64,000 nucleotides of DNA from NCBI RefSeq assembly GCF_900113135.1, contig NZ_FOOH01000016.1, positions 1 to 64,000 of the forward strand, written 5' to 3'. The first letter of the stretch is position 1. Every line of letters starts with the position of its first letter. The position numbers were made by a program, and so were the translations under genes. The notes beneath the pieces are model-generated. The model saw only the letters and a program-made list of their open reading frames with translations, ran no database searches and was not told the DNA's origin. Source of the stretch: Salegentibacter agarivorans. GTDB taxonomy: Bacteria > Bacteroidota > Bacteroidia > Flavobacteriales > Flavobacteriaceae. This document shows positions 1-64,000 of this stretch, piece by piece.

Positions 1-332
1 TTCCATAACAAATCCTTGTCTCTCGACTTGTTTCTGCTTAGCCTGGAAAGGCGAATAATCAGGCTTCCCCCGTTAAGCAAACATTCCTGTTAGTGAAGCC
101 ATCCGTTTTAACATATATTGCTATTCGGATTTTGGGCATCGGCACTTTTTGCAACCTTACCCCCAATATATGCCAGAATCGGTTCGATTTCTCTATGTTC
201 CACTAACTTGCTAGGTCTTCCTTCACACACCACCGTTGCCAGTGACGCACTTGACTTTACATTGCTCTTCCCTCCGATCAGGTGAGCGGGCTTTCTTTCA
301 AGCCTCGGAATTGTTTGCATGCAGGGCAAACA
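1..332 (-). mobile_element. Possible 5' part of a group II intron (tentative)
   Basis: No convincing protein gene is visible here; the only long frame (108-329, minus) has no recognisable domain. Read on the minus strand, the stretch starts right after the T-run of a terminator hairpin, is richer in G+C than its neighbours, contains a hairpin (AGCCTG/CAGGCT) near its far end and reaches an ATG at the window edge. Class C group II introns characteristically insert just downstream of terminator hairpins and have a short structured RNA of a few hundred bases before the reverse-transcriptase frame. The fit is by layout only; the first bases (GTTTG) are not the canonical GTGYG and the reverse transcriptase would lie outside the window. 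Confidence 0.3.
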
Positions 333-359
333 AAAATGCGCCCGTTAAAGGCGCATTTT
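333..359 (-). terminator. Intrinsic terminator of the phosphate permease gene
   Basis: A perfect 10-bp stem AAAATGCGCC/GGCGCATTTT with a 7-base loop ends in a T-run when read on the minus strand. It lies 22 bases beyond the stop codon of the permease gene. Confidence 0.85.
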
Positions 360-381
360 ATGAGTTTTATTTAATTACTGC

Positions 382-1509
382 TTAAAAAATAGCATTGATA
401 ATTTGATCGCGAATACTTTTGTTTGCCGCTGCAGCAAGTGCTACAGAAACGAATAAACCAATCATCGCGTAAGAGAAATCTTTAAAGATCATCTTACCGG
501 CTTTCTTACGGTGTTTTTTACCTTTTTTAGTTCTTGCCAAACTAATTGCAATTTCCCTCCCACCAATAATTCCAAGGAAAACCCAGGTGGTACTCATTGG
601 TACGGTACTTATAAATAGTTTGTAAATAAGCAGGATTACGTAGGTTAAATCTACTAAGGTGGCTGCACGAATATCAGAAATCCTGGATTTTTCACTCACC
701 ACTTCCTGAATTTTATCTCCCCTTAAGTAAAATAATAGTCCCAGGCCACCAAATATTGTTAAGGCAAAGACTATAAATTGGAAAGTGTCCAGGCTTCGCG
801 GAAGGAATACTGCTATATTAGCTCCATCTTGCATTACCCAAACTCCCCACAGTGTACCACTTACAATCCATTGAACTGCCGTCCAGCTGTGATTAAATTT
901 CCTGCTTTTAAAGTATTTTTTTATAAAATTATAAGAAAGATACCATACTAAAAACGATAGTATAAAAGCCATAATATAGCCTGTCCAACTCTTCCAAACT
1001 ACCGAGGTAATCCCAGAGGTATCGGCACTAAACACACTTAAAATAAGAAAAGTGGTAGAAACCGGCATTTTAAGCCTGGTGAGGATTAATAGCACCAAAG
1101 GTGCTATAATTTGAAAGAAACTGAAAGATTCAGGGTGCGGATAAGGTGAGGTTCCATCGGGTTTCAGCAAACGCTGAAAGGTCACATCTCCATCAAAATA
1201 AAACCAACTGAAACTTACAACTCCCAAAAAGATGGTACCTACGTAGAGCCATAGAATCCACCAACGTTTGGCTTTATTACTTTCAATAAAAGTTCCCAAA
1301 GACTGGATACTATCATTAGCTACCGTTGCATAGGCAGCGAAGAAAAAACCAAGCCACATGGCTGCAGTTTTATTACCGGTAAAAATTCCGGCCATAATAA
1401 TACCAACTATAACAATTGCAAGGAATGCCTTTTCCTGAACCATAAAGTCCAGAATATTCAAATAGGGACGGGACCGGTCACTCCTTTTAAACTTTTTGCC
1501 TTTTGCCAT
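382..1509 (-). CDS. PiT-family inorganic phosphate permease
   Basis: Predicted inner-membrane phosphate carrier of the PiT/PHO4 family. The 375-residue product is strongly hydrophobic and shows the duplicated signature of the family: VANDSIQSLGT at residues 63-73 with MPVSTTF at 148-154 in the first half, and QDGAN followed later by VPMSTTW in the second half. These correspond to the GAND and PVSTT elements of known PiT carriers. The N-terminus is short and basic. It is a single gene with its own terminator downstream. Assignment to PiT is good; phosphate as substrate is inferred from the family. Confidence 0.8.
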   Translation of the reverse strand: MAKGKKFKRSDRSRPYLNILDFMVQEKAFLAIVIVGIIMAGIFTGNKTAAMWLGFFFAAYATVANDSIQSLGTFIESNKAKRWWILWLYVGTIFLGVVSFSWFYFDGDVTFQRLLKPDGTSPYPHPESFSFFQIIAPLVLLILTRLKMPVSTTFLILSVFSADTSGITSVVWKSWTGYIMAFILSFLVWYLSYNFIKKYFKSRKFNHSWTAVQWIVSGTLWGVWVMQDGANIAVFLPRSLDTFQFIVFALTIFGGLGLLFYLRGDKIQEVVSEKSRISDIRAATLVDLTYVILLIYKLFISTVPMSTTWVFLGIIGGREIAISLARTKKGKKHRKKAGKMIFKDFSYAMIGLFVSVALAAAANKSIRDQIINAIF

Positions 1510-1723
1510 TTAAGTAGCTTTTTTAATAGTTTTGATACTTAGATTTTGGTCTTTACCAAAAGACCCCCTTAAAAATTTGGATACAATATTAGTTAGTTCT
1601 ATTGTTAATTTTGAATTTCCAATGTTGTGTTATTGTTAAGGAATTTTACCTTACAAACTCCTATAAGCACTTGAATTGAAGCTACCTACCGGCTATTAAC
1701 TGGCCCAAGATATTATTAATAAC

Positions 1724-1755
1724 AAAAAAAAGCATCAATAAATGATGCTTTTTTT
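1724..1755 (-). terminator. Intrinsic terminator of the TPR/TonB-receptor operon
   Basis: An inverted repeat around AAGCATCA/TGATGCTT flanked by A- and T-runs on both sides, 22 bases past the stop codon of the outer-membrane barrel gene. The symmetry would let it act in both directions. Confidence 0.85.
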
Positions 1756-1776
1756 AATTTAAAGATGGCTTTTCTA

Positions 1777-3501
1777 TTAAAAATCGAATTTATAAGTCGC
1801 TCCTGCCAGTACTTGTAATCCCTGTACCTGGAAATTTGTCCAACGTTGGTAATCATTATTTAAAAGGTTACTTCCTTTAGCAAATATTGAAAGCCTATCG
1901 TTAAACCTATAGCCTAAATGAGCGTTTACATCAAAATAGCTATCCAGGCTAATTGTATTCATAGAAGGCTCTCCTGCTGAAGCAATTCTTTCCTGGTCAA
2001 AACGCTCGCCTACGTAAAATAAATTAGCGCCGGTATACCACTTTTCATTAATTTGATAATCGGCATTTAATGAAGCTTTAAAATCTGGAAGGTTCCAGGC
2101 TTCAACCTGGTTATCTGTGCTGTAATTAAAATATTCAGCATTAATTCCCAATCTAAAATTTCGGTTTACATCTACATTTAATTCCCCGGCAACCGAAAGG
2201 GTTTTTACATCGTCATAAACCACTTCAAAAGAATTTCCGTAGGCATAATTTTCGGTAGTGATATCGTTAGCCCGGGCATTTCGCCTAAACAATGCTTTGT
2301 TAAATTGCGACTCATAACCGGTTTTGAAATTATAAGAAATACTATTGCTTAACTTTCCTTTGGCACCAACATAAGCATTATACTCATTATCTGTAGGTTT
2401 TATTACCAAGCCCGGAAAAACGTAAGGATTCTCCTGTATAAAACTATAATAAGTGTTTTGTTGCAGGCCACCTTCCAAACCGGCGTAAGGGGTGAAATAA
2501 TCGCCACCTAATCTATAGCTAGCGGTTACTTTAGGATAGATATAAAAATTACCATCACTATTTTCTACATCCTGACTATAGAAAAATGCAACACCAAGAT
2601 TTAACGTAAGGTCATCTCTTAAAATTAATAAACTGGGATTTATACCGAAATTCATAAAAGTATAATCATAAGTATCGGTTGCCAGGAATTGTTCTCCCAT
2701 TTGTCCGTTTACAATATCAGTATAAATATTTGTGGTGATTAGCTCATCGGCAATATTCAGTTCAAAAGTACCGCGGGCATCAAAATGATTTTCTGAAGAA
2801 GAATAGGAATCTCCGGTATGCCTAAAAGTACCACGGGCATTATCGAAAAAAGAATCGTAAAGCTCAATTTCGGCTCCTGCATAAGCTGAAAAATAATTCT
2901 GTGCAGGATCTATTGAATTTATTTCTTCGTTGCTAAAATTAGCATCTTGCGGTAAACCATACCAGTTAAATAACTGGTGCTGCGCTCCTACTTCGGTTTT
3001 CCAACCTAAATTCCTCGTTTTTGAGTTATAACTTAGGTTAAGCTCGGTATCATAAAATTTATCGTCTAGCGCAATCCCGTCAATTCCACCCTGGGACGAA
3101 TTATGGTCTAAATAAACCCCAAAATTATCGGTGCGGTTCACTTCCAGGTTACTGTAAAATTCAGCTAAAAGGTTGCCATAATTTCCAAATCCAAGACTTG
3201 CATAATTATCGTAAACCTTTACCGGGCGTTCTCTTTCTACTGTGGTAGCACGCCCTTTTGCGGGTGTAAAAGTAGAAGCTACAGGCACTGAAAATATACT
3301 GTACTGCACCGGTCTTTTTTCTGTACGTACAGAATCTGACTCTTTGGGAGTTTGCTTTATTTTATTTGCATCTTTAACTGTTGGGGTATATGGTTTTACT
3401 ACGGTTACAGTTTCGCTGTCTATAGGATCCTGAGCAAAAAGAAGCCCACTCATTAAAAACAGACTTAAAAACAGGTTTCTTTTTATTGAAAACATTTGCA
3501 T
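1777..3501 (-). CDS. TonB-dependent-receptor-like outer-membrane barrel
   Basis: The 574-residue product has a signal peptide ending at FAQ (about residue 24), a proline-rich periplasmic stretch and then a long series of amphipathic strands rich in Y, N and G, closing with a terminal phenylalanine as outer-membrane barrels do. It resembles the receptor-like barrels annotated as TonB-dependent receptor in flavobacteria but is shorter than full receptors and shows no clear plug domain. It lies 34 bases downstream of the large TPR gene on the same strand, so the two are probably co-transcribed and work together at the outer membrane. No substrate can be assigned. Confidence 0.75.
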   Translation of the reverse strand: MQMFSIKRNLFLSLFLMSGLLFAQDPIDSETVTVVKPYTPTVKDANKIKQTPKESDSVRTEKRPVQYSIFSVPVASTFTPAKGRATTVERERPVKVYDNYASLGFGNYGNLLAEFYSNLEVNRTDNFGVYLDHNSSQGGIDGIALDDKFYDTELNLSYNSKTRNLGWKTEVGAQHQLFNWYGLPQDANFSNEEINSIDPAQNYFSAYAGAEIELYDSFFDNARGTFRHTGDSYSSSENHFDARGTFELNIADELITTNIYTDIVNGQMGEQFLATDTYDYTFMNFGINPSLLILRDDLTLNLGVAFFYSQDVENSDGNFYIYPKVTASYRLGGDYFTPYAGLEGGLQQNTYYSFIQENPYVFPGLVIKPTDNEYNAYVGAKGKLSNSISYNFKTGYESQFNKALFRRNARANDITTENYAYGNSFEVVYDDVKTLSVAGELNVDVNRNFRLGINAEYFNYSTDNQVEAWNLPDFKASLNADYQINEKWYTGANLFYVGERFDQERIASAGEPSMNTISLDSYFDVNAHLGYRFNDRLSIFAKGSNLLNNDYQRWTNFQVQGLQVLAGATYKFDF

Positions 3502-3535
3502 ATAGAAATTCTTAAATGTTAGATTGAAAGTTGAA

Positions 3536-6500
3536 TTAGTTGTTCGCTTCTACCGAAGAATTGGTTTTTGCTTCTTCTGTCTTTATTCTGGACAATTCCT
3601 GCTTAGCTTCCTGAACAATTTCAGGATAATTAGAGAAATTATTGATTACGTTTTCCAGAATATAAGTAGCCTGGTAAGCATCATCCAGCTCGTAGAAGTT
3701 ATCGGCCATTAAAACCAAGCCTTTAGCGCCCCAGCGTTTATAGCCAGAGAAGTCTTTTGCCAGGATTTGCACCGCTGCGTTAGAAGCTTCGTAATTTCCA
3801 CTTTCATTTTTAAAGTAAGCATCGTAATATAAAGCTTCAGCAGCTAATTCTCCTTTAGCAGTTTTTTGAACTTCTGAATAAGCATTTTTTGCTTTACTCA
3901 TATTTCCGGAAGCAAAAGCAGCACGTGCCACTATTACACGCGCATCGTTTCTCGCCTCAGAATCTGACTCTGAATTAGCCAACACCTTATCGGCATAAGT
4001 TGCAGCTTTTTCTGGCTGGTCTAATTCAAGATAAGATTTCATAAGGTTAGATTGTGCAAAAATCACATTTTGTTCAGAACTCGCTTCCTTCTCTAATCTT
4101 TCTAAATAACTTACCGCTTCCCGGTAATTTTTATTTTCAAGTAAGATTTCAGATAGCCTTGAAAGCGCATCTTCAGTGAATTCATTTTTAGGCTTATTGG
4201 CTACAGAACGGTAATTGGCAGCCGCTTTCTGCTTGTTTCCATTTCTAAAATACATTTGTCCTAAATAGAAATTCGCGTTTATAGAATGAATTCCATTTGG
4301 GAAACGTTGCAGGTAATTTTCAAAGCCACTAATCGCCCTGTCATATTCATTCTTGAAATATTGATTTTCTGCAGACTCGTAAGTAGTATTATCCAAATCG
4401 GCATCAGTCACTTCAACAAAATCTATATTTTGTACCCAGCTGGCATACTCATCGGTTCGGCCAAGATCTACGTAAACCATTCTTGCTGTAGAAACGGCTT
4501 GCATAGCTTCAGGTGTATTAGGATAATCGTTTACCACCTTTTTTAATCTTTCTAAAGCACGGTTGCCGTTATCGGCATTATAATGAATAAGCGCCTGTCT
4601 AAGCATTGCTTTGGGTACAAATGCACTTTGAGGCACTTCTCTAATTAGCCTGTCGTAAGCAGATAAGGCTTCAGAAATATTATTTGCAGCAACATAAGTA
4701 TTTCCCAATTCGTACATTGCATCGTCTCTAAAAGAAGAACGAGAATATTGATTTATAAAGCTTTTTAGGTCAGAAATTTTGGTGTCTCTTCTATCAATAA
4801 ACCCATAGCTCATTGCTTTTTGAAACGCAGCATAATCATTATCGCCGCTTAGCGAAAGTGCTTCATCATAGGCTTCAATGGCCGGCCAATATTGGCTGCT
4901 TACAAAATATGTGTCACCCAAACGCAATAAAGCATCATTTCTACGGGCAACATCGCTAGATCCATTCGCTGAATAACGCTTAAAGAATTCAATTGCTCTC
5001 GAATATTCATTTTTTTTGAAATATGCATAACCAAGATTATAATCCAGGTTTTCCAGTTCATCGGTGCCTTGTGCAGCATTCATTCCGGAAAACTCCCGAT
5101 AACCTATTATCGCATCATCAATTCGGTTGATGTTATATTCACTTTCGGCTTTCCAGAAAGTAGCTTTAGCCGTAATTTTTTGATCTCTGGGTTCAGAAAG
5201 CGCTTTTTCAAAATTATTAATCGCTCTTTCATAATCACCTTCTTCATATAACTGAAGTCCGTAATAGTAAGCTACTTTTTGATAGGCTTGTTTATCGCTA
5301 AAGTTGCGATTGTTTTCCAGCAAGCGCATCGCTTCTTCAAAATTTCCTGAAGTAAGGAAAGAATCTATAAGTAAACTTTCCATGGCTTCCCGGTTTTCAG
5401 ATTCCGGGTATTTTTCAATATAATTGATTAAAACCTGCGACGGACTTTCATAACTATTCCCAATCTCATAACTGAGTTTTGCATAATTCATATACGCATC
5501 CTCCTGGATTTGAGAATTGAAATCCATTTCACTGGCATTTTTAAATGCGTTTAAAGCCTGCTGTTTTTGGTTAGATTCTAAATAAGATTGCGCTAAATGA
5601 TAATAGGCGTTTTGGGCAATCTCATTTTTTCCATCAATAATTTTATTGAATTCAGAGATTGCTTTTTCGTAATCTCCCTGCTTGTAATAAGCATAACCCA
5701 ACTGGTAATAATCGGTATTATTCCATTTTCCGCGTTCACCATCATATTCTTTTAAATAAGGCAGCGCCTCTTCATACTGCTCTAAGTTGAAATAACTTTC
5801 ACCAATAATCTTATTTAATTGCGAACGTTCTATACGATTAGAACTTTGTAATTGTTCTTTAGCCAGTTTTATAGCTTCCTCGAAATTACCCAGTTTAAAG
5901 TTCATATCGGCCTGGAAATAAGAAAGGTCTTCACTGTACCTATCGTTACTACGTACCGCTTCAAAATTTTGATTGGCTTCCTCATAATCATCACCCTCGT
6001 AGGCCATATAACCAATGTAATATTTTGCCTGCGAACCAAACTCCTGCGAATCCCGAACCCTTTCTAAATATGTGCGGGCCTGGTCGTATTGTTTAGCTCT
6101 AAAATAGGCGTAGCCATTATTAAAATAATAGCGTTCCCTTTCTGCCCTGCTCATACTTTTTTCATCAACTTTATCATACCACTTGCGGGCTAGGGAATAT
6201 TTTCCGGTTTGAAAATAATAATCGGCTACATCCAAATAAGCCGAATTAGTTTTTGTGCTGGTGGGATAACGACTTACAAAGCGCTCCATTAACCGGTCTG
6301 CACCGGGCTGGTTTAACCTTACGGCCGCATTGGCAATATAGTAAGCACAATCTCCTTCAATTTTCTCGTCATCGGTTTGCTCTTTTACTTCATCAAACAA
6401 GTTTTGGGCAGCCAAAAATTGCTGATTATTATAAAGTTCAAGAGCTTTGTTAAATTCAGCGAGATCGTGGGTATAGTTAGCCGATCGCTGAGAAATTCCT

Positions 6501-6553
6501 TTAAAAGAGAAGAAAATTAAAACAACAAACAGTAAAATTTTGTTAGGTGTCAT
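3536..6553 (-). CDS. Large secreted tetratricopeptide-repeat protein
   Basis: The 1005-residue product begins with a signal peptide (cut near GISQ, residue 21) and consists almost entirely of helical TPR-type repeats (A/G-x-x-Y-y-x-x-x-x-Y-x-x-A patterns every 34 or so residues). Phrases such as YYLGYAYYKQGDYEKAI recur through its length. Such proteins act as periplasmic or outer-membrane scaffolds. It is the first gene of a two-gene operon with the downstream barrel protein, a pairing that suggests joint action in the envelope. The partner and pathway are unknown. Confidence 0.85.
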   Translation of the reverse strand: MTPNKILLFVVLIFFSFKGISQRSANYTHDLAEFNKALELYNNQQFLAAQNLFDEVKEQTDDEKIEGDCAYYIANAAVRLNQPGADRLMERFVSRYPTSTKTNSAYLDVADYYFQTGKYSLARKWYDKVDEKSMSRAERERYYFNNGYAYFRAKQYDQARTYLERVRDSQEFGSQAKYYIGYMAYEGDDYEEANQNFEAVRSNDRYSEDLSYFQADMNFKLGNFEEAIKLAKEQLQSSNRIERSQLNKIIGESYFNLEQYEEALPYLKEYDGERGKWNNTDYYQLGYAYYKQGDYEKAISEFNKIIDGKNEIAQNAYYHLAQSYLESNQKQQALNAFKNASEMDFNSQIQEDAYMNYAKLSYEIGNSYESPSQVLINYIEKYPESENREAMESLLIDSFLTSGNFEEAMRLLENNRNFSDKQAYQKVAYYYGLQLYEEGDYERAINNFEKALSEPRDQKITAKATFWKAESEYNINRIDDAIIGYREFSGMNAAQGTDELENLDYNLGYAYFKKNEYSRAIEFFKRYSANGSSDVARRNDALLRLGDTYFVSSQYWPAIEAYDEALSLSGDNDYAAFQKAMSYGFIDRRDTKISDLKSFINQYSRSSFRDDAMYELGNTYVAANNISEALSAYDRLIREVPQSAFVPKAMLRQALIHYNADNGNRALERLKKVVNDYPNTPEAMQAVSTARMVYVDLGRTDEYASWVQNIDFVEVTDADLDNTTYESAENQYFKNEYDRAISGFENYLQRFPNGIHSINANFYLGQMYFRNGNKQKAAANYRSVANKPKNEFTEDALSRLSEILLENKNYREAVSYLERLEKEASSEQNVIFAQSNLMKSYLELDQPEKAATYADKVLANSESDSEARNDARVIVARAAFASGNMSKAKNAYSEVQKTAKGELAAEALYYDAYFKNESGNYEASNAAVQILAKDFSGYKRWGAKGLVLMADNFYELDDAYQATYILENVINNFSNYPEIVQEAKQELSRIKTEEAKTNSSVEANN

Positions 6554-6714
6554 TTATTGATTTTTAAGTTGAGTATTCAAAGATAATTTAAACCTTGCTT
6601 TATTAACGCCGATATAAAGTGATAATTATGTTAATGTAAAAAAAAGTAAACCCGCGCCTTTTGAAAAATGTATATTTACCGATATTTTTACACTGAAGAA
6701 AAGCCTAAAACTTT

Positions 6715-7398
6715 ATGTCTAATACCGTCCTGGAATTAAATAACGCTGCTATTTATCAGCGTGAAAGCCTTATTTTATCTGAAGTAGATGTACACATAAA
6801 CAAAGGCGATTTTGTTTATCTTATTGGTAAAACCGGAACCGGAAAAAGTAGTTTTATGAAAACACTTTACGGCGATTTACCACTTACCGAAGGTGAGGGA
6901 ACTATTGTAGACTTTAATTTGCGTACACTTAAGGAAAAAGATATTCCTTTTTTAAGACGAAAACTTGGTGTGGTTTTCCAGGATTTTAAATTGTTAACCG
7001 ATAGAAATATAAAAGACAATTTACTTTTTGTACTAAAAGCAACCGGCTGGAAAGACCAAAAAGCAATGGATCTTAAAATTGACGAGGTTTTAGATAAAGT
7101 AGGAATGAAATCTAAAGGATTTAAATTTCCTTATCAACTCTCTGGCGGAGAGCAGCAACGGGTAGCTATTGCACGTGCTCTTTTAAACGACCCTGAACTT
7201 ATTCTTGCCGATGAACCTACCGGAAACCTGGACCCGCAAACTTCAGTAGAAGTTATGGAAGTACTTCAGGAAATTAGCAAAAATGGGAACACCATTCTTA
7301 TGGCCACGCACGATTATGCTTTACTGCTTAAATATCCTTCAAAAACTTTAAAATGCGATGGGCAGCGTGTTTTTGAAGTTGTTCAAAAATCGGTTTAA
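6715..7398 (+). CDS. ftsE: FtsE-type cell-division ABC ATPase
   Basis: The 227-residue protein is a stand-alone ABC ATPase with Walker [10 protein letters not shown] at residues 38-46, signature LSGGEQQR near residue 142, Walker B LILADEP near 162 and switch histidine in MATHDY. It has the FtsE hallmarks of a short domain and a [10 protein letters not shown]-loop. FtsE works with the membrane protein FtsX to drive peptidoglycan hydrolysis at the division site; in Bacteroidota ftsX is often not adjacent, and it is not here. Assignment rests on overall resemblance; LolD/MacB-type ATPases are the alternative. Confidence 0.8.
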
Positions 7399-7655
7399 GG
7401 CTGAACTTCATCAGCTTTTACCCTGTGCGGTTTTTTATTGATAAAAAGGTAATAGAAATTTACACAAACAATTACCGCGTTGGTAATAATTACCGGCCAG
7501 GAATCTATTAAAACTCCGTAGACAATAAAAAAGACACAACCCAGGCTATTTACAATTCTAAGCTTTATGATATTCTTCATAAAGAAAGAAATCGCTACAA
7601 AAAAGGAGGCTAGATAACCTATCCATTCAGTAAGACTAATTCCCAGGAATTCCAT
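7395..7655 (-). CDS. Small YgjV-like inner-membrane protein
   Basis: An 86-residue protein with three hydrophobic segments (about residues 10-25, 36-52 and 54-72) and a basic C-terminus, resembling the YgjV/PQ-loop-like family of small bacterial inner-membrane proteins. It is convergent with ftsE, and the two 3' ends overlap by four bases. The function of the family is not established. A long palindromic repeat lies immediately upstream. Confidence 0.6.
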   Translation of the reverse strand: MEFLGISLTEWIGYLASFFVAISFFMKNIIKLRIVNSLGCVFFIVYGVLIDSWPVIITNAVIVCVNFYYLFINKKPHRVKADEVQP

Positions 7656-7665
7656 ATAAAAAAGA

Positions 7666-7781
7666 AGAGTTTGTTTGAAAATTCTCTTTTAACGTCAACC
7701 TGAACTCGTTTCAGGTTCTAAGTTATTAGATGCTGAAACAAGTTCAGCATGACGCCTTTTGAAAATTAGCAAACAAACTCT
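7666..7781. repeat. 116-bp imperfect palindrome (REP/MITE-like)
   Basis: Outer arms AGAGTTTGTTTG (7666-7677) and CAAACAAACTCT (7770-7781) are perfect complements. Nested inside are two inverted copies of a unit reading CGTCA-nn-CTGAAC-nn-GTTTCAG-nn-TCTAA (7692-7719 and 7727-7754). A further copy of the unit is at 41,965. It lies downstream of typA and upstream of the small membrane-protein gene and may also end typA transcription. Confidence 0.75.
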
Positions 7782-7795
7782 TTAAAGTTGAGTGA

Positions 7796-9595
7796 TTAAA
7801 CTATTTTATTTCTCTTACGCTCGTTTTCGGTAAGATAAATTTTACGCAACCTTAAGTGACTTGGAGTAACCTCAACATACTCATCTTTCTGAATATATTC
7901 TAAGGCTTCTTCCAAAGAGAACTTAAGTGCAGGTACAATCTTCGCTTTATCATCGGCACCAGAAGAACGGACGTTAGAAAGCTTTTTGGTTTTGGTAATA
8001 TTTACCGCCATATCATCCTGACGGGAATTTTCACCAATTACCTGACCTTCATAAATTTCTTCTCCCGGATCTACGAAAAACTTCCCTCTATCCTGTAATT
8101 TATCAATAGAATAAGGAATTGCTTTTCCGCGTTCCATAGAAATTAAAGAACCGTTTTGACGCTGTGGAATTCCACCTTTTAACGGCTGATATTCTTTAAA
8201 ACGGTGAGCCATAATTGCTTCACCTGCAGTAGCAGTAAGCAACTGGTTACGCAAACCTATAATTCCTCTGGAAGGAATCATAAACTGAATAATCATACGT
8301 TCGCCACGGGTTTCCATGCTTAGCATTTCTCCTTTTCGCATCGTTACCATTTCTACCGCTTTTCCTGAAACTTCTTCAGGTAAATCTATAGTTAGTTCTT
8401 CAACCGGTTCACATTTTTCACCATCAATTTCCTTGATAATCACCTGTGGCTGTCCAATTTGAAGCTCGTAACCTTCTCTTCTCATTGTTTCAATAAGTAC
8501 AGAAAGGTGCATTACCCCACGGCCATAAACCAAAAATTTATCGGCACTATCGGTTTCCTTTACCCTAAGCGCAAGGTTTTTCTCTAATTCTTTGGTAAGT
8601 CTTTCCTTAATATGCCTTGAAGTCACAAACTTTCCATCTTTTCCGAAGAAAGGAGAATCGTTAATAGTGAAAAGCATACTCATTGTAGGCTCATCTATAG
8701 CGATGGTCTTAAGCCCTTCAGGGTTTTCAATATCAGCAATAGTATCACCAATTTCAAAACCTTCAAGACCAACAATAGCACAAATATCACCTGGTTGAAC
8801 TTCGTCTACTTTTTTACGGCCTAAACCTTCAAAAATAAAAAGTTCTTTTATTCTTGTCTTTTTTATACTTCCGTCACGCTTCACTAATGAAACCTGCATT
8901 CCCTCTTTTAAATGCCCACGTTGTAATCTACCTATAGCGATTCTTCCTGTAAAAGAAGAAAAGTCTAAAGAAGTAATAAGCATTTGAGGAGAACCTTCCT
9001 GTACTTTAGGTGATGGAATGTGTTCCAGTACCATATCAAGAAGCGGTTCAATATTATCTGTTTTTACATCTGGATCGTCGCTCATCCAGTTGTTAAGCGC
9101 TGAACCGTAAACGGTTGGGAAATCAAGCTGCCATTCTTCAGCACCTAATTCAAACATAAGGTCAAAAACCTTTTCGTGTACCTCATCTGGAGTACAGTTT
9201 GGTTTATCTACCTTATTCACTACAACGCAAGGTTTTAAACCAAGGTCTATAGCTTTTTGCAACACAAAACGGGTTTGCGGCATTGGACCTTCAAAGGCAT
9301 CTACCAATAATAGAACCCCATCGGCCATATTTAATACTCGCTCTACCTCTCCACCAAAATCGGCGTGACCAGGAGTATCAATAATATTGATTTTGGTGTC
9401 TTTATAGACTACCGATACGTTTTTAGAAGTAATAGTAATACCACGTTCTCGTTCCTGATCGTTGTTATCCAGGATAAGATCTCCGGTGTTCTGGTTGTCC
9501 CTGAACAAACGGCAGTGATACATAATCTTGTCTACCAGGGTAGTTTTACCGTGGTCTACGTGCGCGATAATCGCGATGTTTTTAATAGCTGTCAT
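7796..9595 (-). CDS. typA: Ribosome-associated translational GTPase TypA/BipA
   Basis: The 599-residue protein matches TypA/BipA in length and order of domains. GTPase motifs are visible: AHVDHGKTT (residues 11-19), ERGITI, DTPGHADFGGEV, NKVDKP, then elongation-factor-like domains and a basic C-terminus. TypA binds ribosomes and aids 50S assembly and stress adaptation. The start at ATG 9595 fits the family's N-terminus. It is a single gene. Confidence 0.97.
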   Translation of the reverse strand: MTAIKNIAIIAHVDHGKTTLVDKIMYHCRLFRDNQNTGDLILDNNDQERERGITITSKNVSVVYKDTKINIIDTPGHADFGGEVERVLNMADGVLLLVDAFEGPMPQTRFVLQKAIDLGLKPCVVVNKVDKPNCTPDEVHEKVFDLMFELGAEEWQLDFPTVYGSALNNWMSDDPDVKTDNIEPLLDMVLEHIPSPKVQEGSPQMLITSLDFSSFTGRIAIGRLQRGHLKEGMQVSLVKRDGSIKKTRIKELFIFEGLGRKKVDEVQPGDICAIVGLEGFEIGDTIADIENPEGLKTIAIDEPTMSMLFTINDSPFFGKDGKFVTSRHIKERLTKELEKNLALRVKETDSADKFLVYGRGVMHLSVLIETMRREGYELQIGQPQVIIKEIDGEKCEPVEELTIDLPEEVSGKAVEMVTMRKGEMLSMETRGERMIIQFMIPSRGIIGLRNQLLTATAGEAIMAHRFKEYQPLKGGIPQRQNGSLISMERGKAIPYSIDKLQDRGKFFVDPGEEIYEGQVIGENSRQDDMAVNITKTKKLSNVRSSGADDKAKIVPALKFSLEEALEYIQKDEYVEVTPSHLRLRKIYLTENERKRNKIV

Positions 9596-9738
9596 ATAAG
9601 CGCCTCATTTTTAAGGCTGCAAATGTACGGCTAATTTTAAAGATACAAGTATCTAAGGCGACTAATTCAAAATAAAAAACATAGAAGCAAATTAACTGAT
9701 ATTCAAAAGGTTAATTTTGAAAATGCAATTTAATAAAA

Positions 9739-9936
9739 TCAGGAAGTAGATTTTAGCTTTTTATAAACGAAAAAACCAAAATAAATAGCCGCAATTGTTC
9801 CGAAACCAACACCTAACAAAGGCTCTTCGGGTCTTTGATAGATAAAGAAAATGGTAGCAGCCGTCATTATTAGTGCGTTGATAAGTAAACGCTTAGGGGT
9901 ATAATAATTACTGAACTGTTCTTTTAATCCTTGCAT
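9739..9936 (-). CDS. Small two-helix membrane protein, unknown
   Basis: A 65-residue protein with two hydrophobic segments (about 18-32 and 40-56) linked by RPEEP and closed by basic residues. No family recognised. The coding frame is plausible from length, composition and its place 41 bases downstream of the DinB-like gene on the same strand. Confidence 0.55.
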   Translation of the reverse strand: MQGLKEQFSNYYTPKRLLINALIMTAATIFFIYQRPEEPLLGVGFGTIAAIYFGFFVYKKLKSTS

Positions 9937-9977
9937 AGCTAAATTTTTTGCAAAGCTAAGAATTTAAAATTGATCTT

Positions 9978-10463
9978 TTAATTTTCGTCGGCTGATGGCC
10001 CATAAGTGGCCGGCACCGGTATATCAAGTAATCTAAAATAAACGCCCAATTGCGCCCTGTGGTGTGGCAATTGATTAAGAACCATCATTCTAAGAACAGA
10101 ATATTTAGGCATATCCATTAACACTTTGCCATCCTGCATCATTTTCCAGTTTTTCTCGTATTCACTATCCGGTTTTCTTAAAGCAGCTTCGGCTTCAGAG
10201 GTATTATTCTGCAATATTTCAAGAATTTCCTCAATACTATCAAAATCTGGAGATTTATAACCAACCATATCCATTTCGTCCATTTCCATAGTAGCGGTTA
10301 TCCAACTTGGAATTTCAGCAAGATGATTCGACAATTGCTTTATGCTCATTGATTTTTTATGTGGTCGCCATTCCAATTTATCGGCAGGAATACGTTTCAA
10401 AAATTTTTCGGTAAGCACAACTTCGTGTTGTAGTTCAGAAATTAGCAAATGTTGCAGCTCCAT
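9978..10463 (-). CDS. DinB-family protein
   Basis: The 161-residue protein is helical, with the DinB/YfiT layout: an N-terminal helix with HEVVLTEKFLKRIP, SIKQLSNHLAEIPSW holding a metal-ligand-type histidine, and a C-terminal LPHHRAQLGVYFRLL helix with further histidines. Such four-helix metalloproteins include thiol transferases and damage-inducible proteins, but the substrate cannot be told from sequence. Confidence 0.85.
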   Translation of the reverse strand: MELQHLLISELQHEVVLTEKFLKRIPADKLEWRPHKKSMSIKQLSNHLAEIPSWITATMEMDEMDMVGYKSPDFDSIEEILEILQNNTSEAEAALRKPDSEYEKNWKMMQDGKVLMDMPKYSVLRMMVLNQLPHHRAQLGVYFRLLDIPVPATYGPSADEN

Positions 10464-10558
10464 ATTTTAAAAATTACCACGGGAAATTACAACAAATAGT
10501 TCTTACGTATAATGTAGTAAGTAGAAAATTAAACTCGGGAAAACACTTATTTTTTGAA

Positions 10559-10589
10559 TTGTAACACCCGCTTAATTCTGTTATCTTTG
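10559..10589 (+). promoter_or_regulatory. Bacteroidota-type promoter of kdsA
   Basis: A perfect -7 box TATCTTTG (TAnnTTTG) at 10,582-10,589 follows TTG at 10,559-10,561 with 20 bases between, the spacing expected for the primary sigma factor of this phylum. The start codon is 20 bases downstream of the box, leaving a very short leader. Confidence 0.65.
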
Positions 10590-10608
10590 CTTTCCTAATT
10601 CCCATTTT

Positions 10609-11427
10609 ATGAAACTTGAAAAGATTCCGCAGTTAAAACATATTAATTCTAACAATTTTTTCTTACTAGCCGGGCCCTGTGCAATTGAAGGGGAAGAAAT
10701 GGCGCTGAGAATAGCTGAAAAAGTAGTTGAAATAACCAATAAACTGGAAATTCCCTACGTTTTTAAAGGATCTTTTAAAAAAGCTAATCGCAGCAGAATT
10801 GATAGTTTTACAGGAATGGGAGATGAAAAAGCCTTAAAAATTCTTCGAAAAGTTTCTGAAACTTTTGAGATCCCTACTATAACCGATATTCACGAAATAA
10901 GCGACGCAAAAATGGCTGCTGAATATGTAGATATTCTCCAAATCCCAGCATTTTTGGTGCGGCAAACAGACTTAGTAGTTGCCGCCGCAGAAACCGGAAA
11001 AGTGGTTAATCTTAAAAAAGGACAATTTATGAGTCCTGAAAGTATGAAACACGCGGTTACCAAAGTAACAGATTGCAATAACGAGCAGGTTATGGTTACC
11101 GATCGTGGGACTATGTTTGGTTACCAGGATATGATTGTAGATTTTAGGGGAATTCCCACTATGCGTGAATTTGCTCCTACCGTTTTAGATGTTACTCATT
11201 CTCTCCAACAACCCAACCAAAGCAGCGGTGTTACCGGGGGCAGACCAGAAATGATAGAAACTATTGCCCGCGCAGGAATAGTAAATAAAGTAGATGGCCT
11301 GTTTATAGAAACTCATTTTGACCCGGCTAACGCTAAAAGTGACGGCGCCAATATGCTAGATCTTAATTACCTAGAGAAATTACTAGGTAATTTAGTTGCA
11401 ATAAGAAAAACGGTAAATAGCTTATAA
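10609..11427 (+). CDS. kdsA: 3-deoxy-8-phosphooctulonate synthase (Kdo-8-P synthase)
   Basis: The 272-residue protein carries KdsA landmarks: LLAGPCAIEGE near residues 19-29, FKGSFKKANRSR, TDIHE, GTMFGYQDMIVDFR, and FDPANAKSDGANML near the end. It condenses phosphoenolpyruvate with arabinose-5-phosphate in the cytoplasm to make Kdo-8-phosphate for lipopolysaccharide. The cysteine in AGPC, with the later H, E and D positions, suggests the metal-dependent class. It is a single gene with a clear promoter. Confidence 0.96.
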   Translation: MKLEKIPQLKHINSNNFFLLAGPCAIEGEEMALRIAEKVVEITNKLEIPYVFKGSFKKANRSRIDSFTGMGDEKALKILRKVSETFEIPTITDIHEISDAKMAAEYVDILQIPAFLVRQTDLVVAAAETGKVVNLKKGQFMSPESMKHAVTKVTDCNNEQVMVTDRGTMFGYQDMIVDFRGIPTMREFAPTVLDVTHSLQQPNQSSGVTGGRPEMIETIARAGIVNKVDGLFIETHFDPANAKSDGANMLDLNYLEKLLGNLVAIRKTVNSL

Positions 11428-11762
11428 AAATTTCTTTAAGTCCAAGGTGGATGTCGTTCTACTTACCACATATTTTATCAAAACACCCGGTCATATGTCT
11501 TGGGTGTGATTGTTATTGCACTACCCTATTTAATAAAATTATCAAAATTTAAGGTTGTTTTTCTTCAGTTGCAATCTTTTATATTTTAAAGCTGCTGGAG
11601 GGCATTTATTGTCCATAGCTTTAATTATCTCCTGCTAGTAAACAAAACCTATAGCTCTCTTAACAGCTGTTATATTTAATTAAATAAAAGTTAATCTAAT
11701 TCATTATTAAGAGTTTCCGTTTTAAATTAAGTTAATTTGAAATTCAACCAACCTAAACCTTA
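11428..11762 (+). other. Gene-free interval with a weak hairpin
   Basis: No gene is seen. A short stem ACACCC/GGGTGT at 11,483-11,507 followed by a moderately T-rich run may end kdsA transcription. The AT-rich right half probably contains the promoter of the porin-BCCT operon, but no clear -7 box was found. Confidence 0.4.
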
Positions 11763-12917
11763 ATGCAAAAACAACCTATTTCGAAAGGTGTATTTACCTG
11801 GAAATTCTGTTTAGCTATTTTCTGTATATTTTTAGTAGCTCCTTTAACTGCGCAGGAAGAACCAGAAGTATCTGTTGGTGGTGCGCTTCGTTATAATTAC
11901 AACCTTTCTTCCTGGAAAGACGGACAAAAAAACCGTGGTGGTGATTTTGGTTACGATATTTTTAGAGTAAACTTCAATGCAAAATATAAAGAGGTTTACT
12001 TAAATGCTGAATATAGATTATATTCTGACGCTTTTGGCGGTGGCGTAATGAAGCAAGGCTGGATGGGATATAAATTTAATGATATAGACGAAATTCAAAT
12101 TGGCCTTACCCAGGTTCCATTTGGTATTCAGCAATATAATTCCCACAACTGGTTCTTTAATTTAACCTATTATATGGGGCTGGAAGACGATCACGATATG
12201 GGCATAAAATATATTCACGCCGGGGAGAAATATGAATATCACTTTGCTTTCTTTAAAAATTCGGAAGAATTGCGATTTGGCAGTGATACCGAATCTTCTA
12301 CCAGTAGATATTCTTATGACGTTGTAGGCAGAAACAAAGAAATAAATCAATTTAACGGGAAATTTGTTTATAAATTTGGGGATAAGGCTGCTAATAGATT
12401 AGGCGTTTCGGCACAATATGGCGGCCTATATAATTTAGACACTCAGGAAACCGGAAACCATTACGGTTTGGCCGCGCATTACGAAATCACTCAAAATCGT
12501 TGGAATTTAAAAGCCCAGGCTTTAACCGCTTCGCATAATCCAATTAATGCCGAAGGAGAAAGCAGGGAAGCTTTAAGTTTTGGTGCTTATGGCGCACCTT
12601 ATGAAGTTGCTGCCGACTTTAATTTATATTCCCTGGCAATTTCAAGAAATATCCCTGTAAACCTGGGGCCCGTTTCTAATTTGGAATTCTATAACGATTT
12701 TGGTTATATGCAAAAACATAAGAGCAATTTTACTGATTCTTATATGAACGTTACAGGAGTACTGGTTACCGCCGGGCATGTTTATACTTATATAGATTAC
12801 GCCGCCGGTTATAATCACTCCTGGTTGGGAGGTAATTTTGTAGACGATTTTGCAGTCGGTAACCCTGATGCAAAATGGGAAGCAAGATTCAACATCAACA
12901 TAGGCTACTATTTTTAA
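11763..12917 (+). CDS. Outer-membrane porin-like barrel of the BCCT operon
   Basis: The 384-residue product has a signal peptide cut after PLTAQ (about residue 31) and then alternating strands typical of a porin barrel, closing with a terminal FNINIGYYF. Motifs such as GLTQVPFGIQQY recall phosphate-selective/OprP-like porins. It is followed after 23 bases by a BCCT carrier and a universal stress protein on the same strand, so it probably lets the substrate of that carrier cross the outer membrane. This role is inferred from context. Confidence 0.7.
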   Translation: MQKQPISKGVFTWKFCLAIFCIFLVAPLTAQEEPEVSVGGALRYNYNLSSWKDGQKNRGGDFGYDIFRVNFNAKYKEVYLNAEYRLYSDAFGGGVMKQGWMGYKFNDIDEIQIGLTQVPFGIQQYNSHNWFFNLTYYMGLEDDHDMGIKYIHAGEKYEYHFAFFKNSEELRFGSDTESSTSRYSYDVVGRNKEINQFNGKFVYKFGDKAANRLGVSAQYGGLYNLDTQETGNHYGLAAHYEITQNRWNLKAQALTASHNPINAEGESREALSFGAYGAPYEVAADFNLYSLAISRNIPVNLGPVSNLEFYNDFGYMQKHKSNFTDSYMNVTGVLVTAGHVYTYIDYAAGYNHSWLGGNFVDDFAVGNPDAKWEARFNINIGYYF

Positions 12918-12940
12918 TTTAATTTCTGAAAACCACTTAT

Positions 12941-14566
12941 ATGGCAAAGAAAGTTACCAGAAGCGATGAGAAAAAGTCAATTTTTGGATTAGAAGTAAAC
13001 GGTCCCGTTTTCTTTATTTCATCCTTTATAATTATTGTAAGCATCGCTCTTACCCTCATTTTTGAAAAACAGGCAGAAACTATTTTTGCAGATATTCAAA
13101 CCGCGGTTGCCAATAATGCCGACTGGTTTTTTATCATGTGTGTAAATATATTCCTGGTTTTCCTGGTCTACCTGGCCCTCGGGCAATTTGGGAATATGCG
13201 CATAGGTGGCCAAAATGCCAAACCCGAATTTAAAACCCTCTCATGGTTTGCCATGCTGTTTAGCGCAGGGATGGGAATTGGGCTGTTATTCTTTAGTGTG
13301 GGCGAACCTGTAATGCATTTTACAGCACCTCCAACCGGTGAACCAGGAACTGCAGCTGCCGCGCAGGAAGCTATGAATTTCACATTTTTACATTGGGGTT
13401 TTCACGCCTGGGGAGTGTATGCCTTAGTTGGCCTGGCACTTGCTTATTTCACCTACACTCGAGGTTTGCCACTAACTATACGTTCTATTTTTTATCCTTT
13501 CTTGGGAGATAAAATCTATGGAAAAATTGGAGATGCAATAGATATTTTTGCGGTTCTAGCTACTTTATTTGGCTTAGCTACATCGCTGGGGTTCGGGGTT
13601 CAGCAAATTGCCTCTGGTTTAGATCACGTTTTCAATATTCCCAGCGGAATTACTACACAAGTATTATTGATTGCTGGAATTACGCTTATTGCCACAATTT
13701 CAGTAGTTCTTGGGGTAGATAAAGGCGTTAAATTTCTTAGTGAATGGAATATGCGGGTTGCCTTGCTTTTGCTTGGCCTGGCTTTAGTGCTTGGTCCTAC
13801 CGTTTTTATTTTTAGATCTTTTGTTGAAAATACCGGAAGTTATCTTTTCAATTTTATTGAAATTTCTACCTGGAGTGAAACTTTCACTAATAGCTCCTGG
13901 CAAAACGACTGGACTGTGTTTTACTGGGGCTGGTGGATTGGCTGGTCGCCATTTGTTGGGATGTTTATCGCCCGTATTTCTAAAGGACGAACCATTAGAG
14001 AATTTGTGTTAGGTGTATTATTAGTACCTTCTTTAGTAACTTTCTTCTGGCTTTCAGCCTTTGGTAGTGTTTCAATCCAGGAAGCGCTTGGTGGGGATAT
14101 GAGTATAATAGACGCCGTTAACGATGATATTGCCACTGCCCTATTTGTTTTCTTTGAAGATTACCCGCTTTCTATGGTAATAAATGTAGTAGCAGTAATT
14201 TTAATTGCCGGCTTTTTTATTACCTCATCAGATTCTGGATCTTTGGTAATTGATAGTTTAACTTCTGGAGGAAAAATAGATGCACCAAAAGGTCAGCGAA
14301 TCTTTTGGGCAGTTACCGAAGGAACTGTAGCCGCAGTTTTATTAATTGGTGGCGGGCTACAAGCGCTCCAAACCGCAACCATAGTTACGGGATTACCCTT
14401 TGCTGTTATTCTGCTTATTATGTGCTACTCTCTCTACAAAGGTTTAAAAGAAGACCTGGTAGAAATGCAGGATAAAAAAGAACAAAAGGAGATGGAAAAT
14501 TATGAAGATATCGTGAATGATATTGTTAAGAAAAGAAACCTCGGGAAAAACAATAACCAAAACTAA
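12941..14566 (+). CDS. BCCT-family betaine/choline/carnitine transporter
   Basis: The 541-residue polytopic membrane protein has the BCCT family's characteristic aromatic motifs: FSAGMGIGLLFFSVGEP, HWGFHAWGVYALVGL and WGWWIGWSPFVGMFIARIS. The length is usual and about 12 membrane helices are expected. These carriers import quaternary ammonium osmolytes by Na+ or H+ symport, and the C-terminal tail is charged as in osmosensing members. It lies between a porin-like gene and a universal stress gene. The exact substrate is not readable. Confidence 0.95.
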   Translation: MAKKVTRSDEKKSIFGLEVNGPVFFISSFIIIVSIALTLIFEKQAETIFADIQTAVANNADWFFIMCVNIFLVFLVYLALGQFGNMRIGGQNAKPEFKTLSWFAMLFSAGMGIGLLFFSVGEPVMHFTAPPTGEPGTAAAAQEAMNFTFLHWGFHAWGVYALVGLALAYFTYTRGLPLTIRSIFYPFLGDKIYGKIGDAIDIFAVLATLFGLATSLGFGVQQIASGLDHVFNIPSGITTQVLLIAGITLIATISVVLGVDKGVKFLSEWNMRVALLLLGLALVLGPTVFIFRSFVENTGSYLFNFIEISTWSETFTNSSWQNDWTVFYWGWWIGWSPFVGMFIARISKGRTIREFVLGVLLVPSLVTFFWLSAFGSVSIQEALGGDMSIIDAVNDDIATALFVFFEDYPLSMVINVVAVILIAGFFITSSDSGSLVIDSLTSGGKIDAPKGQRIFWAVTEGTVAAVLLIGGGLQALQTATIVTGLPFAVILLIMCYSLYKGLKEDLVEMQDKKEQKEMENYEDIVNDIVKKRNLGKNNNQN

Positions 14567-14578
14567 AAAACAGGCATT

Positions 14579-15436
14579 ATGGAAAAATTCACCAACATTC
14601 TGGTTGCCTTAGACCTTTCAGACATTGATAATTCAGTTATAAAATATGCTTCATTCCTATCGGAGACGCTAAAGATTAAAAAAGTATATTTTGTTCATAA
14701 TATTAAGAAATATGAGATTTCTTCGCTTTTTGATGAACAAATGAAAGATGTAAATCTTGATGAGATAATTGGCGACGAACTCAATGAAAAAGTAGAAACC
14801 CATTTTAATAGTAAGGCAGAATGGGAAGTTCTTATTTCGGAAGACCCTTATACCGAATCTTTGATAAATTATATCGCCAATAAATATTATATAGACCTGG
14901 TGATGGTTGGAAACAAGAACAGAAAAAAAGGAACCGGAATTGTAAGCAATAAATTGCTGCGTCTTTTAAAATGTGATATTCTCTCTGTTCCACGAGACTT
15001 TCATCCAGAAATAAAAACAATTTGGGCAGGAACCGATTTTTCCCGTGAATCCCGAAAAATATTTCCAATAGCTCAAATGCTTCAAAAGGCTACTTCGGCT
15101 CCTGTAACTGCCGCACATGTATATTCGGTACCGGTGCAATTTTCACCTTATGTTCCTAAAGAAGCAATGGCCCCGAAAATTGAAAAACACGCCAGGGAAA
15201 AAGGAGATAAATTTCTTATCAAATTAGATTACCAGGGCGAAGTGACTCCCTTAATTATTCCCGGCAGGGACGCCAGTGTGGCCAGCAATTTATTGGAATG
15301 TGCAAAGAAAAATAACGTTGATATTTTAATTGTGGCAGATAAAGGTGCGAATAATATTTCCAGCCTATTAGTGGGAAGTGTAACCGAAGAATTATTCGGG
15401 AAAAACCCCGAAGTACCGTTATGGATTTCTAAATAG
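14579..15436 (+). CDS. Tandem universal stress protein (UspA family)
   Basis: The 285-residue protein is two Usp domains in a row. The first starts with FTNILVALDLSD and the second near residue 142 with TIWAGTDFSRESR. The second ends with ILIVADKGANNISSLLVGSVTEELF, resembling the G-2x-G-9x-G-S/T nucleotide-binding motif; the first has an incomplete form. It lies 12 bases after the BCCT gene, so it is probably co-transcribed and may modulate the transporter, as Usp proteins coupled to osmolyte carriers do elsewhere. Confidence 0.88.
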   Translation: MEKFTNILVALDLSDIDNSVIKYASFLSETLKIKKVYFVHNIKKYEISSLFDEQMKDVNLDEIIGDELNEKVETHFNSKAEWEVLISEDPYTESLINYIANKYYIDLVMVGNKNRKKGTGIVSNKLLRLLKCDILSVPRDFHPEIKTIWAGTDFSRESRKIFPIAQMLQKATSAPVTAAHVYSVPVQFSPYVPKEAMAPKIEKHAREKGDKFLIKLDYQGEVTPLIIPGRDASVASNLLECAKKNNVDILIVADKGANNISSLLVGSVTEELFGKNPEVPLWISK

Positions 15437-15446
15437 TTCTAATAAA

Positions 15447-15486
15447 ATTCGTCATCCTGTAACCTGGTTTAGGATGACGAATTTTT
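15447..15486. terminator. Bidirectional intrinsic terminator
   Basis: A perfect 12-bp stem ATTCGTCATCCT/AGGATGACGAAT with a 12-base loop is followed by TTTT on the plus strand and by A/T-rich sequence on the minus strand. It separates the convergent Usp and endonuclease/phosphatase genes. Confidence 0.85.
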
Positions 15487-15538
15487 ACGGATAGATTATA
15501 GAGAAAAGTTTTAAAAAATATCTCCAGAAATGGGTCTA

Positions 15539-16372
15539 TTAAAGATCAACTTCCACCCAAACCGGCAGATGGTCTGAAGGGTACTTTAGGTCTTTGGAAT
15601 CACTCAAAACGCCATATTTTTTAACTTCAATCTCATCTGAAGTAAAAATATAATCAATTCTTCGAGTTACGGATTCCTTAAAATTATAACCGTTATAAGT
15701 ACCTTCTGGTCCAAAATCGAGTTTAGCCACCGCTTTAGAATCATTCATTTTTCGCATTAAAAATCTTATTCCGCCAGTATGGGGTTCCAGGTTTAGATCA
15801 CCCATTAAAATCACCGGCAGATTTTCTTTATTTAATGCTGAAATTCTTTCCCAGATTAATTTTGCACTGTTCTCCCTAGCTTTTTCTCCAACGTGGTCAA
15901 AATGCGTATTAAAAACCCAAAATACTTTTCCCGATTTTTTCTCTTTGAATTTTGCATAAGTACAAATCCTTTCCATCGCAGCATCCCATCCTACCGAAAT
16001 TTCAGCTGGAGTTTCCGAAAGCCAAAAAGTATCATTTTCCAGCATTTCAAACTCTTCAGCATTATAAAAAATAGCACTGAATTCACCGGCTTCTTTCCCA
16101 TCGTCTCGCCCTACTCCAACATATTTGTAATTATCCATTTCGGCTTTGAAATGTTTTAACTGAATCGCCAAAGCTTCCTGAACTCCAAAAATCCCGGGTT
16201 CGTAAAACTTAATTTGTTTGGTTATATGGTTCTTGCGATTAGACCAGGAATTTTCACCATCATTTTCATTGGCATATTTAATATTGTAACTCATCAGTTC
16301 TACTTCCTGGCTAGAAAGAGTAGTTCCGGTAAAAATGAAAAGCAGTAAAACAAAGAAATTTCGGTTTATCAT
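15539..16372 (-). CDS. Secreted endonuclease/exonuclease/phosphatase-family protein
   Basis: The 277-residue product has a signal peptide ending at TTLSSQ (about 22) and the EEP fold motifs in order: LMSYNIKY, GVQEA (metal-binding E), FNTHFDHVG, LMGDLNLEP and a closing SDHLPVWVEV with the catalytic D-H pair. Family members hydrolyse phosphodiesters in nucleic acids, sphingolipids or inositol phosphates; with export, an extracellular or periplasmic phosphodiesterase is most likely. Confidence 0.88.
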   Translation of the reverse strand: MINRNFFVLLLFIFTGTTLSSQEVELMSYNIKYANENDGENSWSNRKNHITKQIKFYEPGIFGVQEALAIQLKHFKAEMDNYKYVGVGRDDGKEAGEFSAIFYNAEEFEMLENDTFWLSETPAEISVGWDAAMERICTYAKFKEKKSGKVFWVFNTHFDHVGEKARENSAKLIWERISALNKENLPVILMGDLNLEPHTGGIRFLMRKMNDSKAVAKLDFGPEGTYNGYNFKESVTRRIDYIFTSDEIEVKKYGVLSDSKDLKYPSDHLPVWVEVDL

Positions 16373-16467
16373 ATTTCTGATTTTGGATAAAGTTCGGAAA
16401 AAAATTAAAAAAACAGGCCAATTTAATATTTTGATGATTTTTAACTAATAATTAAAGTTTTTTATTT

Positions 16468-16486
16468 TACTTTGTATTTCAAAGTA
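16468..16486. promoter_or_regulatory. Operator palindrome, copy 1
   Basis: TACTTTG-TATTT-CAAAGTA is a near-perfect inverted repeat only 7 bases before the start codon of the downstream membrane-protein gene. The same 17-bp core (ACTTTG-n5-CAAAGT) recurs at 17,452-17,468. The gene for a winged-helix regulator lies between the two copies, so autoregulation is likely. Confidence 0.6.
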
Positions 16487-16493
16487 CTTTATA

Positions 16494-17123
16494 ATGGAAA
16501 ATGAAAAGTATGTTCAAGACCTAAGCGACATCAAGCACATGATGAACCGCTCTTCTCGATTTATTTCCCTAAGCGGGCTCGCGGGAGTTTTTGCAGGTGG
16601 CTATGCAATTATTGGAGCTATAGTTGGAAAAGGTTTATTGGATGGGCATAATTCAGCCATAGATTCGCTGAGCCCGGCTTCAATGGACGCGAAAATATTG
16701 ACGCAGTTATTTTTATTAGCTCTTGCTGTTCTTCTTCTGGCTATTGGTACGGCGGTTTTTCTAACCACCAGGAAAGCTAAAAAAACAAACGAAAAAAGCT
16801 GGGATAGCACCAGCAAACGATTACTTATCAATTTTTTTGCTCCTTTAACATCAGGTGGAATTTTCTGTTTAATCCTTTTGCAATATAATCTTATAGGACT
16901 TATAGCTCCCTTTATGCTTATTTTTTACGGGCTTGCCCTTATTCATGCCAGCAAATATACTTTTGGCGATCTTAGAAGTTTAGGGTATTCAAATTTAGTC
17001 CTGGGCCTTATTGCAACCCAGTTTTTGAGCTACGGATTATATTTTTGGGCAGTTGGTTTCGGATTTTTTCATATTGCCTACGGTATCTGGATGTACAATA
17101 AGTATGACAGAAAAAATGCTTAA
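16494..17123 (+). CDS. Polytopic membrane protein, unknown
   Basis: A 209-residue protein with about six hydrophobic segments (near 24-45, 63-85, 107-125, 130-147, 160-176, 180-198) after a charged N-terminus with HMMNRSSRFISLSG. Proteins of this kind are often linked to small winged-helix regulators in Bacteroidota. Its stop overlaps the next start codon by one base (TAATG), indicating translational coupling with the regulator. The operator palindrome lies just upstream. No biochemical role is assigned. Confidence 0.75.
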   Translation: MENEKYVQDLSDIKHMMNRSSRFISLSGLAGVFAGGYAIIGAIVGKGLLDGHNSAIDSLSPASMDAKILTQLFLLALAVLLLAIGTAVFLTTRKAKKTNEKSWDSTSKRLLINFFAPLTSGGIFCLILLQYNLIGLIAPFMLIFYGLALIHASKYTFGDLRSLGYSNLVLGLIATQFLSYGLYFWAVGFGFFHIAYGIWMYNKYDRKNA

Positions 17124-17425
17124 TGAAAAATATTATAAGTGATATAAATAAAGCTTTTGATCACCGGGTACGCCTGGGAATAATGAGTGTATTAATGGTA
17201 AATGAATATGCTGATTTTACAAGCCTAAAAGAACTCTTGGGAGTTACCGATGGTAATATTGCGAGCCATATTAAAGCCCTGGAAAAGAAAGGTTATGTAA
17301 CGGTAGAAAAATCTTTTATAGACCGAAAACCAAATACACGCTACAGTGCCACTAAAACCGGCCGAAAGGATTTTCAGAAACATATAGACGCCATTGAAAA
17401 CTTATTAAAGCAACAGAGGCAATAA
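17123..17425 (+). CDS. Winged-helix transcriptional regulator
   Basis: A 100-residue protein that is essentially one winged-helix domain: FDHRVRLGIMSVLMVN, then the helix-turn-helix SLKELLGVTDGNIASHIKALEKKGYV and a wing with KSFIDRKPNTRYSATKTGR, close to the HTH_34/ArsR-like small regulators. It is translationally coupled to the membrane-protein gene before it. The two matching palindromes at 16,468 and 17,452 flank this pair and are the obvious candidate binding sites. No sensor domain is present. Confidence 0.85.
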   Translation: MKNIISDINKAFDHRVRLGIMSVLMVNEYADFTSLKELLGVTDGNIASHIKALEKKGYVTVEKSFIDRKPNTRYSATKTGRKDFQKHIDAIENLLKQQRQ

Positions 17426-17451
17426 GGATAAACCTATTTTTTTATCATTCA

Positions 17452-17468
17452 ACTTTGAAATTCAAAGT
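17452..17468. promoter_or_regulatory. Operator palindrome, copy 2
   Basis: ACTTTGA-AAT-TCAAAGT is a perfect inverted repeat, 32 bases before the start codon of the small membrane-protein gene. It matches the palindrome at 16,469-16,485 at 15 of 17 positions and both are followed by ACTT. Confidence 0.65.
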
Positions 17469-17500
17469 ACTTAAAATAACTATTAATCAAATTTATTATT

Positions 17501-17785
17501 ATGAAAACTAACCGATTTTTAATTATCCTATTTATCGTGGGAGCACTTTTATTGATTCCCTTTATCGCGATGCAGTTTAGCAGTGAAGTGGTTTGGACTG
17601 TTTCAGATTTTATTATTATGGGAATTTTACTCCTGGTTACCGGGCTGGGAATTGACCTTGTGTTGAGAAAGGTTTCCAGCAGTAAAAACCGACTTATAAT
17701 CGGTGGAATTATTCTTGCAGTATTTTTTATGATCTGGGCAGAACTTGCTGTTGGTGTTTTTGGAACTCCTTTTGCCGGAAGTTAA
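17501..17785 (+). CDS. Small membrane protein under the shared operator
   Basis: A 94-residue protein with three hydrophobic segments (about 6-24, 31-49, 62-88). No family is recognised with certainty. Its promoter region carries the second operator palindrome, which places it in the same regulon as the upstream membrane protein and its winged-helix regulator. The oxygenase-like gene follows after 34 bases. Confidence 0.7.
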   Translation: MKTNRFLIILFIVGALLLIPFIAMQFSSEVVWTVSDFIIMGILLLVTGLGIDLVLRKVSSSKNRLIIGGIILAVFFMIWAELAVGVFGTPFAGS

Positions 17786-17819
17786 AAAAACTATCAGAAC
17801 AATATTTTAAAATCGCTTA

Positions 17820-18602
17820 ATGCAATATTTTGTAAATAAAAACTCTATAGTTCGCGAAATTTGGGGAAAGGGTGATACCATTCTCTTTATTTTCGCCGGG
17901 GCTTCGGCAGAGTTTGCGCTCAATAAAGCTGTAGACTGGCTTTATTATACCGGCCGTTTACCTCAAGATCCGCTTGGCAGGCTTTTCTCAACGGTTTCCT
18001 ATGCCCGGGAAATAGTTTTTGCTGAAAAATCGTCGGCACTTAAGGCAATAGATCATATAAATTCTATTCACGCTTCGCTGGAAAATAAACGCGGAAAAAA
18101 TATTCCAGACTGGGCTTACCGGGACGTGCTTTTTATGCTTATAGATTATTCTATCAGGTCTTTTGAAATCCTGGAACGCAAGCTAGAACTTTCTGAAAAA
18201 AAAGAAGTTTTTGATGTTTTTTTTAGGGTAGGTAAAAGAATGAATTTAAAATATCTACCAAAGAATTTCCACGAATTTGAAAAGATGCGGCAGGAACACC
18301 TGGAGCAAAACCTTAAGTATGGAGAATATACCAAAGACCTTTACCAACAGTACCGCAAACACCTGGGGTTAATGCGTTACAGGCTATTAATGGAAACACA
18401 AAGCCTTATTACTCCCGTTAGCGTTCGTAACTATTTAAATTTGCGTAAGTTTTCTTTCTTAAACCCGGTGATCCCTATTTATAAAATTAGCAGAATTATA
18501 AAAATAGACGGACTTCTTAAATCGCTGATCCTACCTTCAGAATATCAAGAAGAGATCAAATCGCTGGACATTCAAAATGCATATACCACGCAAGAAAAAT
18601 GA
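17820..18602 (+). CDS. MpaB-like oxygenase (DUF2236)
   Basis: The 260-residue protein resembles the oxygenase MpaB/DUF2236 family, which includes heme-dependent latex-clearing-type oxygenases. It shows the family order: an N-terminal IVREIWGKGDTILFIFAGA segment, a DHINSIHASL histidine-bearing helix, and WAYRDVLFMLIDYSIRSFEIL in the core. It is soluble or peripherally attached, with no signal peptide. The substrate is unknown. The DUF2809 gene follows after 20 bases. Confidence 0.7.
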   Translation: MQYFVNKNSIVREIWGKGDTILFIFAGASAEFALNKAVDWLYYTGRLPQDPLGRLFSTVSYAREIVFAEKSSALKAIDHINSIHASLENKRGKNIPDWAYRDVLFMLIDYSIRSFEILERKLELSEKKEVFDVFFRVGKRMNLKYLPKNFHEFEKMRQEHLEQNLKYGEYTKDLYQQYRKHLGLMRYRLLMETQSLITPVSVRNYLNLRKFSFLNPVIPIYKISRIIKIDGLLKSLILPSEYQEEIKSLDIQNAYTTQEK

Positions 18603-18622
18603 GGAATCTAAAGAATTAAAAA

Positions 18623-19027
18623 TTGAGCATCTTTAAACTTAACCGAAATCGCAGAAGAAACTATCTCATTGGCTTTTTCTCCCTGTTAATTATTGAAATT
18701 CTTATCGCCAGCTTTATAAAAGATGATTTTATAAGACCTTACCTTGGGGATTTCCTGGTGGTAATAATGCTTTATTGCTTTCTCATGGGAATAAGCCGAT
18801 TCTCTATTTATAAAAGCCTATTTATTGTTCTGATATTCTCCTTTAAAATAGAATTTCTCCAGCTCATTGATATCGTAAAATTACTCCAATACCAGCCACC
18901 CAAACCTATAATGATAATACTAGGTAGCAGTTTTTCGGTTTGGGATTTGGTTGCTTACCTGTTAGGACTTTTAAGCTGTCTTATTTTAGAAATTCTTATA
19001 AACAGAACCTACACTCCGTCTACATAA
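18623..19027 (+). CDS. DUF2809-family membrane protein
   Basis: A 134-residue protein with four hydrophobic segments and the DUF2809 pattern: RRRNYLIGF near the start, IRPYLGDFLVVIMLYCFL in the middle and a closing WDLVAYLLG. The start is a TTG at 18,623, chosen because it gives the usual basic N-terminus and no ATG lies further upstream in frame. The last 19 bases overlap the convergent saccharopine-dehydrogenase-like gene. Confidence 0.75.
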   Translation: MSIFKLNRNRRRNYLIGFFSLLIIEILIASFIKDDFIRPYLGDFLVVIMLYCFLMGISRFSIYKSLFIVLIFSFKIEFLQLIDIVKLLQYQPPKPIMIILGSSFSVWDLVAYLLGLLSCLILEILINRTYTPST

Positions 19028-20214
19028 TTCTGTAAATAACTGAATTTTGAAGTTAACCTGCCATTTTGAGTCATCTGCGCTCGGGCTAAGACTCCATTTT
19101 TATCATTATTAAAGAAAGCCGGGATCACATGTTCCATAAACATTTCGCCAAAACCTGCGCTGGCATCTTTTGGTAATTCGCAAGGCAAATTATCTACCGC
19201 CATAACCAGGATACTCTCTTTTTCGCGAAAATCTACTTCGGCTTCAGTTGCAGGATCGTAACCATAAAAAGGCTCAGCTATGGTAGAAGGTCTAATTGTA
19301 CTGGCAATAGGCTCATTGATATCGCAAGAAATATCGGCTATATATTTTATTCGGAAATCTTTAGATTTTGCATCTTCAGCAGTAAAAAATACCGGCGCTC
19401 CATCTCCATAAAAGTGTCCCGATATAAAGAAATCACTGCATTTAGCGAAACGCAAAAAGTTAGAATCGTACTTGCCGGGTTCTTTAAAAAACTCTTTATG
19501 ACTGCCCGCTGAGCCATCCTTCTTTTTATTATAATCAAGCACATCTATATTGCAATATACCGGCTCTTCTCCTTTAAATTCCAGAAAATCCTCCACGTCC
19601 AGTTCTCTGATCTTTAAATGATCTAAAATTTCTTTTGCGCCCCGGGCCACCTTTCCTGCGCCGGTTAGTAATATTTTAATTGGCGGAATTTTAATTTTAT
19701 CGAGTTCTGCCAACATGGCATCAAGATCTGGCAGAGATTTTACTTTCGGTAAAGTATATAGATTTTCTTTTAAACCAATTCCTCTAAATCCATTGTAAGT
19801 TCCTACCAGACCTGCATATCGGCCGAAACCAATAAGCCTGTGATTTTTTTGATTAACTATTACCTCGTGGTCGTATAATTCGATATTATTTTTTAGAATT
19901 TCCCTAAGCAAATCGCGGTTATAAGGTTGCTTTTTAATGGTATGGGAAAAGAAAAAATATTTTTTATTCGGAATTAACGCCGGTAGTGGAACTTCTTTTA
20001 CACCCAGTAAAACATCGCAATCTGAAACATCTTCAGTAACATCAAAACCGGCATCTCGATATTCCTGATCGGTAAAAATACGAATATTAGAACTTTGCAC
20101 TTTAAAATTAGCTTTCGGAAACTTTTTTACGAGTTCTTTTAATTTATTAGGTGAAAAAACTACGCGACGGTCTGATGGCGTTTTTTCTTCTTTAATCAGT
20201 GCAAATTTTATCAT
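19009..20214 (-). CDS. Saccharopine/alanine-dehydrogenase-like NAD(P) oxidoreductase
   Basis: The 401-residue enzyme has the AlaDH/PNT N-terminal type domain (IKEEKTPSDRRVVFSP) and a Rossmann part with ILLTGAGKVARGAKEIL near residue 180. Overall it resembles lysine-forming saccharopine dehydrogenases (LYS1 type) and their bacterial relatives; other telling phrases are GFGRYAGLVGTYNGFRGIG and IADISCDINEPI. It probably acts on an amino-acid-derived substrate with NAD(P). Whether it makes lysine, breaks it down or uses another substrate cannot be told here. Confidence 0.8.
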   Translation of the reverse strand: MIKFALIKEEKTPSDRRVVFSPNKLKELVKKFPKANFKVQSSNIRIFTDQEYRDAGFDVTEDVSDCDVLLGVKEVPLPALIPNKKYFFFSHTIKKQPYNRDLLREILKNNIELYDHEVIVNQKNHRLIGFGRYAGLVGTYNGFRGIGLKENLYTLPKVKSLPDLDAMLAELDKIKIPPIKILLTGAGKVARGAKEILDHLKIRELDVEDFLEFKGEEPVYCNIDVLDYNKKKDGSAGSHKEFFKEPGKYDSNFLRFAKCSDFFISGHFYGDGAPVFFTAEDAKSKDFRIKYIADISCDINEPIASTIRPSTIAEPFYGYDPATEAEVDFREKESILVMAVDNLPCELPKDASAGFGEMFMEHVIPAFFNNDKNGVLARAQMTQNGRLTSKFSYLQNYVDGV

Positions 20215-20272
20215 TTATGGTATGGGTTTTGTACTTCTATGTGTGTAACTCAAAGGTATGAATTTAAAATTG

Positions 20273-20280
20273 TATCTTTG
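20273..20280 (+). promoter_or_regulatory. -7 box of the ssrA promoter
   Basis: TATCTTTG is a perfect match to the Bacteroidota -7 consensus TAnnTTTG, 69 bases before the mature tmRNA 5' end. No good -33 TTG was found at the expected distance. Confidence 0.5.
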
Positions 20281-20348
20281 CATGCTCAGAGCAGCTAAAA
20301 ACTGACTGGATTTCCGCCTTTGCGGAAATAACAATGTTCTTTATTTAT

Positions 20349-20748
20349 GGGGTCGACTTGGTTTTGACAGCGAGTCTAATTGAGTTGTAAGCACGTCGAG
20401 CGCTGGGATATAGCTCGTAAATCTCATATTTCACACTTTTTTAAACGGCGAAGATAACTACGCCTTGGCTGCATAATCCGAATCACAGTAGGATTGCTTA
20501 GTCCCTGTAAGACAGGGAGCCAAGATGTCCCGCGAAGGCCTTGATTTACGGCATTCGCATTAGGGGCACCGATAAAGTAAATATAGGAACTGTAGGACCT
20601 TGATGCAGTTCTAAAATCTAATTGAGGATACGGAAGAAGTTAGGTAGTTTTCGGCCAGACTTTTTCCCGACAATTTAAGTGAAAACTAAACGTGTAGAAA
20701 GCATCTGAATTGCTTGTTTGGACGAGGGTTCGAACCCCTCCGACTCCA
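20349..20748 (+). ncRNA. ssrA: Transfer-messenger RNA
   Basis: The 5' end GGGGTCGACTTGGTTTTGACAG and the 3' end with T-arm GGTTCGAACCCC pair as an acceptor stem (GGGGTCG with CGACTCC, one G-U pair), discriminator A at 20,748. The tag frame at 20,447-20,476 reads GGC GAA GAT AAC TAC GCC TTG GCT GCA TAA, giving tag GEDNYALAA. This RNA rescues stalled ribosomes with SmpB. The CCA end is not fully encoded. The gene borders an integrase and is a known kind of integration target. Confidence 0.97.
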
Positions 20749-20771
20749 CTTTTTACATTTCAAAATGTATC

Positions 20772-20807
20772 AAAAACCCCGAAATCCTAGGATTTACGGG
20801 GTTTTTT
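20772..20807 (+). terminator. Intrinsic terminator of ssrA
   Basis: A 10-bp stem AAAAACCCCG/CGGGGTTTTT with a 15-base loop that itself contains a small palindrome, followed by further Ts, 24 bases past the tmRNA 3' end. Confidence 0.88.
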
Positions 20808-20847
20808 GTTTTTAGGAATATCAAAATATCCCAAATAATATCAAATA

Positions 20848-20993
20848 AATCGAGACCTATTCGGTGACCTATTTTAAAATTGAAAAATAGGTCTCGATTG
20901 ACACTTAAAACCCTATTTTACAAACCTTTACGCAAAGTTAAAGTTTTCTATCGAGACCCTTTTTTAGGTATATTTATTACGAATCGAGACCTA
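20848..20993. repeat. Four ATCGAGACC sites upstream of the integrase
   Basis: The sequence ATCGAGACC occurs at 20,849-20,857, inverted at 20,890-20,898, and again at 20,950-20,958 and 20,983-20,991. The first two form perfect 14-base arms (AATCGAGACCTATT/AATAGGTCTCGATT). Repeats of this number and spacing between an ssrA end and an integrase start look like arm-type recombinase binding sites, or an operator for the integrase itself. Confidence 0.7.
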
Positions 20994-21007
20994 AAAAATT
21001 CATTATT

Positions 21008-22270
21008 ATGAGAACTGACTTTCACTTACATTTTCACCTCTTAAATTCAAAGATCAATAAAAGAGGCTTAGCCCCCATATATCTTAGGCTTACCGTAAAT
21101 GGTAAGAGAAAAGAATATAGTATCACCCGAAGGATAGAACCCGAAAAATGGAATTCAAAATTAGAGAAAGTGATGGGAAATAATCACATCTCTCAAGAGA
21201 TCAACACCCATATTAACAATATTCGGCACAGGTTAAATAAGATTCATCAGGTACTATCTGATAACGATGAACAAATCACTTCCTCCAGAATGATTAAAGA
21301 ACTAAAAGGTGAAACGAAACATAAATCTAAAATGACCTTAGAGGTGTTTAAAGAGCATAATGAACAAATGGATCGTCTTTCCGGTAAAAGTATCTCTAAG
21401 AGCACCGCTAAGCGATATTGGACCTGTTATAACCACATGGAGCAATTTCTAAAGGAAGTTTATAAAACTGAGGATTTCCGAATGAAAGATATAGACCACC
21501 AGTATATTACAAGATTTGAATATTTTTTAAAAACTACAAGAAAGTGTAATCATAACTCAGCCTTGAAATACGTCAACAATTTTAAAAAGATAGTTCGTAT
21601 AGCACTAGCCAATCAATGGATGGATAGGGATCCATTTTATAATTATAAGGTTCAATATGAAACCGTAGATCGGGAATTTCTAAATGAAGATGAAGTGAAA
21701 GCCCTGATAGAGAAGGAACTTCATTTTGACCGTTTAAAAATTGCTAGGGATATGTTCGTTTTCAGTTGTCATACCGGTTTAGCTTATGGTGATTTAGAGA
21801 AACTCTCTGAAAAGGATATTATTAAAGGTATTGATGGTGGAAGATGGATAAGAACAAAAAGAAAGAAAACTAAATCTATAACCAGCGTCCCCTTACTTCC
21901 AATAGCTGAAGAGATTATTGAACGCTATAAAGATTATCCAAGAGTAAAAGACGCGGACTTAGTTCTTCCCGTCCCCAAAAATCAAAACTATAATGCTTTT
22001 TTAAAAGAGATTGCTGTGCTTTGTGGAATAAAAAAGACACTTACCACGCACCTCGCCCGCCATACATTCGCGACTACTGTAACACTTTCCAATGGAGTGC
22101 CTATAGAGTCTGTAAGTAAAATGCTAGGCCATAAGGATCTGAGAACGACCCAACATTACGCAAAAATTGTGGATAGAAAAATTAGTGAGGATATGAAAGC
22201 GTTAAGGAAGAAACTAGAAGAAAAAGCCGCTAAAGACTCAAAAAAAACCAATTCTAAGAAGAAAAAATAA
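21008..22270 (+). CDS. Tyrosine recombinase (IntDOT-like integrase)
   Basis: The 420-residue protein has the arm-binding N-terminus typical of Bacteroidota integrases (FHLLNSKINKRGLAPIYLR), a SAM-like core-binding domain around 90-210 and a catalytic domain. Catalytic residues visible are H348, R351, H375 and nucleophile Y384 (QHYAKI). The first catalytic arginine expected in the TGLR motif is replaced (HTGLAYGDL), as in IntDOT-type enzymes. The lysine-rich tail is unusual but not disabling. Its place next to ssrA marks it as the integrase of an island inserted at the tmRNA gene. Confidence 0.93.
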   Translation: MRTDFHLHFHLLNSKINKRGLAPIYLRLTVNGKRKEYSITRRIEPEKWNSKLEKVMGNNHISQEINTHINNIRHRLNKIHQVLSDNDEQITSSRMIKELKGETKHKSKMTLEVFKEHNEQMDRLSGKSISKSTAKRYWTCYNHMEQFLKEVYKTEDFRMKDIDHQYITRFEYFLKTTRKCNHNSALKYVNNFKKIVRIALANQWMDRDPFYNYKVQYETVDREFLNEDEVKALIEKELHFDRLKIARDMFVFSCHTGLAYGDLEKLSEKDIIKGIDGGRWIRTKRKKTKSITSVPLLPIAEEIIERYKDYPRVKDADLVLPVPKNQNYNAFLKEIAVLCGIKKTLTTHLARHTFATTVTLSNGVPIESVSKMLGHKDLRTTQHYAKIVDRKISEDMKALRKKLEEKAAKDSKKTNSKKKK

Positions 22271-22299
22271 AAAGAGTCCTTGAATAAAAAGAGTCCTTG
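22266..22299. repeat. 17-bp perfect tandem duplication
   Basis: AATAAAAAGAGTCCTTG occurs twice in a row at 22,266-22,282 and 22,283-22,299. The first copy includes the integrase stop codon; the second lies just before the convergent peptidase gene's 3' end. Confidence 0.9.
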
Positions 22300-22305
22300 T
22301 TTGAA

Positions 22306-23688
22306 TTAAGAATCCAATCTCTGCAACAGGGTTTCCAATATCTCATCTTCATCGTCTAACAAGTGATCCTTGATCATTATTTCTGGTTTGACTCCTTCAG
22401 GCTTTTCGCTTTTGTTTACTCTTACCATATAGCCCTTAGGAACCTTTACAGGAATCTTGGTATTTGGTAAATAGACAGTAAATAATGACGCGTATAAGGA
22501 TGGGAAATCCCCAGTTTCTTCACCTACCAAAGTAGCGAACTGATAATCCTGAATTAAACCGGCAGCAACCGCAGCCTGAGAGTAGGTTTGCCTGTTTATC
22601 AAGATGTATACTTTCTCATTGTATCTTTTACCGGGTGCCTGGGGTTGCATTGCTTCAAAATGATAAGGAAAAATCTTTCCATTGGGTTGTTTTAAAATTT
22701 CCTGAAAATAAACATTGGTAGTGTCGTTATTTAACCTGGTATTTTCCTTTAGATATTTACTTGTTTTTAAGGTAAAACTTGAGTTCCAACGAAAGGGTTT
22801 ATGAGCAAAATAAGAAATAAGATAATCACTGAATGAATTATCCCCACCCGCATTATTTCTCAAATCAATAATTAGATCTTTTGATGATTCTTCCTTTATA
22901 ACGGCAAAAGCCGAATCAATAAATTTCTGATAATCTTCTTCATCTCCACTGAAATTCCCGGGATTTAAATAGGCGGTATTCCTATAAAATTTTACTCGTC
23001 TGTCAGAGCTTAAAATATCTTTTCTTTTATATTCGTAATCTTCCAGGGCGGCAACTCCCTGGAGCCTGTATTCTTTTAATTGGTTGTTTTCTTTTACTAA
23101 AACGGAAAAGTTTTCTTCTTCCCCAAAAATTTGCCAATATAGTCGTGGGAAAGACCAAAACTCGATCTTTGCTTTTTTCAAGTAAGGTCTTTCGGCAGAA
23201 ATATGCGGATACATCAATTTGAGAATCTCATCAATTTTTGCATTGTTTATTTCTAATATTTCGGAACCGGTTCTAATATTCTGTTTATCGGAGTAATTCT
23301 TTCTTATATAAGCTTTATCATCTTCCAGGGCGATTTCCAGGGGAAATATTCTTCCCCCCTTCTGAACAAAATCTATATAGGACTTGGCTGGAAAATCAAC
23401 CTCAGCGTGACCGGTATTAGCATTTGAGATCACCCTTTGAAATATTCCCACGGCCTCTTTAAAAGAGATCGAATCTTCTTCAACTGAATTCTTCACCTCA
23501 TCAAAGTTTAGGTCAAACTCCTTTTTTGGATTATAAGCATATAAATTATAGTGGCTTTTTTCCAGTAGGTCCTTTAAGGTGTCCAAATCCTTCAAAACTT
23601 CTTCTTTTGAAAATTCTTTAGTTTGAGAATAACCAATAGAAAAAGTAAAAAGAACAAAAAGCATTAAAATAAGTTGGTTGTATCTCAT
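22306..23688 (-). CDS. Secreted S41-family (C-terminal-processing-like) peptidase
   Basis: The 460-residue product has a signal peptide ending at IGYSQ (about 22), then a long N-terminal part and an S41/tail-specific protease catalytic domain with KDLIIDLRNNAGGDNS and the nucleophile region NRQTYSQAAVAAG (serine in YSQA). The C-terminus has the KVPKGYMVRV and EGVKPEI pieces usual for this family. No clear PDZ domain is seen. It probably degrades periplasmic or extracellular proteins or peptides. It is convergent with the integrase. Confidence 0.88.
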   Translation of the reverse strand: MRYNQLILMLFVLFTFSIGYSQTKEFSKEEVLKDLDTLKDLLEKSHYNLYAYNPKKEFDLNFDEVKNSVEEDSISFKEAVGIFQRVISNANTGHAEVDFPAKSYIDFVQKGGRIFPLEIALEDDKAYIRKNYSDKQNIRTGSEILEINNAKIDEILKLMYPHISAERPYLKKAKIEFWSFPRLYWQIFGEEENFSVLVKENNQLKEYRLQGVAALEDYEYKRKDILSSDRRVKFYRNTAYLNPGNFSGDEEDYQKFIDSAFAVIKEESSKDLIIDLRNNAGGDNSFSDYLISYFAHKPFRWNSSFTLKTSKYLKENTRLNNDTTNVYFQEILKQPNGKIFPYHFEAMQPQAPGKRYNEKVYILINRQTYSQAAVAAGLIQDYQFATLVGEETGDFPSLYASLFTVYLPNTKIPVKVPKGYMVRVNKSEKPEGVKPEIMIKDHLLDDEDEILETLLQRLDS

Positions 23689-23867
23689 ATTATATTTTAG
23701 CTAAAGACTAAATTTTAATTAAGTCGTTGCAACTCTTTTAGGACCAGCCGACAAAAATTTACAAATGCAAAACACTGAATCCCAGCTACCATTTTTCAGC
23801 AATAGACATCTTCTAAAATAATCATTTTCAGCAAACTAAAGCTTATCTAAAAATTACAGATTTAGAT

Positions 23868-25322
23868 TTAATTATTTACAAGATCACCTTTGTAGGTTTT
23901 AAGATTCAGCAGTCCATATTCTGAAGCCAGCAAATTAAAATCTACTTCTTTGTTTTTAAGATGTTTGTCAAAAAATGATGTGATTAGCCTGCTCGTAATT
24001 TCAATGCCTACCTCAGGTTCAATTTCTCCGGCTTCGCTAAGCATTTCTAACGGAATCATAAACGGTATATCCATAAAGTTGCTATGGCCTGTGTTAAGTA
24101 TCCTGGCTTCATAGAACATTGATCGGCTTTTATTAATATAGGCATGTGCGTTAAGGTCTTCTTTATCTTCTGGCCAGTCTGCAGAAATATATAAGAAAGG
24201 ATCTTCAAAAGCGCTATCTACTATACGTCCCCACTGCACGCCATCAACATTAGCTCCTGCCTTAATCCTTTTATCAGTTAATAATGCTTCTCCGGCCGCA
24301 CCTCCTCCTCTAGAATGACCAAAAACGCCAATATTGTCTGTATCCAACTTTGCTTTTAAAAATCCAGACGTGTTCCAGGAATCTATATGATCCACAACGC
24401 CTGTAAGATCTTTAGACCAACGCTCAAGCATTTCTCTCACGAAATAATTTTTCAATCCCTTTTTTACGATAGGATGTCGGTCTTTAAAAGATAGATCCTC
24501 CTTAAAAGCAGCGACCACCGGTTCCATATCTTCCCAGGTCCCCTGTTCAATTTCTTGAGCATATTCATAATTGAAATAAATTTCAGATCCATCAGGAAAA
24601 GTACTTCCTGTACTTTCGTAGGTGTGATTGACCGCGAATACCACATAGCCCTGACTTACGATTTGGGACAATAATGCATAATAGTTATTGGCTTTAGAGT
24701 TATACCCATGTGAAAAAACGAGCACAGGAAATTTTCCCTCAGCAACGTCGGCATTTCTATATACGTGTGTATCTACTTTATCCAAATAGTTAAATGTCGA
24801 ATTTGGAAGTCCATATTTCTGGGCAAACCCGTGTCTTCCTCCTTGATCAATATATGGATCGATTTCGCCTTCTCTATTGCTTGAAGGATACCATACTTTT
24901 ACCATAAGCTTACGCTTGTCATCCTCCTCTTCTGTAATTACCTCTTCACGGTTTAGTTCTAATAAAATATCGCGAGTACCAACGGAATATGAACCTTCGG
25001 GTTCCGGTAGATCGAATACGGGTAGAACAGAAGGAAGAAAAATTGCGATTATCAAAAAAAGTGATAACCCAATACATTTAGAAACCTTTATAAATGTTCT
25101 GGAACTTTTTTTTGACCTCCGCAAACCGGAGATAAAAGCAATTACCCAGAGCAAATAAGTTGGAATCATTTGCCATCGATAACCCTCCACTAACAAGTGA
25201 ACTAAAAGTACTAATATTAATACTCCAGAAATATATTTTGGTTCAATAGTTTTCTGATAAAACAGATGGAATCCAAGGTAAATAGTTGAAATAGATAATA
25301 AGAGAATTTCAAATAACTGCAT
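23868..25322 (-). CDS. Membrane-anchored alpha/beta hydrolase
   Basis: The 484-residue protein starts with about four hydrophobic segments (residues 1-105) and continues with an alpha/beta hydrolase domain like those of platelet-activating-factor acetylhydrolases and dienelactone hydrolases. Key motifs are FPVLVFSHGYNSKANNYYAL (oxyanion region) and the nucleophile elbow VFGHSRGGGAAGEAL. A catalytic histidine is likely in NTGHSNFMDIP. The substrate is unknown; the enzyme probably faces the periplasm. Confidence 0.82.
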   Translation of the reverse strand: MQLFEILLLSISTIYLGFHLFYQKTIEPKYISGVLILVLLVHLLVEGYRWQMIPTYLLWVIAFISGLRRSKKSSRTFIKVSKCIGLSLFLIIAIFLPSVLPVFDLPEPEGSYSVGTRDILLELNREEVITEEEDDKRKLMVKVWYPSSNREGEIDPYIDQGGRHGFAQKYGLPNSTFNYLDKVDTHVYRNADVAEGKFPVLVFSHGYNSKANNYYALLSQIVSQGYVVFAVNHTYESTGSTFPDGSEIYFNYEYAQEIEQGTWEDMEPVVAAFKEDLSFKDRHPIVKKGLKNYFVREMLERWSKDLTGVVDHIDSWNTSGFLKAKLDTDNIGVFGHSRGGGAAGEALLTDKRIKAGANVDGVQWGRIVDSAFEDPFLYISADWPEDKEDLNAHAYINKSRSMFYEARILNTGHSNFMDIPFMIPLEMLSEAGEIEPEVGIEITSRLITSFFDKHLKNKEVDFNLLASEYGLLNLKTYKGDLVNN

Positions 25323-25482
25323 GATGATTTTTTTATAATTGTAGGCTCACAATTTCGCTAATGCAGGTTATTCAAAGCAAGGTAGAATCCGTAACTAAAA
25401 CTGCATTCTACCGATAAAAGCCCGGTTTTATTAGGTTAAGGAGTTTATAGAAAGGTTTTACTAAATAATGATTCGATTTCCT

Positions 25483-26253
25483 TTAGGAGTTTGGCTGAAA
25501 GCTTTCCAAAATTTCGACAGCCTGTTTTTTATAAGTTCGACTGATTGGTAGAGTGGTATTTAAAATGCTTAATTCGGTAGCGGTAAATGAAGTCACTTTC
25601 TCAGAATTTACAAGGAAAGACCGGTGTATTCTTATAAATCTATCTGGTAATTTATCGTTTAGGCTGGTGATCTTTTCTCTGGTGATAAGTTCAGATTCTG
25701 TGGTAACTACTTTCACATAATCATTTAGGCTCTCGATATAAAGAAGTTCATCCAGCGGAATAAGATGATTTTTACGCTGTGCCCGAACCAGTAAATTCTC
25801 TTGTAGGTTTTTTGTTTTATCAGATTCAAGACTGGCAACGAGTTCTTCTTTCTGCTGAAAACGTATAACCAGCCTTATAAAAGCTGTTAAAAATACAACA
25901 AGGTAAAGACTTATGCCCAGGGTAAAAATAGAGATACCTTCTAGGTTTACCACTGCTTTATCCATTTCTGCAATAATTACGAACGAAAATAAAGAGACCA
26001 GCATTTCGCAATAGAGCGAAACCACCAGCATATAAAAGAAATAGAGCGCAAATTTTTTATACCTGCCGGTTAAAAGATACTTCGGTACCAAATACGAATT
26101 AAAAAAATAGGTGGTAATTATAAGAATTGGAAGTAACAAAGCTGAAAAATAGAAGGCCAAAAGAGGACTCTCCCAGCTAAAGCCGAAAATTAGTGTAAAG
26201 ACCAAAAGAACTGAGCTCCAATAAAAAACCTGAATGAGTAAGGACTTTTTCAT
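25483..26253 (-). CDS. Membrane LytTR-domain transcriptional regulator
   Basis: The 256-residue protein has four hydrophobic segments (about 10-28, 32-50, 68-94, 108-128), a short coiled linker and a C-terminal LytTR DNA-binding domain (LDELLYIESLNDYVKVVT, then LPDRFIRIHRSFLVNSEKV). It is a one-component membrane-tethered regulator and lacks a receiver domain. It is divergent from a MotA/TolQ/ExbB-like gene 81 bases away, which may be its target. Confidence 0.88.
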   Translation of the reverse strand: MKKSLLIQVFYWSSVLLVFTLIFGFSWESPLLAFYFSALLLPILIITTYFFNSYLVPKYLLTGRYKKFALYFFYMLVVSLYCEMLVSLFSFVIIAEMDKAVVNLEGISIFTLGISLYLVVFLTAFIRLVIRFQQKEELVASLESDKTKNLQENLLVRAQRKNHLIPLDELLYIESLNDYVKVVTTESELITREKITSLNDKLPDRFIRIHRSFLVNSEKVTSFTATELSILNTTLPISRTYKKQAVEILESFQPNS

Positions 26254-26334
26254 TCTTTCAGATTAACGAAACTCGCTATATTTGGGAAACAGAAAACAGC
26301 ATAACTGCTTCTTCCGTAATTTAAACTTAAAGAA

Positions 26335-26712
26335 ATGATAGAATTGTTCTTTAAAGGAGGCCCAATTTTTATGGGAATTCTGACCATTATTTTACTTATA
26401 ATTCTTATCATTTCGGTGGTTTTCTTTATCACTGTTTCTACTCGCAAAATAAATAATTCTGAACAAACCTTAAGAAAGATAAACACTGTAAAGTCTTTAG
26501 GCATCTTTGCTCTGATTATTGGAATTCTTGGTCAGTTGATAGGCTTGTTCTCTGCTTTTAGAGCGATCAGATTTGGAGAAGTGGAGGCATCACGTGAACT
26601 GTTTGCAGAAGGATTTAAAATTTCAATGATCCCTACTGTTTACGGTATTTTTATTTTTACATTTTCTATAATACTCTGGTTTCTCTTGAAAAGAGTTCTG
26701 ATAATTAAGTAG
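26335..26712 (+). CDS. MotA/TolQ/ExbB-like membrane protein
   Basis: A 125-residue protein with three hydrophobic segments (about 10-36, 52-72, 97-118). The middle one, LGIFALIIGILGQLIGLFSAF, recalls the proton-channel helix of the MotA/TolQ/ExbB family, although the protein is short and no partner (ExbD/TolR) is nearby. It is divergent from the membrane LytTR regulator. Channel function is inferred from resemblance only. Confidence 0.65.
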   Translation: MIELFFKGGPIFMGILTIILLIILIISVVFFITVSTRKINNSEQTLRKINTVKSLGIFALIIGILGQLIGLFSAFRAIRFGEVEASRELFAEGFKISMIPTVYGIFIFTFSIILWFLLKRVLIIK

Positions 26713-26848
26713 AACATCATTTTTCAAACCTTAAAAAATAAACCAGAACTAAGAGCAGTTAAAGACTTTAAAAACGATTATCACAGGTAAGAAAATATAA
26801 TGTAGTTTTCCATAAATCCAAGTGAAAAATTTCACCGTTTAATGGAGT

Positions 26849-27190
26849 CTACTCTTCGTTAAAGAGATCAAATACCTCCCTGTTAAGGTCTGGAATATAA
26901 TTACCCAGGGCCTTCAAAGCTCTTTCCTGAATTTTACCGAAACTTTCTGATTCTAAATCTCCCCCGGCAATCTCCCAATCCTCAAAGTAAAGAACCTGTG
27001 AGAGGTAAGTGTCATCTTCACCATAGTACATAACTGTAACACGAGTCCCACTAAAAGCTAATTGCAAAGAATAAAAAACATTCTTAAAATAATCCGGAGT
27101 ATGAATTTCAGGTAAATCCAGGGAAATCATATTTGTTTCCGGGTCATAGGAAAGCCACGTTGGTAAATAAACTTTTCCCAGTTCTAACAT
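26849..27190 (-). CDS. Acidic protein of unknown function
   Basis: The 113-residue product is acidic and has no signal peptide or membrane segment. It is predicted mixed alpha/beta with aromatic residues (VMYYGEDDTYLSQVLYFEDWEIAG). No family recognised. It is the first of ten consecutive minus-strand genes separated by related spacers. Confidence 0.55.
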   Translation of the reverse strand: MLELGKVYLPTWLSYDPETNMISLDLPEIHTPDYFKNVFYSLQLAFSGTRVTVMYYGEDDTYLSQVLYFEDWEIAGGDLESESFGKIQERALKALGNYIPDLNREVFDLFNEE

Positions 27191-27456
27191 TAGAATTTAA
27201 TTTACAGACCAGTTCCATAAAAGTAACGTTTTTTACTTTAAGCGTTTGGTTTTTCCAGGAAGCTAAAGTACTGGCTTGAGCAATTTAATTATTTTCTTAC
27301 AACGCTGCCGGCTATTGTTGATTAACCGATATGAAGCATTGTATTGTATTCCTTTTACCAGAGTCCATTCTTTGTTACATTAACAAATTGCCCGTTTTCT
27401 AATCTAAAAGCACAATCAAAACCCCCGAATCAAAGCTTATTACCACTAGTTTTTAT

Positions 27457-28329
27457 CTAGTTAGAACACTTGGCATCTAAATACATGCTCAAACTTCCGG
27501 TTTGAGATTCAAAGTTATCCATTGCTTTATCCCTAAAATAAATTTTATGAAATGGGGATTTACTTGCTGGAATAGAAAAGAACTTACTATCAGCTTCAGC
27601 TTTTTTGCTTTCCACCCATTGTATAGTTAATAAAAATTCACCTATTTCTTCTTTAAGATAGATATCGTAACGATTTAAATCAATAGATTGCCAACCAGTT
27701 TGTTCGTTCTCAATTTTGAAAATAATGTTATCCGATATTAATAAATCTTGAGGCTGGTCTTCTACTAAATTATAGATGTTAATCCTAAATTTTAAACTTT
27801 TAAATTCATTTTGAGAAATTGCAAAATGAAATCTTTCAAGCCGGCAATTTTTTCTAAGTTTAAAATTCATTCCTCTTTCCTTGCTTAATCTATCATCAAT
27901 TTCCTTCTCGTAAACTGTATAAAAATTTAAATGCATTAAACCAAGACCATTATTAGTTCTTCCTAGTTTTTTGTCTTTGAATTTTTTCGTCTCAAATACC
28001 ACTTCATCCAATTGATTTTCTTCAATTTCCATCTGAATCAATTTTCCTTTAGGGTCCTGTAATTCAGCAACCGACTTTTTTACTGTCTTATAACCTATAT
28101 AGGAAAATATCACTGTATCGAGCTCAGAAATATTTGAAGGTATCTTAAGTTTGTATTCTCCATTTTCCTTTGAAACGGTACCAATATTTTTCAAAGGAAT
28201 TCCAATATTTACAAAGGGTAGGCCTGTTTTACCTTTATCTGTTATTTCTCCTTTTAGTAATATTTCTTGCGAAAATCCCGTGGAAACCAAAATTATAATT
28301 AATAGGCAAGTAAGGTAAGTTTTATTCAT
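27457..28329 (-). CDS. Secreted protein with carboxypeptidase-like regulatory domain
   Basis: The 290-residue product has a signal peptide ending at TGFSQ (about 20), then a CarboxypepD_reg-type beta-sandwich (LKGEITDKGKTGLPFVNIGIP, ENGEYKLKIP, IFSYIGYKTVKKSV) at residues 24-110 as in the N-termini of SusC-type receptors. The remaining 180 residues are not recognised and contain no receptor barrel. It is probably a periplasmic or surface protein. It stands alone with cassette-like spacers on both sides. Confidence 0.75.
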   Translation of the reverse strand: MNKTYLTCLLIIILVSTGFSQEILLKGEITDKGKTGLPFVNIGIPLKNIGTVSKENGEYKLKIPSNISELDTVIFSYIGYKTVKKSVAELQDPKGKLIQMEIEENQLDEVVFETKKFKDKKLGRTNNGLGLMHLNFYTVYEKEIDDRLSKERGMNFKLRKNCRLERFHFAISQNEFKSLKFRINIYNLVEDQPQDLLISDNIIFKIENEQTGWQSIDLNRYDIYLKEEIGEFLLTIQWVESKKAEADSKFFSIPASKSPFHKIYFRDKAMDNFESQTGSLSMYLDAKCSN

Positions 28330-28411
28330 TTACTAAATTTTCATCACAATTTGTAGAAGGTGTTAACGGCTGGGAACTCCAATTGATCGGTTTAAGGTTT
28401 TTTATCCTTAT

Positions 28412-28434
28412 GGAAATTAATTTCGTTCTTTTCT
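28412..28434. repeat. Spacer repeat A, copy 1
   Basis: GGAAATTAATTTCGTTCTTTTCT differs at two of 23 positions from the segment at 33,408-33,430. Both lie in spacers upstream of minus-strand genes. Confidence 0.7.
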
Positions 28435-28470
28435 GTGCCCCCAATTTTTAATATAAGTTAGTTTACGCAA

Positions 28471-29268
28471 TTATGTTCCTGAACTTCTTAATGTTACGAT
28501 ATCACTTTCATATACCTCATTTAAATATTCGTTATAAGGGTCATTTCTTTTATAACTGAAATATTTCTCTGCTTTGTCTAAATGAAGTTTACCTTTAGTC
28601 AAATCGCCAGTTTCTAAATAAATTTTAGCTAAGCCTAAATGAGCTTCTACAGTATATTTAGATTGGCTTAATGCCTTTTCAAACTGTATTTTTGCCTCAT
28701 CAAAATTCCCTAATTTATATTCTGAAAGCCCAGTGTAAACAAAAGCCTGAATATCAACCCAGCCTTCTCCTTGATTCTCTATACTTTTCCCAAAGTGAGT
28801 TATGGCTTTATCATATTTTTCTAGTCCAAAATATGCTTCTCCCATTAAAAAGTCAATATCTTCACCCCAGGGTGAGTCTACGAAATTTGGAGTTAATGAA
28901 TCTAACCGATTAAAATCCTTTAAAGCTCCTTTAAAATCTCTTAGGAATCGAAGTTTCATATAACCCCTGTACCCTAAATGCATTTTAGGCTTTAGTTCTA
29001 CAGCTTTGTTAAGAAGTTGGAAACCTTCCTTGTAAAACCCTCTTTTGTTATAAGGAACTGATTGTTCAAAATAAATTTCATCGTTTTGCGGATTTTGGAG
29101 TTTCAATATTTCAAACATTGATTGTGAAAGGTAATCTCCTTGCAAGTGGGAAGCAAAATCATATCTCTTTTCTTTATCCGAAAAGAATAGAAATAAAATC
29201 ACAAATATTGAATAAGATGTGAAAAGAACAGTCAAAAGAATTTTTAATATTTTAAAAATTTTCTTCAT
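28471..29268 (-). CDS. Membrane-anchored TPR protein
   Basis: The 265-residue product has one N-terminal hydrophobic segment (about 8-30) and then TPR repeats (KRGFYKEGFQLLNKAVELKP, AYFGLEKYDKAITHFGKSI, YKLGNFDEAKIQFEKAL, IYLETGDLTKGKLHLDKA). It begins at the last base of the preceding gene, so the two are translated together. It probably acts as a protein-interaction scaffold facing the periplasm. Confidence 0.82.
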   Translation of the reverse strand: MKKIFKILKILLTVLFTSYSIFVILFLFFSDKEKRYDFASHLQGDYLSQSMFEILKLQNPQNDEIYFEQSVPYNKRGFYKEGFQLLNKAVELKPKMHLGYRGYMKLRFLRDFKGALKDFNRLDSLTPNFVDSPWGEDIDFLMGEAYFGLEKYDKAITHFGKSIENQGEGWVDIQAFVYTGLSEYKLGNFDEAKIQFEKALSQSKYTVEAHLGLAKIYLETGDLTKGKLHLDKAEKYFSYKRNDPYNEYLNEVYESDIVTLRSSGT

Positions 29269-29768
29269 TAAAATATATCTACAATTTTACTATTCTCTAT
29301 TTTGAAATTTAAAACGTAATAACTGTCATAAGTATAACCCGATTTGTTTATGGCTGGATTCCAATTTTTAAGTGCTCTCAGCTCTTTTTCAATCTCTAGA
29401 ATATTCTTAGAATTAACTTCAGTTTTTTGTAAATCCTTATTAGTTGCCTTTAACCTAAATCTACCAATTTCTCCTTTACAATTTACAACGAATCTATAAG
29501 TCAACAGCCCAGATTCCTTGAAATCTAAAAATTGTAGCTCACTCAAAATTCTGTTTTTTATTGCTTTTTTCCCTCCAATATAGTCGGTATTCATTCCGTA
29601 ATACTCAGCAACCTTATCTTCATTGCAAAGTTCAAAATCATTGTCATCTATTCTGTCATTAGCTTCTAACTCTCCAATTCTATGTGTCGCCTGATAATAT
29701 CCCCATGCTGTAATGCTCAGTGCAAATAGAAAACTAATCAAAAGGAAAATGTTCGTTTTACTTTTCAA
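29268..29768 (-). CDS. TonB-C-like single-pass membrane protein
   Basis: A 166-residue protein with one N-terminal membrane helix (about 8-26) and a C-terminal part that resembles the TonB C-terminal domain: LLTYRFVVNCKGEIGRFRL, then LKNWNPAINKSGYTYDSYYVLNFKI. It lacks the proline-rich linker of a classical TonB. Its stop codon overlaps the start of the TPR gene by one base, so the two are coupled. A role in transferring energy or force to an envelope partner is possible but unproven. Confidence 0.65.
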   Translation of the reverse strand: MKSKTNIFLLISFLFALSITAWGYYQATHRIGELEANDRIDDNDFELCNEDKVAEYYGMNTDYIGGKKAIKNRILSELQFLDFKESGLLTYRFVVNCKGEIGRFRLKATNKDLQKTEVNSKNILEIEKELRALKNWNPAINKSGYTYDSYYVLNFKIENSKIVDIF

Positions 29769-29803
29769 TTTTATTTATTAGATGCTGCATAGTTATATAC
29801 AAC

Positions 29804-29912
29804 GGTTACGGTTAAGGGAATTAGCGTGTAGGGAAGAACTAACTTGTCGGCTTAACTAATATTGATTTAGACTTCTAAAATAGAGAATTTAGCTAAACCA
29901 AAACTATTTTCT
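29804..29912. repeat. Spacer repeat B, copy 1
   Basis: About 109 bases that closely match 34,157-34,267: GGTTACGGTTAAGG, TAGCGTGTAGGGAAGA, CTAACTTGTCGGCT and a terminal CTATTTTCTT are shared in order. Both copies lie between two minus-strand genes. Confidence 0.88.
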
Positions 29913-29994
29913 TCTCCCGGGGTTATACTTATTAGTGAAACACCCTACTAAAGCCAAAAGAAATGAAAAACGCTATTAATTTTAAAGTACAGTT

Positions 29995-30528
29995 CTACAT
30001 TTTAGTATATGATTCCTCAAACTTATCTACTCCTGGTTTTTCCTGATCTTCTGAGACAACATCGGTATGAATAAAATATTCTAATTTTAGTTCATCGTCA
30101 ATGATCTTAAAAGTGATGTCCCCGTATTTGTTAGGATCGTAATTACTATCTTCGAAATCCTCCATATCTTCATAAAATGAATCCCGCCAAGTTCGCCTGT
30201 CAAGAATTATTTTAATGCTATCATTTTGAACGGTATACGTTCCTGATTCAATTACTATTGATGTGGTATCTTCGAGGCTGGTTCCTTCATATAATCCAAG
30301 AGTTGTTCTTTTTTTGATAAATTCCCCGTTTTCCCCAAAGCTTAAATTTATGTGCGATTCACCTCTGAAAAAAGAAGGTTCATTTGGGCCAGCTGAAACT
30401 TTGTTTTTATCCGAACGAAACCAACTTCCTTTTAAGTCCCCAATATCCGTTGAAATATCTTCTTTATCACAAGAGCCTAATATTACGAGATTGATGATTA
30501 AAATTCCAATAAGATATAACTTTTTCAT
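29995..30528 (-). CDS. Lipocalin-like lipoprotein
   Basis: The 177-residue product has a lipoprotein signal (VILGSC, lipid-attachment cysteine at residue 20) and a short beta-strand-rich body: DLKGSWFRSDKN, INLSFGENGEFIKK, ESGTYTVQNDSIKIIL, the pattern of lipocalin-like lipoproteins of Bacteroidota. The ligand is unknown. Confidence 0.75.
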   Translation of the reverse strand: MKKLYLIGILIINLVILGSCDKEDISTDIGDLKGSWFRSDKNKVSAGPNEPSFFRGESHINLSFGENGEFIKKRTTLGLYEGTSLEDTTSIVIESGTYTVQNDSIKIILDRRTWRDSFYEDMEDFEDSNYDPNKYGDITFKIIDDELKLEYFIHTDVVSEDQEKPGVDKFEESYTKM

Positions 30529-30761
30529 TTTTTAATTTAAAATTGGTTATTCTACTATAAGATGCGAGAATGACAAAAAGGTTGCGTCAATGTTCTGGTG
30601 AAAATTGCATTAAACTCTATTAGCTAATAACTCTCAAAAATTATATCATATTATCCATATGCCTTTGGAGTGCATTCTTGGTTCGTATGTTAGATGTAGT
30701 AAATGTAATTGACAGCGTTGTTATTTAATGCCTGGAATTAAAATATTCACCGAGTTGATTT

Positions 30762-31529
30762 TCATTCTTTTATTTCTTTTCTAATCAAGTGCAAAATAAA
30801 TTCCAGGTCTTGTATTGTAGGTAAGTAATGTGCCTGTTCGGTCGCGTAACTGGTGAAAATAAACATCAGAATATTATTCTCAAATTCTGTGGAGTTTAAT
30901 AAATGCAAGTTGCTAACCTCATTTTCACTTTCCGGTAAACCAATCTGATTATACACGCTTGTTTGTTCTAAAATTGTCCTAAGGCTGCTCTTATCTGTTC
31001 TGAACATATCCAGGACCTTTTCTCTTTGAACACTTAATTCATTCTCCTGTCTTGAAATATCTTCCATAGTAGACAGCCAGTTAGTTAGCTGTCTTCTTAA
31101 TTCTGTATTTGAAAGGTTCTTAAGATTACCGGAATTGATCATTTCATTTAAAAGTGAATTATTTGGATTAAATGCAATATCATTAGAGAAGGTATTATAC
31201 AGAAGATTTGAAAAGACTGCTTCAGTTGGAGTTTCATTTTTATAGGTTGTGTATTGTAATATTTTTTTGGAATTATTAGCATTGTCTTTATTTACTGCGA
31301 TCAATTCTTTTAACTTCATTCTACTGGTTTCAAATTCTTGTTCTAAACCAAGTAAATATGTTTGTTCATAATTGTTGTTTATTCGATTTTGATTAGCATT
31401 ATTGATCGCCAGCGCGATCAAAATCCCAATTACCACCAGGATGATCTCTCCCAGGGCATAGAATAAGTATTTGGTGAACTTTTTCTCTGACAATAAATTC
31501 AATCTGATCTTTCTGAAAAATCTTATCAT
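30762..31529 (-). CDS. DUF6090-like membrane protein
   Basis: The 255-residue protein has the recognisable N-terminus with one membrane helix (KYLFYALGEIILVVIGILIALAINNANQ in two parts: a charged LSEKKFTKYL then the helix at about 23-43) followed by a helical periplasmic domain. Function is unknown. It lies 4 bases downstream of the DUF4386 gene on the same strand and so is probably co-transcribed with it. Confidence 0.72.
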   Translation of the reverse strand: MIRFFRKIRLNLLSEKKFTKYLFYALGEIILVVIGILIALAINNANQNRINNNYEQTYLLGLEQEFETSRMKLKELIAVNKDNANNSKKILQYTTYKNETPTEAVFSNLLYNTFSNDIAFNPNNSLLNEMINSGNLKNLSNTELRRQLTNWLSTMEDISRQENELSVQREKVLDMFRTDKSSLRTILEQTSVYNQIGLPESENEVSNLHLLNSTEFENNILMFIFTSYATEQAHYLPTIQDLEFILHLIRKEIKE

Positions 31530-31533
31530 CTTT

Positions 31534-32157
31534 TTAAATTTCAGTGGAACTCTTACCTCCTTTTAATATAAGCCAAATTGCAAATGACATTTCGCCTATA
31601 ATACTGGGAATAGCGACCAGTATTAAAAATATGGATTGATAATCACTATAATTAGAAATTAAAAAATGTGCAGAAGTATCAACCATATACATAATTCCCG
31701 CAATGGTAAGAAACCATGCAATAATTAAAGGTTTCCTGATTATTAGGCCTAAAAGGATCAGGTGGATTCCAAAAAAGAACAAGCCTATTAGCCAGATGGT
31801 ATTAAAAATATCAACTTGTATTAGAATTTCAGTTTCTGTGGTAGATTTTAGTGCAAATGGAAGCGCAAATATGGCTACACCCATAATGGCTGCATGCATC
31901 ATCCTGAAAGATATACTTAAACCGGTCCAAAGATTTCTTTGATATAACTTGTAAAGCCCCCAAGCAACCACCACGTCAAATACAACAGTGATCAGAAATG
32001 CCAGTATGCCAAATCTGACTATTGAAGCATTACTCTGAACGGTTTCAAGAGGCGATTCGACGATGGCTTCAAGAACAAAAAAATTGGCGAATATGGCAGC
32101 AAAAAAAATTATCCAATAACTTAAACCGGTAATTATTGATAATCTTCTTGGTTCCAT
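31534..32157 (-). CDS. DUF4386-family membrane protein
   Basis: The 207-residue protein has six hydrophobic segments and the DUF4386 order of motifs: RRLSIITGLSYWIIFFAAIFANF at the start, DVVVAWGLYKLY, FRMMHAAIMGVAI, GLFFFGIHLILLG and a closing IGEMSFAIWLIL. Function is unknown. Its stop lies 4 bases before the start of the DUF6090-like gene. Confidence 0.82.
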   Translation of the reverse strand: MEPRRLSIITGLSYWIIFFAAIFANFFVLEAIVESPLETVQSNASIVRFGILAFLITVVFDVVVAWGLYKLYQRNLWTGLSISFRMMHAAIMGVAIFALPFALKSTTETEILIQVDIFNTIWLIGLFFFGIHLILLGLIIRKPLIIAWFLTIAGIMYMVDTSAHFLISNYSDYQSIFLILVAIPSIIGEMSFAIWLILKGGKSSTEI

Positions 32158-32270
32158 TTCAACATATTAATTTTTAATAACTCCCTAAGTCTAGCATTGG
32201 AGAAAGAAAGTAAACTATTATAGTATAGCATCTTACCAATTAAAATTAATATATTTTTTTAAATTTTCGC

Positions 32271-33308
32271 TTATTCTTTTTCCTTAACTATTTTTACAAT
32301 ACGATTGTACATTATTTCTGACATATTCCAATTATAACCGTCAAAATTTACTGTATTTGTAAATTGTATTACTACCACGTCTAAATCTTTATGATACTTG
32401 GCAATAGTCTGATAACCTGGTATTAAACCAGTGTGCTCATATCCATAAATGGAAGAATATATCTCTTGTTCTTTTTTATCTCTAAAAACAGAACCTTCAT
32501 TTAAAGCTCTGATGAATTTGCTCAAATCTTCTGCCGTTGCCAACATGGAACCTACATTATCTGTTTTTAGATCTTTATCATAGCCCACATAGTAACCGCT
32601 CATTACATCATTTATGTTTACATCCTGAATTGAACTAAAAGTATGTTTTAGGTTCAAAGGATCTAAAATTTCTTTTTGAATATATTTGAATTTATCATAT
32701 CCAAGAACCCGGTTCATTATTCTTCCAAGTAATAAGTAATTGGTATTGGAATATTCATAATCTTCATTGGGTTTAAAATTGGCAGGTTTATCCAAAACCA
32801 AAGCAAGTTGTTCATCAGTGGTTTCCTTAGGAGCAACCCAATACATATAAGTGTCAGTAAAGTTTGGAATACCACTTCTATGCTGCACTAACATTCGTAA
32901 AGTAATTTTATCGGCATATTCTATTCTACCTTTCAATTCTGGTAAATAATCGGCGAGTGTTTTGTCTAATGATAATTTTCCATCATTAACTAGCTTTGCA
33001 ACAGCTAAGGCATTATACAACTTACTTACGCTAGCAATTTTAAATAATGAATTCGGGTCTGCGGGGGTTTTATTTTCTCTGTTATTGTAGCCCGAAGTAT
33101 AAAATTCTGATTGATTCCCTTTCTTGTTTATACATACAATTATACCATCAAACCCGTAATCCTCTGCTTTATTTACCTGTTTTTGAATTGAATCGGGTAA
33201 CGGAGTTATCCAGGCTTTTACTATAGGCCAAGGGACAAAGTATAAGGAAACAATTGTTGCAGCGAACAATATTGCTCTAATTATCAAAGTCCTTGTTTTC
33301 TTTTTCAT
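32271..33308 (-). CDS. Serine hydrolase of the beta-lactamase family (class C-like)
   Basis: The 345-residue product has one N-terminal membrane helix (about 8-28) and a serine beta-lactamase-like/penicillin-binding domain. Motifs are S93-V-S-K96 (S-x-x-K), YSNTNYLLLGR (Y-x-N) and EHTGLIPGYQT (H-T-G). Members include D-aminopeptidases, esterases and beta-lactamases; without the class-specific loops this one is more likely an esterase or peptidase than a resistance enzyme. Confidence 0.88.
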   Translation of the reverse strand: MKKKTRTLIIRAILFAATIVSLYFVPWPIVKAWITPLPDSIQKQVNKAEDYGFDGIIVCINKKGNQSEFYTSGYNNRENKTPADPNSLFKIASVSKLYNALAVAKLVNDGKLSLDKTLADYLPELKGRIEYADKITLRMLVQHRSGIPNFTDTYMYWVAPKETTDEQLALVLDKPANFKPNEDYEYSNTNYLLLGRIMNRVLGYDKFKYIQKEILDPLNLKHTFSSIQDVNINDVMSGYYVGYDKDLKTDNVGSMLATAEDLSKFIRALNEGSVFRDKKEQEIYSSIYGYEHTGLIPGYQTIAKYHKDLDVVVIQFTNTVNFDGYNWNMSEIMYNRIVKIVKEKE

Positions 33309-33407
33309 AGTATTTCAGCACCTGTTAAAAATTAGCCACCAGGCTTATGATTGTAGACAAGTAGACTAGGTAGGAGGTTTTTTCGGATTAACGATTTTGC
33401 TTGTCAA

Positions 33408-33430
33408 GGAAACTAATTTAGTTCTTTTCT
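33408..33430. repeat. Spacer repeat A, copy 2
   Basis: GGAAACTAATTTAGTTCTTTTCT, 21 of 23 positions the same as 28,412-28,434. The AACAACGC motif (as GCGTTGTT, 33,453-33,460) follows within 25 bases. Confidence 0.7.
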
Positions 33431-33471
33431 TTCTAAGGCTGCCATTTGCGATGCGTTGTTGGCTCCAGTAT

Positions 33472-34134
33472 TTATTTAATCGGATGATCTGTTAGAAGAT
33501 TTACCATATTATAATATAGAGCAAAAGCAACTACTAGCTTAGTCATATCATTTTGGAAATCTTCCTTTTTTAATTTTGAATTCATTGCTCCTGCAATAAT
33601 AGAAGGCGAAATATCACCATATTTTGTTTGAGCATTTAAAACTTCTTTGATAGTCTCATTTGTATAATTACTATTTATGCATTTTAAATAATCTCCGTCT
33701 GGATTTAAAACATATGTAATCAATTCTTCTTGTTCAGATTCTTCTTCTATCTCATCAGAAAATGAAACTAGAGTTATTTCTTGTTCAGAATTATTCACTT
33801 CATACTTTACCCAAATTTTCTGAAATGTCCTATTTTCCTTCAGTTTTTTGATTATTTCAACAGCCTTTTCATTTACATAAAAGTCTGGAGCGAAATCATG
33901 ATTTGGAGGCATAGAACTTAAATCTTCGATATAGGATTTGAAATTTTTATTGTCATTTTTTTGATTGTAATGCTTTGCTAACTCTGCCTTGAATATTAAG
34001 GTTGCTTCATTTAGAACCTTAATATCATTCTCATTCAAGCAACCTGATAATTCGCTAGCATAATTAGATTCTTTTTGGGAAGTACATGAAAATAAAATAG
34101 TAATAAGAAATAGAAGTAGAATTTTGTTCGTCAT
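33472..34134 (-). CDS. Lipoprotein of unknown function
   Basis: The 220-residue product has a lipoprotein signal (ILFSC, cysteine at residue 17), an acidic helical body and a C-terminal helix. No family recognised. The gene is flanked by inverted copies of TTGGCTCCA (33,459-33,467 and 34,147-34,155), an arrangement that suggests it moved as a unit. Confidence 0.6.
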   Translation of the reverse strand: MTNKILLLFLITILFSCTSQKESNYASELSGCLNENDIKVLNEATLIFKAELAKHYNQKNDNKNFKSYIEDLSSMPPNHDFAPDFYVNEKAVEIIKKLKENRTFQKIWVKYEVNNSEQEITLVSFSDEIEEESEQEELITYVLNPDGDYLKCINSNYTNETIKEVLNAQTKYGDISPSIIAGAMNSKLKKEDFQNDMTKLVVAFALYYNMVNLLTDHPIK

Positions 34135-34156
34135 TTTTTAAAGTATTGGAGCCAAG

Positions 34157-34267
34157 GGTTACGGTTAAGGTAAGTAGCGTGTAGGGAAGAGCTAACTTGT
34201 CGGCTAAACCAGGTTCAATTTAGAGTTCTAAATTATAGATTTTAAGCTAAACCTAAGCTATTTTCTT
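34157..34267. repeat. Spacer repeat B, copy 2
   Basis: Counterpart of 29,804-29,912 and nearly the same over its length; the two copies differ mainly in the stretch after TTGTCGGCT. Confidence 0.88.
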
Positions 34268-34289
34268 TAACGATTTTAGCTGTAGTATT

Positions 34290-34862
34290 TTATTCGAGTA
34301 TTGGATTTTTAGCCTCATTTTTATAAAAAGCTTTCACTTTTGAAATTAAATCAAATATCTCGGGATGAGAAGTGGAACTCGGACTTCTTGCGGAAATGTG
34401 GTCATAATTAAGTTCATTTGTTTTTAGGAAAATAACTACCCCATACCCATCTAAAATTAGTCTTTTATCCGGATTTAACTTCATATTATTTTTTATTCTC
34501 TTCCAATTTTGAACAAAGTCAGTGACCGTTTTTTCTAAAGAATTTTCAGATTCTATATATAAAGTATCTCTCTCATATTCTTTATACTTTTCTGTAATTT
34601 GAATTACTTTTCTTAAAGCATATTCTTTGTTTTCCGCAATTAACTCTTTCATTTTTAGATAATCATTTTCACTGCTTGGGGAGTTAGAGACAAGCCGGCT
34701 TACAATAATTCTTGAATTTTTTTCTGATTTCTGATAGTCAATTTTATGATTTTCTATCATACCGGAAAATAGTATTTTTAACTCATATGAATCGTCCTGT
34801 TGAGAATACCCATTTATGAAGCTAAGGAGTATTACGTAAATGAATAAGTTTTTTATTTTCAT
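34290..34862 (-). CDS. Secreted protein of unknown function
   Basis: The 190-residue product has a signal peptide ending at INGYSQ (about 21) and a mostly helical, charged body. No family is recognised. It is the most upstream of the ten minus-strand genes with cassette-like spacers. Its promoter should lie in the gene-free stretch to the right. Confidence 0.6.
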   Translation of the reverse strand: MKIKNLFIYVILLSFINGYSQQDDSYELKILFSGMIENHKIDYQKSEKNSRIIVSRLVSNSPSSENDYLKMKELIAENKEYALRKVIQITEKYKEYERDTLYIESENSLEKTVTDFVQNWKRIKNNMKLNPDKRLILDGYGVVIFLKTNELNYDHISARSPSSTSHPEIFDLISKVKAFYKNEAKNPILE

Positions 34863-35057
34863 ATCACTCGTTTTTGTGAATATTACAATTATCTCGCTAT
34901 ATCACCTGTAATATACTTTTTTTAATCATCGGTTATAGACTTCCTCTCAATCAAATTCAGTTTGCATTACAGTAAAATTATAAGCTGGACAGACTTCTCC
35001 TGAAGATTTATAACGTTGTTGTTAATATTGAAATACAAATTTACATCTAGATATTAA

Positions 35058-35105
35058 GGAATGGGATACATCGTGATATGTATCAAAACCCGTTCAGCCC
35101 ATTCC
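35058..35105. repeat. Nested palindrome
   Basis: Outer arms GGAATGGG (35,058-35,065) and CCCATTCC (35,098-35,105) enclose inner arms GATACAT (35,065-35,071) and ATGTATC (35,078-35,084). It lies in otherwise gene-free DNA upstream of the mobilization genes. Confidence 0.75.
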
Positions 35106-35804
35106 CGCTACATTTTGCCAAAGCTTCATTCCGGGAAAAGCGCTTCTCTGTAAAGATCATGGACCCCATCAAAGAAATTGCGACTTCCATTACGCTAACC
35201 CGATGAAAAATCAGATCGCTCCATTACAGTTCGAAGTTTTTCGATGAAGTCCGCTAAATTGGACTCCATAATTAATTTAATTCCGCTTCCAGCTCCCCTC
35301 CTATTCTTCCTTTTCCATATCTGAAGAACTCCCGGCCTTCACTGCCACTACCTTTTTCTGTAATGCAAAATACCAAGATTGAGAAGTTAGTCCATACTGC
35401 ATAAAGCCGGTCCCTGCGCTCCCTTTTTATAAGTTCTCCCTAATTCTAAATCTTGAAAATGGTTCAGCATCAAAAAAAGGTAACAGTGAAGGCTCTACGG
35501 GAAGTAAATCGAATAACGGAAAAATGAAATCATACAAAACCCACAAAAGGAATCGGAATTAAAAAAATCAAAAAAGGAAAACGCTCAGGATACAATAAGT
35601 AAATCACACCAAAAAAGCTCAAAAAGCAATTATGGAAGAAATAAAATTTAAAATCGAGCTAAACCTTAGTTTATATAAATCTCAATTATTTGGTCATTTT
35701 TCTATAGTAAACTTCAAAGATTTTCTTTTCAAATCATAAAAACAGGATACAGTTTTTTAAACATTTAAAAGGCTATTAAATTCATTTTAATAGTCAAGAT
35801 TTTT

Positions 35805-35871
35805 GTCCCTGCGGGACGAAAAGGTAGAGCAAGAGGGTAACGGGCAGAGCCCCGTTAGGAATTACCTTTTC
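35805..35871. other. oriT-like nested hairpins
   Basis: GTCCC-TGC-GGGAC (35,805-35,817) abuts a two-tier stem: GAAAAGGTA (35,818-35,826) pairs perfectly with TACCTTTTC (35,863-35,871), and inside it AACGGG (35,839-35,844) pairs with CCCGTT (35,851-35,856). The position, about 130 bases before a BfmA/BtgA-type mobilization gene, is where the transfer origin of Bacteroidota mobilizable elements is usually found. An RNA leader is the alternative. Confidence 0.5.
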
Positions 35872-35930
35872 TATTTTAAAATATTGATTATCAATTATTT
35901 AAAAAATATGCTAAATACTATAAAAATAGG

Positions 35931-35987
35931 GATTTACTGGTTTTGGCCTCTAAAGCCCAGTAAAATGGTTGTAAAAACCAGTAAATC
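35931..35987. repeat. 14-bp inverted repeat before the mobilization gene
   Basis: GATTTACTGGTTTT (35,931-35,944) and AAAACCAGTAAATC (35,974-35,987) are perfect complements separated by 29 bases; a third partial copy (CCAGTAAAA) lies in the loop. The right arm ends 18 bases before the start of the mobilization gene, so the repeat could be the binding site of that protein or part of the transfer origin. Confidence 0.75.
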
Positions 35988-36005
35988 TCAAAAAATGACT
36001 GAATT

Positions 36006-36362
36006 ATGAAGGAGGTTAAGAACATCACATTCGAAAAGAAAACCGCGGAACGCTTTCAACAATTTTCCAGAATACATTACAAAACACATTCAGAGGCACT
36101 GGCAGGGATGTTGGATTTTTTCCTTTACAATGAGATTTCCCCAAAAGAAAATTTTGGCCCCACTGGGAGGCGAATTGAAAATATCATAAAGAAAAGAATT
36201 AATGCCGTGATCGCAATAACGAGGGATATGGAAAAGAATAAAGTAAACCCCACTTTAGCCATTTTGGAATCGCTCATGGAAGCAGCAGATCCTAAAAACA
36301 ATTACTCTAATCGCAAAAGGGATTACGAGGAAGACGATACTCATCCTGATTTTTATAAATAA
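36006..36362 (+). CDS. BfmA/BtgA-type mobilization protein
   Basis: A 118-residue protein resembling the small mobilization accessory proteins BfmA/BtgA of Bacteroides elements. Those bind the transfer origin and help the relaxase. The N-terminus (NITFEKKTAERFQQFSRIHYKTHSEALAGMLDFF) has a ribbon-helix-helix-like feel and the second half is helical (RRIENIIKKRINAVIAITRDMEK). A good ribosome-binding site (AAGGAGG) is not at the start but just inside. It is followed after 6 bases by a broken relaxase gene. Confidence 0.75.
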   Translation: MKEVKNITFEKKTAERFQQFSRIHYKTHSEALAGMLDFFLYNEISPKENFGPTGRRIENIIKKRINAVIAITRDMEKNKVNPTLAILESLMEAADPKNNYSNRKRDYEEDDTHPDFYK

Positions 36363-36368
36363 TTTATT

Positions 36369-36575
36369 ATGTATATCACTATCACTTCACAAAAACTGGG
36401 AGCAAATTATGCTCAAAGCGCTGCAGGTTTTGTTGATTGCCCAGAGAAAGAGAACCAGCTTCCCGGGATGGAAAAAGACCAGGAATTTATCTTTAATCAG
36501 AAAGAAAATAGTATTTCTCCGGAAGAAGTTGCAAAAGAAGTAGATACCAATACCGCTAAATTGGAAACGAAGTAA
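36369..36575 (+). pseudogene. Truncated relaxase (DUF5712-type) N-terminus
   Basis: The 68-residue frame (MYITITSQKLGANYAQSAAG, a QLPGMEKDQEFIFNQKEN stretch, then VDTNTAKLETK) matches, from memory of the family, the beginning of relaxases paired with BfmA/BtgA genes. It then meets a stop. Right after the stop another frame reads PKFYS, the expected continuation, and soon stops too. The catalytic part is missing, so the gene is a remnant. Confidence 0.65.
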
Positions 36576-36765
36576 CCGAAGTTTTACTCTTATGTGAGGT
36601 ATTTAGATCTCAAATGAGATCAAATTTTATGAAAATGAAAATTCGGTTTTTTAATAACTATAAAGTCAGATGAAATTATGGAGGTTAAAACGTAAGTTTT
36701 TATAATTTCTCAATGGTTAAAATGAGATTTTTGTTATCGAACCCTAATTGAAATTAAGATTTCGG

Positions 36766-37422
36766 CTATTTCCTCTTATCAACTGTTTTTTCATCAAATG
36801 AAACTAAATTAAATAGCTGGCGCATTCTGCTTTTTACCCTGGATCCATAGCGCTCTTCAAGTTCATCGGAATCTAAATTTGTTGTAGCGTGAGTCCTTAT
36901 TTTATGATTAAGAAACAATTCATATCGGGAAAGTAGAATTTCTCCCATCACATTACAGTCCTGACCATAAAATCTTCCTGCCGGTTCAACACCAAGATCA
37001 TCAAAACATAAATAACTATTATTCCCATAATCTTCAATTGTTTTGTATCCCAGATGGTGAAAAGCAAAAGCTATATTTCTGCAGGGAATAACCTGATATT
37101 CCTTTTGGTGTGGCACCAGATAACGCAAAAGCTTAAGAAAGCTAGTTTTTCCACAGCCCACGGGCCCGGTTAGTAAAATTCCTTTTGCAGGATCAATATC
37201 GAATTTCTGGCATTTTTCCTTATCTGCAATTATATAATTGCAGAGCTTAAAAAGTAATTTTTCATCTTTTTTGTATAAGCGAAATTCCTTTCCAAAAAGC
37301 AACTTTCCTTTTACCTGGAGATACTCAAGCATCAATGGAAAATCATAAAATACTTCTTTTCCTTTAAATTCCCCGATCTTGTAAACTACTCCGCTTTCTA
37401 TTATTTCACAAGGGTTTTCCAT
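36766..37422 (-). CDS. DnaC/IstB-like P-loop ATPase
   Basis: The 218-residue protein has Walker A GPVGCGKTSFL (about residues 88-98), Walker B YLCFDDLGVEP and a C-terminal arginine-rich segment (RYGSRVKSRMRQLFNLVSFD) as in helicase-loader and IstB-type ATPases. Its start lies inside the end of the preceding gene (17-base overlap). With that gene and the HTH gene it forms a three-gene operon common on integrated elements of this phylum, probably for replication of the excised form. Confidence 0.82.
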   Translation of the reverse strand: MENPCEIIESGVVYKIGEFKGKEVFYDFPLMLEYLQVKGKLLFGKEFRLYKKDEKLLFKLCNYIIADKEKCQKFDIDPAKGILLTGPVGCGKTSFLKLLRYLVPHQKEYQVIPCRNIAFAFHHLGYKTIEDYGNNSYLCFDDLGVEPAGRFYGQDCNVMGEILLSRYELFLNHKIRTHATTNLDSDELEERYGSRVKSRMRQLFNLVSFDEKTVDKRK

Positions 37423-38122
37423 AGTTCTTTTCTTTTTTAATTTTTAAATAATCAGGATTCTTCTGTTTTAAATCTTGCTGAATCTCTTTAGACTTTTTCA
37501 TCCATCGGTGTGCTAAAGCCTGCCAGTTTACTACCGGGGTATCACGATTAATTTTCCAACCAACAGCTTCATAGTGTAAATAGAATTTGGAAGCTTCATT
37601 ATCTGGCCAGCCTTTTTTTTTAAAATATTTTAAAACTTCAAATTCACTTTTTGGCCAATAAGTTTTATTCTGTTTAATATGTTTAATATTGTTTGTTTCA
37701 TATACCGGAGCTATTTCGTTACTCTTACCGGACTCTTCTGCAACCTGTTCTAAAAAAGTCTCATACTTATCCAGGTCATTTACACTACAAATTGAATGCT
37801 CATCTTCTGCTTGTTCCTCACTAGTCCAAAAAATGGACATCTTAACCTGGCTGCCTTTCAAGGGGTTTTTAGAAGGCATATACAAAATGTAATTCCAGTC
37901 ACTTAATTCCCTAACGCATTTATGGTAGGTTGAAAGCGAACCAACCTTTGAAGCTTCCATAATTTCCTGCCTTTGTATATAGAATTGCTTACAGAACCTA
38001 AAAACATTCCAATACTGAAATAAAGCATAGTAAATGCTCACGTGTGAGGGATTTAAACGGCTATCTTCATTAAATCGATAAAAAACCTCGGTAAGGTGCT
38101 TTATGTAATTCATATTAATCAC
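37406..38122 (-). CDS. Element-borne replication-like protein
   Basis: The 238-residue protein has an N-terminal helical winged-helix-like part (LNPSHVSIYYALFQYWN, IMEASKVGSLSTYHKCVRELSDWNYI) resembling plasmid replication/DnaD-type proteins, an acidic middle and a C-terminal segment FYLHYEAVGWKI-WQALAHRWMKK found in related element genes. It overlaps the HTH gene by 8 bases and the ATPase gene by 17, so it is the middle gene of an operon. Replication initiation is inferred from the family and the ATPase partner. Confidence 0.65.
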   Translation of the reverse strand: MINMNYIKHLTEVFYRFNEDSRLNPSHVSIYYALFQYWNVFRFCKQFYIQRQEIMEASKVGSLSTYHKCVRELSDWNYILYMPSKNPLKGSQVKMSIFWTSEEQAEDEHSICSVNDLDKYETFLEQVAEESGKSNEIAPVYETNNIKHIKQNKTYWPKSEFEVLKYFKKKGWPDNEASKFYLHYEAVGWKINRDTPVVNWQALAHRWMKKSKEIQQDLKQKNPDYLKIKKEKNYGKPL

Positions 38123-38393
38123 TATTATCTATCTTATACTTCTCCATTAATCGTTGTACATCTTCCCAATCATAAAAGACTGTACCTCCTATTTTTGTGT
38201 AAGGAAGATTACCATTTATTCGTATATTCTGTAAAGTTCCCCAACTTATATCCAGTAGTTTTCTCACTTCCGAAGATTTCAAATACCTCTTATGGATTCC
38301 AGTTGAATGCTCTCTAAGCAATTTCTTAAGCTCCTCTAATAACTCAAGCTTAAAATTCATTAGATCATCGGTAGTAATTATTTCTTTTGGCAT
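38115..38393 (-). CDS. Excisionase-like helix-turn-helix protein
   Basis: Starting at ATG 38,393 gives a 92-residue protein beginning MPKEIITTDDL. The longer frame from 38,474 adds 27 residues that look unlike the rest. The C-terminal part is a MerR/excisionase-type domain (YLKSSEVRKLLDISWGTLQNIRINGNLPYTKIGG, then VFYDWEDVQRLM). Such proteins drive excision or regulate element genes. First gene of the operon. Confidence 0.85.
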   Translation of the reverse strand: MPKEIITTDDLMNFKLELLEELKKLLREHSTGIHKRYLKSSEVRKLLDISWGTLQNIRINGNLPYTKIGGTVFYDWEDVQRLMEKYKIDNSD

Positions 38394-38474
38394 TTTTAAA
38401 AGTTTTAGTTTAAAATCCCACCGATGGTTATACTTTTTATACGGCGGGATTTCGTTGATTTGACTTCTAGGCAA

Positions 38475-38953
38475 ATTTGAGCAGCTTTAGGAAATTAATT
38501 TCACTATGTCTACCGGACTACGAGAAAATTTAACATCTTACCTAAATAGATGTAAACGAGGCTAAAATTGAAGAGTTTGGGCAATTTTGAGGATAAAAAA
38601 TTTTCAAAAAGGAATAGAAATGGCTTTTTCGGAGTTACGTTCACATACCGAAAATTACAGTCATTTTCACGGTTCACTTTTTGCTCAAAAGCCCAGGTAA
38701 TTCCGCCCGGGAATTTGGTAATTCTAACTTTCCTAGCCTTAATTTCTGAAAGTTTTTTATAGCAATTACCCAGCTTGATTAAAGATTACTTCAAACAGGG
38801 AAATGATATTTACAATGCCATATTTTACAGGTTGGTTGAAACCCTGATCTTTCTTCTGTTCAGAATTCCACGTAAAGCATTTATATACTGGCTAATCTTG
38901 TTTTCTAAAAAATATTTTTATGGCCTTTATTGGATACATTAATACATAAAAAA
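38475..38953. other. Gene-free interval
   Basis: It should hold the promoter of the excisionase-like operon. Open frames here are short and lack the composition of real genes. The right end is the terminator of the metalloprotease gene. Confidence 0.6.
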
Positions 38954-38984
38954 AACCTGATTCATTTTCTAAATGAATCAGGTT
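38954..38984 (-). terminator. Intrinsic terminator of the metalloprotease gene
   Basis: A perfect 14-bp stem AACCTGATTCATTT/AAATGAATCAGGTT with a 3-base loop, followed by Ts on the minus strand, 50 bases past the stop codon. Confidence 0.92.
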
Positions 38985-39034
38985 ATTTTCTAAACTATTT
39001 AAACCTTTAATTTCTTAAAAGCTCCAATAAATTC

Positions 39035-40102
39035 TTATTTATCTACAACTTCTCCAATTGGTTCAAGTAGAACCTCATGGTCAGCGATATTGATTCCCTG
39101 GCTACCATCGGCATTCATTTCATCAAGCTCGCTTATATTTACTCCTGGTGTACCTTTAGCAAGATCGTATTGTTCACCAACACTTGCCGCTCCATAACCA
39201 AGATCTTTCATAGAGCCTGCAGTTATTCGACTTAATGGATTTTCTCCTAAATTTATGAATCCGGTCATGAGTTCATTACGCAATAGCGATTCTCTCCAAT
39301 GACCACCGGCTGTACCGGGACCTCCCATATTTTCAATTGGAAGTTCAAATTCTCCACCTTCAGCATTCCAAAATACATTCGCCTTTTTTCCTGTAAAATA
39401 TGGATTACTAGCAGGTCCTTGACTAAGCATTTTATCTCCAGAATTCCATAAGGTACCTACTCCTAAAACGTGTCCCATTTCATGAACAATCACGTTCTCA
39501 AATAAACCTCTATCATCCAAAGACTGAAGATCAGCAGTATCAAATTGCATAATTCCACTAATAGTTAAACGGTTACTGGTACGAACAAATCTCGGGCCAG
39601 CAGAGCCAAGAACTCGTCCAGGTCCATCGATAGGTATAAGAACTACCTCAATCACTACATCATCAATAGGACCATTAGCATTTAAAGCTGGAAAACCTAA
39701 AAAAGCCGATGGTATTGCTCCTGCAACTTCTTCTTCTGGTATAGAAGATTCATCTTTAATAATGATTCGTTCCCATCGAGCAGCAGCAGATTCAAATACT
39801 TCGCGCTGCCTATCCGTGACAGGTACTAAATAATTTATCGAAATATTAAAACGACCACGATCAACTCCTGCTGCATCTGTAGCCCTTTTTTTATTAATAT
39901 TACTTTTCGCAGTATTTAATTTAGCATCAATTTTAATCAAGCCATTATCTGGGGCAAGCAATTCAAATTCTTGCTTTGCAGTTGTATCCATATCTGATTG
40001 AACTGAATCTACAGAGTCTTCAGAACAGGAAACAAATAAAGCCGCACCTATAGCGACGGAAAATAAACCTTTAAATTTTAATCTTGTTAAAATATTTCTC
40101 AT
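39035..40102 (-). CDS. Leishmanolysin-like zinc metalloprotease lipoprotein
   Basis: The 355-residue product has a lipoprotein signal (ALFVSC, cysteine at residue 26) and a zinc-protease motif VHEMGHVLGVGTLW (HExxH), as in leishmanolysin-related peptidases of bacteria. Preceding strands (VIVEVVLIPIDG) and the downstream GGHWRESLLRNELMTGFI segment (a further histidine and the MTG turn) fit that family. It is probably a surface- or periplasm-attached protease. It is a single gene with a strong terminator. Confidence 0.88.
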   Translation of the reverse strand: MRNILTRLKFKGLFSVAIGAALFVSCSEDSVDSVQSDMDTTAKQEFELLAPDNGLIKIDAKLNTAKSNINKKRATDAAGVDRGRFNISINYLVPVTDRQREVFESAAARWERIIIKDESSIPEEEVAGAIPSAFLGFPALNANGPIDDVVIEVVLIPIDGPGRVLGSAGPRFVRTSNRLTISGIMQFDTADLQSLDDRGLFENVIVHEMGHVLGVGTLWNSGDKMLSQGPASNPYFTGKKANVFWNAEGGEFELPIENMGGPGTAGGHWRESLLRNELMTGFINLGENPLSRITAGSMKDLGYGAASVGEQYDLAKGTPGVNISELDEMNADGSQGINIADHEVLLEPIGEVVDK

Positions 40103-40386
40103 AAAATATAATTTTTTTAGAACTGTATTAAAACAGTTAATGAATAATAGTCCTGCAAACTAAAAGAAATATGAAGGAATACTAATATTTCTTTAAGGTT
40201 TAACAAGCGTTCAATCGATTTAATTAACAATTGTTTAAAAAATACAAGTAATACATATCATATATTACGAATAATTTATCCGCCTTATACTCGATATTTT
40301 AACGCAGTTTCTTGGAAATCCGTAGTATTCAAAATATTTTCTTTCTCGGGAGAAGTCTCAAATACCCTAATTGGTTATGAGTTTAA

Positions 40387-40572
40387 CCTGGTTTCGTTTA
40401 TGAACACCAAATTATTTATGCTATAAATTTTGAAAATCTATCCGAAGAGAGAATTGAAAAATACTTAGCTGTACTCACCATTGCTAAAAAGTATTTCATT
40501 TTTAAAATAGAGAATCTTTACTACACGACATATTATGACGCTTACCTCCCTTATTATTGCAGTACAAAATAA
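40387..40572 (+). pseudogene. Protein-like frame without a start codon
   Basis: The frame reads NFENLSEERIEKYLAVLTIA, then KKYFIFKIENLYYTTYYDAY, and ends 5 bases before the start of the next gene. It is open for 61 codons after a stop at 40,384 and has the composition of a real protein but contains no ATG or GTG. It may be the remnant 3' end of a gene whose front was lost. No family is recognised. Confidence 0.3.
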
Positions 40573-40577
40573 AAGCG

Positions 40578-40793
40578 ATGAGAAAATTAGAGATAACACT
40601 TACCGAAGAGCAATACCAACATATTCAGGAAGAAATCAAATATGGCGGCAGGACAATCCTTGAAGAAGAGACTTTAGGAGGATATGAAATTACGCTTCAC
40701 GTTGGAGTTCCAAATATCTATACTTATCTCGAATTAAATTACATCAATAAGATCGACCTGGGAGAAGTGGAATGGAGTTTCCGTAAAAATTAA
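40578..40793 (+). CDS. Small protein of unknown function
   Basis: A 71-residue protein (MRKLEITLTEEQYQHIQEEI) with an acidic, mixed alpha/beta composition. The ATG at 40,578 is preferred over an upstream in-frame TTG because it shares the context AAAAGCG-ATG with the next gene (40,821). No family recognised. Confidence 0.5.
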   Translation: MRKLEITLTEEQYQHIQEEIKYGGRTILEEETLGGYEITLHVGVPNIYTYLELNYINKIDLGEVEWSFRKN

Positions 40794-40820
40794 TCATCTT
40801 AAACATCTAAATAAAAAGCG

Positions 40821-41108
40821 ATGACAGCATACAGAGAGAAAATAATTCTTACCTATAGACATTTACTCGAAATGCACGAGGAACTGCTCACCAGGATAAT
40901 TAATGTAGGAATGACCGGAGAATACTCTGAAGTAAATACAGTTTTCAAGCCTGGCGACACCTATAAATTTGATCTTGAACAATTTCGCGGAACTAAAGAT
41001 GATAACCTAAATAAGTTACTGACTTTTTTTGGTGAACTGGAAAATCTTATGAACTCCCTTACAAACATTAACAGAATTACCGAAGAGGAGCTTGGGCAGG
41101 AAGATTAA
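40821..41108 (+). CDS. Small helical protein of unknown function
   Basis: A 95-residue protein, helical and acidic (YRHLLEMHEELLTRIINVGM, then KLLTFFGELENLMNSLTNI). It follows the previous small gene by 27 bases with the same AAAAGCG-ATG start context and is probably co-transcribed with it. No family recognised. Confidence 0.55.
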   Translation: MTAYREKIILTYRHLLEMHEELLTRIINVGMTGEYSEVNTVFKPGDTYKFDLEQFRGTKDDNLNKLLTFFGELENLMNSLTNINRITEEELGQED

Positions 41109-41221
41109 TAATGAGGTATTTGAAATACTTGTTCAGATTTGAAAAATAAAATTTTCAATCTTTTTTAAGCGTCATATTTTGTCGTCAATAATACTTTAAT
41201 TTGTTATATACAATCGAGATA

Positions 41222-41449
41222 ATGAGTAGATCCAAAAGAAAAACACCCATACTTCCCAATTGTACCGCTACTTCCGAAAAGACTGAAAAGCAAAAAGCCA
41301 ATCGCAAATTAAGAAGAATCGTAAAAGAAAAATTAGCAGTTCCAGATGGAGAGCTTCCGCAGAAAAAAGAAATTTCGGATATCTGGAATTGGGGAAAAGA
41401 CGGAAAATCTTTCAGAGCAGATCTAACCAAAAAAGAAAAGACCAAGTAA
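41222..41449 (+). CDS. Small basic protein of unknown function
   Basis: A 75-residue, lysine-rich protein (MSRSKRKTPILPNCTATSEK; IWNWGKDGKSFRADLTKKEK near the end). The start at ATG 41,222 is favoured over an upstream TTG. Its stop lies one base before the start of the YqiA-like gene, so the two are probably coupled. No function is assigned; such small basic proteins are common next to mobile or phage-derived genes. Confidence 0.5.
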   Translation: MSRSKRKTPILPNCTATSEKTEKQKANRKLRRIVKEKLAVPDGELPQKKEISDIWNWGKDGKSFRADLTKKEKTK

Positions 41450-41450
41450 T

Positions 41451-41939
41451 ATGAAACTACTTTACCTACACGGACTCAATAGCAAATTAAGTGACGAAAA
41501 AAGAGAAGTACTGGAACGATACGGCCGGGTTTTCGCTCCTGATATAGATTATTCTGATAAACATTTTCAACCCGGTCTTATCCTAAAGGAATTCCCGAAT
41601 ACAGAATTTAATGTAGTGATGGGAAGTAGTATGGGTGCGCTAAATGCTTATGCTATTTCAGAAATTATAGGCAGGCCGGCTTTATTGTTTAATCCGCCTT
41701 TGGTTAAATACAGCGAAATAGAATTCAGCCATAAATTTACTCGCGGACTTTCTCCAAAACAGATTTTACTGGGAGGAAGTGACGATGTGGTGAATGCAGC
41801 AGAAACCCTCAACTTTTTAGGACAAAACCTGCAAAAATCAGAACTGAATATCAAAGTGCTGCCGCAATTAGGTCATCGAATTCCTATAGATGTTTTTACT
41901 GATCAGGTTAAAAAATTCTTTAAAGATATTTGTGCTTAA
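41451..41939 (+). CDS. YqiA/YcfP-like alpha/beta hydrolase
   Basis: A 162-residue protein with the YqiA pattern: LLYLHGLNSKLSDEKREVL at the start, nucleophile elbow VMGSSMGALNAYA (G-S-S-M-G), and a terminal GHRIPIDVF with the catalytic histidine. The acid residue is probably in LGGSDDVV. These small cytoplasmic esterases have unknown natural substrates. It follows the small basic gene by one base. Confidence 0.82.
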   Translation: MKLLYLHGLNSKLSDEKREVLERYGRVFAPDIDYSDKHFQPGLILKEFPNTEFNVVMGSSMGALNAYAISEIIGRPALLFNPPLVKYSEIEFSHKFTRGLSPKQILLGGSDDVVNAAETLNFLGQNLQKSELNIKVLPQLGHRIPIDVFTDQVKKFFKDICA

Positions 41940-41964
41940 ACCTGGTTCGTCAGTAATATTTAAA

Positions 41965-41994
41965 ACGTCATGCCGAACTCGTTTCGGCATCTAA
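41965..41994. repeat. REP-like repeat unit
   Basis: CGTCA-TG-CCGAAC-TC-GTTTCGG-CA-TCTAA matches the unit found twice, inverted, within 7,692-7,754. It is an imperfect hairpin and may close the hydrolase transcript. Confidence 0.65.
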
Positions 41995-42051
41995 CATAAA
42001 AGTATCTAGGCTCAACTTAGACCCTTACCGTTCTAATTAAACAAAAAAACT

Positions 42052-42948
42052 ATGTCTTTACGCCAAACTATAAAACGCCATTATAAAATTATTTCTCTGC
42101 TAAGGTTACGCCCTATGAGTTATGAGGATGTTCAGGATGAAATGGCTGATGATCCCGATTCTGTTGAGGAAAAGCTCCTGACTTCTCAACGTACTTTTCA
42201 ACGAGATCTGGAGGATATTGCATCTATACATAATATTGTAATAAAATGTAATCGAAGTACTAATAAATATTACATCAACGAAGATGTCGAGGAAACACAT
42301 TCTCAAAGATTAAGGGAAAATTTTGACCTTTTAAATGCCATCAGGCTTTCAAAAAGTTTCGGAAATCAACTTATTTTTGAAGAAAGAAAACCCCTGGGCA
42401 CCCATCATTTAGCGGGTTTATTGCACGCCAGTCAGAATTTTTTAGAAGTAGATTTTGAATATTATAAGTTTTGGGATACTTCAATTAGTAATCGAAAGGT
42501 GAAACCCATTGCGCTTAAAGAAGCCCGGAACCGGTGGTATCTTATTGCAGAAGATACGAAGGATAACATTATTAAAAACTTTTCGCTCGATCGAATTAAA
42601 AATCTGGAAATTACCAAAGACAAGTTTAAACCAATTCAATACCAGGCGTACGAAGAATTCAAAGATAGCTTCGGAATAATAAACGGCACAGATGAAGAAC
42701 CGGTTAAAGTTATCCTATCGTTTACACCCCGTGAAGGCAGGTATGTAGAATCACTTCCACTACACCATAGTCAGCAGTTAATTTTGAGAAATAATGATGA
42801 GATCAGGTTTAGTTATTTTATTCGTCCTACCTACGATTTTAGAATGGAAATACTCTCTTATGGCGACCAAATAAAAGTAGTAGAACCGGAAAGCCTCAAA
42901 TCCGAAATCAAAAAGGAATTAAAGTCTTGTATAGGCAACTATGAATAG
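42052..42948 (+). CDS. WYL-domain transcriptional regulator
   Basis: The 298-residue protein has an N-terminal winged helix (residues 1-75), a WYL domain around 125-200 with NRWYLIAED and FSLDRIKNLEIT, and a C-terminal WCX-like part. WYL regulators of this layout (BrxR/CapW type) often sit in defence islands, sensing a ligand through the WYL pocket. Its likely targets here are its own promoter and the neighbouring accessory genes. Confidence 0.88.
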   Translation: MSLRQTIKRHYKIISLLRLRPMSYEDVQDEMADDPDSVEEKLLTSQRTFQRDLEDIASIHNIVIKCNRSTNKYYINEDVEETHSQRLRENFDLLNAIRLSKSFGNQLIFEERKPLGTHHLAGLLHASQNFLEVDFEYYKFWDTSISNRKVKPIALKEARNRWYLIAEDTKDNIIKNFSLDRIKNLEITKDKFKPIQYQAYEEFKDSFGIINGTDEEPVKVILSFTPREGRYVESLPLHHSQQLILRNNDEIRFSYFIRPTYDFRMEILSYGDQIKVVEPESLKSEIKKELKSCIGNYE

Positions 42949-42986
42949 CTGCTTTTATACTAGAGAAGTCAACTGAACCCAATATC

Positions 42987-43652
42987 ATGACGAAGAAGAA
43001 TCAACTAAAAAAGCCCTGGCCAACTAAAGATGCTATGGCTCAGATATATGAGAACAACCTGTGGGGCGGTAATCAATCTGAATTTTTCTCTGGCGATGGC
43101 TCGCATAATCCCGAATTGATAAATCCATATTTGGAAACTCTGACCTCTTTTTTAGCTGCTTTTGAAACTCCTCCGATAATATGTGATCTGGGTTGTGGTG
43201 ATTTTAATATTGGCAAAGAATTGGTGAAGTACTCCAAAAAGTATATTGCCATAGACATAGTTCCAGAGCTTATAACGCATAACAAGAAAACATTTAAAGC
43301 AGAAAATTTAGAATTTCATTCTCTGGATATCGCGAAAGATGAATTGCCCGCCGGAGATTGTGTGATTCTAAGACAGGTTTTGCAACATTTATCGAATGCT
43401 GAAATAAAAAGTGTGGTAGAAAAATTATACGATTTTAAATATGTTATTCTAACAGAGCATTTACCGCAAGGGAACTTTGAACCCAATCAAGATATTATTT
43501 CCGGACAGGGAATCAGGCTAAAAAAACAAAGTGGTGTAAATCTTTTAGCGCCGCCATTTAATTTTAAGGTTGAAGAGGAAAAACAGTTACTATCAATTAA
43601 GGCTCCCAGAGCTAAAGGAGTTTTAGTAACTACGCTTTATAAAGTATTTTAA
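42987..43652 (+). CDS. Class I SAM-dependent methyltransferase
   Basis: The 221-residue protein has motif I ICDLGCGDFNIGKEL (about residues 68-82), motif II YIAIDIVPELI and a post-motif region DCVILRQVLQHLSNAEIKSV, as in small-molecule or lipid methyltransferases. It lacks a DNA methyltransferase NPPY/DPPY motif. The substrate is unknown. It follows the WYL gene by 38 bases, so it may be in the same operon. Confidence 0.82.
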   Translation: MTKKNQLKKPWPTKDAMAQIYENNLWGGNQSEFFSGDGSHNPELINPYLETLTSFLAAFETPPIICDLGCGDFNIGKELVKYSKKYIAIDIVPELITHNKKTFKAENLEFHSLDIAKDELPAGDCVILRQVLQHLSNAEIKSVVEKLYDFKYVILTEHLPQGNFEPNQDIISGQGIRLKKQSGVNLLAPPFNFKVEEEKQLLSIKAPRAKGVLVTTLYKVF

Positions 43653-43813
43653 ACCCTCCTCAAATTTAGATGAAGAGTAGCCTGTCTAAAGAGAATTCGT
43701 GGGATAAGCCCAGATTTTACTTCTATCCGACGAGTGAAAAGAGAGAAATACATACGTTTTTTCATCAATGGAAAAAATGAACAATTAAAAATTATTATCC
43801 AATAAATTTTAAA

Positions 43814-44251
43814 ATGACTATCAAACAAATTGCAAATATTTTTCTCATCAGCTGTCTAATCAATGCTAGCGTTATGGCTCAGGCCGTAAAAGAAGAGAAT
43901 AAATATGGAGAGCAGCTTTATTTTGTTGAGGGCAATACGCTAAAGCAAAAAGATAAATATGGAGAGGAGCTATTCTACTGGAATGGCGAAGAAATTAAAT
44001 TAAAGAATAAATACGGCAAAAGCCTTTATTATTTAGATGGCAACACGGTAAAGCTGGAAAATAAATATGGTGATCGTTTATACGAATTTGATGGATATTA
44101 CATCCGGTACCGTGATAAGTACGGACCGAAAATCTGGTATTTAGATGGTAGAGTATTAAAACGAAAGGATAAATACGGCGAACCGGTTTATTATTTTGAA
44201 GGAATTCCAGATAGATGGGTACTGGTAGCTCTACTGGATCTTTCAAAATAA
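43814..44251 (+). CDS. Secreted protein with six 18-residue KYG repeats
   Basis: The 145-residue product has a signal peptide ending at VMAQ (about 23) and then six consecutive copies of an 18-residue unit of the form (N/D)KYGxxLYYxDGxxxKxK, from residue 29 on. The regular period predicts a beta-solenoid or beta-hairpin array. No family is recognised with certainty. Confidence 0.7.
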   Translation: MTIKQIANIFLISCLINASVMAQAVKEENKYGEQLYFVEGNTLKQKDKYGEELFYWNGEEIKLKNKYGKSLYYLDGNTVKLENKYGDRLYEFDGYYIRYRDKYGPKIWYLDGRVLKRKDKYGEPVYYFEGIPDRWVLVALLDLSK

Positions 44252-44309
44252 ATGTATTCATATCATCTTGAGAAAGGCTTTGGTTAAGAATAGATAAATT
44301 AAAATTAGC

Positions 44310-44636
44310 ATGACAGAAATCATTTTAGATCGTGAATTTGAAAAATTTTATTGTCCAGTTACTGGTGAAATTGTGCTGCATCCAGAAGGATACCACACTC
44401 CTCCCAGCCTGCTCTTTATTTACGTAGAAGAGATCCAGGACTTTGAATACTGTAGTGGGAAATTGAAAGAAAAATTTCCTTTACACTTTAATGAGAACGG
44501 GGAAACAATTAACGGTGAATTCTTATATAAAACGATGAAGAGACACCTCCGGTGGGCCCAAGACAAACTTCTGATCACCTATGGCACTATGGGATCAGCA
44601 ACCTTATGCTTTGATATGGGGTATACCAAAAATTAA
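44310..44636 (+). CDS. Unrecognised protein, paralogue of the one at 46,699
   Basis: A 108-residue protein sharing with the gene at 46,699 the layout YCP(V/I)TG-x2-VL-x-P near the start, FEYC/FEHL with KEKF in the middle, and CFDMG at the end. The function is unknown. The paired cysteines could bind a metal. The two copies flank a block with two further unknown genes. Confidence 0.62.
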   Translation: MTEIILDREFEKFYCPVTGEIVLHPEGYHTPPSLLFIYVEEIQDFEYCSGKLKEKFPLHFNENGETINGEFLYKTMKRHLRWAQDKLLITYGTMGSATLCFDMGYTKN

Positions 44637-44779
44637 ATTCCTACGAGTTGGGTATTAATTAAAACGACACACTTTGTCGCGCCCTCCTTTTATATTTGTT
44701 CTAGCAAAAAAGCAAAAGCTTATGATGATCTAACTTTTCGACCGGGAATGATTGTTTTGATTAATTTGATTTGTTAACT

Positions 44780-44810
44780 AATACCCACTGATTCCGGGGT
44801 GGGTATTTTC
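44780..44810 (+). terminator. Hairpin before the 346-residue gene
   Basis: AATACCCAC (44,780-44,788) pairs perfectly with GTGGGTATT (44,799-44,807) and is followed by TTC and TT-rich sequence. It lies 25 bases before the next start codon, so it could end the upstream transcript or act as an attenuator. The left arm also mirrors GTTGGGTATTAATTAA at 44,649. Confidence 0.6.
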
Positions 44811-44833
44811 TTATTCTCATCTAAACTATACAT

Positions 44834-45874
44834 ATGGATCAGCTCTCATACCAAAACCATCTAATTGAACTCAAAAAATTAGGGGTACGTACTGACAAAA
44901 AAATTGAGGTAATGTATTCAGATCTTTATCGCATCACTGAGAATATTTTTCATACCGAATGTTTGCTCCGTGAAGGATATGAAGCTGAAGATTTCTTCCA
45001 GGATCCTAAATTCAGTAAACTGCGAGAACTTAAAAAGCATCTTGAAGAGGTAATGGAATGGATGTTCCCGAAAGGCCTTCCTGAGTGGCCAAGACGCTGC
45101 CAAAGTAGCTATGAGCGATTCCGAAATCCTTATCTCAGCGTTGATTTAGGTTCTAGATGGAATGGAATTCATTCCTCAGAACTATTTATCGCAGCTTTTA
45201 ATATCCGTTGTGGAAAAACGGGAGAGCAATTCAGAAAAGATAGGGAATACGTTCTGGAGGAACTGGAGAAGAAGCACTATTGCCTGTCTAATTTAAAAGA
45301 TTATTGCAATAAAGATTCTGCCTTAATCCCTCCTATAGGCATAGCAGTTATGGAGCAAAAGATCCATTTTCCTAATGCCGGGAGAGTTTATGCTAGTGGA
45401 GTTTATAACGAAGAAGCTGCCTTTGAGGTTTGGAGAGAAAAATATCACGCGAAGTTTAAAAATTTCAGTAATAACCACCTTCAGGCATTTTACAATAACC
45501 GGGTAGGAAGAGATAATAATAGCACTATATGGGAAGGGATCATCCAGGCATTACAAAACGAATTCCAAAACCGGGAGATAGATATTTCTTCTATAATTAT
45601 TGAAGAAAAACTTTCTATGAGTAAATGCGCGATCCTGGTCAGTGAAAAACTACATAGTATAGAAGAACTTCCAACTAAGATCATAGAACAAATGATCATG
45701 CTTTACAACCAGAAAAAAGCTCATGAAAAAAGCATTGTGAGTGACTGTAAAATTAAAGAGGGAAATATCCATTATTTGTCAGATTTCTCTGATGCATTTA
45801 TTAATGGGAATCATCTTTTAAGCTTCTTCTCAGATTATTTAATAGGCTCTCCAAGGGCAAAGTTCAGACTTTAA
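44834..45874 (+). CDS. Unrecognised 346-residue protein
   Basis: A soluble, mixed-charge protein without signal peptide. Notable are a cysteine in each of TECLLR, RRCQSS, IRCGKT, HYCLSN and DYCNKD, a helical N-terminal part and PPIGIAVMEQKIHFPNAGRVYASGVY in the middle. No known family is apparent. It is followed by another unknown gene 15 bases later on the same strand. Confidence 0.65.
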   Translation: MDQLSYQNHLIELKKLGVRTDKKIEVMYSDLYRITENIFHTECLLREGYEAEDFFQDPKFSKLRELKKHLEEVMEWMFPKGLPEWPRRCQSSYERFRNPYLSVDLGSRWNGIHSSELFIAAFNIRCGKTGEQFRKDREYVLEELEKKHYCLSNLKDYCNKDSALIPPIGIAVMEQKIHFPNAGRVYASGVYNEEAAFEVWREKYHAKFKNFSNNHLQAFYNNRVGRDNNSTIWEGIIQALQNEFQNREIDISSIIIEEKLSMSKCAILVSEKLHSIEELPTKIIEQMIMLYNQKKAHEKSIVSDCKIKEGNIHYLSDFSDAFINGNHLLSFFSDYLIGSPRAKFRL

Positions 45875-45889
45875 TATAATTTATAAATA

Positions 45890-46267
45890 ATGGAGAACCC
45901 AGAGGAATACAAAAAGCTTACCCAGCCATTCAATTTGCTTGAAATAGATGCTGAGCATAAAACTATAACCCAGTTATACCAAGAGCTGAATTTTAGGGCG
46001 AGGGAAGAATACCTGGAGCATTGTTATAGAAGTAAAAAGAGTTATAACCGGGCTATGTTTACCCAAAGTATTTTCTATAAAAGATTTATTTTTCTCAAGG
46101 TGCATTTACGTGAACTGAGTTATTGGCTTTACGAGAACAGGGAATCTATGCCCGAGGAATTACTTAAAGCGATGAAAGCAGCACCAGATTATCATAATCC
46201 CTGGGGAGTGAATATTAGAAAAAATCTATTCAGGAACTTGAAAATTTCAGAAAGGAAAAAGAAGTGA
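45890..46267 (+). CDS. Unrecognised helical protein
   Basis: A 125-residue, mostly helical and basic protein (EEYLEHCYRSKKSYNRAMFTQ; SISER-type lysine-rich end). No family is recognised. It follows the 346-residue gene by 15 bases and is probably co-transcribed and functionally linked. Confidence 0.58.
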   Translation: MENPEEYKKLTQPFNLLEIDAEHKTITQLYQELNFRAREEYLEHCYRSKKSYNRAMFTQSIFYKRFIFLKVHLRELSYWLYENRESMPEELLKAMKAAPDYHNPWGVNIRKNLFRNLKISERKKK

Positions 46268-46698
46268 ATAATCTTGAGGATGAAGAACGAAATAACTCAG
46301 CTCTATACCAAATTGTGAGAAACTGCCTTCCTATAATTTTTAAGCTTGGTTGACAAATATAAGTAAGGTGACTTTAGGTGAGGATATGCATCCGCAGATT
46401 AAAGCTGAGTAATATTGAACCTCATTAATTAATACTGCAATGTTGAAGAAATTATGATAATTTATTAACATAAAATTATGCTTTGTGAGAGAAAACTTAT
46501 ATTTTTGGAAGGTCCTCAAAATAGAGGTTCTTCTTTTGCCCCCTACACGAAAGAACTTTCAGCAACTTAACCAACTAAATATGAGAAATTCATTTCCAGG
46601 GGAACCACCTGCCTTAAATTTTCAATATTCTTTTTTCAGAGCACAGAGTTAAATACTCGTTCACAGAAACAACTCTATAATTATTTAGAAATGCAGCT
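46268..46698 (+). other. Gene-free interval
   Basis: The only frame of note is a 29-codon one starting at GTG 46,264 across the previous stop. The sequence is AT-rich; it probably contains the promoter of the paralogue gene at 46,699. No repeats or hairpins of note were found. Confidence 0.55.
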
Positions 46699-47022
46699 AT
46701 GACCGAAGTTGATTTAAAAACTGAATTAGAAAACCTTTACTGCCCTATAACAGGGCAACGGGTACTAGATCCAGGACAGTTCAATCCATCCCCTGCAATG
46801 GTTTTTTTGTTTTTGCACTCTTACCGGCATTTTGAACATTTACAAGATGATATAAAGGAAAAATTCTCTGAAGAATTTGAAAACAAAGACAAACACGGAG
46901 AACTTTACCTGAAATTAACGGAAGAAGTGCTAAAGAATGAACCAAATCACCTCTGGTTCACCAGCGGTGGGCCGCCTTTTGGGTTTGTGAGTATGTGTTT
47001 TGATATGGGTCTCAAAACCTAA
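46699..47022 (+). CDS. Unrecognised protein, paralogue of the one at 44,310
   Basis: A 107-residue protein (ENLYCPITGQRVLDPGQF at the start, FGFVSMCFDMGLK at the end) with clear but diverged resemblance to the gene at 44,310; the middle parts align as FEHLQDDIKEKFSEEF with FEYCSGKLKEKFPLHF. Cysteines of YCP and CFD are conserved. Function unknown. Confidence 0.62.
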   Translation: MTEVDLKTELENLYCPITGQRVLDPGQFNPSPAMVFLFLHSYRHFEHLQDDIKEKFSEEFENKDKHGELYLKLTEEVLKNEPNHLWFTSGGPPFGFVSMCFDMGLKT

Positions 47023-47379
47023 AAAACCATTTAATACTTACTAATTTAACACTTTTTTTGATTATCAATTTTAAAAAAGCTATGTTTGAAATATCAGAAA
47101 TTTCTATCTTTTGCCCTACCAGAAGACGGACCAAACTAATCTGCCTTCATGGGATCTTCTGTTTTAAATAAAGTCAATAGAGTATTAAAAACTATTGCAT
47201 ATCATATAGCCTTAGTCTGTCTTTATACCATTTCCTACCGGAAAAAAAAATCCAAAAAGTTACACATAGGAGCTAAAAATTCGAAGAACGGGTTTCTCAA
47301 ATTGTCGATCACTCTAACCAACCCATATAGAAGAATTACTCCCCAATTAATTTCAATTAACCTTAACCAATAAATTATT
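47023..47379 (+). other. Gene-free interval before the TerB-like gene
   Basis: A 74-codon frame at 47,149-47,373 ends just before the next gene; its basic, low-complexity composition and lack of relatives make it doubtful. Otherwise nothing was found. The promoter of the TerB-like operon should be here. Confidence 0.5.
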
Positions 47380-47781
47380 ATGGAAAAAACCAGTATTCCC
47401 TTACAATTGAAAAGCCATTTTTTAAGACTATATCAAATAGCCTTATCTGACGAAAATTTTAACCATATGGAAATGCAACTTTTATATCATTTTGCAGAAG
47501 AAAGAGGCATTCCAAAAAGTGAGCTTGATTCTATTTTAACTGGAGCAATTGGTGAAGTAACAATTCCAGATAGCATTGAAGAAAGAATTGAATACTTATA
47601 TGATTTTGCACAAATGATATGGGCTGATGAGAAAATTACAGAAGATGAAATGACAGCCTTTAAAAAGTATTGCAAAAAATTTGAGTTCCTTGATGAAAAT
47701 GTAGAAGAATTAACAACTTACCTACTCGAAAAAGCCAAGCAGGGAACTCCCAAATCGCAAATTTTACAGGAACTTAATTAA
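47380..47781 (+). CDS. TerB/DjlA-N-like protein
   Basis: The 133-residue protein has two helical halves with the TerB pattern: RLYQIALSDENFNHMEMQLL with HFAEERGI, and DFAQMIWADEKITEDEMTAF with KKYCKKF, each with acidic positions able to bind metal. TerB-like proteins occur in tellurite-resistance and other membrane-linked stress or anti-phage modules. It starts a tight run of four genes (gap of 9 bases to the next), which suggests a common function. Confidence 0.75.
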   Translation: MEKTSIPLQLKSHFLRLYQIALSDENFNHMEMQLLYHFAEERGIPKSELDSILTGAIGEVTIPDSIEERIEYLYDFAQMIWADEKITEDEMTAFKKYCKKFEFLDENVEELTTYLLEKAKQGTPKSQILQELN

Positions 47782-47790
47782 TTTGACCCA

Positions 47791-49050
47791 ATGACTAACC
47801 TAAAAAATCTCACCGTTTTAAAGAATACCAAGCAATCATCGGAACCTTCTTCCAAAGGCTCTAACGATTACATGTCCTACCATAATCAAGGATTTGGAGC
47901 ATCTAAAGGAGCCCAGGGAAACATCAATAACCTAAAAGCTTCATTAAATGCCCTATTTCAGTCCTATGAGAGAAAATGCAAGGAAGGCGAAGAGGAGCAG
48001 GTAAAATTAAAACAGCCTTATCTAACTGAAAAAAAAGGTAAAACCACGGCTCTAAATACTAAATACGAAGATCTAGGAAAACTTGAAGGGCAGGAAGAGG
48101 TTCTAGAAGAGCGAATTGAAAAATTAAAACAGGATAAAATTGATGTTAAAAGAGACCCTGAAAAATATGGCGTAGAAGTAGATTCCAAGGCAAGTGCAAA
48201 ATTCTGGATAGGTCTTGCTTTGATCATCCCGCTTACCCTCTATATTTTTATATTTTATATTTCCACTTCCTTTTCAGGGTTTTTCAGAACATTCGACCCG
48301 TCGACAGATTTGTTTGGAGGAATGTTCTACCCAAAAGCACTCACCGAAGCTTGGGAAGCAGGAATACTTGAATTTGGATTCGTTATTTTCATTCCATTCG
48401 TATTTTTTGGATTAGGATACCTAATTCACATGTTTCAACAGAAAAACGGATTTTTAAATTATTTTAAAATAGGAATGTTGTTCGTTGTGACCTTTTTATT
48501 CGATGCTATCCTGGCCTACTTAATAGAAGAAAAACTCTACGATCTAAATAAGTCATTAACTGATCCACCTTTTTCTGTATCTTATGCCCTTGAAAGTCCA
48601 GGTTTCTGGGTAATCATCTTTGCAGGATTTATTTCTTACATCATATGGGGATTAGTCTTTGATTTCATCATGCATGAACATTCTGATAGGGACAAGATTA
48701 AGAAGCAAATTGCCGCCTTTAACAAAGAAATAAAAAACCTTAAGGAGAAAATAGAAAAAATAAAAATCCAAATTGAAGTTGTAAAAGAGGATATTAAAAA
48801 CCTGGAAGTACGAATCAGCGAACTAGATTCGATAATTGAAGGTTTCATTTTTCCTATTAAAGATTATAAATATTTAGCTTCTAAATACCTCGAAGGATGG
48901 ATGTATTATATATCCTCTGAATTACCATTAGGTAAAAGCCAAAAAGACAAACTTTTGGAAGAATGCCATTTAGCGTATGACAAACACCTTCAGGAAAACG
49001 ATCTTGACGGATTTACCAGCCAAAACCAAATATTTAAAAAATCATCATGA
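47791..49050 (+). CDS. Coiled-coil membrane protein
   Basis: A 419-residue protein with a coiled coil at about 55-125, four hydrophobic segments (about 135-155, 192-210, 224-244, 270-293) and a second coiled coil at about 295-352 (HSDRDKIKKQIAAFNKEIKN, IEVVKEDIKNLEVRISELD). No family recognised. The layout of membrane segments between two coils suggests a signalling or pore-type device. Its last 4 bases overlap the vWA-like lipoprotein gene. Confidence 0.72.
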   Translation: MTNLKNLTVLKNTKQSSEPSSKGSNDYMSYHNQGFGASKGAQGNINNLKASLNALFQSYERKCKEGEEEQVKLKQPYLTEKKGKTTALNTKYEDLGKLEGQEEVLEERIEKLKQDKIDVKRDPEKYGVEVDSKASAKFWIGLALIIPLTLYIFIFYISTSFSGFFRTFDPSTDLFGGMFYPKALTEAWEAGILEFGFVIFIPFVFFGLGYLIHMFQQKNGFLNYFKIGMLFVVTFLFDAILAYLIEEKLYDLNKSLTDPPFSVSYALESPGFWVIIFAGFISYIIWGLVFDFIMHEHSDRDKIKKQIAAFNKEIKNLKEKIEKIKIQIEVVKEDIKNLEVRISELDSIIEGFIFPIKDYKYLASKYLEGWMYYISSELPLGKSQKDKLLEECHLAYDKHLQENDLDGFTSQNQIFKKSS

Positions 49051-49991
49051 GAAAAATGAGAAATTTTAATCAACTTATCATAGCTCTGGCCATAATTGTT
49101 TTTTCCAGCTGCAAGAATGATAATCAAACTAAAAGTACAGAAGAGGTTGCCAGTGCAGCCGTAAACAATTCAAGTCCAGATTGTCCTGCTTACCTGGCAA
49201 AGGAAAAGCAAAACAATTTAAATATAAGTGTTTTACTCGACCTATCAGATAGGATCGAAGCTCATAAAACCATTTCGAAAGATACAGCCTACTTAAAAAG
49301 CCTGGCAGGGGCATTCCTTCAACATATCAATGGTAAGAAATCAATCTTGCTTGAAGACCGTATGCAACTCTTTTTCAACCCGGAACCTTCCAGCAGCAAG
49401 ATCAATGAAATTGCGGACAGATTAAATATCGTTTTTACTAAAGATGCGTCAGTTAATCTCATTGATGAAACTAAAGATTTATATAGTGAAGAACCCATTA
49501 AACTTTATGAATTGGCTCAGGCAGATGCCAATGGCGAAAAAAGTAATTACCCGGGTTCAGATATCTGGCGATTTTTCAAGGACAACGTTCGCGATTATAG
49601 TGTAGATGACTGCCATAGAAATATCCTTGTGATTTTAACCGATGGATATATGTATTATGACAAAACCCAGATGACAGAAGGTAATCGCACTTCATATCTT
49701 ACCCCTAACAGTCTTGCCAGGCTTAAATTGAGAAAAAGTTCCTGGAAAGCCGAAATGGAAGAAAAAGATCTAGGCTTTATTCCTGCAAACCAAAACCTTG
49801 AAGATCTGGAAGTATTGGTACTAGGTATCAACTCTTTAAATGATGAGAACCCTTATGCGCCAGATATTATCGAAGCATACTGGAGCAAATGGTTCGAAGA
49901 AATGGGAATCTCAAAAGACCGATACAAAATAAAACAGGCCGTAATCCCATCTAACATGGAAAAGGTTATTTCTGATTTTATCTTAGGCTAA
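49047..49991 (+). CDS. vWA-like lipoprotein
   Basis: The 314-residue product has a lipoprotein signal (IVFSSC, cysteine 22) and a von Willebrand A-like domain starting LNISVLLDLSDRI (D65-x-S67 as a MIDAS-type motif, diverged) with NILVILTDGYMYY near residue 192. The chain fits a Rossmann-type vWA fold. The start overlaps the membrane protein gene by 4 bases, so translation is coupled. It probably forms an envelope complex with its neighbours. Confidence 0.75.
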   Translation: MRKMRNFNQLIIALAIIVFSSCKNDNQTKSTEEVASAAVNNSSPDCPAYLAKEKQNNLNISVLLDLSDRIEAHKTISKDTAYLKSLAGAFLQHINGKKSILLEDRMQLFFNPEPSSSKINEIADRLNIVFTKDASVNLIDETKDLYSEEPIKLYELAQADANGEKSNYPGSDIWRFFKDNVRDYSVDDCHRNILVILTDGYMYYDKTQMTEGNRTSYLTPNSLARLKLRKSSWKAEMEEKDLGFIPANQNLEDLEVLVLGINSLNDENPYAPDIIEAYWSKWFEEMGISKDRYKIKQAVIPSNMEKVISDFILG

Positions 49992-49997
49992 AATGTA

Positions 49998-50696
49998 ATG
50001 CTTATAAAATTGAATCAATCAAAATTCTGCATATTTCTAATTCTGATTCCTTTAATAATATCAGCTCAATCATTTCCGGATTCCGGAGATGACGTTGGTA
50101 GTCTTATTCCCGATGGCTACAAATTAAAGGATGTGGTCTTTGGCGATTTAAATGCGAACTCAAAGGATGATCTGGTAATTGTAATTAGGAATAATAGCAC
50201 CAGGAAAAAGTCAGTTGCGATATATCTTCACGATGATTCAGAATGGAAGTTAGAAACTGAATCTGCAGATTTCTTTTATTTAGAGCAAGCTGATATTTTT
50301 GTACCGGAAACCACTAAATATGAAGATTTCAATGACAGGGTAAGATATGAAGAGTATGTTAATTTGAAAATTGAAAACGCTGTGATTTCCATATATACGG
50401 GCGATGGATATGGTAATTGGATTGAAACAAAATTTAGAAAAAATAAACATGTCCGATACACCCTGATAGGTTTAACCGTAGGCAGCTATCATAGAAATAA
50501 ACAAACAGAGACAAGCATCAATTATCTCACAAAGAAAGCGCAGATAAAAACTGAGTTGATTGGGGAAGGCCTTGAAGGGAATACAGACACCTGGTATAAA
50601 ACTGAATACTCAGATCCGCCTTATTTTGAGGAATTTTCAATTGGAAAAATTTTGGATGATTGGAAATCCTATGAGTATGAAAAAATCAGTTTTTAG
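49998..50696 (+). CDS. Secreted FG-GAP/VCBS-like protein
   Basis: The 232-residue product has a signal peptide ending at ISAQ (about 23) and an early DVVFGDLNANSKDDLVIVIR segment that resembles an FG-GAP/VCBS calcium-binding repeat, followed by strands. The rest is unrecognised. It is 6 bases after the vWA-like gene and is the last of the four-gene run. Confidence 0.62.
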   Translation: MLIKLNQSKFCIFLILIPLIISAQSFPDSGDDVGSLIPDGYKLKDVVFGDLNANSKDDLVIVIRNNSTRKKSVAIYLHDDSEWKLETESADFFYLEQADIFVPETTKYEDFNDRVRYEEYVNLKIENAVISIYTGDGYGNWIETKFRKNKHVRYTLIGLTVGSYHRNKQTETSINYLTKKAQIKTELIGEGLEGNTDTWYKTEYSDPPYFEEFSIGKILDDWKSYEYEKISF

Positions 50697-50738
50697 TTAG
50701 CAATTCTCCTTCCTCTCAATTATAAACCTGAATGTAAA

Positions 50739-51545
50739 ATGAATAAAAGCATCAAGAATTTTTTAAAGACCATCAGCGCCGGCTCCAGACATTCAGGAAA
50801 AAGCAAAACAAAAAAGAGCAACGGGAAAAGAAGGTCTTCAAAAAGACTGAGTCCTATTACCAAGGAGAAAATTTTGGAAGACATACAAGAGGCTATAAAG
50901 AAAAATGGCTGTAAAAGTATTACGGTAGGTGGTTTTTTCAGGGCTTTTGGTTATAAAAGAAGAGGGACTAAAAATACCGAAGAAATAATTCAGTTTTTGA
51001 ATAAAAACAAACTTCATTCCTATCCTCCACTAACTAAACAGCTCACCTGGAATTCTAAAATCGAAATCTATAGTTTCCCAGTGAAATCCAATGGAGTTTT
51101 TACAAAGAATGAAAAGAAACTTCAGAAATTATTAGATGAAAAAGGTCACTTACAGAAACTAAGCCTTTACAACGTTATTCCTGAACACAGCCCGGACCGA
51201 ACCCGGGACCGAATGGATTTTTTTGCCAGGGATAACGGGCGAAATGTTGTAGTAGAGGTGAAATTAAAAGGAGGTGGAAAAAAAGCAGTAGAACAGGTTT
51301 TAAGGTACGCTGGAATGTTGAAGCAAGAGGATCCTAAAACAGAGATCAGGAAAATACTTATAACCGGTATTCAGGACCAGCATACTGCTAAGGCAATCCA
51401 CGGTATGACCAATTTTGAAAGAGATGGTTTTGAGTGGTACTTGTACTCCTATAATAAAGAAACCGAAGAAATAGATTTTGAAAAAGTGAATTACAGCAGT
51501 TTATTCTCGGTATTCAGCAGCAACAACGGAAACGACATTATTTGA
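50739..51545 (+). CDS. NucS-like PD-(D/E)XK nuclease
   Basis: The 268-residue protein has a lysine-rich N-terminus (residues 1-40), a small helical region resembling a winged helix around 45-95, and a C-terminal nuclease domain with RMDFFAR (D160), VVVEVKLKGG (E173-x-K175) and EQVLRYAG (Q186, Y190), the pattern of NucS/DUF91-like nucleases. It lies between the TerB-like run and the type I restriction operon. DNA cleavage is likely; the target is unknown. Confidence 0.82.
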   Translation: MNKSIKNFLKTISAGSRHSGKSKTKKSNGKRRSSKRLSPITKEKILEDIQEAIKKNGCKSITVGGFFRAFGYKRRGTKNTEEIIQFLNKNKLHSYPPLTKQLTWNSKIEIYSFPVKSNGVFTKNEKKLQKLLDEKGHLQKLSLYNVIPEHSPDRTRDRMDFFARDNGRNVVVEVKLKGGGKKAVEQVLRYAGMLKQEDPKTEIRKILITGIQDQHTAKAIHGMTNFERDGFEWYLYSYNKETEEIDFEKVNYSSLFSVFSSNNGNDII

Positions 51546-51594
51546 CGTCCTCTCGTCTTATCATTGAACTTCTATAAAATCAAAAAAGAAAAAA

Positions 51595-53118
51595 ATGAGT
51601 TTAAAAACCTGGCTTAGAGATTTAATTGGTTTGGATACCATAGAAAAAAATGTGTTGGATTCACAAAAAAGAATCCTGGATCAATATACTTCAATTACTT
51701 CTGAAATTGAAAAGTTAAAAGATCAATCTACCGAAAATAAAATAAGGTACCTTCAACCCTCTAAAGAGGAAGCAGGCGAAATAAAAAATTCAGAAAATCC
51801 CCAATTGCCACTAGCTAGAAGTTTTTCTATCGATAATAAAAAAAAGGATACAGCAGTCACCTTTACTTTAAAGGAAAATGATCTGGTGGCAAGTGACTGG
51901 CTGGAGTTAAATACCACAGCCGGGCAAAAAAGCAATTGGAGCAACATTCTTTCTTCGGCTGCCGGTTTAGGTGGCCTGACAGGCGCTACAATTCAATCCT
52001 CTAGTGGATTATATACTACTACGGCAACTGCTTCACAATTATCGGCATTAAAAGATGGTGTGGGAACAGCAGTTAGAGTAGAAGGAAAAATAGTGGAACA
52101 TATACCTTTTCATTCCGCGGGGCCTTCAGCATTCACTCCCCTAATTGTTTTTCAAATGGCTTCCATGGTCACAGGCCAGTATTATTTTAATAATCTTTCA
52201 GACCAGTTAAATAAGGTTCTTGATAAACTGAGTAGTCTGGAACGTCTGCATCATATTGAACGTGAATCAAAATTGAAATATGCCTTTTCTTCATTAAAAA
52301 AGTATGCTGACAGAAGATATTTTGTTCTGGAGGATTTTGTCCATCTGGATCATATCTCCTATGATCTCAAGACCATTCGCGAAGAGTATGTGATTAGCAG
52401 TATCGAAAAGATGCAGGAAATAAACAAACTGGTCTCGGCTGTTAGTTCCAATAAAGAAAACGATGAAATTATTTTAGCGGAAGAAGCCAATTTTTTAGAA
52501 AAGGGAAAACATCTTTTTAATAAAGGAATGTCTGGTATTAAAAATTCTAAGGCAGTTAACGTATTGCACTCTGGTCTGGACGGTGCAGGTAACCTTTTGC
52601 GTAGCAGCCAAACCAAGGTAGAAACTATCAATCAGAAAATAGAGGAATTAGGGCTTCTATATGCCCTGAAACTTGCTATTACTGCTGAAGAGTTATACCA
52701 AATGACCCAGCTCATTAAATTAAAAATGAATATGTCTGTAACTAATATGGATGAAGACCGAATAGGGAAAATAGAGGAGCTGAAAGCTGAAATTGAAAAC
52801 TTCAAAAGAAAAAACCTTATTCACAAATCTTTGAAGGATGCAGTGTTGGAGTTTAACCAGAAATTAGACAATCGGTATACCGAATTGAAGCAACAATCCA
52901 TTCTGGCTAAATCAGATATAGACTCTTTAATAAATAATAGTAAAAACTCCTTCGATTCATTTTTTGAAATTTGTGATTCCAGTTACCAAAACCTGGAAAC
53001 CATGAATTCTCAGATTCTTACCGGCTTCAAGGCTGAAAATGAAATTCTGCTTGATAACAGGGGTACAGAACCAAAGTTGTTTATTAAAAAGCCTGTTTCT
53101 GCTAAGGGGACAGCTTAA
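51595..53118 (+). CDS. Unrecognised 507-residue protein with coiled coils
   Basis: The N-terminal 60 residues are helical (KNVLDSQKRILDQYTSITSE), then a glycine/alanine-rich stretch around residues 118-152 (SSAAGLGGLTGATIQSSSG) that could touch a membrane, and a long helical C-terminal part (LNKVLDKLSSLERLHHIERE onward). No family is recognised. It lies 49 bases downstream of the NucS-like gene and 49 bases before hsdM on the same strand and may be co-expressed with either. Confidence 0.6.
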   Translation: MSLKTWLRDLIGLDTIEKNVLDSQKRILDQYTSITSEIEKLKDQSTENKIRYLQPSKEEAGEIKNSENPQLPLARSFSIDNKKKDTAVTFTLKENDLVASDWLELNTTAGQKSNWSNILSSAAGLGGLTGATIQSSSGLYTTTATASQLSALKDGVGTAVRVEGKIVEHIPFHSAGPSAFTPLIVFQMASMVTGQYYFNNLSDQLNKVLDKLSSLERLHHIERESKLKYAFSSLKKYADRRYFVLEDFVHLDHISYDLKTIREEYVISSIEKMQEINKLVSAVSSNKENDEIILAEEANFLEKGKHLFNKGMSGIKNSKAVNVLHSGLDGAGNLLRSSQTKVETINQKIEELGLLYALKLAITAEELYQMTQLIKLKMNMSVTNMDEDRIGKIEELKAEIENFKRKNLIHKSLKDAVLEFNQKLDNRYTELKQQSILAKSDIDSLINNSKNSFDSFFEICDSSYQNLETMNSQILTGFKAENEILLDNRGTEPKLFIKKPVSAKGTA

Positions 53119-53166
53119 AAAAATTTAAATTTGAAGCATATCTAAGACAAAACAAATCACCCGTAA

Positions 53167-55575
53167 ATGGCAATTAAAAAATCAGAATTATACAGCTCCC
53201 TTTGGGCGAGTTGCGATGAACTAAGAGGCGGCATGGATGCAAGCCAATACAAAGATTATGTATTGGTAATGTTGTTCGTCAAATACATTAGTGATAAATG
53301 GGCAGGGCAATTGTATGCCCCTATTACCATACCCTCGGGCGCAAGCTTTAAAGATATGGTAGCTCTCAAAGGTAAATCAGACATTGGTGACCAGATCAAC
53401 AAGAAAATTATTGCGCCATTAAAAGAGGCAAATAATCTTTCTGATATGCCCGATTTTAATGATGTATCAAAACTGGGCGATGGTAAAGAAATGGTCGACC
53501 GTCTTACCAATCTGATTGCGATTTTTGAAAAACCGGAACTCGATTTCAGTAAAAACAGGGCTGAAGGTGATGATATATTAGGGGATGCTTATGAATACTT
53601 GATGCGCCATTTCGCTACGGAAAGCGGAAAGAGCAAAGGCCAGTTCTATACTCCTGCTGAAGTAAGTCGTATTATGGCGATGATTATAGGGATTTCAGAT
53701 GCGCAGACCAGTGCCAACACCACTGTATATGATCCTACCTGTGGTTCGGGATCTCTTCTTTTGAGAATAGGTTCTGCCGCTAATACACAGGTAACGCTTT
53801 ACGGACAGGAGAAAGATTCAGCGACTGCCAACCTGGCCCGAATGAATATGATCCTGCACGATTATCCCACAGCGGAAATCAAACAGGGAAATACCTTATC
53901 CAAACCACTATTTGAAGAAAACAACAACCTCAAACAGTTTGATTTTGTAGTAGCAAATCCACCTTTTAGTGATAAACGCTGGAGTAATGGTTTATCGCTT
54001 CCCGATGATGGAAGCTACAACCGCTTTGAAGGCTTCGGAATTCCACCTTCCAAAAATGGTGATTTTGCTTACCTCCTACACATCCTTCGGTCGCTAAAAC
54101 GCCAGGGTAAAGGAGCGGTCATCCTTCCACATGGAGTGCTGTTCAGAGGAAATGCTGAGGCTGAGATAAGGAAAAATCTTATCCAACGCGGGTATATTAA
54201 AGGAATCATCGGTTTGCCGGCCAACTTATTTTATGGTACCGGCATACCCGCCTGTATTATTTTGCTCGATAAGGAAAACGCCGGTAACCGAAAAGCTGTT
54301 TTTATGATTGACGCCAGTAAAGGTTTTATAAAAGACGGGAATAAGAACCGACTTAGGGAGCAAGATATTCGCAGAATTACCGATGTATTCAACCAGGAAA
54401 CCGTAATAGAGGGTTACAGCAAAATGGTCTCTGTGGCGGCCATTGAAGAAAATGAATTCAATCTCAACATACCACGTTATATAGATGCGCAGGATAAAGA
54501 AGATATCCAGGACATAGATGCTCACCTTAATGGCGGTATTCCCAATAAGGATATTGAAGCCCTGGAAAAGTACTGGAAGGTGTATCCCAACCTAAAGGCT
54601 GATTTATTTGAGGAATTTCGCACGGGCTATTCCCGACTGAAAATTGAAAACGACCGGGTAAACAACAGCATTTATAGCCACCGGGAGTTTGAAGCTTTTA
54701 TAAAAGAAATGAATAACCTTTACACCGGTTGGGCGAAAGACACCGAAACCTATCTAAAAGCTTTAGATAAAGATTGTCACCCAAAAGAAGCCATAAATGA
54801 TATTTCTGAAAACTTGTTAGAAACCTACCGGGAGAAGCCACTTATAAATAATTACGATGTGTATCAACATCTTCTTAGCTATTGGCACGAGGTAATGCAG
54901 GACGATATTTACATCATTTCCTATGACGGCTGGAAAGCCGAAACTTATCGCATCCTGATAGAAAACAAACAGAAGAAGATGGTAGATAAAGGCTGGGCCT
55001 GCGATTTGATCCCCAAAGAACTGGTGATCAACAGGTATTTTTCTGAAGAACAAGAGGAAATATCCCAACTAGAAAATACTAAGGAGACTCTCTCTGCTCA
55101 AATAACCGAACTGGAAGAAGAGCACAGTGGTGAAGACGGACTGTTTGCTGAACTTGACAAAGTCAATAAAGGCAATGCTAACAAGCGCATCAAAGAAATT
55201 CAGAAAGAAAAGGATACTGAACTGGAGGAGGAATTAAACGCTCTGAAGAAATACGTTAAACTGCATACGCAATTATCAGCTGCCAACAAGGAGATCAAAC
55301 AAAAAGAAAAGCAACTGGACGATGCTCTTTTTACCAAATATCCCCAGTTAAATGAAGACGAGATCAAAGAACTGGTAGTGAATGACAAATGGCTTAGTAC
55401 TATTAAAAATGCCCTGAGCGGCGAGATAGACCAGATTAGCCAGCGCCTTACCAACCGCATTAAAGAACTGGCAGACCGTTATGACACTCCATTACCAGCT
55501 ATAAACACTGAAGTAGAAGGACTTGAAACCAGCGTAAACGCTCATCTGGAAAAAATGGGATTTGTATGGAACTAA
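53167..55575 (+). CDS. hsdM: Type I restriction-modification methyltransferase subunit HsdM
   Basis: The 802-residue protein has the HsdM N-terminal helical domain, EGDDILGDAYEYL, GQFYTPAEV, SAM motif DPTCGSGSL (residues 189-197) and catalytic NPPF (264-267), showing an N6-adenine methyltransferase. After about residue 480 it has a 320-residue extension with coiled coils (SEEQEEISQLENTKETLSAQ), so it is longer than the usual ~500 residues. It overlaps hsdS by 10 bases. With HsdS it methylates host DNA and with HsdR forms the restriction complex. Confidence 0.96.
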   Translation: MAIKKSELYSSLWASCDELRGGMDASQYKDYVLVMLFVKYISDKWAGQLYAPITIPSGASFKDMVALKGKSDIGDQINKKIIAPLKEANNLSDMPDFNDVSKLGDGKEMVDRLTNLIAIFEKPELDFSKNRAEGDDILGDAYEYLMRHFATESGKSKGQFYTPAEVSRIMAMIIGISDAQTSANTTVYDPTCGSGSLLLRIGSAANTQVTLYGQEKDSATANLARMNMILHDYPTAEIKQGNTLSKPLFEENNNLKQFDFVVANPPFSDKRWSNGLSLPDDGSYNRFEGFGIPPSKNGDFAYLLHILRSLKRQGKGAVILPHGVLFRGNAEAEIRKNLIQRGYIKGIIGLPANLFYGTGIPACIILLDKENAGNRKAVFMIDASKGFIKDGNKNRLREQDIRRITDVFNQETVIEGYSKMVSVAAIEENEFNLNIPRYIDAQDKEDIQDIDAHLNGGIPNKDIEALEKYWKVYPNLKADLFEEFRTGYSRLKIENDRVNNSIYSHREFEAFIKEMNNLYTGWAKDTETYLKALDKDCHPKEAINDISENLLETYREKPLINNYDVYQHLLSYWHEVMQDDIYIISYDGWKAETYRILIENKQKKMVDKGWACDLIPKELVINRYFSEEQEEISQLENTKETLSAQITELEEEHSGEDGLFAELDKVNKGNANKRIKEIQKEKDTELEEELNALKKYVKLHTQLSAANKEIKQKEKQLDDALFTKYPQLNEDEIKELVVNDKWLSTIKNALSGEIDQISQRLTNRIKELADRYDTPLPAINTEVEGLETSVNAHLEKMGFVWN

Positions 55576-56750
55576 CAGCAACCAAATACAAACAAACAGA
55601 AGTAGGCTTGATTCCGGAGGATTGGGAAGTGAGAACACTTGGTGAAATAGCAAAAGTAATAGGTGGTGGTACGCCTAAGACAAATGTCTTACAGTATTGG
55701 AATGGAAATATCTCCTGGTTTACTCCCACTGAAGTCGGTGAGCGAAAATATTTAAAGGAGAGTAAAAGAAAAATATCCTTAGAAGGGCTTCAGAATTCCT
55801 CCGCTCAAATATTGCCTATTGGCACTATTTTACTCACAAGCAGAGCGGGAATTGGAGATTTAGGAATTCTAACCAAAGAAGCATCTACAAATCAGGGATT
55901 TCAATCTTTGTTAGTTTATGAGGACTACTACAATGAATACATTTATTATTTACTCTCTACTTTAAAATCTAAAATTATAAGTAAAGCAAGTGGTAGTACT
56001 TTTCTTGAAATCAGTCCGAGCAAAGTTAAAGAAGTTACTGCAGCCGTCCCCCAAACCCTCACCGAACAGAAAGCCATTGCCAGGGTGCTGAGTGATACCG
56101 ATGCCCTCATCCAGGCTCTTGAAAAAAAGATCGCCAAGAAAGCAATGATTAAAAAAGGCGCAATGCAGGAACTGCTGAAGCCTAAGGAGGGGTGGGAAGT
56201 AAAAACCTTGGAAGAATTATTTTTATTAAAACAAGGGTTGCAATGTCCAGTTGAAGAACAATATGAATTAAAGAAAGAAGGTTTAGTTAGGTTCGTTAGG
56301 ATTGTGGATTTAACCAATAACAAAGAATTACCAAGATATATTAGTAAACCTAATTCCTCTCATATTATAAAAGACACGGATCTCTTTATGGTTAGATATG
56401 GTAGTCCAGGATTATTAGGTTATGGATTTAATGGAGTCATTGCTAATAATTTATTTCGTTTGATCCCTAAAACATCCATTTTCCCAAAATTCTTTTACCA
56501 CCTTTTTACGTATAGAAATGATGATGTCTTAAATCTGTCAAGTTCGACTACAATGGCAGCAATTAGTTTCAGAGCTTTAAATCAAATGGAAATTGAATAT
56601 CCATCTAAAAAGGAGCAAATAGAGACAGCTGAAATTCTTTCTGATATGGACAAAGAAATTGAGCAGCTGGAGCAAAGGCTAGCGAAGTATCAAAATGTAA
56701 AACAAGGAATGATGCAGCAGTTGTTAACCGGGAAAATAAGGTTGGTATGA
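55566..56750 (+). CDS. hsdS: Type I specificity subunit HsdS
   Basis: The 394-residue protein has two target-recognition domains, each ending in a conserved coiled spacer. The first starts LIPEDWEVRTLGEIAKVIGGGTPKT with the typical GWFTPTE-like region, the second starts EGWEVKTLEELFLLKQG. Coils (LSDTDALIQALEKKIAKKA and LSDMDKEIEQLEQRLAKYQ) bring HsdM and HsdR together. It overlaps hsdM by 10 bases and the next gene by 4. Target sequence cannot be told. Confidence 0.95.
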   Translation: MELTATKYKQTEVGLIPEDWEVRTLGEIAKVIGGGTPKTNVLQYWNGNISWFTPTEVGERKYLKESKRKISLEGLQNSSAQILPIGTILLTSRAGIGDLGILTKEASTNQGFQSLLVYEDYYNEYIYYLLSTLKSKIISKASGSTFLEISPSKVKEVTAAVPQTLTEQKAIARVLSDTDALIQALEKKIAKKAMIKKGAMQELLKPKEGWEVKTLEELFLLKQGLQCPVEEQYELKKEGLVRFVRIVDLTNNKELPRYISKPNSSHIIKDTDLFMVRYGSPGLLGYGFNGVIANNLFRLIPKTSIFPKFFYHLFTYRNDDVLNLSSSTTMAAISFRALNQMEIEYPSKKEQIETAEILSDMDKEIEQLEQRLAKYQNVKQGMMQQLLTGKIRLV

Positions 56751-57286
56751 GTGAGGTTTTAGAAGACAAACTACAAATTAATTTTGATGGCAGCTGGTTT
56801 CAATCAAGGTACTATGTATATGTAATAACTGTAGTTCACAACCTTAAAACCTTCTATTATATAGGGCAAACAGGGGATAGAAAATATACCGCTGCTCGTT
56901 CTCCATTCTATAGATTATGGGGGCATTTTAATCCATATAATTCAAAAAGCGGAACAGACTCCCAATTAATAAAGGCTTTATTTAAAAAAGGCATTTTAGA
57001 GAAGATAAAGGGTATAAGTAAAAGACAGATTATAGATAAAGCCTTATTTGAAAAGAAAATTTTAATCGCGACCAGTTTTTATCCAATTGAGGAATTCATT
57101 AACGATGAAACAATAGAACATAAGCGAAAAAGAAAAGTAGCAGAATCTATAGAAACTGCATTGATAAATATGTTTGAAGCAGATATCCTTTTTAATGATT
57201 TAAATAAAATAGGGCATGCGAATGTAAAAATTACCGAAGAGGATCTTCAAATGGCACAGATAATATTTAACGATGTGAAAAAATAG
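56747..57286 (+). CDS. GIY-YIG-like nuclease domain protein
   Basis: The 179-residue protein shows the GIY-YIG order: YVYVI (23-27), YYIGQT (37-42), a conserved R56 and H60, and an acidic metal-ligand candidate (E133 or E136) in the SIETALINMF helix. The family cuts DNA in repair, homing and anti-phage settings. It starts 4 bases inside the hsdS end and so is translationally coupled to the restriction operon, an unusual place for it. Confidence 0.68.
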   Translation: MSEVLEDKLQINFDGSWFQSRYYVYVITVVHNLKTFYYIGQTGDRKYTAARSPFYRLWGHFNPYNSKSGTDSQLIKALFKKGILEKIKGISKRQIIDKALFEKKILIATSFYPIEEFINDETIEHKRKRKVAESIETALINMFEADILFNDLNKIGHANVKITEEDLQMAQIIFNDVKK

Positions 57287-57292
57287 ATTTAA

Positions 57293-58774
57293 ATGATTGA
57301 AGCTAAAGTTTTATATGCAGCAACCAAACAGGATAAAACAATTCAGGCAGAAATAAAGAAGGTAAACGCTGTTCTAAGTCAAGATTTACAAATTCCATAT
57401 TATCAAAGGCCATATAGATGGCAGGAGAAAAATGTTTTACAGCTTTTAGAAGATATTTACGGAAGTTGGAAACAAGTAAAGAGTGCCTATAGAATTGGAA
57501 GCGTTATTTTGTTTGAAAATGAAAAAAGTGATTTTTATGTCATTGATGGGCAACAACGTATTACTACCCTTATATTAATTCTACGGCAGTTAAAATCTGA
57601 GGAAGCAATTACTTTATCTAAGAAGCTTAGCTTCAATCATAGCGATTCAGAAAAGTGTATCCGAAGGAATAATGTTTTTATAGATGATTGGTTATCGGAA
57701 AATGTACGAAAGGAGAAAGCAGATTTTTTAAACTATATAAATAAGTTTTGTGAATTTGTAGAGATAAGAGTTACAAGCCTTTCTGAAGCTTTTCAGATGT
57801 TCGATTCGCAAAATAGCCGGGGTAAAAGTTTGGAAGCCTATAATTTATTAAAAGCCTACCACATTAGAGCAATGGAAGATGAGGAAGCTACAGCAACAGA
57901 TAAAATTGAGAGTGACCGAAGGTGGGAAAATGCTACTCGTTTTGTACTCGACCCATTAAATACAAGAAGCAATCCTCAAGATATTCTTAAAAAACTTTTC
58001 AATGAACAGCTTTATCGTACAAGAGTTTGGAGTAGAAAACAGGCGGCTTATAAATTCAATAAAAATGCTATTGATGAATTTAAAGGACATACCATTAGAT
58101 CGAAAGAGGAAATGGAATATCCATTTCACAATAGTAATTTATTACATTCAGTTGCATTAAACTATTTTAACTCTTTACAAGTTCAGGTAAAAGGGATGAA
58201 ATCCCGGTTTAACCAAAAGCATTTATCCAACGTTAACGATTTTGTTGCTATTAATCAGCCTTTAATAAATGGTAAATCTTTTTTCGATTACGTAGAGTCT
58301 TATGTAGAGATTTACAAACAGCTATTCATTATCAAAAAAGACGATTATTTTCTGAAGGAATTTAAAGGTTTCTATGAGGCACAGTGTAATTACCCTAAAA
58401 GCTATAGAGATGGTGACAAATACTTAAAAGAACTTTATAAATCCCTAATCATTTTAGTTTTTGATAAATACGGAGAAGATGGCGTTAATAAATTATATAA
58501 AGAGCTTTATGCAATTGTATATCGTTTACGCTTAGAAAAACAACAAGTAAAGTATGCAGCAGTAGCTAAGTACCCATCCGATATGAAAATTTTCTCAATA
58601 ATAGAACAAAGCAAGAATTACTTTGAATTGAGAAAATTAACGGAGCTGGCTAAAAAGAGAATTGCATGTTCAAAAGTAGAAAATGTTATCGTCGAATTTT
58701 TTATAGATTTTGGGGTCAAAATCAGAAAAGACAATAACAAAGTAGATTTGTCAAAATTTGATATTGAAGATTAA
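57293..58774 (+). CDS. DUF262 protein without an HNH domain (GmrS-like)
   Basis: The 493-residue protein has a DUF262 (ParB-like NTPase) domain with IPYYQRPYRW near residue 34 and the key motif DGQQR at residues 85-89, and a later FDSQNSRGKSLEAYNLLKAY. The GmrSD-type systems that cleave glucosylated or otherwise modified phage DNA have a DUF262 part and a DUF1524 HNH part. This protein lacks a clear HNH motif at its end. Its stop codon overlaps the start of the next gene by one base; the two are translationally coupled. Confidence 0.85.
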   Translation: MIEAKVLYAATKQDKTIQAEIKKVNAVLSQDLQIPYYQRPYRWQEKNVLQLLEDIYGSWKQVKSAYRIGSVILFENEKSDFYVIDGQQRITTLILILRQLKSEEAITLSKKLSFNHSDSEKCIRRNNVFIDDWLSENVRKEKADFLNYINKFCEFVEIRVTSLSEAFQMFDSQNSRGKSLEAYNLLKAYHIRAMEDEEATATDKIESDRRWENATRFVLDPLNTRSNPQDILKKLFNEQLYRTRVWSRKQAAYKFNKNAIDEFKGHTIRSKEEMEYPFHNSNLLHSVALNYFNSLQVQVKGMKSRFNQKHLSNVNDFVAINQPLINGKSFFDYVESYVEIYKQLFIIKKDDYFLKEFKGFYEAQCNYPKSYRDGDKYLKELYKSLIILVFDKYGEDGVNKLYKELYAIVYRLRLEKQQVKYAAVAKYPSDMKIFSIIEQSKNYFELRKLTELAKKRIACSKVENVIVEFFIDFGVKIRKDNNKVDLSKFDIED

Positions 58775-60612
58775 TGGAAGTAAAAGAGTTAAATAAAAGT
58801 ATTCGAGAAATTTTCCAATGGAATTATGTCGTGCCTTTGTACCAAAGGAATTACGCCTGGTCTGATGATGAAATACATCAATTAATACGAGATATTTATG
58901 AAAATTACATCAAAGACCCAAAGGGCTTTTATTTCATTGGAACATTGGTCGTCCTGAAAAGAAAAAACGGAGATTTTGAAGTCATAGATGGTCAACAAAG
59001 ATTAACTACACTTTCATTAATAGCTAAAAAACTAGATCCAAATCTTCATACTTCAAAATTACAATATGATTCCAGACCTGAAGTTGAAAGTTTTTTAAGT
59101 ACTTACTTTCAAAGAGGTGAAGTAGCAGTTACCACAACAAATCATTTAGTTTCTCATTTTAATGAAGCTATTGAATATATTGAAAATGTTGATTTGGAAG
59201 CAGAAGATTTTAAGACGCTTCATTTTATTGATTATTTGAAGGAAGATTCTATTGATGAATTTAAAAATTATTTTTTCAAACAGGTTCAACTGGTTAAGGT
59301 AGAAATACCTTCTGATACAGATGTTGCCCATTATTTTGAGGTAATGAACAACCGCGGTGATCAGTTAGAAGAACATGAAATAGTAAAAGCCAGGCTTTTA
59401 GATAAAATTCAAGTTTATAAAACTGGATCTGCTCAGTTTTCAAAAATTTGGGATGCTTGTTCACAAATGAATGAGCCTATACAACGCTTATTTAGTAAAA
59501 CCGATAGAGAAAGTTTTTTCGGAAAAGAATACGATAGTTGTTACTTCGAAAGTGATAAGACATCTAAGAAGGAAACAGAAAACCAGGGGAATTCTTCTTT
59601 AAGTATTGAGAGGATTCTAAATGGTGAATCAATATTGATAGATGATGAAGACAGGGATAAAGGAGATGAAGAAGCCTTTGAAGCTATTATTGATTTTCCT
59701 AACTTTTTGATGCATGTTTTAAAGCTATACTTTTTTGATAATAAAGCATTGGATATCCCTTTAAATGGAGACGAACTCTTAAAATGGTTTGAGAAGTTAG
59801 AAGAAAAAATAGATCCACTTGAATTTATTGATAAACTATTATTTTATAGAGTAGTTTTCGATCGTTTCATTGTAACAGTTATTGAAGACGAAAAATCTGA
59901 AGATAACACGAAATGGATATTACATAAGCCTAAACGTTATTATAATGAAAAACAGAATAGTAACCGATTAATTTATAAAAATTCATTTGAGGAACTCCAA
60001 GAGCCAATTATCAAATGTCTTTCCATGTTACAGGTTACCTTTAGGACGAAAAAATATAAGAATTATCTACAGGAAATTTTATTCTGGTTTAATGAGGTTG
60101 ATGATTTAAAAATCCAATCGAAGGAATACTTAAATAAATTGAATGGCTTAGTACTAGAAACTTATAACAGTAATAAAAATTTCGAGAGTCTGATACCACT
60201 TCCTCATTATAATAAGGGAACCAGTACACCTCACTTTCTTTTTAATTTTATAGATTATCTCTATTGGACTGAAAGTCCAGAAAAATTCAATTTTGAATTC
60301 AAATACAGGAATTCAGTTGAACATCACTTGCCGCAATCCTACCGAAATACCGATAATGAGAATGTACTAGATTGCTTAGGTAATTTGTGTTTAGTTAGTA
60401 AAAGTGGTAATTCTAAAATGAATGATGAATCACCAAAAGGGAAGGCAGACCCAAAAGGAAAGTATTATAATGAGAACCTACCTGCAAAACAGCTAACTAT
60501 GTATAAAATAACGAATTCAAATGGTCAATGGGGAGAAGCTGAAATATTAAATCATTACAATGATATTCTGGATCTACTAAATAGAAGAAACGAAATTTTA
60601 CCTATAAAATGA
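58774..60612 (+). CDS. DUF262-DUF1524 (GmrSD-like) nuclease
   Basis: The 612-residue protein combines a DUF262 domain (PLYQRNYAWSDDEI, DGQQR at 72-76, EVMNNRGDQLEEHEIVKARL) with a C-terminal HNH-type domain with VEHHLPQS (E516-H517-H518) and LGNLCLVSKSGNSKMND. This is the GmrSD architecture, associated with restriction of modified DNA. Its start overlaps the previous DUF262 gene and its end overlaps hsdR by 4 bases. The pairing of an HNH-less and an HNH-bearing DUF262 protein is notable. Confidence 0.9.
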   Translation: MEVKELNKSIREIFQWNYVVPLYQRNYAWSDDEIHQLIRDIYENYIKDPKGFYFIGTLVVLKRKNGDFEVIDGQQRLTTLSLIAKKLDPNLHTSKLQYDSRPEVESFLSTYFQRGEVAVTTTNHLVSHFNEAIEYIENVDLEAEDFKTLHFIDYLKEDSIDEFKNYFFKQVQLVKVEIPSDTDVAHYFEVMNNRGDQLEEHEIVKARLLDKIQVYKTGSAQFSKIWDACSQMNEPIQRLFSKTDRESFFGKEYDSCYFESDKTSKKETENQGNSSLSIERILNGESILIDDEDRDKGDEEAFEAIIDFPNFLMHVLKLYFFDNKALDIPLNGDELLKWFEKLEEKIDPLEFIDKLLFYRVVFDRFIVTVIEDEKSEDNTKWILHKPKRYYNEKQNSNRLIYKNSFEELQEPIIKCLSMLQVTFRTKKYKNYLQEILFWFNEVDDLKIQSKEYLNKLNGLVLETYNSNKNFESLIPLPHYNKGTSTPHFLFNFIDYLYWTESPEKFNFEFKYRNSVEHHLPQSYRNTDNENVLDCLGNLCLVSKSGNSKMNDESPKGKADPKGKYYNENLPAKQLTMYKITNSNGQWGEAEILNHYNDILDLLNRRNEILPIK

Positions 60613-63600
60613 GCCAAATAACCGACCTTGAACGCATTACCCAAAACCGGGTGGTCAAACTCTTTCAAAAAGAGTTAAGTTATACGTACCTGGGAAACTG
60701 GGAGGAACGAGAAGGCAACAGCAATATTGAGGAAGCCTTACTTAAGAAATATCTGGAGGAAAAAGAATATTCCACAGCACAGATCAATAAAGCCATTTTC
60801 GAACTGCAACAGGTAGCAACCAATTTCAATGATAGCTTATACACTACAAATAAAGAAGTTTACAATAAGTTACGTTTTGGTGTAAAGGTAAAAGTTACTG
60901 CAAGCGAAAATTATGATACTGTTCACCTCATAAACTGGGAAGATCCAGAAGACAATTATTTTTACATAGCCGAGGAAGTAAACTACAAAGGAGAAAAAAC
61001 CAAACGGCCAGATGTGGTACTTTACATAAACGGGATAGCAGTGGCGGTTTTGGAACTTAAAAGAGGTATTGTAGGTATCGGTGAAGGCATCCGCCAAAAC
61101 ATCACCAACCTACAGGATAGGTTTATAAGACCATTCTTTGCAACCAATCAAATTCTCTTTGCCGGAAATGACTCAGAAGGACTTCGCTATGGCACAATCA
61201 GCAGCCCGGAGAAATTTTACTTAAGCTGGAAAGAAGACGAACAAGACTCTTCCCGCCTTTTGCTTGATAAGTATCTCATTAAAATGTGTTCTAAGGAACG
61301 TCTCATAGAACTCATTCATAAATTTGTTCTGTTCGATGCTGGTATTAAAAAACTGCCGCGGGTTCATCAGTATTTTGGGGTAAAAGAAGCTCGGAAATTT
61401 GTCAATCGCTACGAAGGAGGGATCATTTGGCATACGCAGGGAAGCGGTAAGAGTTTAACTATGGTCTACCTGGCAAAATGGATTTTGGAAAATAATCCAA
61501 AGGCACGTATTGCAATTGTGACAGATCGCGATGAACTCGATAAGCAAATTGAAGGGGTATTTTCAGATGCAGGTGAAGAAATATTTCGAACCAAAAGCGG
61601 TCGGGATTTAATGAGCAAACTAGCGCAGCCTAGTCCGCGTTTATTATGTTCACTTGTACATAAATTCGGTAAGAAAGATGTGGCGAATTTCAATAAATAC
61701 ATCGAGGAACTTAAAGAAAACCCCGTCCAGATATCGGGAGAAATATTTGTATTTGTAGATGAGTGCCATAGAACTCAAAGCGGTAAACTGCACAAAACTA
61801 TGAAGGCGATGTTGCCAAATGCAGTCTTTGTTGGCTTTACCGGTACACCCCTGCTTAAGAAAGACAAACAAACCAGCCTTGAGATTTTTGGGCAATATAT
61901 TCATACTTATAAATTTGATGAAGGTGTGGAGGATAAAGTAATTCTCGACCTTATGTATGAAGCCCGTGATATTGATCAAAAACTAACTTCTCAAAGAAAG
62001 GTAGACGAATGGTTCAAAGCTAAAACCAAAGGTTTGAACGATTACCAGCAGGCAGAGTTGAAAAAGAAGTGGGGTACTATGCAAAATGTATTGAGCAGCA
62101 GGTCCCGAATGGACAAGATAGTTGCCGATATTATCTTTGACTTTTCTACAAAACGGTTGTTGATGTCTTCCAGAAGCAACGCCATTTTGGTGGCAAATAG
62201 CATCTATGAAGCTTGTGAATATTACAAGCTCTTTCAAAAAACCGAATTTAAAAACAAATGTGCCGTTGTCACCAGTTATAACCCTCATACTAGTGATGTT
62301 ACTTCAGAAGATACAGGTGCAAATACTGAAACCCAGAAAGAATCTATTTATAATCTTTATGAAGAAATATTAAAGGGTGTTTCGCCCCAGCCCAATAAAA
62401 CTAAAACAGAAACTTACGAAGACTGGGCAAAGGCTAAATTCATTAAGGAACCTGCTAATATGAAATTGCTCATCGTGGTATCAAAACTCCTTACAGGATT
62501 TGATGCGCCAAGTTGTGCCTATATTTATTTAGATAAAAGTATGCAGGATCACGGTTTGTTTCAGGCTATTTGCCGCACTAACCGTGTGGACGGGGAAGAT
62601 AAAGATTATGGCTATATCGTAGATTATCGCAATATGTTTGACAGTGTGGGGGAAGCCATCTCAGTCTACACCTCTGAACTGGACATGGATAACTTTGAAA
62701 ATGCGGATATAGGCATAATGCTTAAGGATAGATTGGAAGCCGGTAAACAACGACTTGATAATGCAATGGAGGAATTGGCTTTACTGTGTGAGCCGGTTCA
62801 GCCTCCAAAAGGCACACTGGAGTATCAGCATTATTTCTGCGGAAACCCCGAAAACGAGAACGATTTAAAGGATACAGCCTTGAGACGTACGCAACTGTAT
62901 AAAAAAACAGTTGCATTTATTCGCGCTTATGCTAACATAGCTGATGAATTGACCGAGGCTGGTTATTCGTTAAACGAAATAAGAAACATGGAAAAGGATC
63001 TGGATTTCTATGTAAAACTTCGTGATCAGATTAAAAAAGCATCAGGTGAAACTCTGGATATGAAAACTTATGAAGCAGATATGCGGCATTTACTGGATGC
63101 CTATATCCAGGCTGAAGAAGCCGAGGACATAACACCCTTCGAGGGAATGACCCTACTGGACATCATCTCTAACGAAAGTGTAGCCGCCGCAATAAATTCA
63201 TTACCTAAAGGAATAAAAGGAAATAAAGGAGCTGTTGCAGAAACTATTGAAAATAATGTGAGGAGAAAAATCATCAAAGAGCAACATATAGATCCTACAT
63301 TTTTTGAAAAAATGTCTAAGCTTTTGGACGAATTAATTAAAGAGCGGAAATTAAATGCTGTCTCTTATGAAGAATATTTGCAACGTATTGCTGAATTAGC
63401 AAAGCAAACCAATAAAGGATTTGGAGACGATACCCCGGAAACAGTAAATTCGACGGGGATGCGTGCACTGTATAATAATTTAGATCAGGATGAAAATATA
63501 GTTGTAAAGCTGGATCATCAATTAAAACAAAACATTCCTGCCGACTGGCGTGGGCATCCGGCGAAGGAAAATGTTGTAAAGCATACCATTTATAATACAC

Positions 63601-63728
63601 TCTTGCAGAATTTACCAACTGAAAACCCAACACCAGATCAAATAGTGGAAGAGCCACCTGCAGGCTATGGGGTTCCCTCCAAAGTTGAAAAAATATTTGA
63701 AATTATAACCGAGCAACCGGAATATTAA
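60609..63728 (+). CDS. hsdR: Type I restriction endonuclease subunit HsdR
   Basis: The 1039-residue protein has an N-terminal PD-(D/E)XK nuclease domain (RPDVVLYINGIAVAVLELKR: D135, E149, K151), a superfamily 2 helicase core with Walker A WHTQGSGKSL near 272 and DECH box FVDECHRTQ near 389, then KLLTGFDAPSCAYIYLDK and QAICRTNRVD. This is a complete HsdR. It translocates DNA and cuts unmethylated sites. It overlaps the previous gene by 4 bases and the next by one. Confidence 0.96.
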   Translation: MSQITDLERITQNRVVKLFQKELSYTYLGNWEEREGNSNIEEALLKKYLEEKEYSTAQINKAIFELQQVATNFNDSLYTTNKEVYNKLRFGVKVKVTASENYDTVHLINWEDPEDNYFYIAEEVNYKGEKTKRPDVVLYINGIAVAVLELKRGIVGIGEGIRQNITNLQDRFIRPFFATNQILFAGNDSEGLRYGTISSPEKFYLSWKEDEQDSSRLLLDKYLIKMCSKERLIELIHKFVLFDAGIKKLPRVHQYFGVKEARKFVNRYEGGIIWHTQGSGKSLTMVYLAKWILENNPKARIAIVTDRDELDKQIEGVFSDAGEEIFRTKSGRDLMSKLAQPSPRLLCSLVHKFGKKDVANFNKYIEELKENPVQISGEIFVFVDECHRTQSGKLHKTMKAMLPNAVFVGFTGTPLLKKDKQTSLEIFGQYIHTYKFDEGVEDKVILDLMYEARDIDQKLTSQRKVDEWFKAKTKGLNDYQQAELKKKWGTMQNVLSSRSRMDKIVADIIFDFSTKRLLMSSRSNAILVANSIYEACEYYKLFQKTEFKNKCAVVTSYNPHTSDVTSEDTGANTETQKESIYNLYEEILKGVSPQPNKTKTETYEDWAKAKFIKEPANMKLLIVVSKLLTGFDAPSCAYIYLDKSMQDHGLFQAICRTNRVDGEDKDYGYIVDYRNMFDSVGEAISVYTSELDMDNFENADIGIMLKDRLEAGKQRLDNAMEELALLCEPVQPPKGTLEYQHYFCGNPENENDLKDTALRRTQLYKKTVAFIRAYANIADELTEAGYSLNEIRNMEKDLDFYVKLRDQIKKASGETLDMKTYEADMRHLLDAYIQAEEAEDITPFEGMTLLDIISNESVAAAINSLPKGIKGNKGAVAETIENNVRRKIIKEQHIDPTFFEKMSKLLDELIKERKLNAVSYEEYLQRIAELAKQTNKGFGDDTPETVNSTGMRALYNNLDQDENIVVKLDHQLKQNIPADWRGHPAKENVVKHTIYNTLLQNLPTENPTPDQIVEEPPAGYGVPSKVEKIFEIITEQPEY

Positions 63729-64000
63729 TGCAGCAGTTGAAATTGGGAAATATCGAAATTGAAGTAGAACAGAAGGATATTAAAAATATTCATTTAAGTG
63801 TCTATCCTCCCAATGGAAGGGTACGTATTGCCGCACCTCAAAAAATGGATATGGATACCATCCGGGTCTTTGCAATTTCAAAACTTCAATGGATTAAAAA
63901 CCAGAAAAAAGCTTTACTGGAGCAGGAACGGGAACCCCAAAGGGAGTTCATAGAACGAGAGAGCCATTACTTTTTAGGTAAAAGATATTTGCTAAAAATC
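63728..64000 (+). CDS. M48/YgjP-like metallopeptidase, N-terminal part
   Basis: The frame opens at ATG 63,728, whose A is the last base of the hsdR stop codon, and runs off the window. The first 91 residues (IHLSVYPPNGRVRIAAPQKM, then ISKLQWIKNQKKALLEQE, then RESHYFLGKRYLLKI) match the beginning of the YgjP/DUF45 metal-dependent peptidases that commonly follow hsdR in type I operons. The HExxH motif lies beyond the window. Confidence 0.85.
   Translation, partial: MQQLKLGNIEIEVEQKDIKNIHLSVYPPNGRVRIAAPQKMDMDTIRVFAISKLQWIKNQKKALLEQEREPQREFIERESHYFLGKRYLLKI

What the first reader, a model, noticed from the sequence alone, without database searches (positions are those of the whole stretch)
53167..64000. 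Type I restriction operon with three extra nuclease-type genes inserted between hsdS and hsdR
Seen: hsdM, hsdS, a GIY-YIG-like gene, two DUF262 genes, hsdR and a YgjP-like gene follow each other with overlaps of 1 to 10 bases or a gap of 6, so they behave as one translation unit. Known: type I systems attack unmodified DNA, whereas DUF262-DUF1524 (GmrSD) proteins attack modified DNA. Inferred: the locus combines both, and the extra genes might be controlled by or work with HsdM/HsdS. It may be a multi-layer defence system.
Basis: partly seen in the sequence, partly recalled or inferred. Interest (0 to 1): 0.78.

Follow-up and report, generated by a model that had tools for sequence, protein, structure and literature searches.

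The report
TgvAB-like cassette inside restriction operon
A bacterial DNA-cutting defence operon carries, between two of its genes, a second two-gene defence that probably attacks phages with chemically disguised DNA; this nesting is already known from cholera bacteria, and here the inserted pair behaves like an exchangeable cartridge.

Summary
The gene order is real: hsdM, hsdS, a small GIY-YIG-like ORF, two DUF262 genes, hsdR and a YgjP metallopeptidase, overlapping by 1-10 bases or 6 bases apart. The DUF262 genes are a fixed pair: A is GmrSD_N+DUF7834, B is GmrSD_N+GmrSD_C; B follows A in 46 of 49 related loci, the other three ending at a contig edge. [quoted passage not shown] The seven genes are not one conserved machine. 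Window and G078 share HsdM and HsdR (77, 80%) but not HsdS, A or B (38, 35, 40%); window and Kordia share A and B (80, 76%) but HsdM only at 27%. Of 32 HsdR-anchored loci 30 carry other genes in this slot, among them type IV enzymes and CBASS-, Pycsar- and Thoeris-like modules. A new member of a known kind. Open points: type IV cargo was seen in 8 of 12 long-HsdM loci and 0 of 20 short-HsdM loci (post hoc), and two Pfam-supported but mutually unrelated GIY-YIG genes stand directly before such pairs elsewhere.

The parts
53167..55575 (+). hsdM, type I N6-adenine methyltransferase subunit (802 aa, long-HsdM class)
   Evidence: N6_Mtase E 1.6e-104, HsdM_N; PADLOC MTase_I 1234 bits; NPPF and DPTCGSG
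55566..56750 (+). hsdS, type I specificity subunit with two target-recognition domains
   Evidence: Methylase_S E 2.6e-44, two stretches; genome hits at 55614-56135 and 56187-56678
56747..57286 (+). 179-aa orphan ORF with a GIY-YIG-like motif (YVY...YYIGQT)
   Evidence: motif only; no GIY-YIG family hit in Pfam/PHROGs; found in 1 of 299 family genomes, its own; in 395 phylum genomes its own plus one weak match (E 2.1e-4)
57293..58774 (+). DUF262-A (TgvA-like): GmrSD_N plus DUF7834, no nuclease domain hit
   Evidence: Pfam; QR, DGQQR at 85, FxxxN at 170; AF2 pLDDT 85.9; Foldseek best hits 9jfl (DndBCDE-DndI entry) and SspE
58774..60612 (+). DUF262-B (TgvB-like): GmrSD_N plus GmrSD_C His-Me nuclease
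   Evidence: Pfam; QR, DGQQR at 72, FxxxN at 188, H517/H518 and N537/N546/N550
60609..63728 (+). hsdR, type I restriction/translocation subunit
   Evidence: SWI2_SNF2, T1R_D3-like, HSDR_N; PADLOC REase_I 1455 bits; nuclease and motor motifs
63728..64000 (+). YgjP-like zinc metallopeptidase (237 aa; continues past the window to C12:64441)
   Evidence: YgjP-like E 3.3e-60; HELVH

Best explanation
A type I restriction-modification operon whose S-R slot holds a TgvAB-type, two-protein, modification-dependent (type IV) restriction cassette plus one orphan small gene. Likely working: HsdM2S methylates a bipartite adenine site in the host; HsdR with HsdM2S translocates and cuts DNA lacking that mark; A and B together sense phage DNA with modified bases through their DUF262 NTPase domains, and the His-Me nuclease of B cuts it. 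A is a nuclease-less paralogue that B needs. The two layers share an operon but act largely independently and cover unmodified and modified phages. Shown here: gene order, domains, motifs, A-B pairing, cassette-like exchange. Inferred from TgvAB: modified-DNA targeting and the need for both proteins. Unknown: the role of the GIY-YIG-like gene and of YgjP.
For: Domains and motifs. Same two-domain architectures in a Vibrio parahaemolyticus plasmid pair, an Aliarcobacter plasmid pair and the G078 pair. B downstream of A in 46 of 49 loci, the other three cut at contig ends; A and B distances correlate (Mantel r 0.975, 0 of 1000 permutations as high, 45 pairs). Fold search of A: the five matches with E up to 0.001 are 9jfl (DndBCDE-DndI) and SspE chains, both of modification-sensing defences. 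Cassette behaviour: window versus G078 DNA homology covers hsdM and hsdR-YgjP but not the interior apart from two short stretches of hsdS; window versus Kordia DNA homology lies within the A-B pair alone. Precedent: TgvAB between hsdS and hsdR, active against Tevenvirinae, both proteins needed, HsdR nuclease not needed (PMC11411939).
Against: No activity, methylation or phage data for this organism. Direct comparison with VC1767/VC1766 was not made (sequences not held). Plasmid relatives of A in Gammaproteobacteria share only about 30% identity, so the substrate may differ. The A fold matches are moderate (TM 0.26-0.42 to the query, rmsd 8.7-20.4). In V. cholerae tgvAB alone protected 10- to 100-fold less than the full cluster against several phages (paper). 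The exact EH..PQ form of the nuclease site is in 27 of 55 B-type proteins; 24 more show variants such as EHHMAQ or EHFYPV, and 4 lack the region. The GIY-YIG-like gene is unexplained.
Confidence: 0.77

Rival explanations
1. Guard model, as for PrrC: the A-B pair (and the GIY-YIG-like gene) are held silent by the type I complex and released when a phage anti-restriction protein disables it, giving a back-up or suicide response.
For: Same operon, overlapping genes; the abstract of PMC2610378 (seen in the listing) states that PrrC is silenced by a linked type I enzyme and activated by a phage anti-restriction factor. tgvAB alone protected less than the full cluster (PMC11411939).
Against: 37 of 49 loci show no hsd gene in the fetched flanks; closely related pairs sit with distant type I families; tgvAB alone does protect E. 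coli (PMC11411939).
Confidence: 0.07
2. A variant of the main reading, not exclusive of it: the pair recognises a different mark, such as DNA phosphorothioation or 7-deazaguanine, rather than sugar-modified hydroxymethylcytosine.
For: The best fold matches of A are the phosphorothioation-sensing DndI entry and SspE; the related two-protein system GrwAB also acts on 7-deazaguanine phages (PMC12137116, passages).
Against: Domain make-up, order and slot match TgvAB. DndI and SspE may simply be the solved members of the GmrSD fold.
Confidence: 0.25
3. All seven genes form one obligate multi-component defence machine.
For: Tight overlaps across all genes.
Against: No other locus examined has the same seven genes; slot content differs between loci; the 179-aa gene was found in 1 of 299 family genomes, its own.
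Confidence: 0.03
4. Pure passenger model: the slot collects selfish or decaying genes without benefit.
For: Slot cargo is highly variable; 3 of 74 cargo proteins match Y1_Tnp; the A gene of L051 is split into two ORFs.
Against: A and B reading frames are intact here, with DGQQR in 48 of 48 A-type and 55 of 55 B-type proteins over 400 aa; A and B stay together in several phyla.
Confidence: 0.05

Closest known systems
TgvAB of Vibrio cholerae VPI-2 (PMC11411939, text parts 1-4 of 7 read)
   Same: Two adjacent DUF262 genes, the second with DUF1524, lying between hsdS and hsdR of a type I operon in that order.
   Different: An additional GIY-YIG-like ORF before A; a YgjP gene after hsdR here (not mentioned in the parts read). 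A is about 30% identical to Gammaproteobacterial plasmid relatives; the V. cholerae sequences were not compared.
GrwAB (PMC12137116, passages; PMC12409362, passages)
   Same: Two DUF262 proteins, one with DUF1524, modification-dependent.
   Different: GrwA with the nuclease comes first and GrwB has a long C-terminus; the window has the reverse order. L089, L093 and L097 in the same slot look somewhat GrwAB-like (DUF262 gene of 611-619 aa followed by one of 822-853 aa; the 853-aa one has GmrSD_N), but no GmrSD_C was found in the first gene of L089.
RloF, R-linked ORF F of Campylobacter jejuni (described in PMC4619093, passages)
   Same: DUF262 gene between hsdS and hsdR.
   Different: One DUF262 gene named there, a pair here.
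DarTG2 embedded in a type I operon of enteropathogenic E. coli, with RptR and M48 peptidase (PMC12255303, passages)
   Same: Another defence system between hsdS and hsdR, metallopeptidase gene downstream; the authors call the site a potential recombination hotspot.
   Different: Different cargo; repressor gene at the front.

Membership tests
Type I restriction-modification | HsdM with N6-adenine methylase motifs | tested here: met
Type I restriction-modification | HsdS with two target-recognition domains | tested here: met
Type I restriction-modification | HsdR with PD-(D/E)XK nuclease and SF2 motor | tested here: met
Type I restriction-modification | methylates a bipartite site and restricts unmodified DNA | not testable with these tools
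   needs SMRT or nanopore methylome and transformation assays
TgvAB-type two-protein GmrSD system | two adjacent genes, A with DUF262 only, B with DUF262 plus DUF1524 | tested here: met
   (A also has DUF7834); B follows A in 46 of 49 loci, 3 cut by contig ends
[quoted passage not shown]
   DGQQR 85 (A) and 72 (B); FxxxN 170 and 188; H517/518 with N546/N550, close to the H571-N602 spacing reported for TgvB
TgvAB-type two-protein GmrSD system | placed between hsdS and hsdR | tested here: met
   not universal in the family
TgvAB-type two-protein GmrSD system | sequence homology to VC1767 and VC1766 | not tested
   sequences not held; same Pfam architectures in a V. parahaemolyticus plasmid pair, A about 31% identical
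TgvAB-type two-protein GmrSD system | both proteins needed; targets modified DNA | not testable with these tools
   needs phage assays
GrwAB | nuclease-bearing DUF262-DUF1524 gene first, long GrwB second | tested here: not met
   window has the nuclease gene second and a 493-aa partner first
GIY-YIG nuclease (179-aa ORF) | match to a GIY-YIG profile or solved structure | tested here: not met
   no GIY-YIG hit in Pfam, PHROGs or PDB
GIY-YIG nuclease (179-aa ORF) | GIY...YIG motif followed by conserved Arg and Glu | tested here: inconclusive
   YVY...YYIGQT present; the Arg/Glu rule is recalled and was not tested; model pLDDT 43

The most novel reading that the evidence does not exclude
In Bacteroidota the stretch from hsdS to the start of hsdR is an exchange site at which whole defence cassettes (TgvAB-, GrwAB-like and McrBC-type, CBASS-, Pycsar- and Thoeris-like) are swapped within a constant hsdM / hsdR-ygjP frame, and small homing-type nucleases next to the DUF262 genes (GIY-YIG in the window, L031 and L010; a homing-endonuclease-like gene in L029 and its relative in L099) either drive that exchange or are a third subunit of the restriction system.
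Probability: 0.15. Interest if true: 0.62.

Novelty: new member of a known kind. Interest (0 to 1): 0.36.

Why it matters
It shows the V. cholerae TgvAB layout in an unnamed host whose pair has its nearest named relatives mostly in Flavobacteriaceae, and shows at DNA level that frame and cassette have separate histories. That makes the S-R slot of type I operons a practical place to look for new defence genes, and offers matched comparisons (window versus G078, window versus Kordia) for testing whether cargo and frame interact.

Tried and rejected
Seven-gene system: rejected, since no other locus examined has the set. Phage carriage: no relative of A in phage records at E 1e-5 or in viral contigs (two short patterns only), none of the small ORF in viral contigs or plasmids. 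Structure of the 179-aa ORF: single-sequence model failed, so no fold search was made with it. Internal promoters or terminators: the scan found 42 promoter-like sites against 35.0 expected (sd 5.7) and 6 terminator-like against 7.9, so it is uninformative. The weak phylum hit of the 179-aa ORF (L134, E 2.1e-4, two stops in frame) was set aside as possible chance; one search translated only the flank before the match, so the match itself was not examined.

Limits of the counts. The 49 loci come from a short-pattern scan seeded with the window protein and favour near relatives; several have short flanks, so 'no hsd gene' (37 of 49) is an upper bound. The 12 with an hsd-like gene in the flanks are L004-L008, L012, L016, L029, L031, L035, L046, L049; in the tree L012, L016 and L049 were counted as without hsd (L016 has the pair 26 bases after an hsdR; L049 has hsdM, hsdS and hsdR about 3 kb downstream), and L046 was not in the tree. 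The 37 HsdR-anchored loci include three genomes that each gave two; a 38th (L058) was dropped because its contig starts inside hsdR, and 5 of 37 had no hsdM in the stretch. The long-HsdM class includes L091, in which no hsdS was found. Genes were called by a simple longest-ORF rule (60 aa or more), so starts and small genes are uncertain. Type IV genes were sought by our DUF262 profiles and by clustering with the McrBC pair of L088. For the short-HsdM loci 74 of the 76 cargo proteins of L101-L122 (genes between hsdM and hsdS included) were scanned in Pfam, with 25 of 35 matched families shown, and 3 of the 8 cargo proteins of L087. The contrast of 8 of 12 with 0 of 20 was noticed after seeing the data and ignores kinship of the loci.

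Literature. Searches found the precedents cited; none was aimed at GIY-YIG genes beside TgvAB or at HsdM subclasses, so I make no claim that these points are not in print. The parallel TgvAB study by Gomez and Waters was seen only as a citation in the papers read.
Full report
What is there. The window is the first 64,000 bases of contig C12 (99,677 bases) of a 4.30 Mb genome in 56 contigs. Seven genes on the + strand overlap by 1-10 bases or are 6 bases apart: hsdM, hsdS, a 179-aa ORF, DUF262-A, DUF262-B, hsdR and ygjP (ygjP completed from L003). HsdM, HsdS and HsdR are near full length by profile with motifs present in HsdM and HsdR. The genome has three other places with both HsdM-type and HsdS-type hits (C24, C34, C50) but only these two DUF262 genes.

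The DUF262 pair. A (493 aa) is GmrSD_N plus DUF7834; B (612 aa) is GmrSD_N plus GmrSD_C. A pattern scan of the genome-contig collection with A gave 49 related loci. In 46 of 49 a B homologue follows; in the other three (L033, L046, L052) A runs off the contig. A and B distances correlate at r 0.975 over 45 pairs, 0 of 1000 permutations as high. DGQQR is kept in 48 of 48 A-type and 55 of 55 B-type proteins longer than 400 aa. The exact nuclease pattern E[HN]..P[QN] is in 27 of 55 B-type proteins; 24 more show a variant (for instance EHHMAQ, EHFYPV) before a GN[LVI] stretch, and 4 (L004's extra DUF262 gene, L089, L093, L097) lack that stretch. The same two architectures occur in pairs on a Vibrio parahaemolyticus and an Aliarcobacter plasmid and in G078. 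A tblastn search found A relatives in 887 plasmid records, 851 of them Klebsiella, all under 60% identity. The model of A (34 sequences, pLDDT 85.9) matches the DndBCDE-DndI entry 9jfl and SspE best, both from DNA-modification-sensing defences.

The known system. Vizzarro et al. (PMC11411939; parts 1-4 of 7 read) describe two genes between hsdS and hsdR of a V. cholerae type I operon: TgvA with DUF262, TgvB with DUF262 and DUF1524. Both are needed against Tevenvirinae; an HsdR nuclease mutant of the cluster protects like the wild type, though tgvAB alone protects 10- to 100-fold less against several phages; the five-gene layout was found 79 times in 41,142 genomes and tgvAB alone 1,341 times, Bacteroides fragilis included. 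Machnicka et al. (PMC4619093, passages) had noted type I genes as the most frequent defence neighbours of GmrSD and cite RloF between hsdS and hsdR. The RptR paper (PMC12255303, passages) reports DarTG2 in the same slot with an M48 metallopeptidase gene downstream, and calls the site a potential recombination hotspot. The window therefore fits a published kind.

Cassette and frame. In G078 (same family) HsdM and HsdR are 77% and 80% identical to the window, while HsdS, A and B are 38, 35 and 40%. At DNA level homology covers hsdM (with a gap inside it), fails over the interior except for two short hsdS stretches, and resumes 21 bases into hsdR, running to 8 bases past ygjP. Conversely, the A-B pairs of Kordia (L004) and Wenyingzhuangia (L031) are 80/76% and 75/73% identical to the window, but their HsdM are 27% and 25% identical and the pair lies after hsdS in a different operon layout; the DNA homology with Kordia runs from 33 bases into A to 9 bases before the end of B. 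L004 has an EcoEI-type HsdR gene at the front. On the tree of A the hsd-slot label (10 of 45 rows) needs 5 changes, at least 4 forced by well-supported branches, against a mean of 9.2 in shuffles: clustered, but not of single origin. GC is 0.30-0.33 over the cargo, 0.42 in hsdM and 0.39-0.40 in hsdR; the genes upstream of the operon are at 0.33-0.37, so it is rather the hsd frame that stands out, and genome-wide GC was not measured.

The slot in other operons. HsdR relatives were found in 3 of 299 family genomes at E up to 1e-100 and 34 of 395 class genomes at 1e-80, the window's own genome counted in both. Of 37 fetched loci, 32 had hsdM in the stretch; 30 of these 32 have one or more same-strand ORFs between hsdS (or hsdM, in L091) and hsdR, on average 2.5 over the 32. 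DUF262 genes are in 6 (L086, L089, L093, L096, L097, L099), a TgvAB-like pair in 1 (L086). McrBC-type pairs are in 2 (L088, L095; Pfam for L088, clustering for L095). All 8 lie in the 12 loci with long HsdM, none was found in the 20 with short HsdM (Fisher p 4.7e-5, post hoc, kinship ignored). Other cargo between hsdS and hsdR: a SMODS/AGS_C cyclase with a SLATT effector in L122 (CBASS-like), a cyclase with PycTM in L114 and AGS_C with PycTM in L119 (Pycsar-like), ThsB-type TIR, TIR and SLOG proteins in L087 (Thoeris-like), SIR2 in L101 and Schlafen/AlbA in L121. Fic, RhuM, patatin and kinase domains occur among cargo between hsdM and hsdR, position not always resolved. A same-strand gene with HExxH follows hsdR directly in 36 of 41 loci examined.

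The 179-aa gene. It has a YVY...YYIGQT motif but no GIY-YIG profile support, and was found in 1 of 299 family genomes, its own. Yet directly before the pair L031 has a GIY-YIG gene by Pfam (PF01541, E 9.5e-6) and L010 another (PF20815, E 4e-20), and L016 has a T5orf172 gene between hsdM and hsdS. These proteins show no convincing similarity to the window's. L029 and L099 have genes related to each other in that place (cluster of 2), the L029 one matching homing-endonuclease families of PHROGs. Six other small genes near pairs scanned (L009, L012, L013, L018, L024, L035) gave no Pfam hit; the remaining upstream genes were not scanned in Pfam, only with a regular expression that misses L010 and L031. 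Two supported cases, or three with the window, are suggestive, no more.

Verdict. A TgvAB-type restriction cassette in the variable slot of a type I operon: very likely a second, largely independent layer against modified phages. New member of a known kind. The more open points are the preference of type IV cargo for one HsdM subclass and the recurrent small nucleases.

Noticed in passing
window 63728-64000, and 36 of 41 HsdR loci: A same-strand HExxH gene of 230-249 aa (YgjP-like in the window by Pfam) follows hsdR directly in 36 of 41 loci, often with an overlap; it looks like a fixed part of these operons, perhaps for turnover of HsdR (guess).
   Followed up: partly
window 50739-51545: 268-aa protein with weak NucS / PD-(D/E)XK similarity, part of a run of same-strand genes that ends 48 bases before hsdM (51595-53118 has no Pfam or PADLOC hit).
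   Followed up: no
L003 11485-19900 (C12:64484-72899): After ygjP a 243-aa gene with a weak HEPN hit, then on the other strand a DEAD helicase, a NERD-UvrD-type protein and a UvrD-PDDEXK protein: possibly another defence module.
   Followed up: no
L004 4909-6549: A third, separate DUF262-type gene (546 aa, by our profile) between the hsdR-like gene and hsdM in Kordia, besides the A-B pair after hsdS.
   Followed up: no
L031 13310-15238: AbiJ-type ATPase gene (AbiJ_NTD3, AAA_15) 19 bases after the pair in Wenyingzhuangia.
   Followed up: no
L101, L102, L104, L106, L108, L109, L111, L113, L115, L116, L119, L121, L122, upstream of hsdM: A 180-220-aa ORF scoring with the HsdS profile stands before hsdM in 13 short-HsdM loci (in L102 with one gene between); could be a half HsdS or a cross-hit.
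   Followed up: no
L008 13333-16479: hsdR is split into three ORFs in this metagenome-derived genome while the A-B pair is intact; real decay or assembly error.
   Followed up: no
L089, L093, L097: A second kind of DUF262 pair in the same slot (611-619 aa followed by 822-853 aa), reminiscent of GrwAB in order and size.
   Followed up: partly
L087, L114, L119, L122, between hsdS and hsdR: Multi-gene Thoeris-like, Pycsar-like and CBASS-like modules sit in the same slot.
   Followed up: partly
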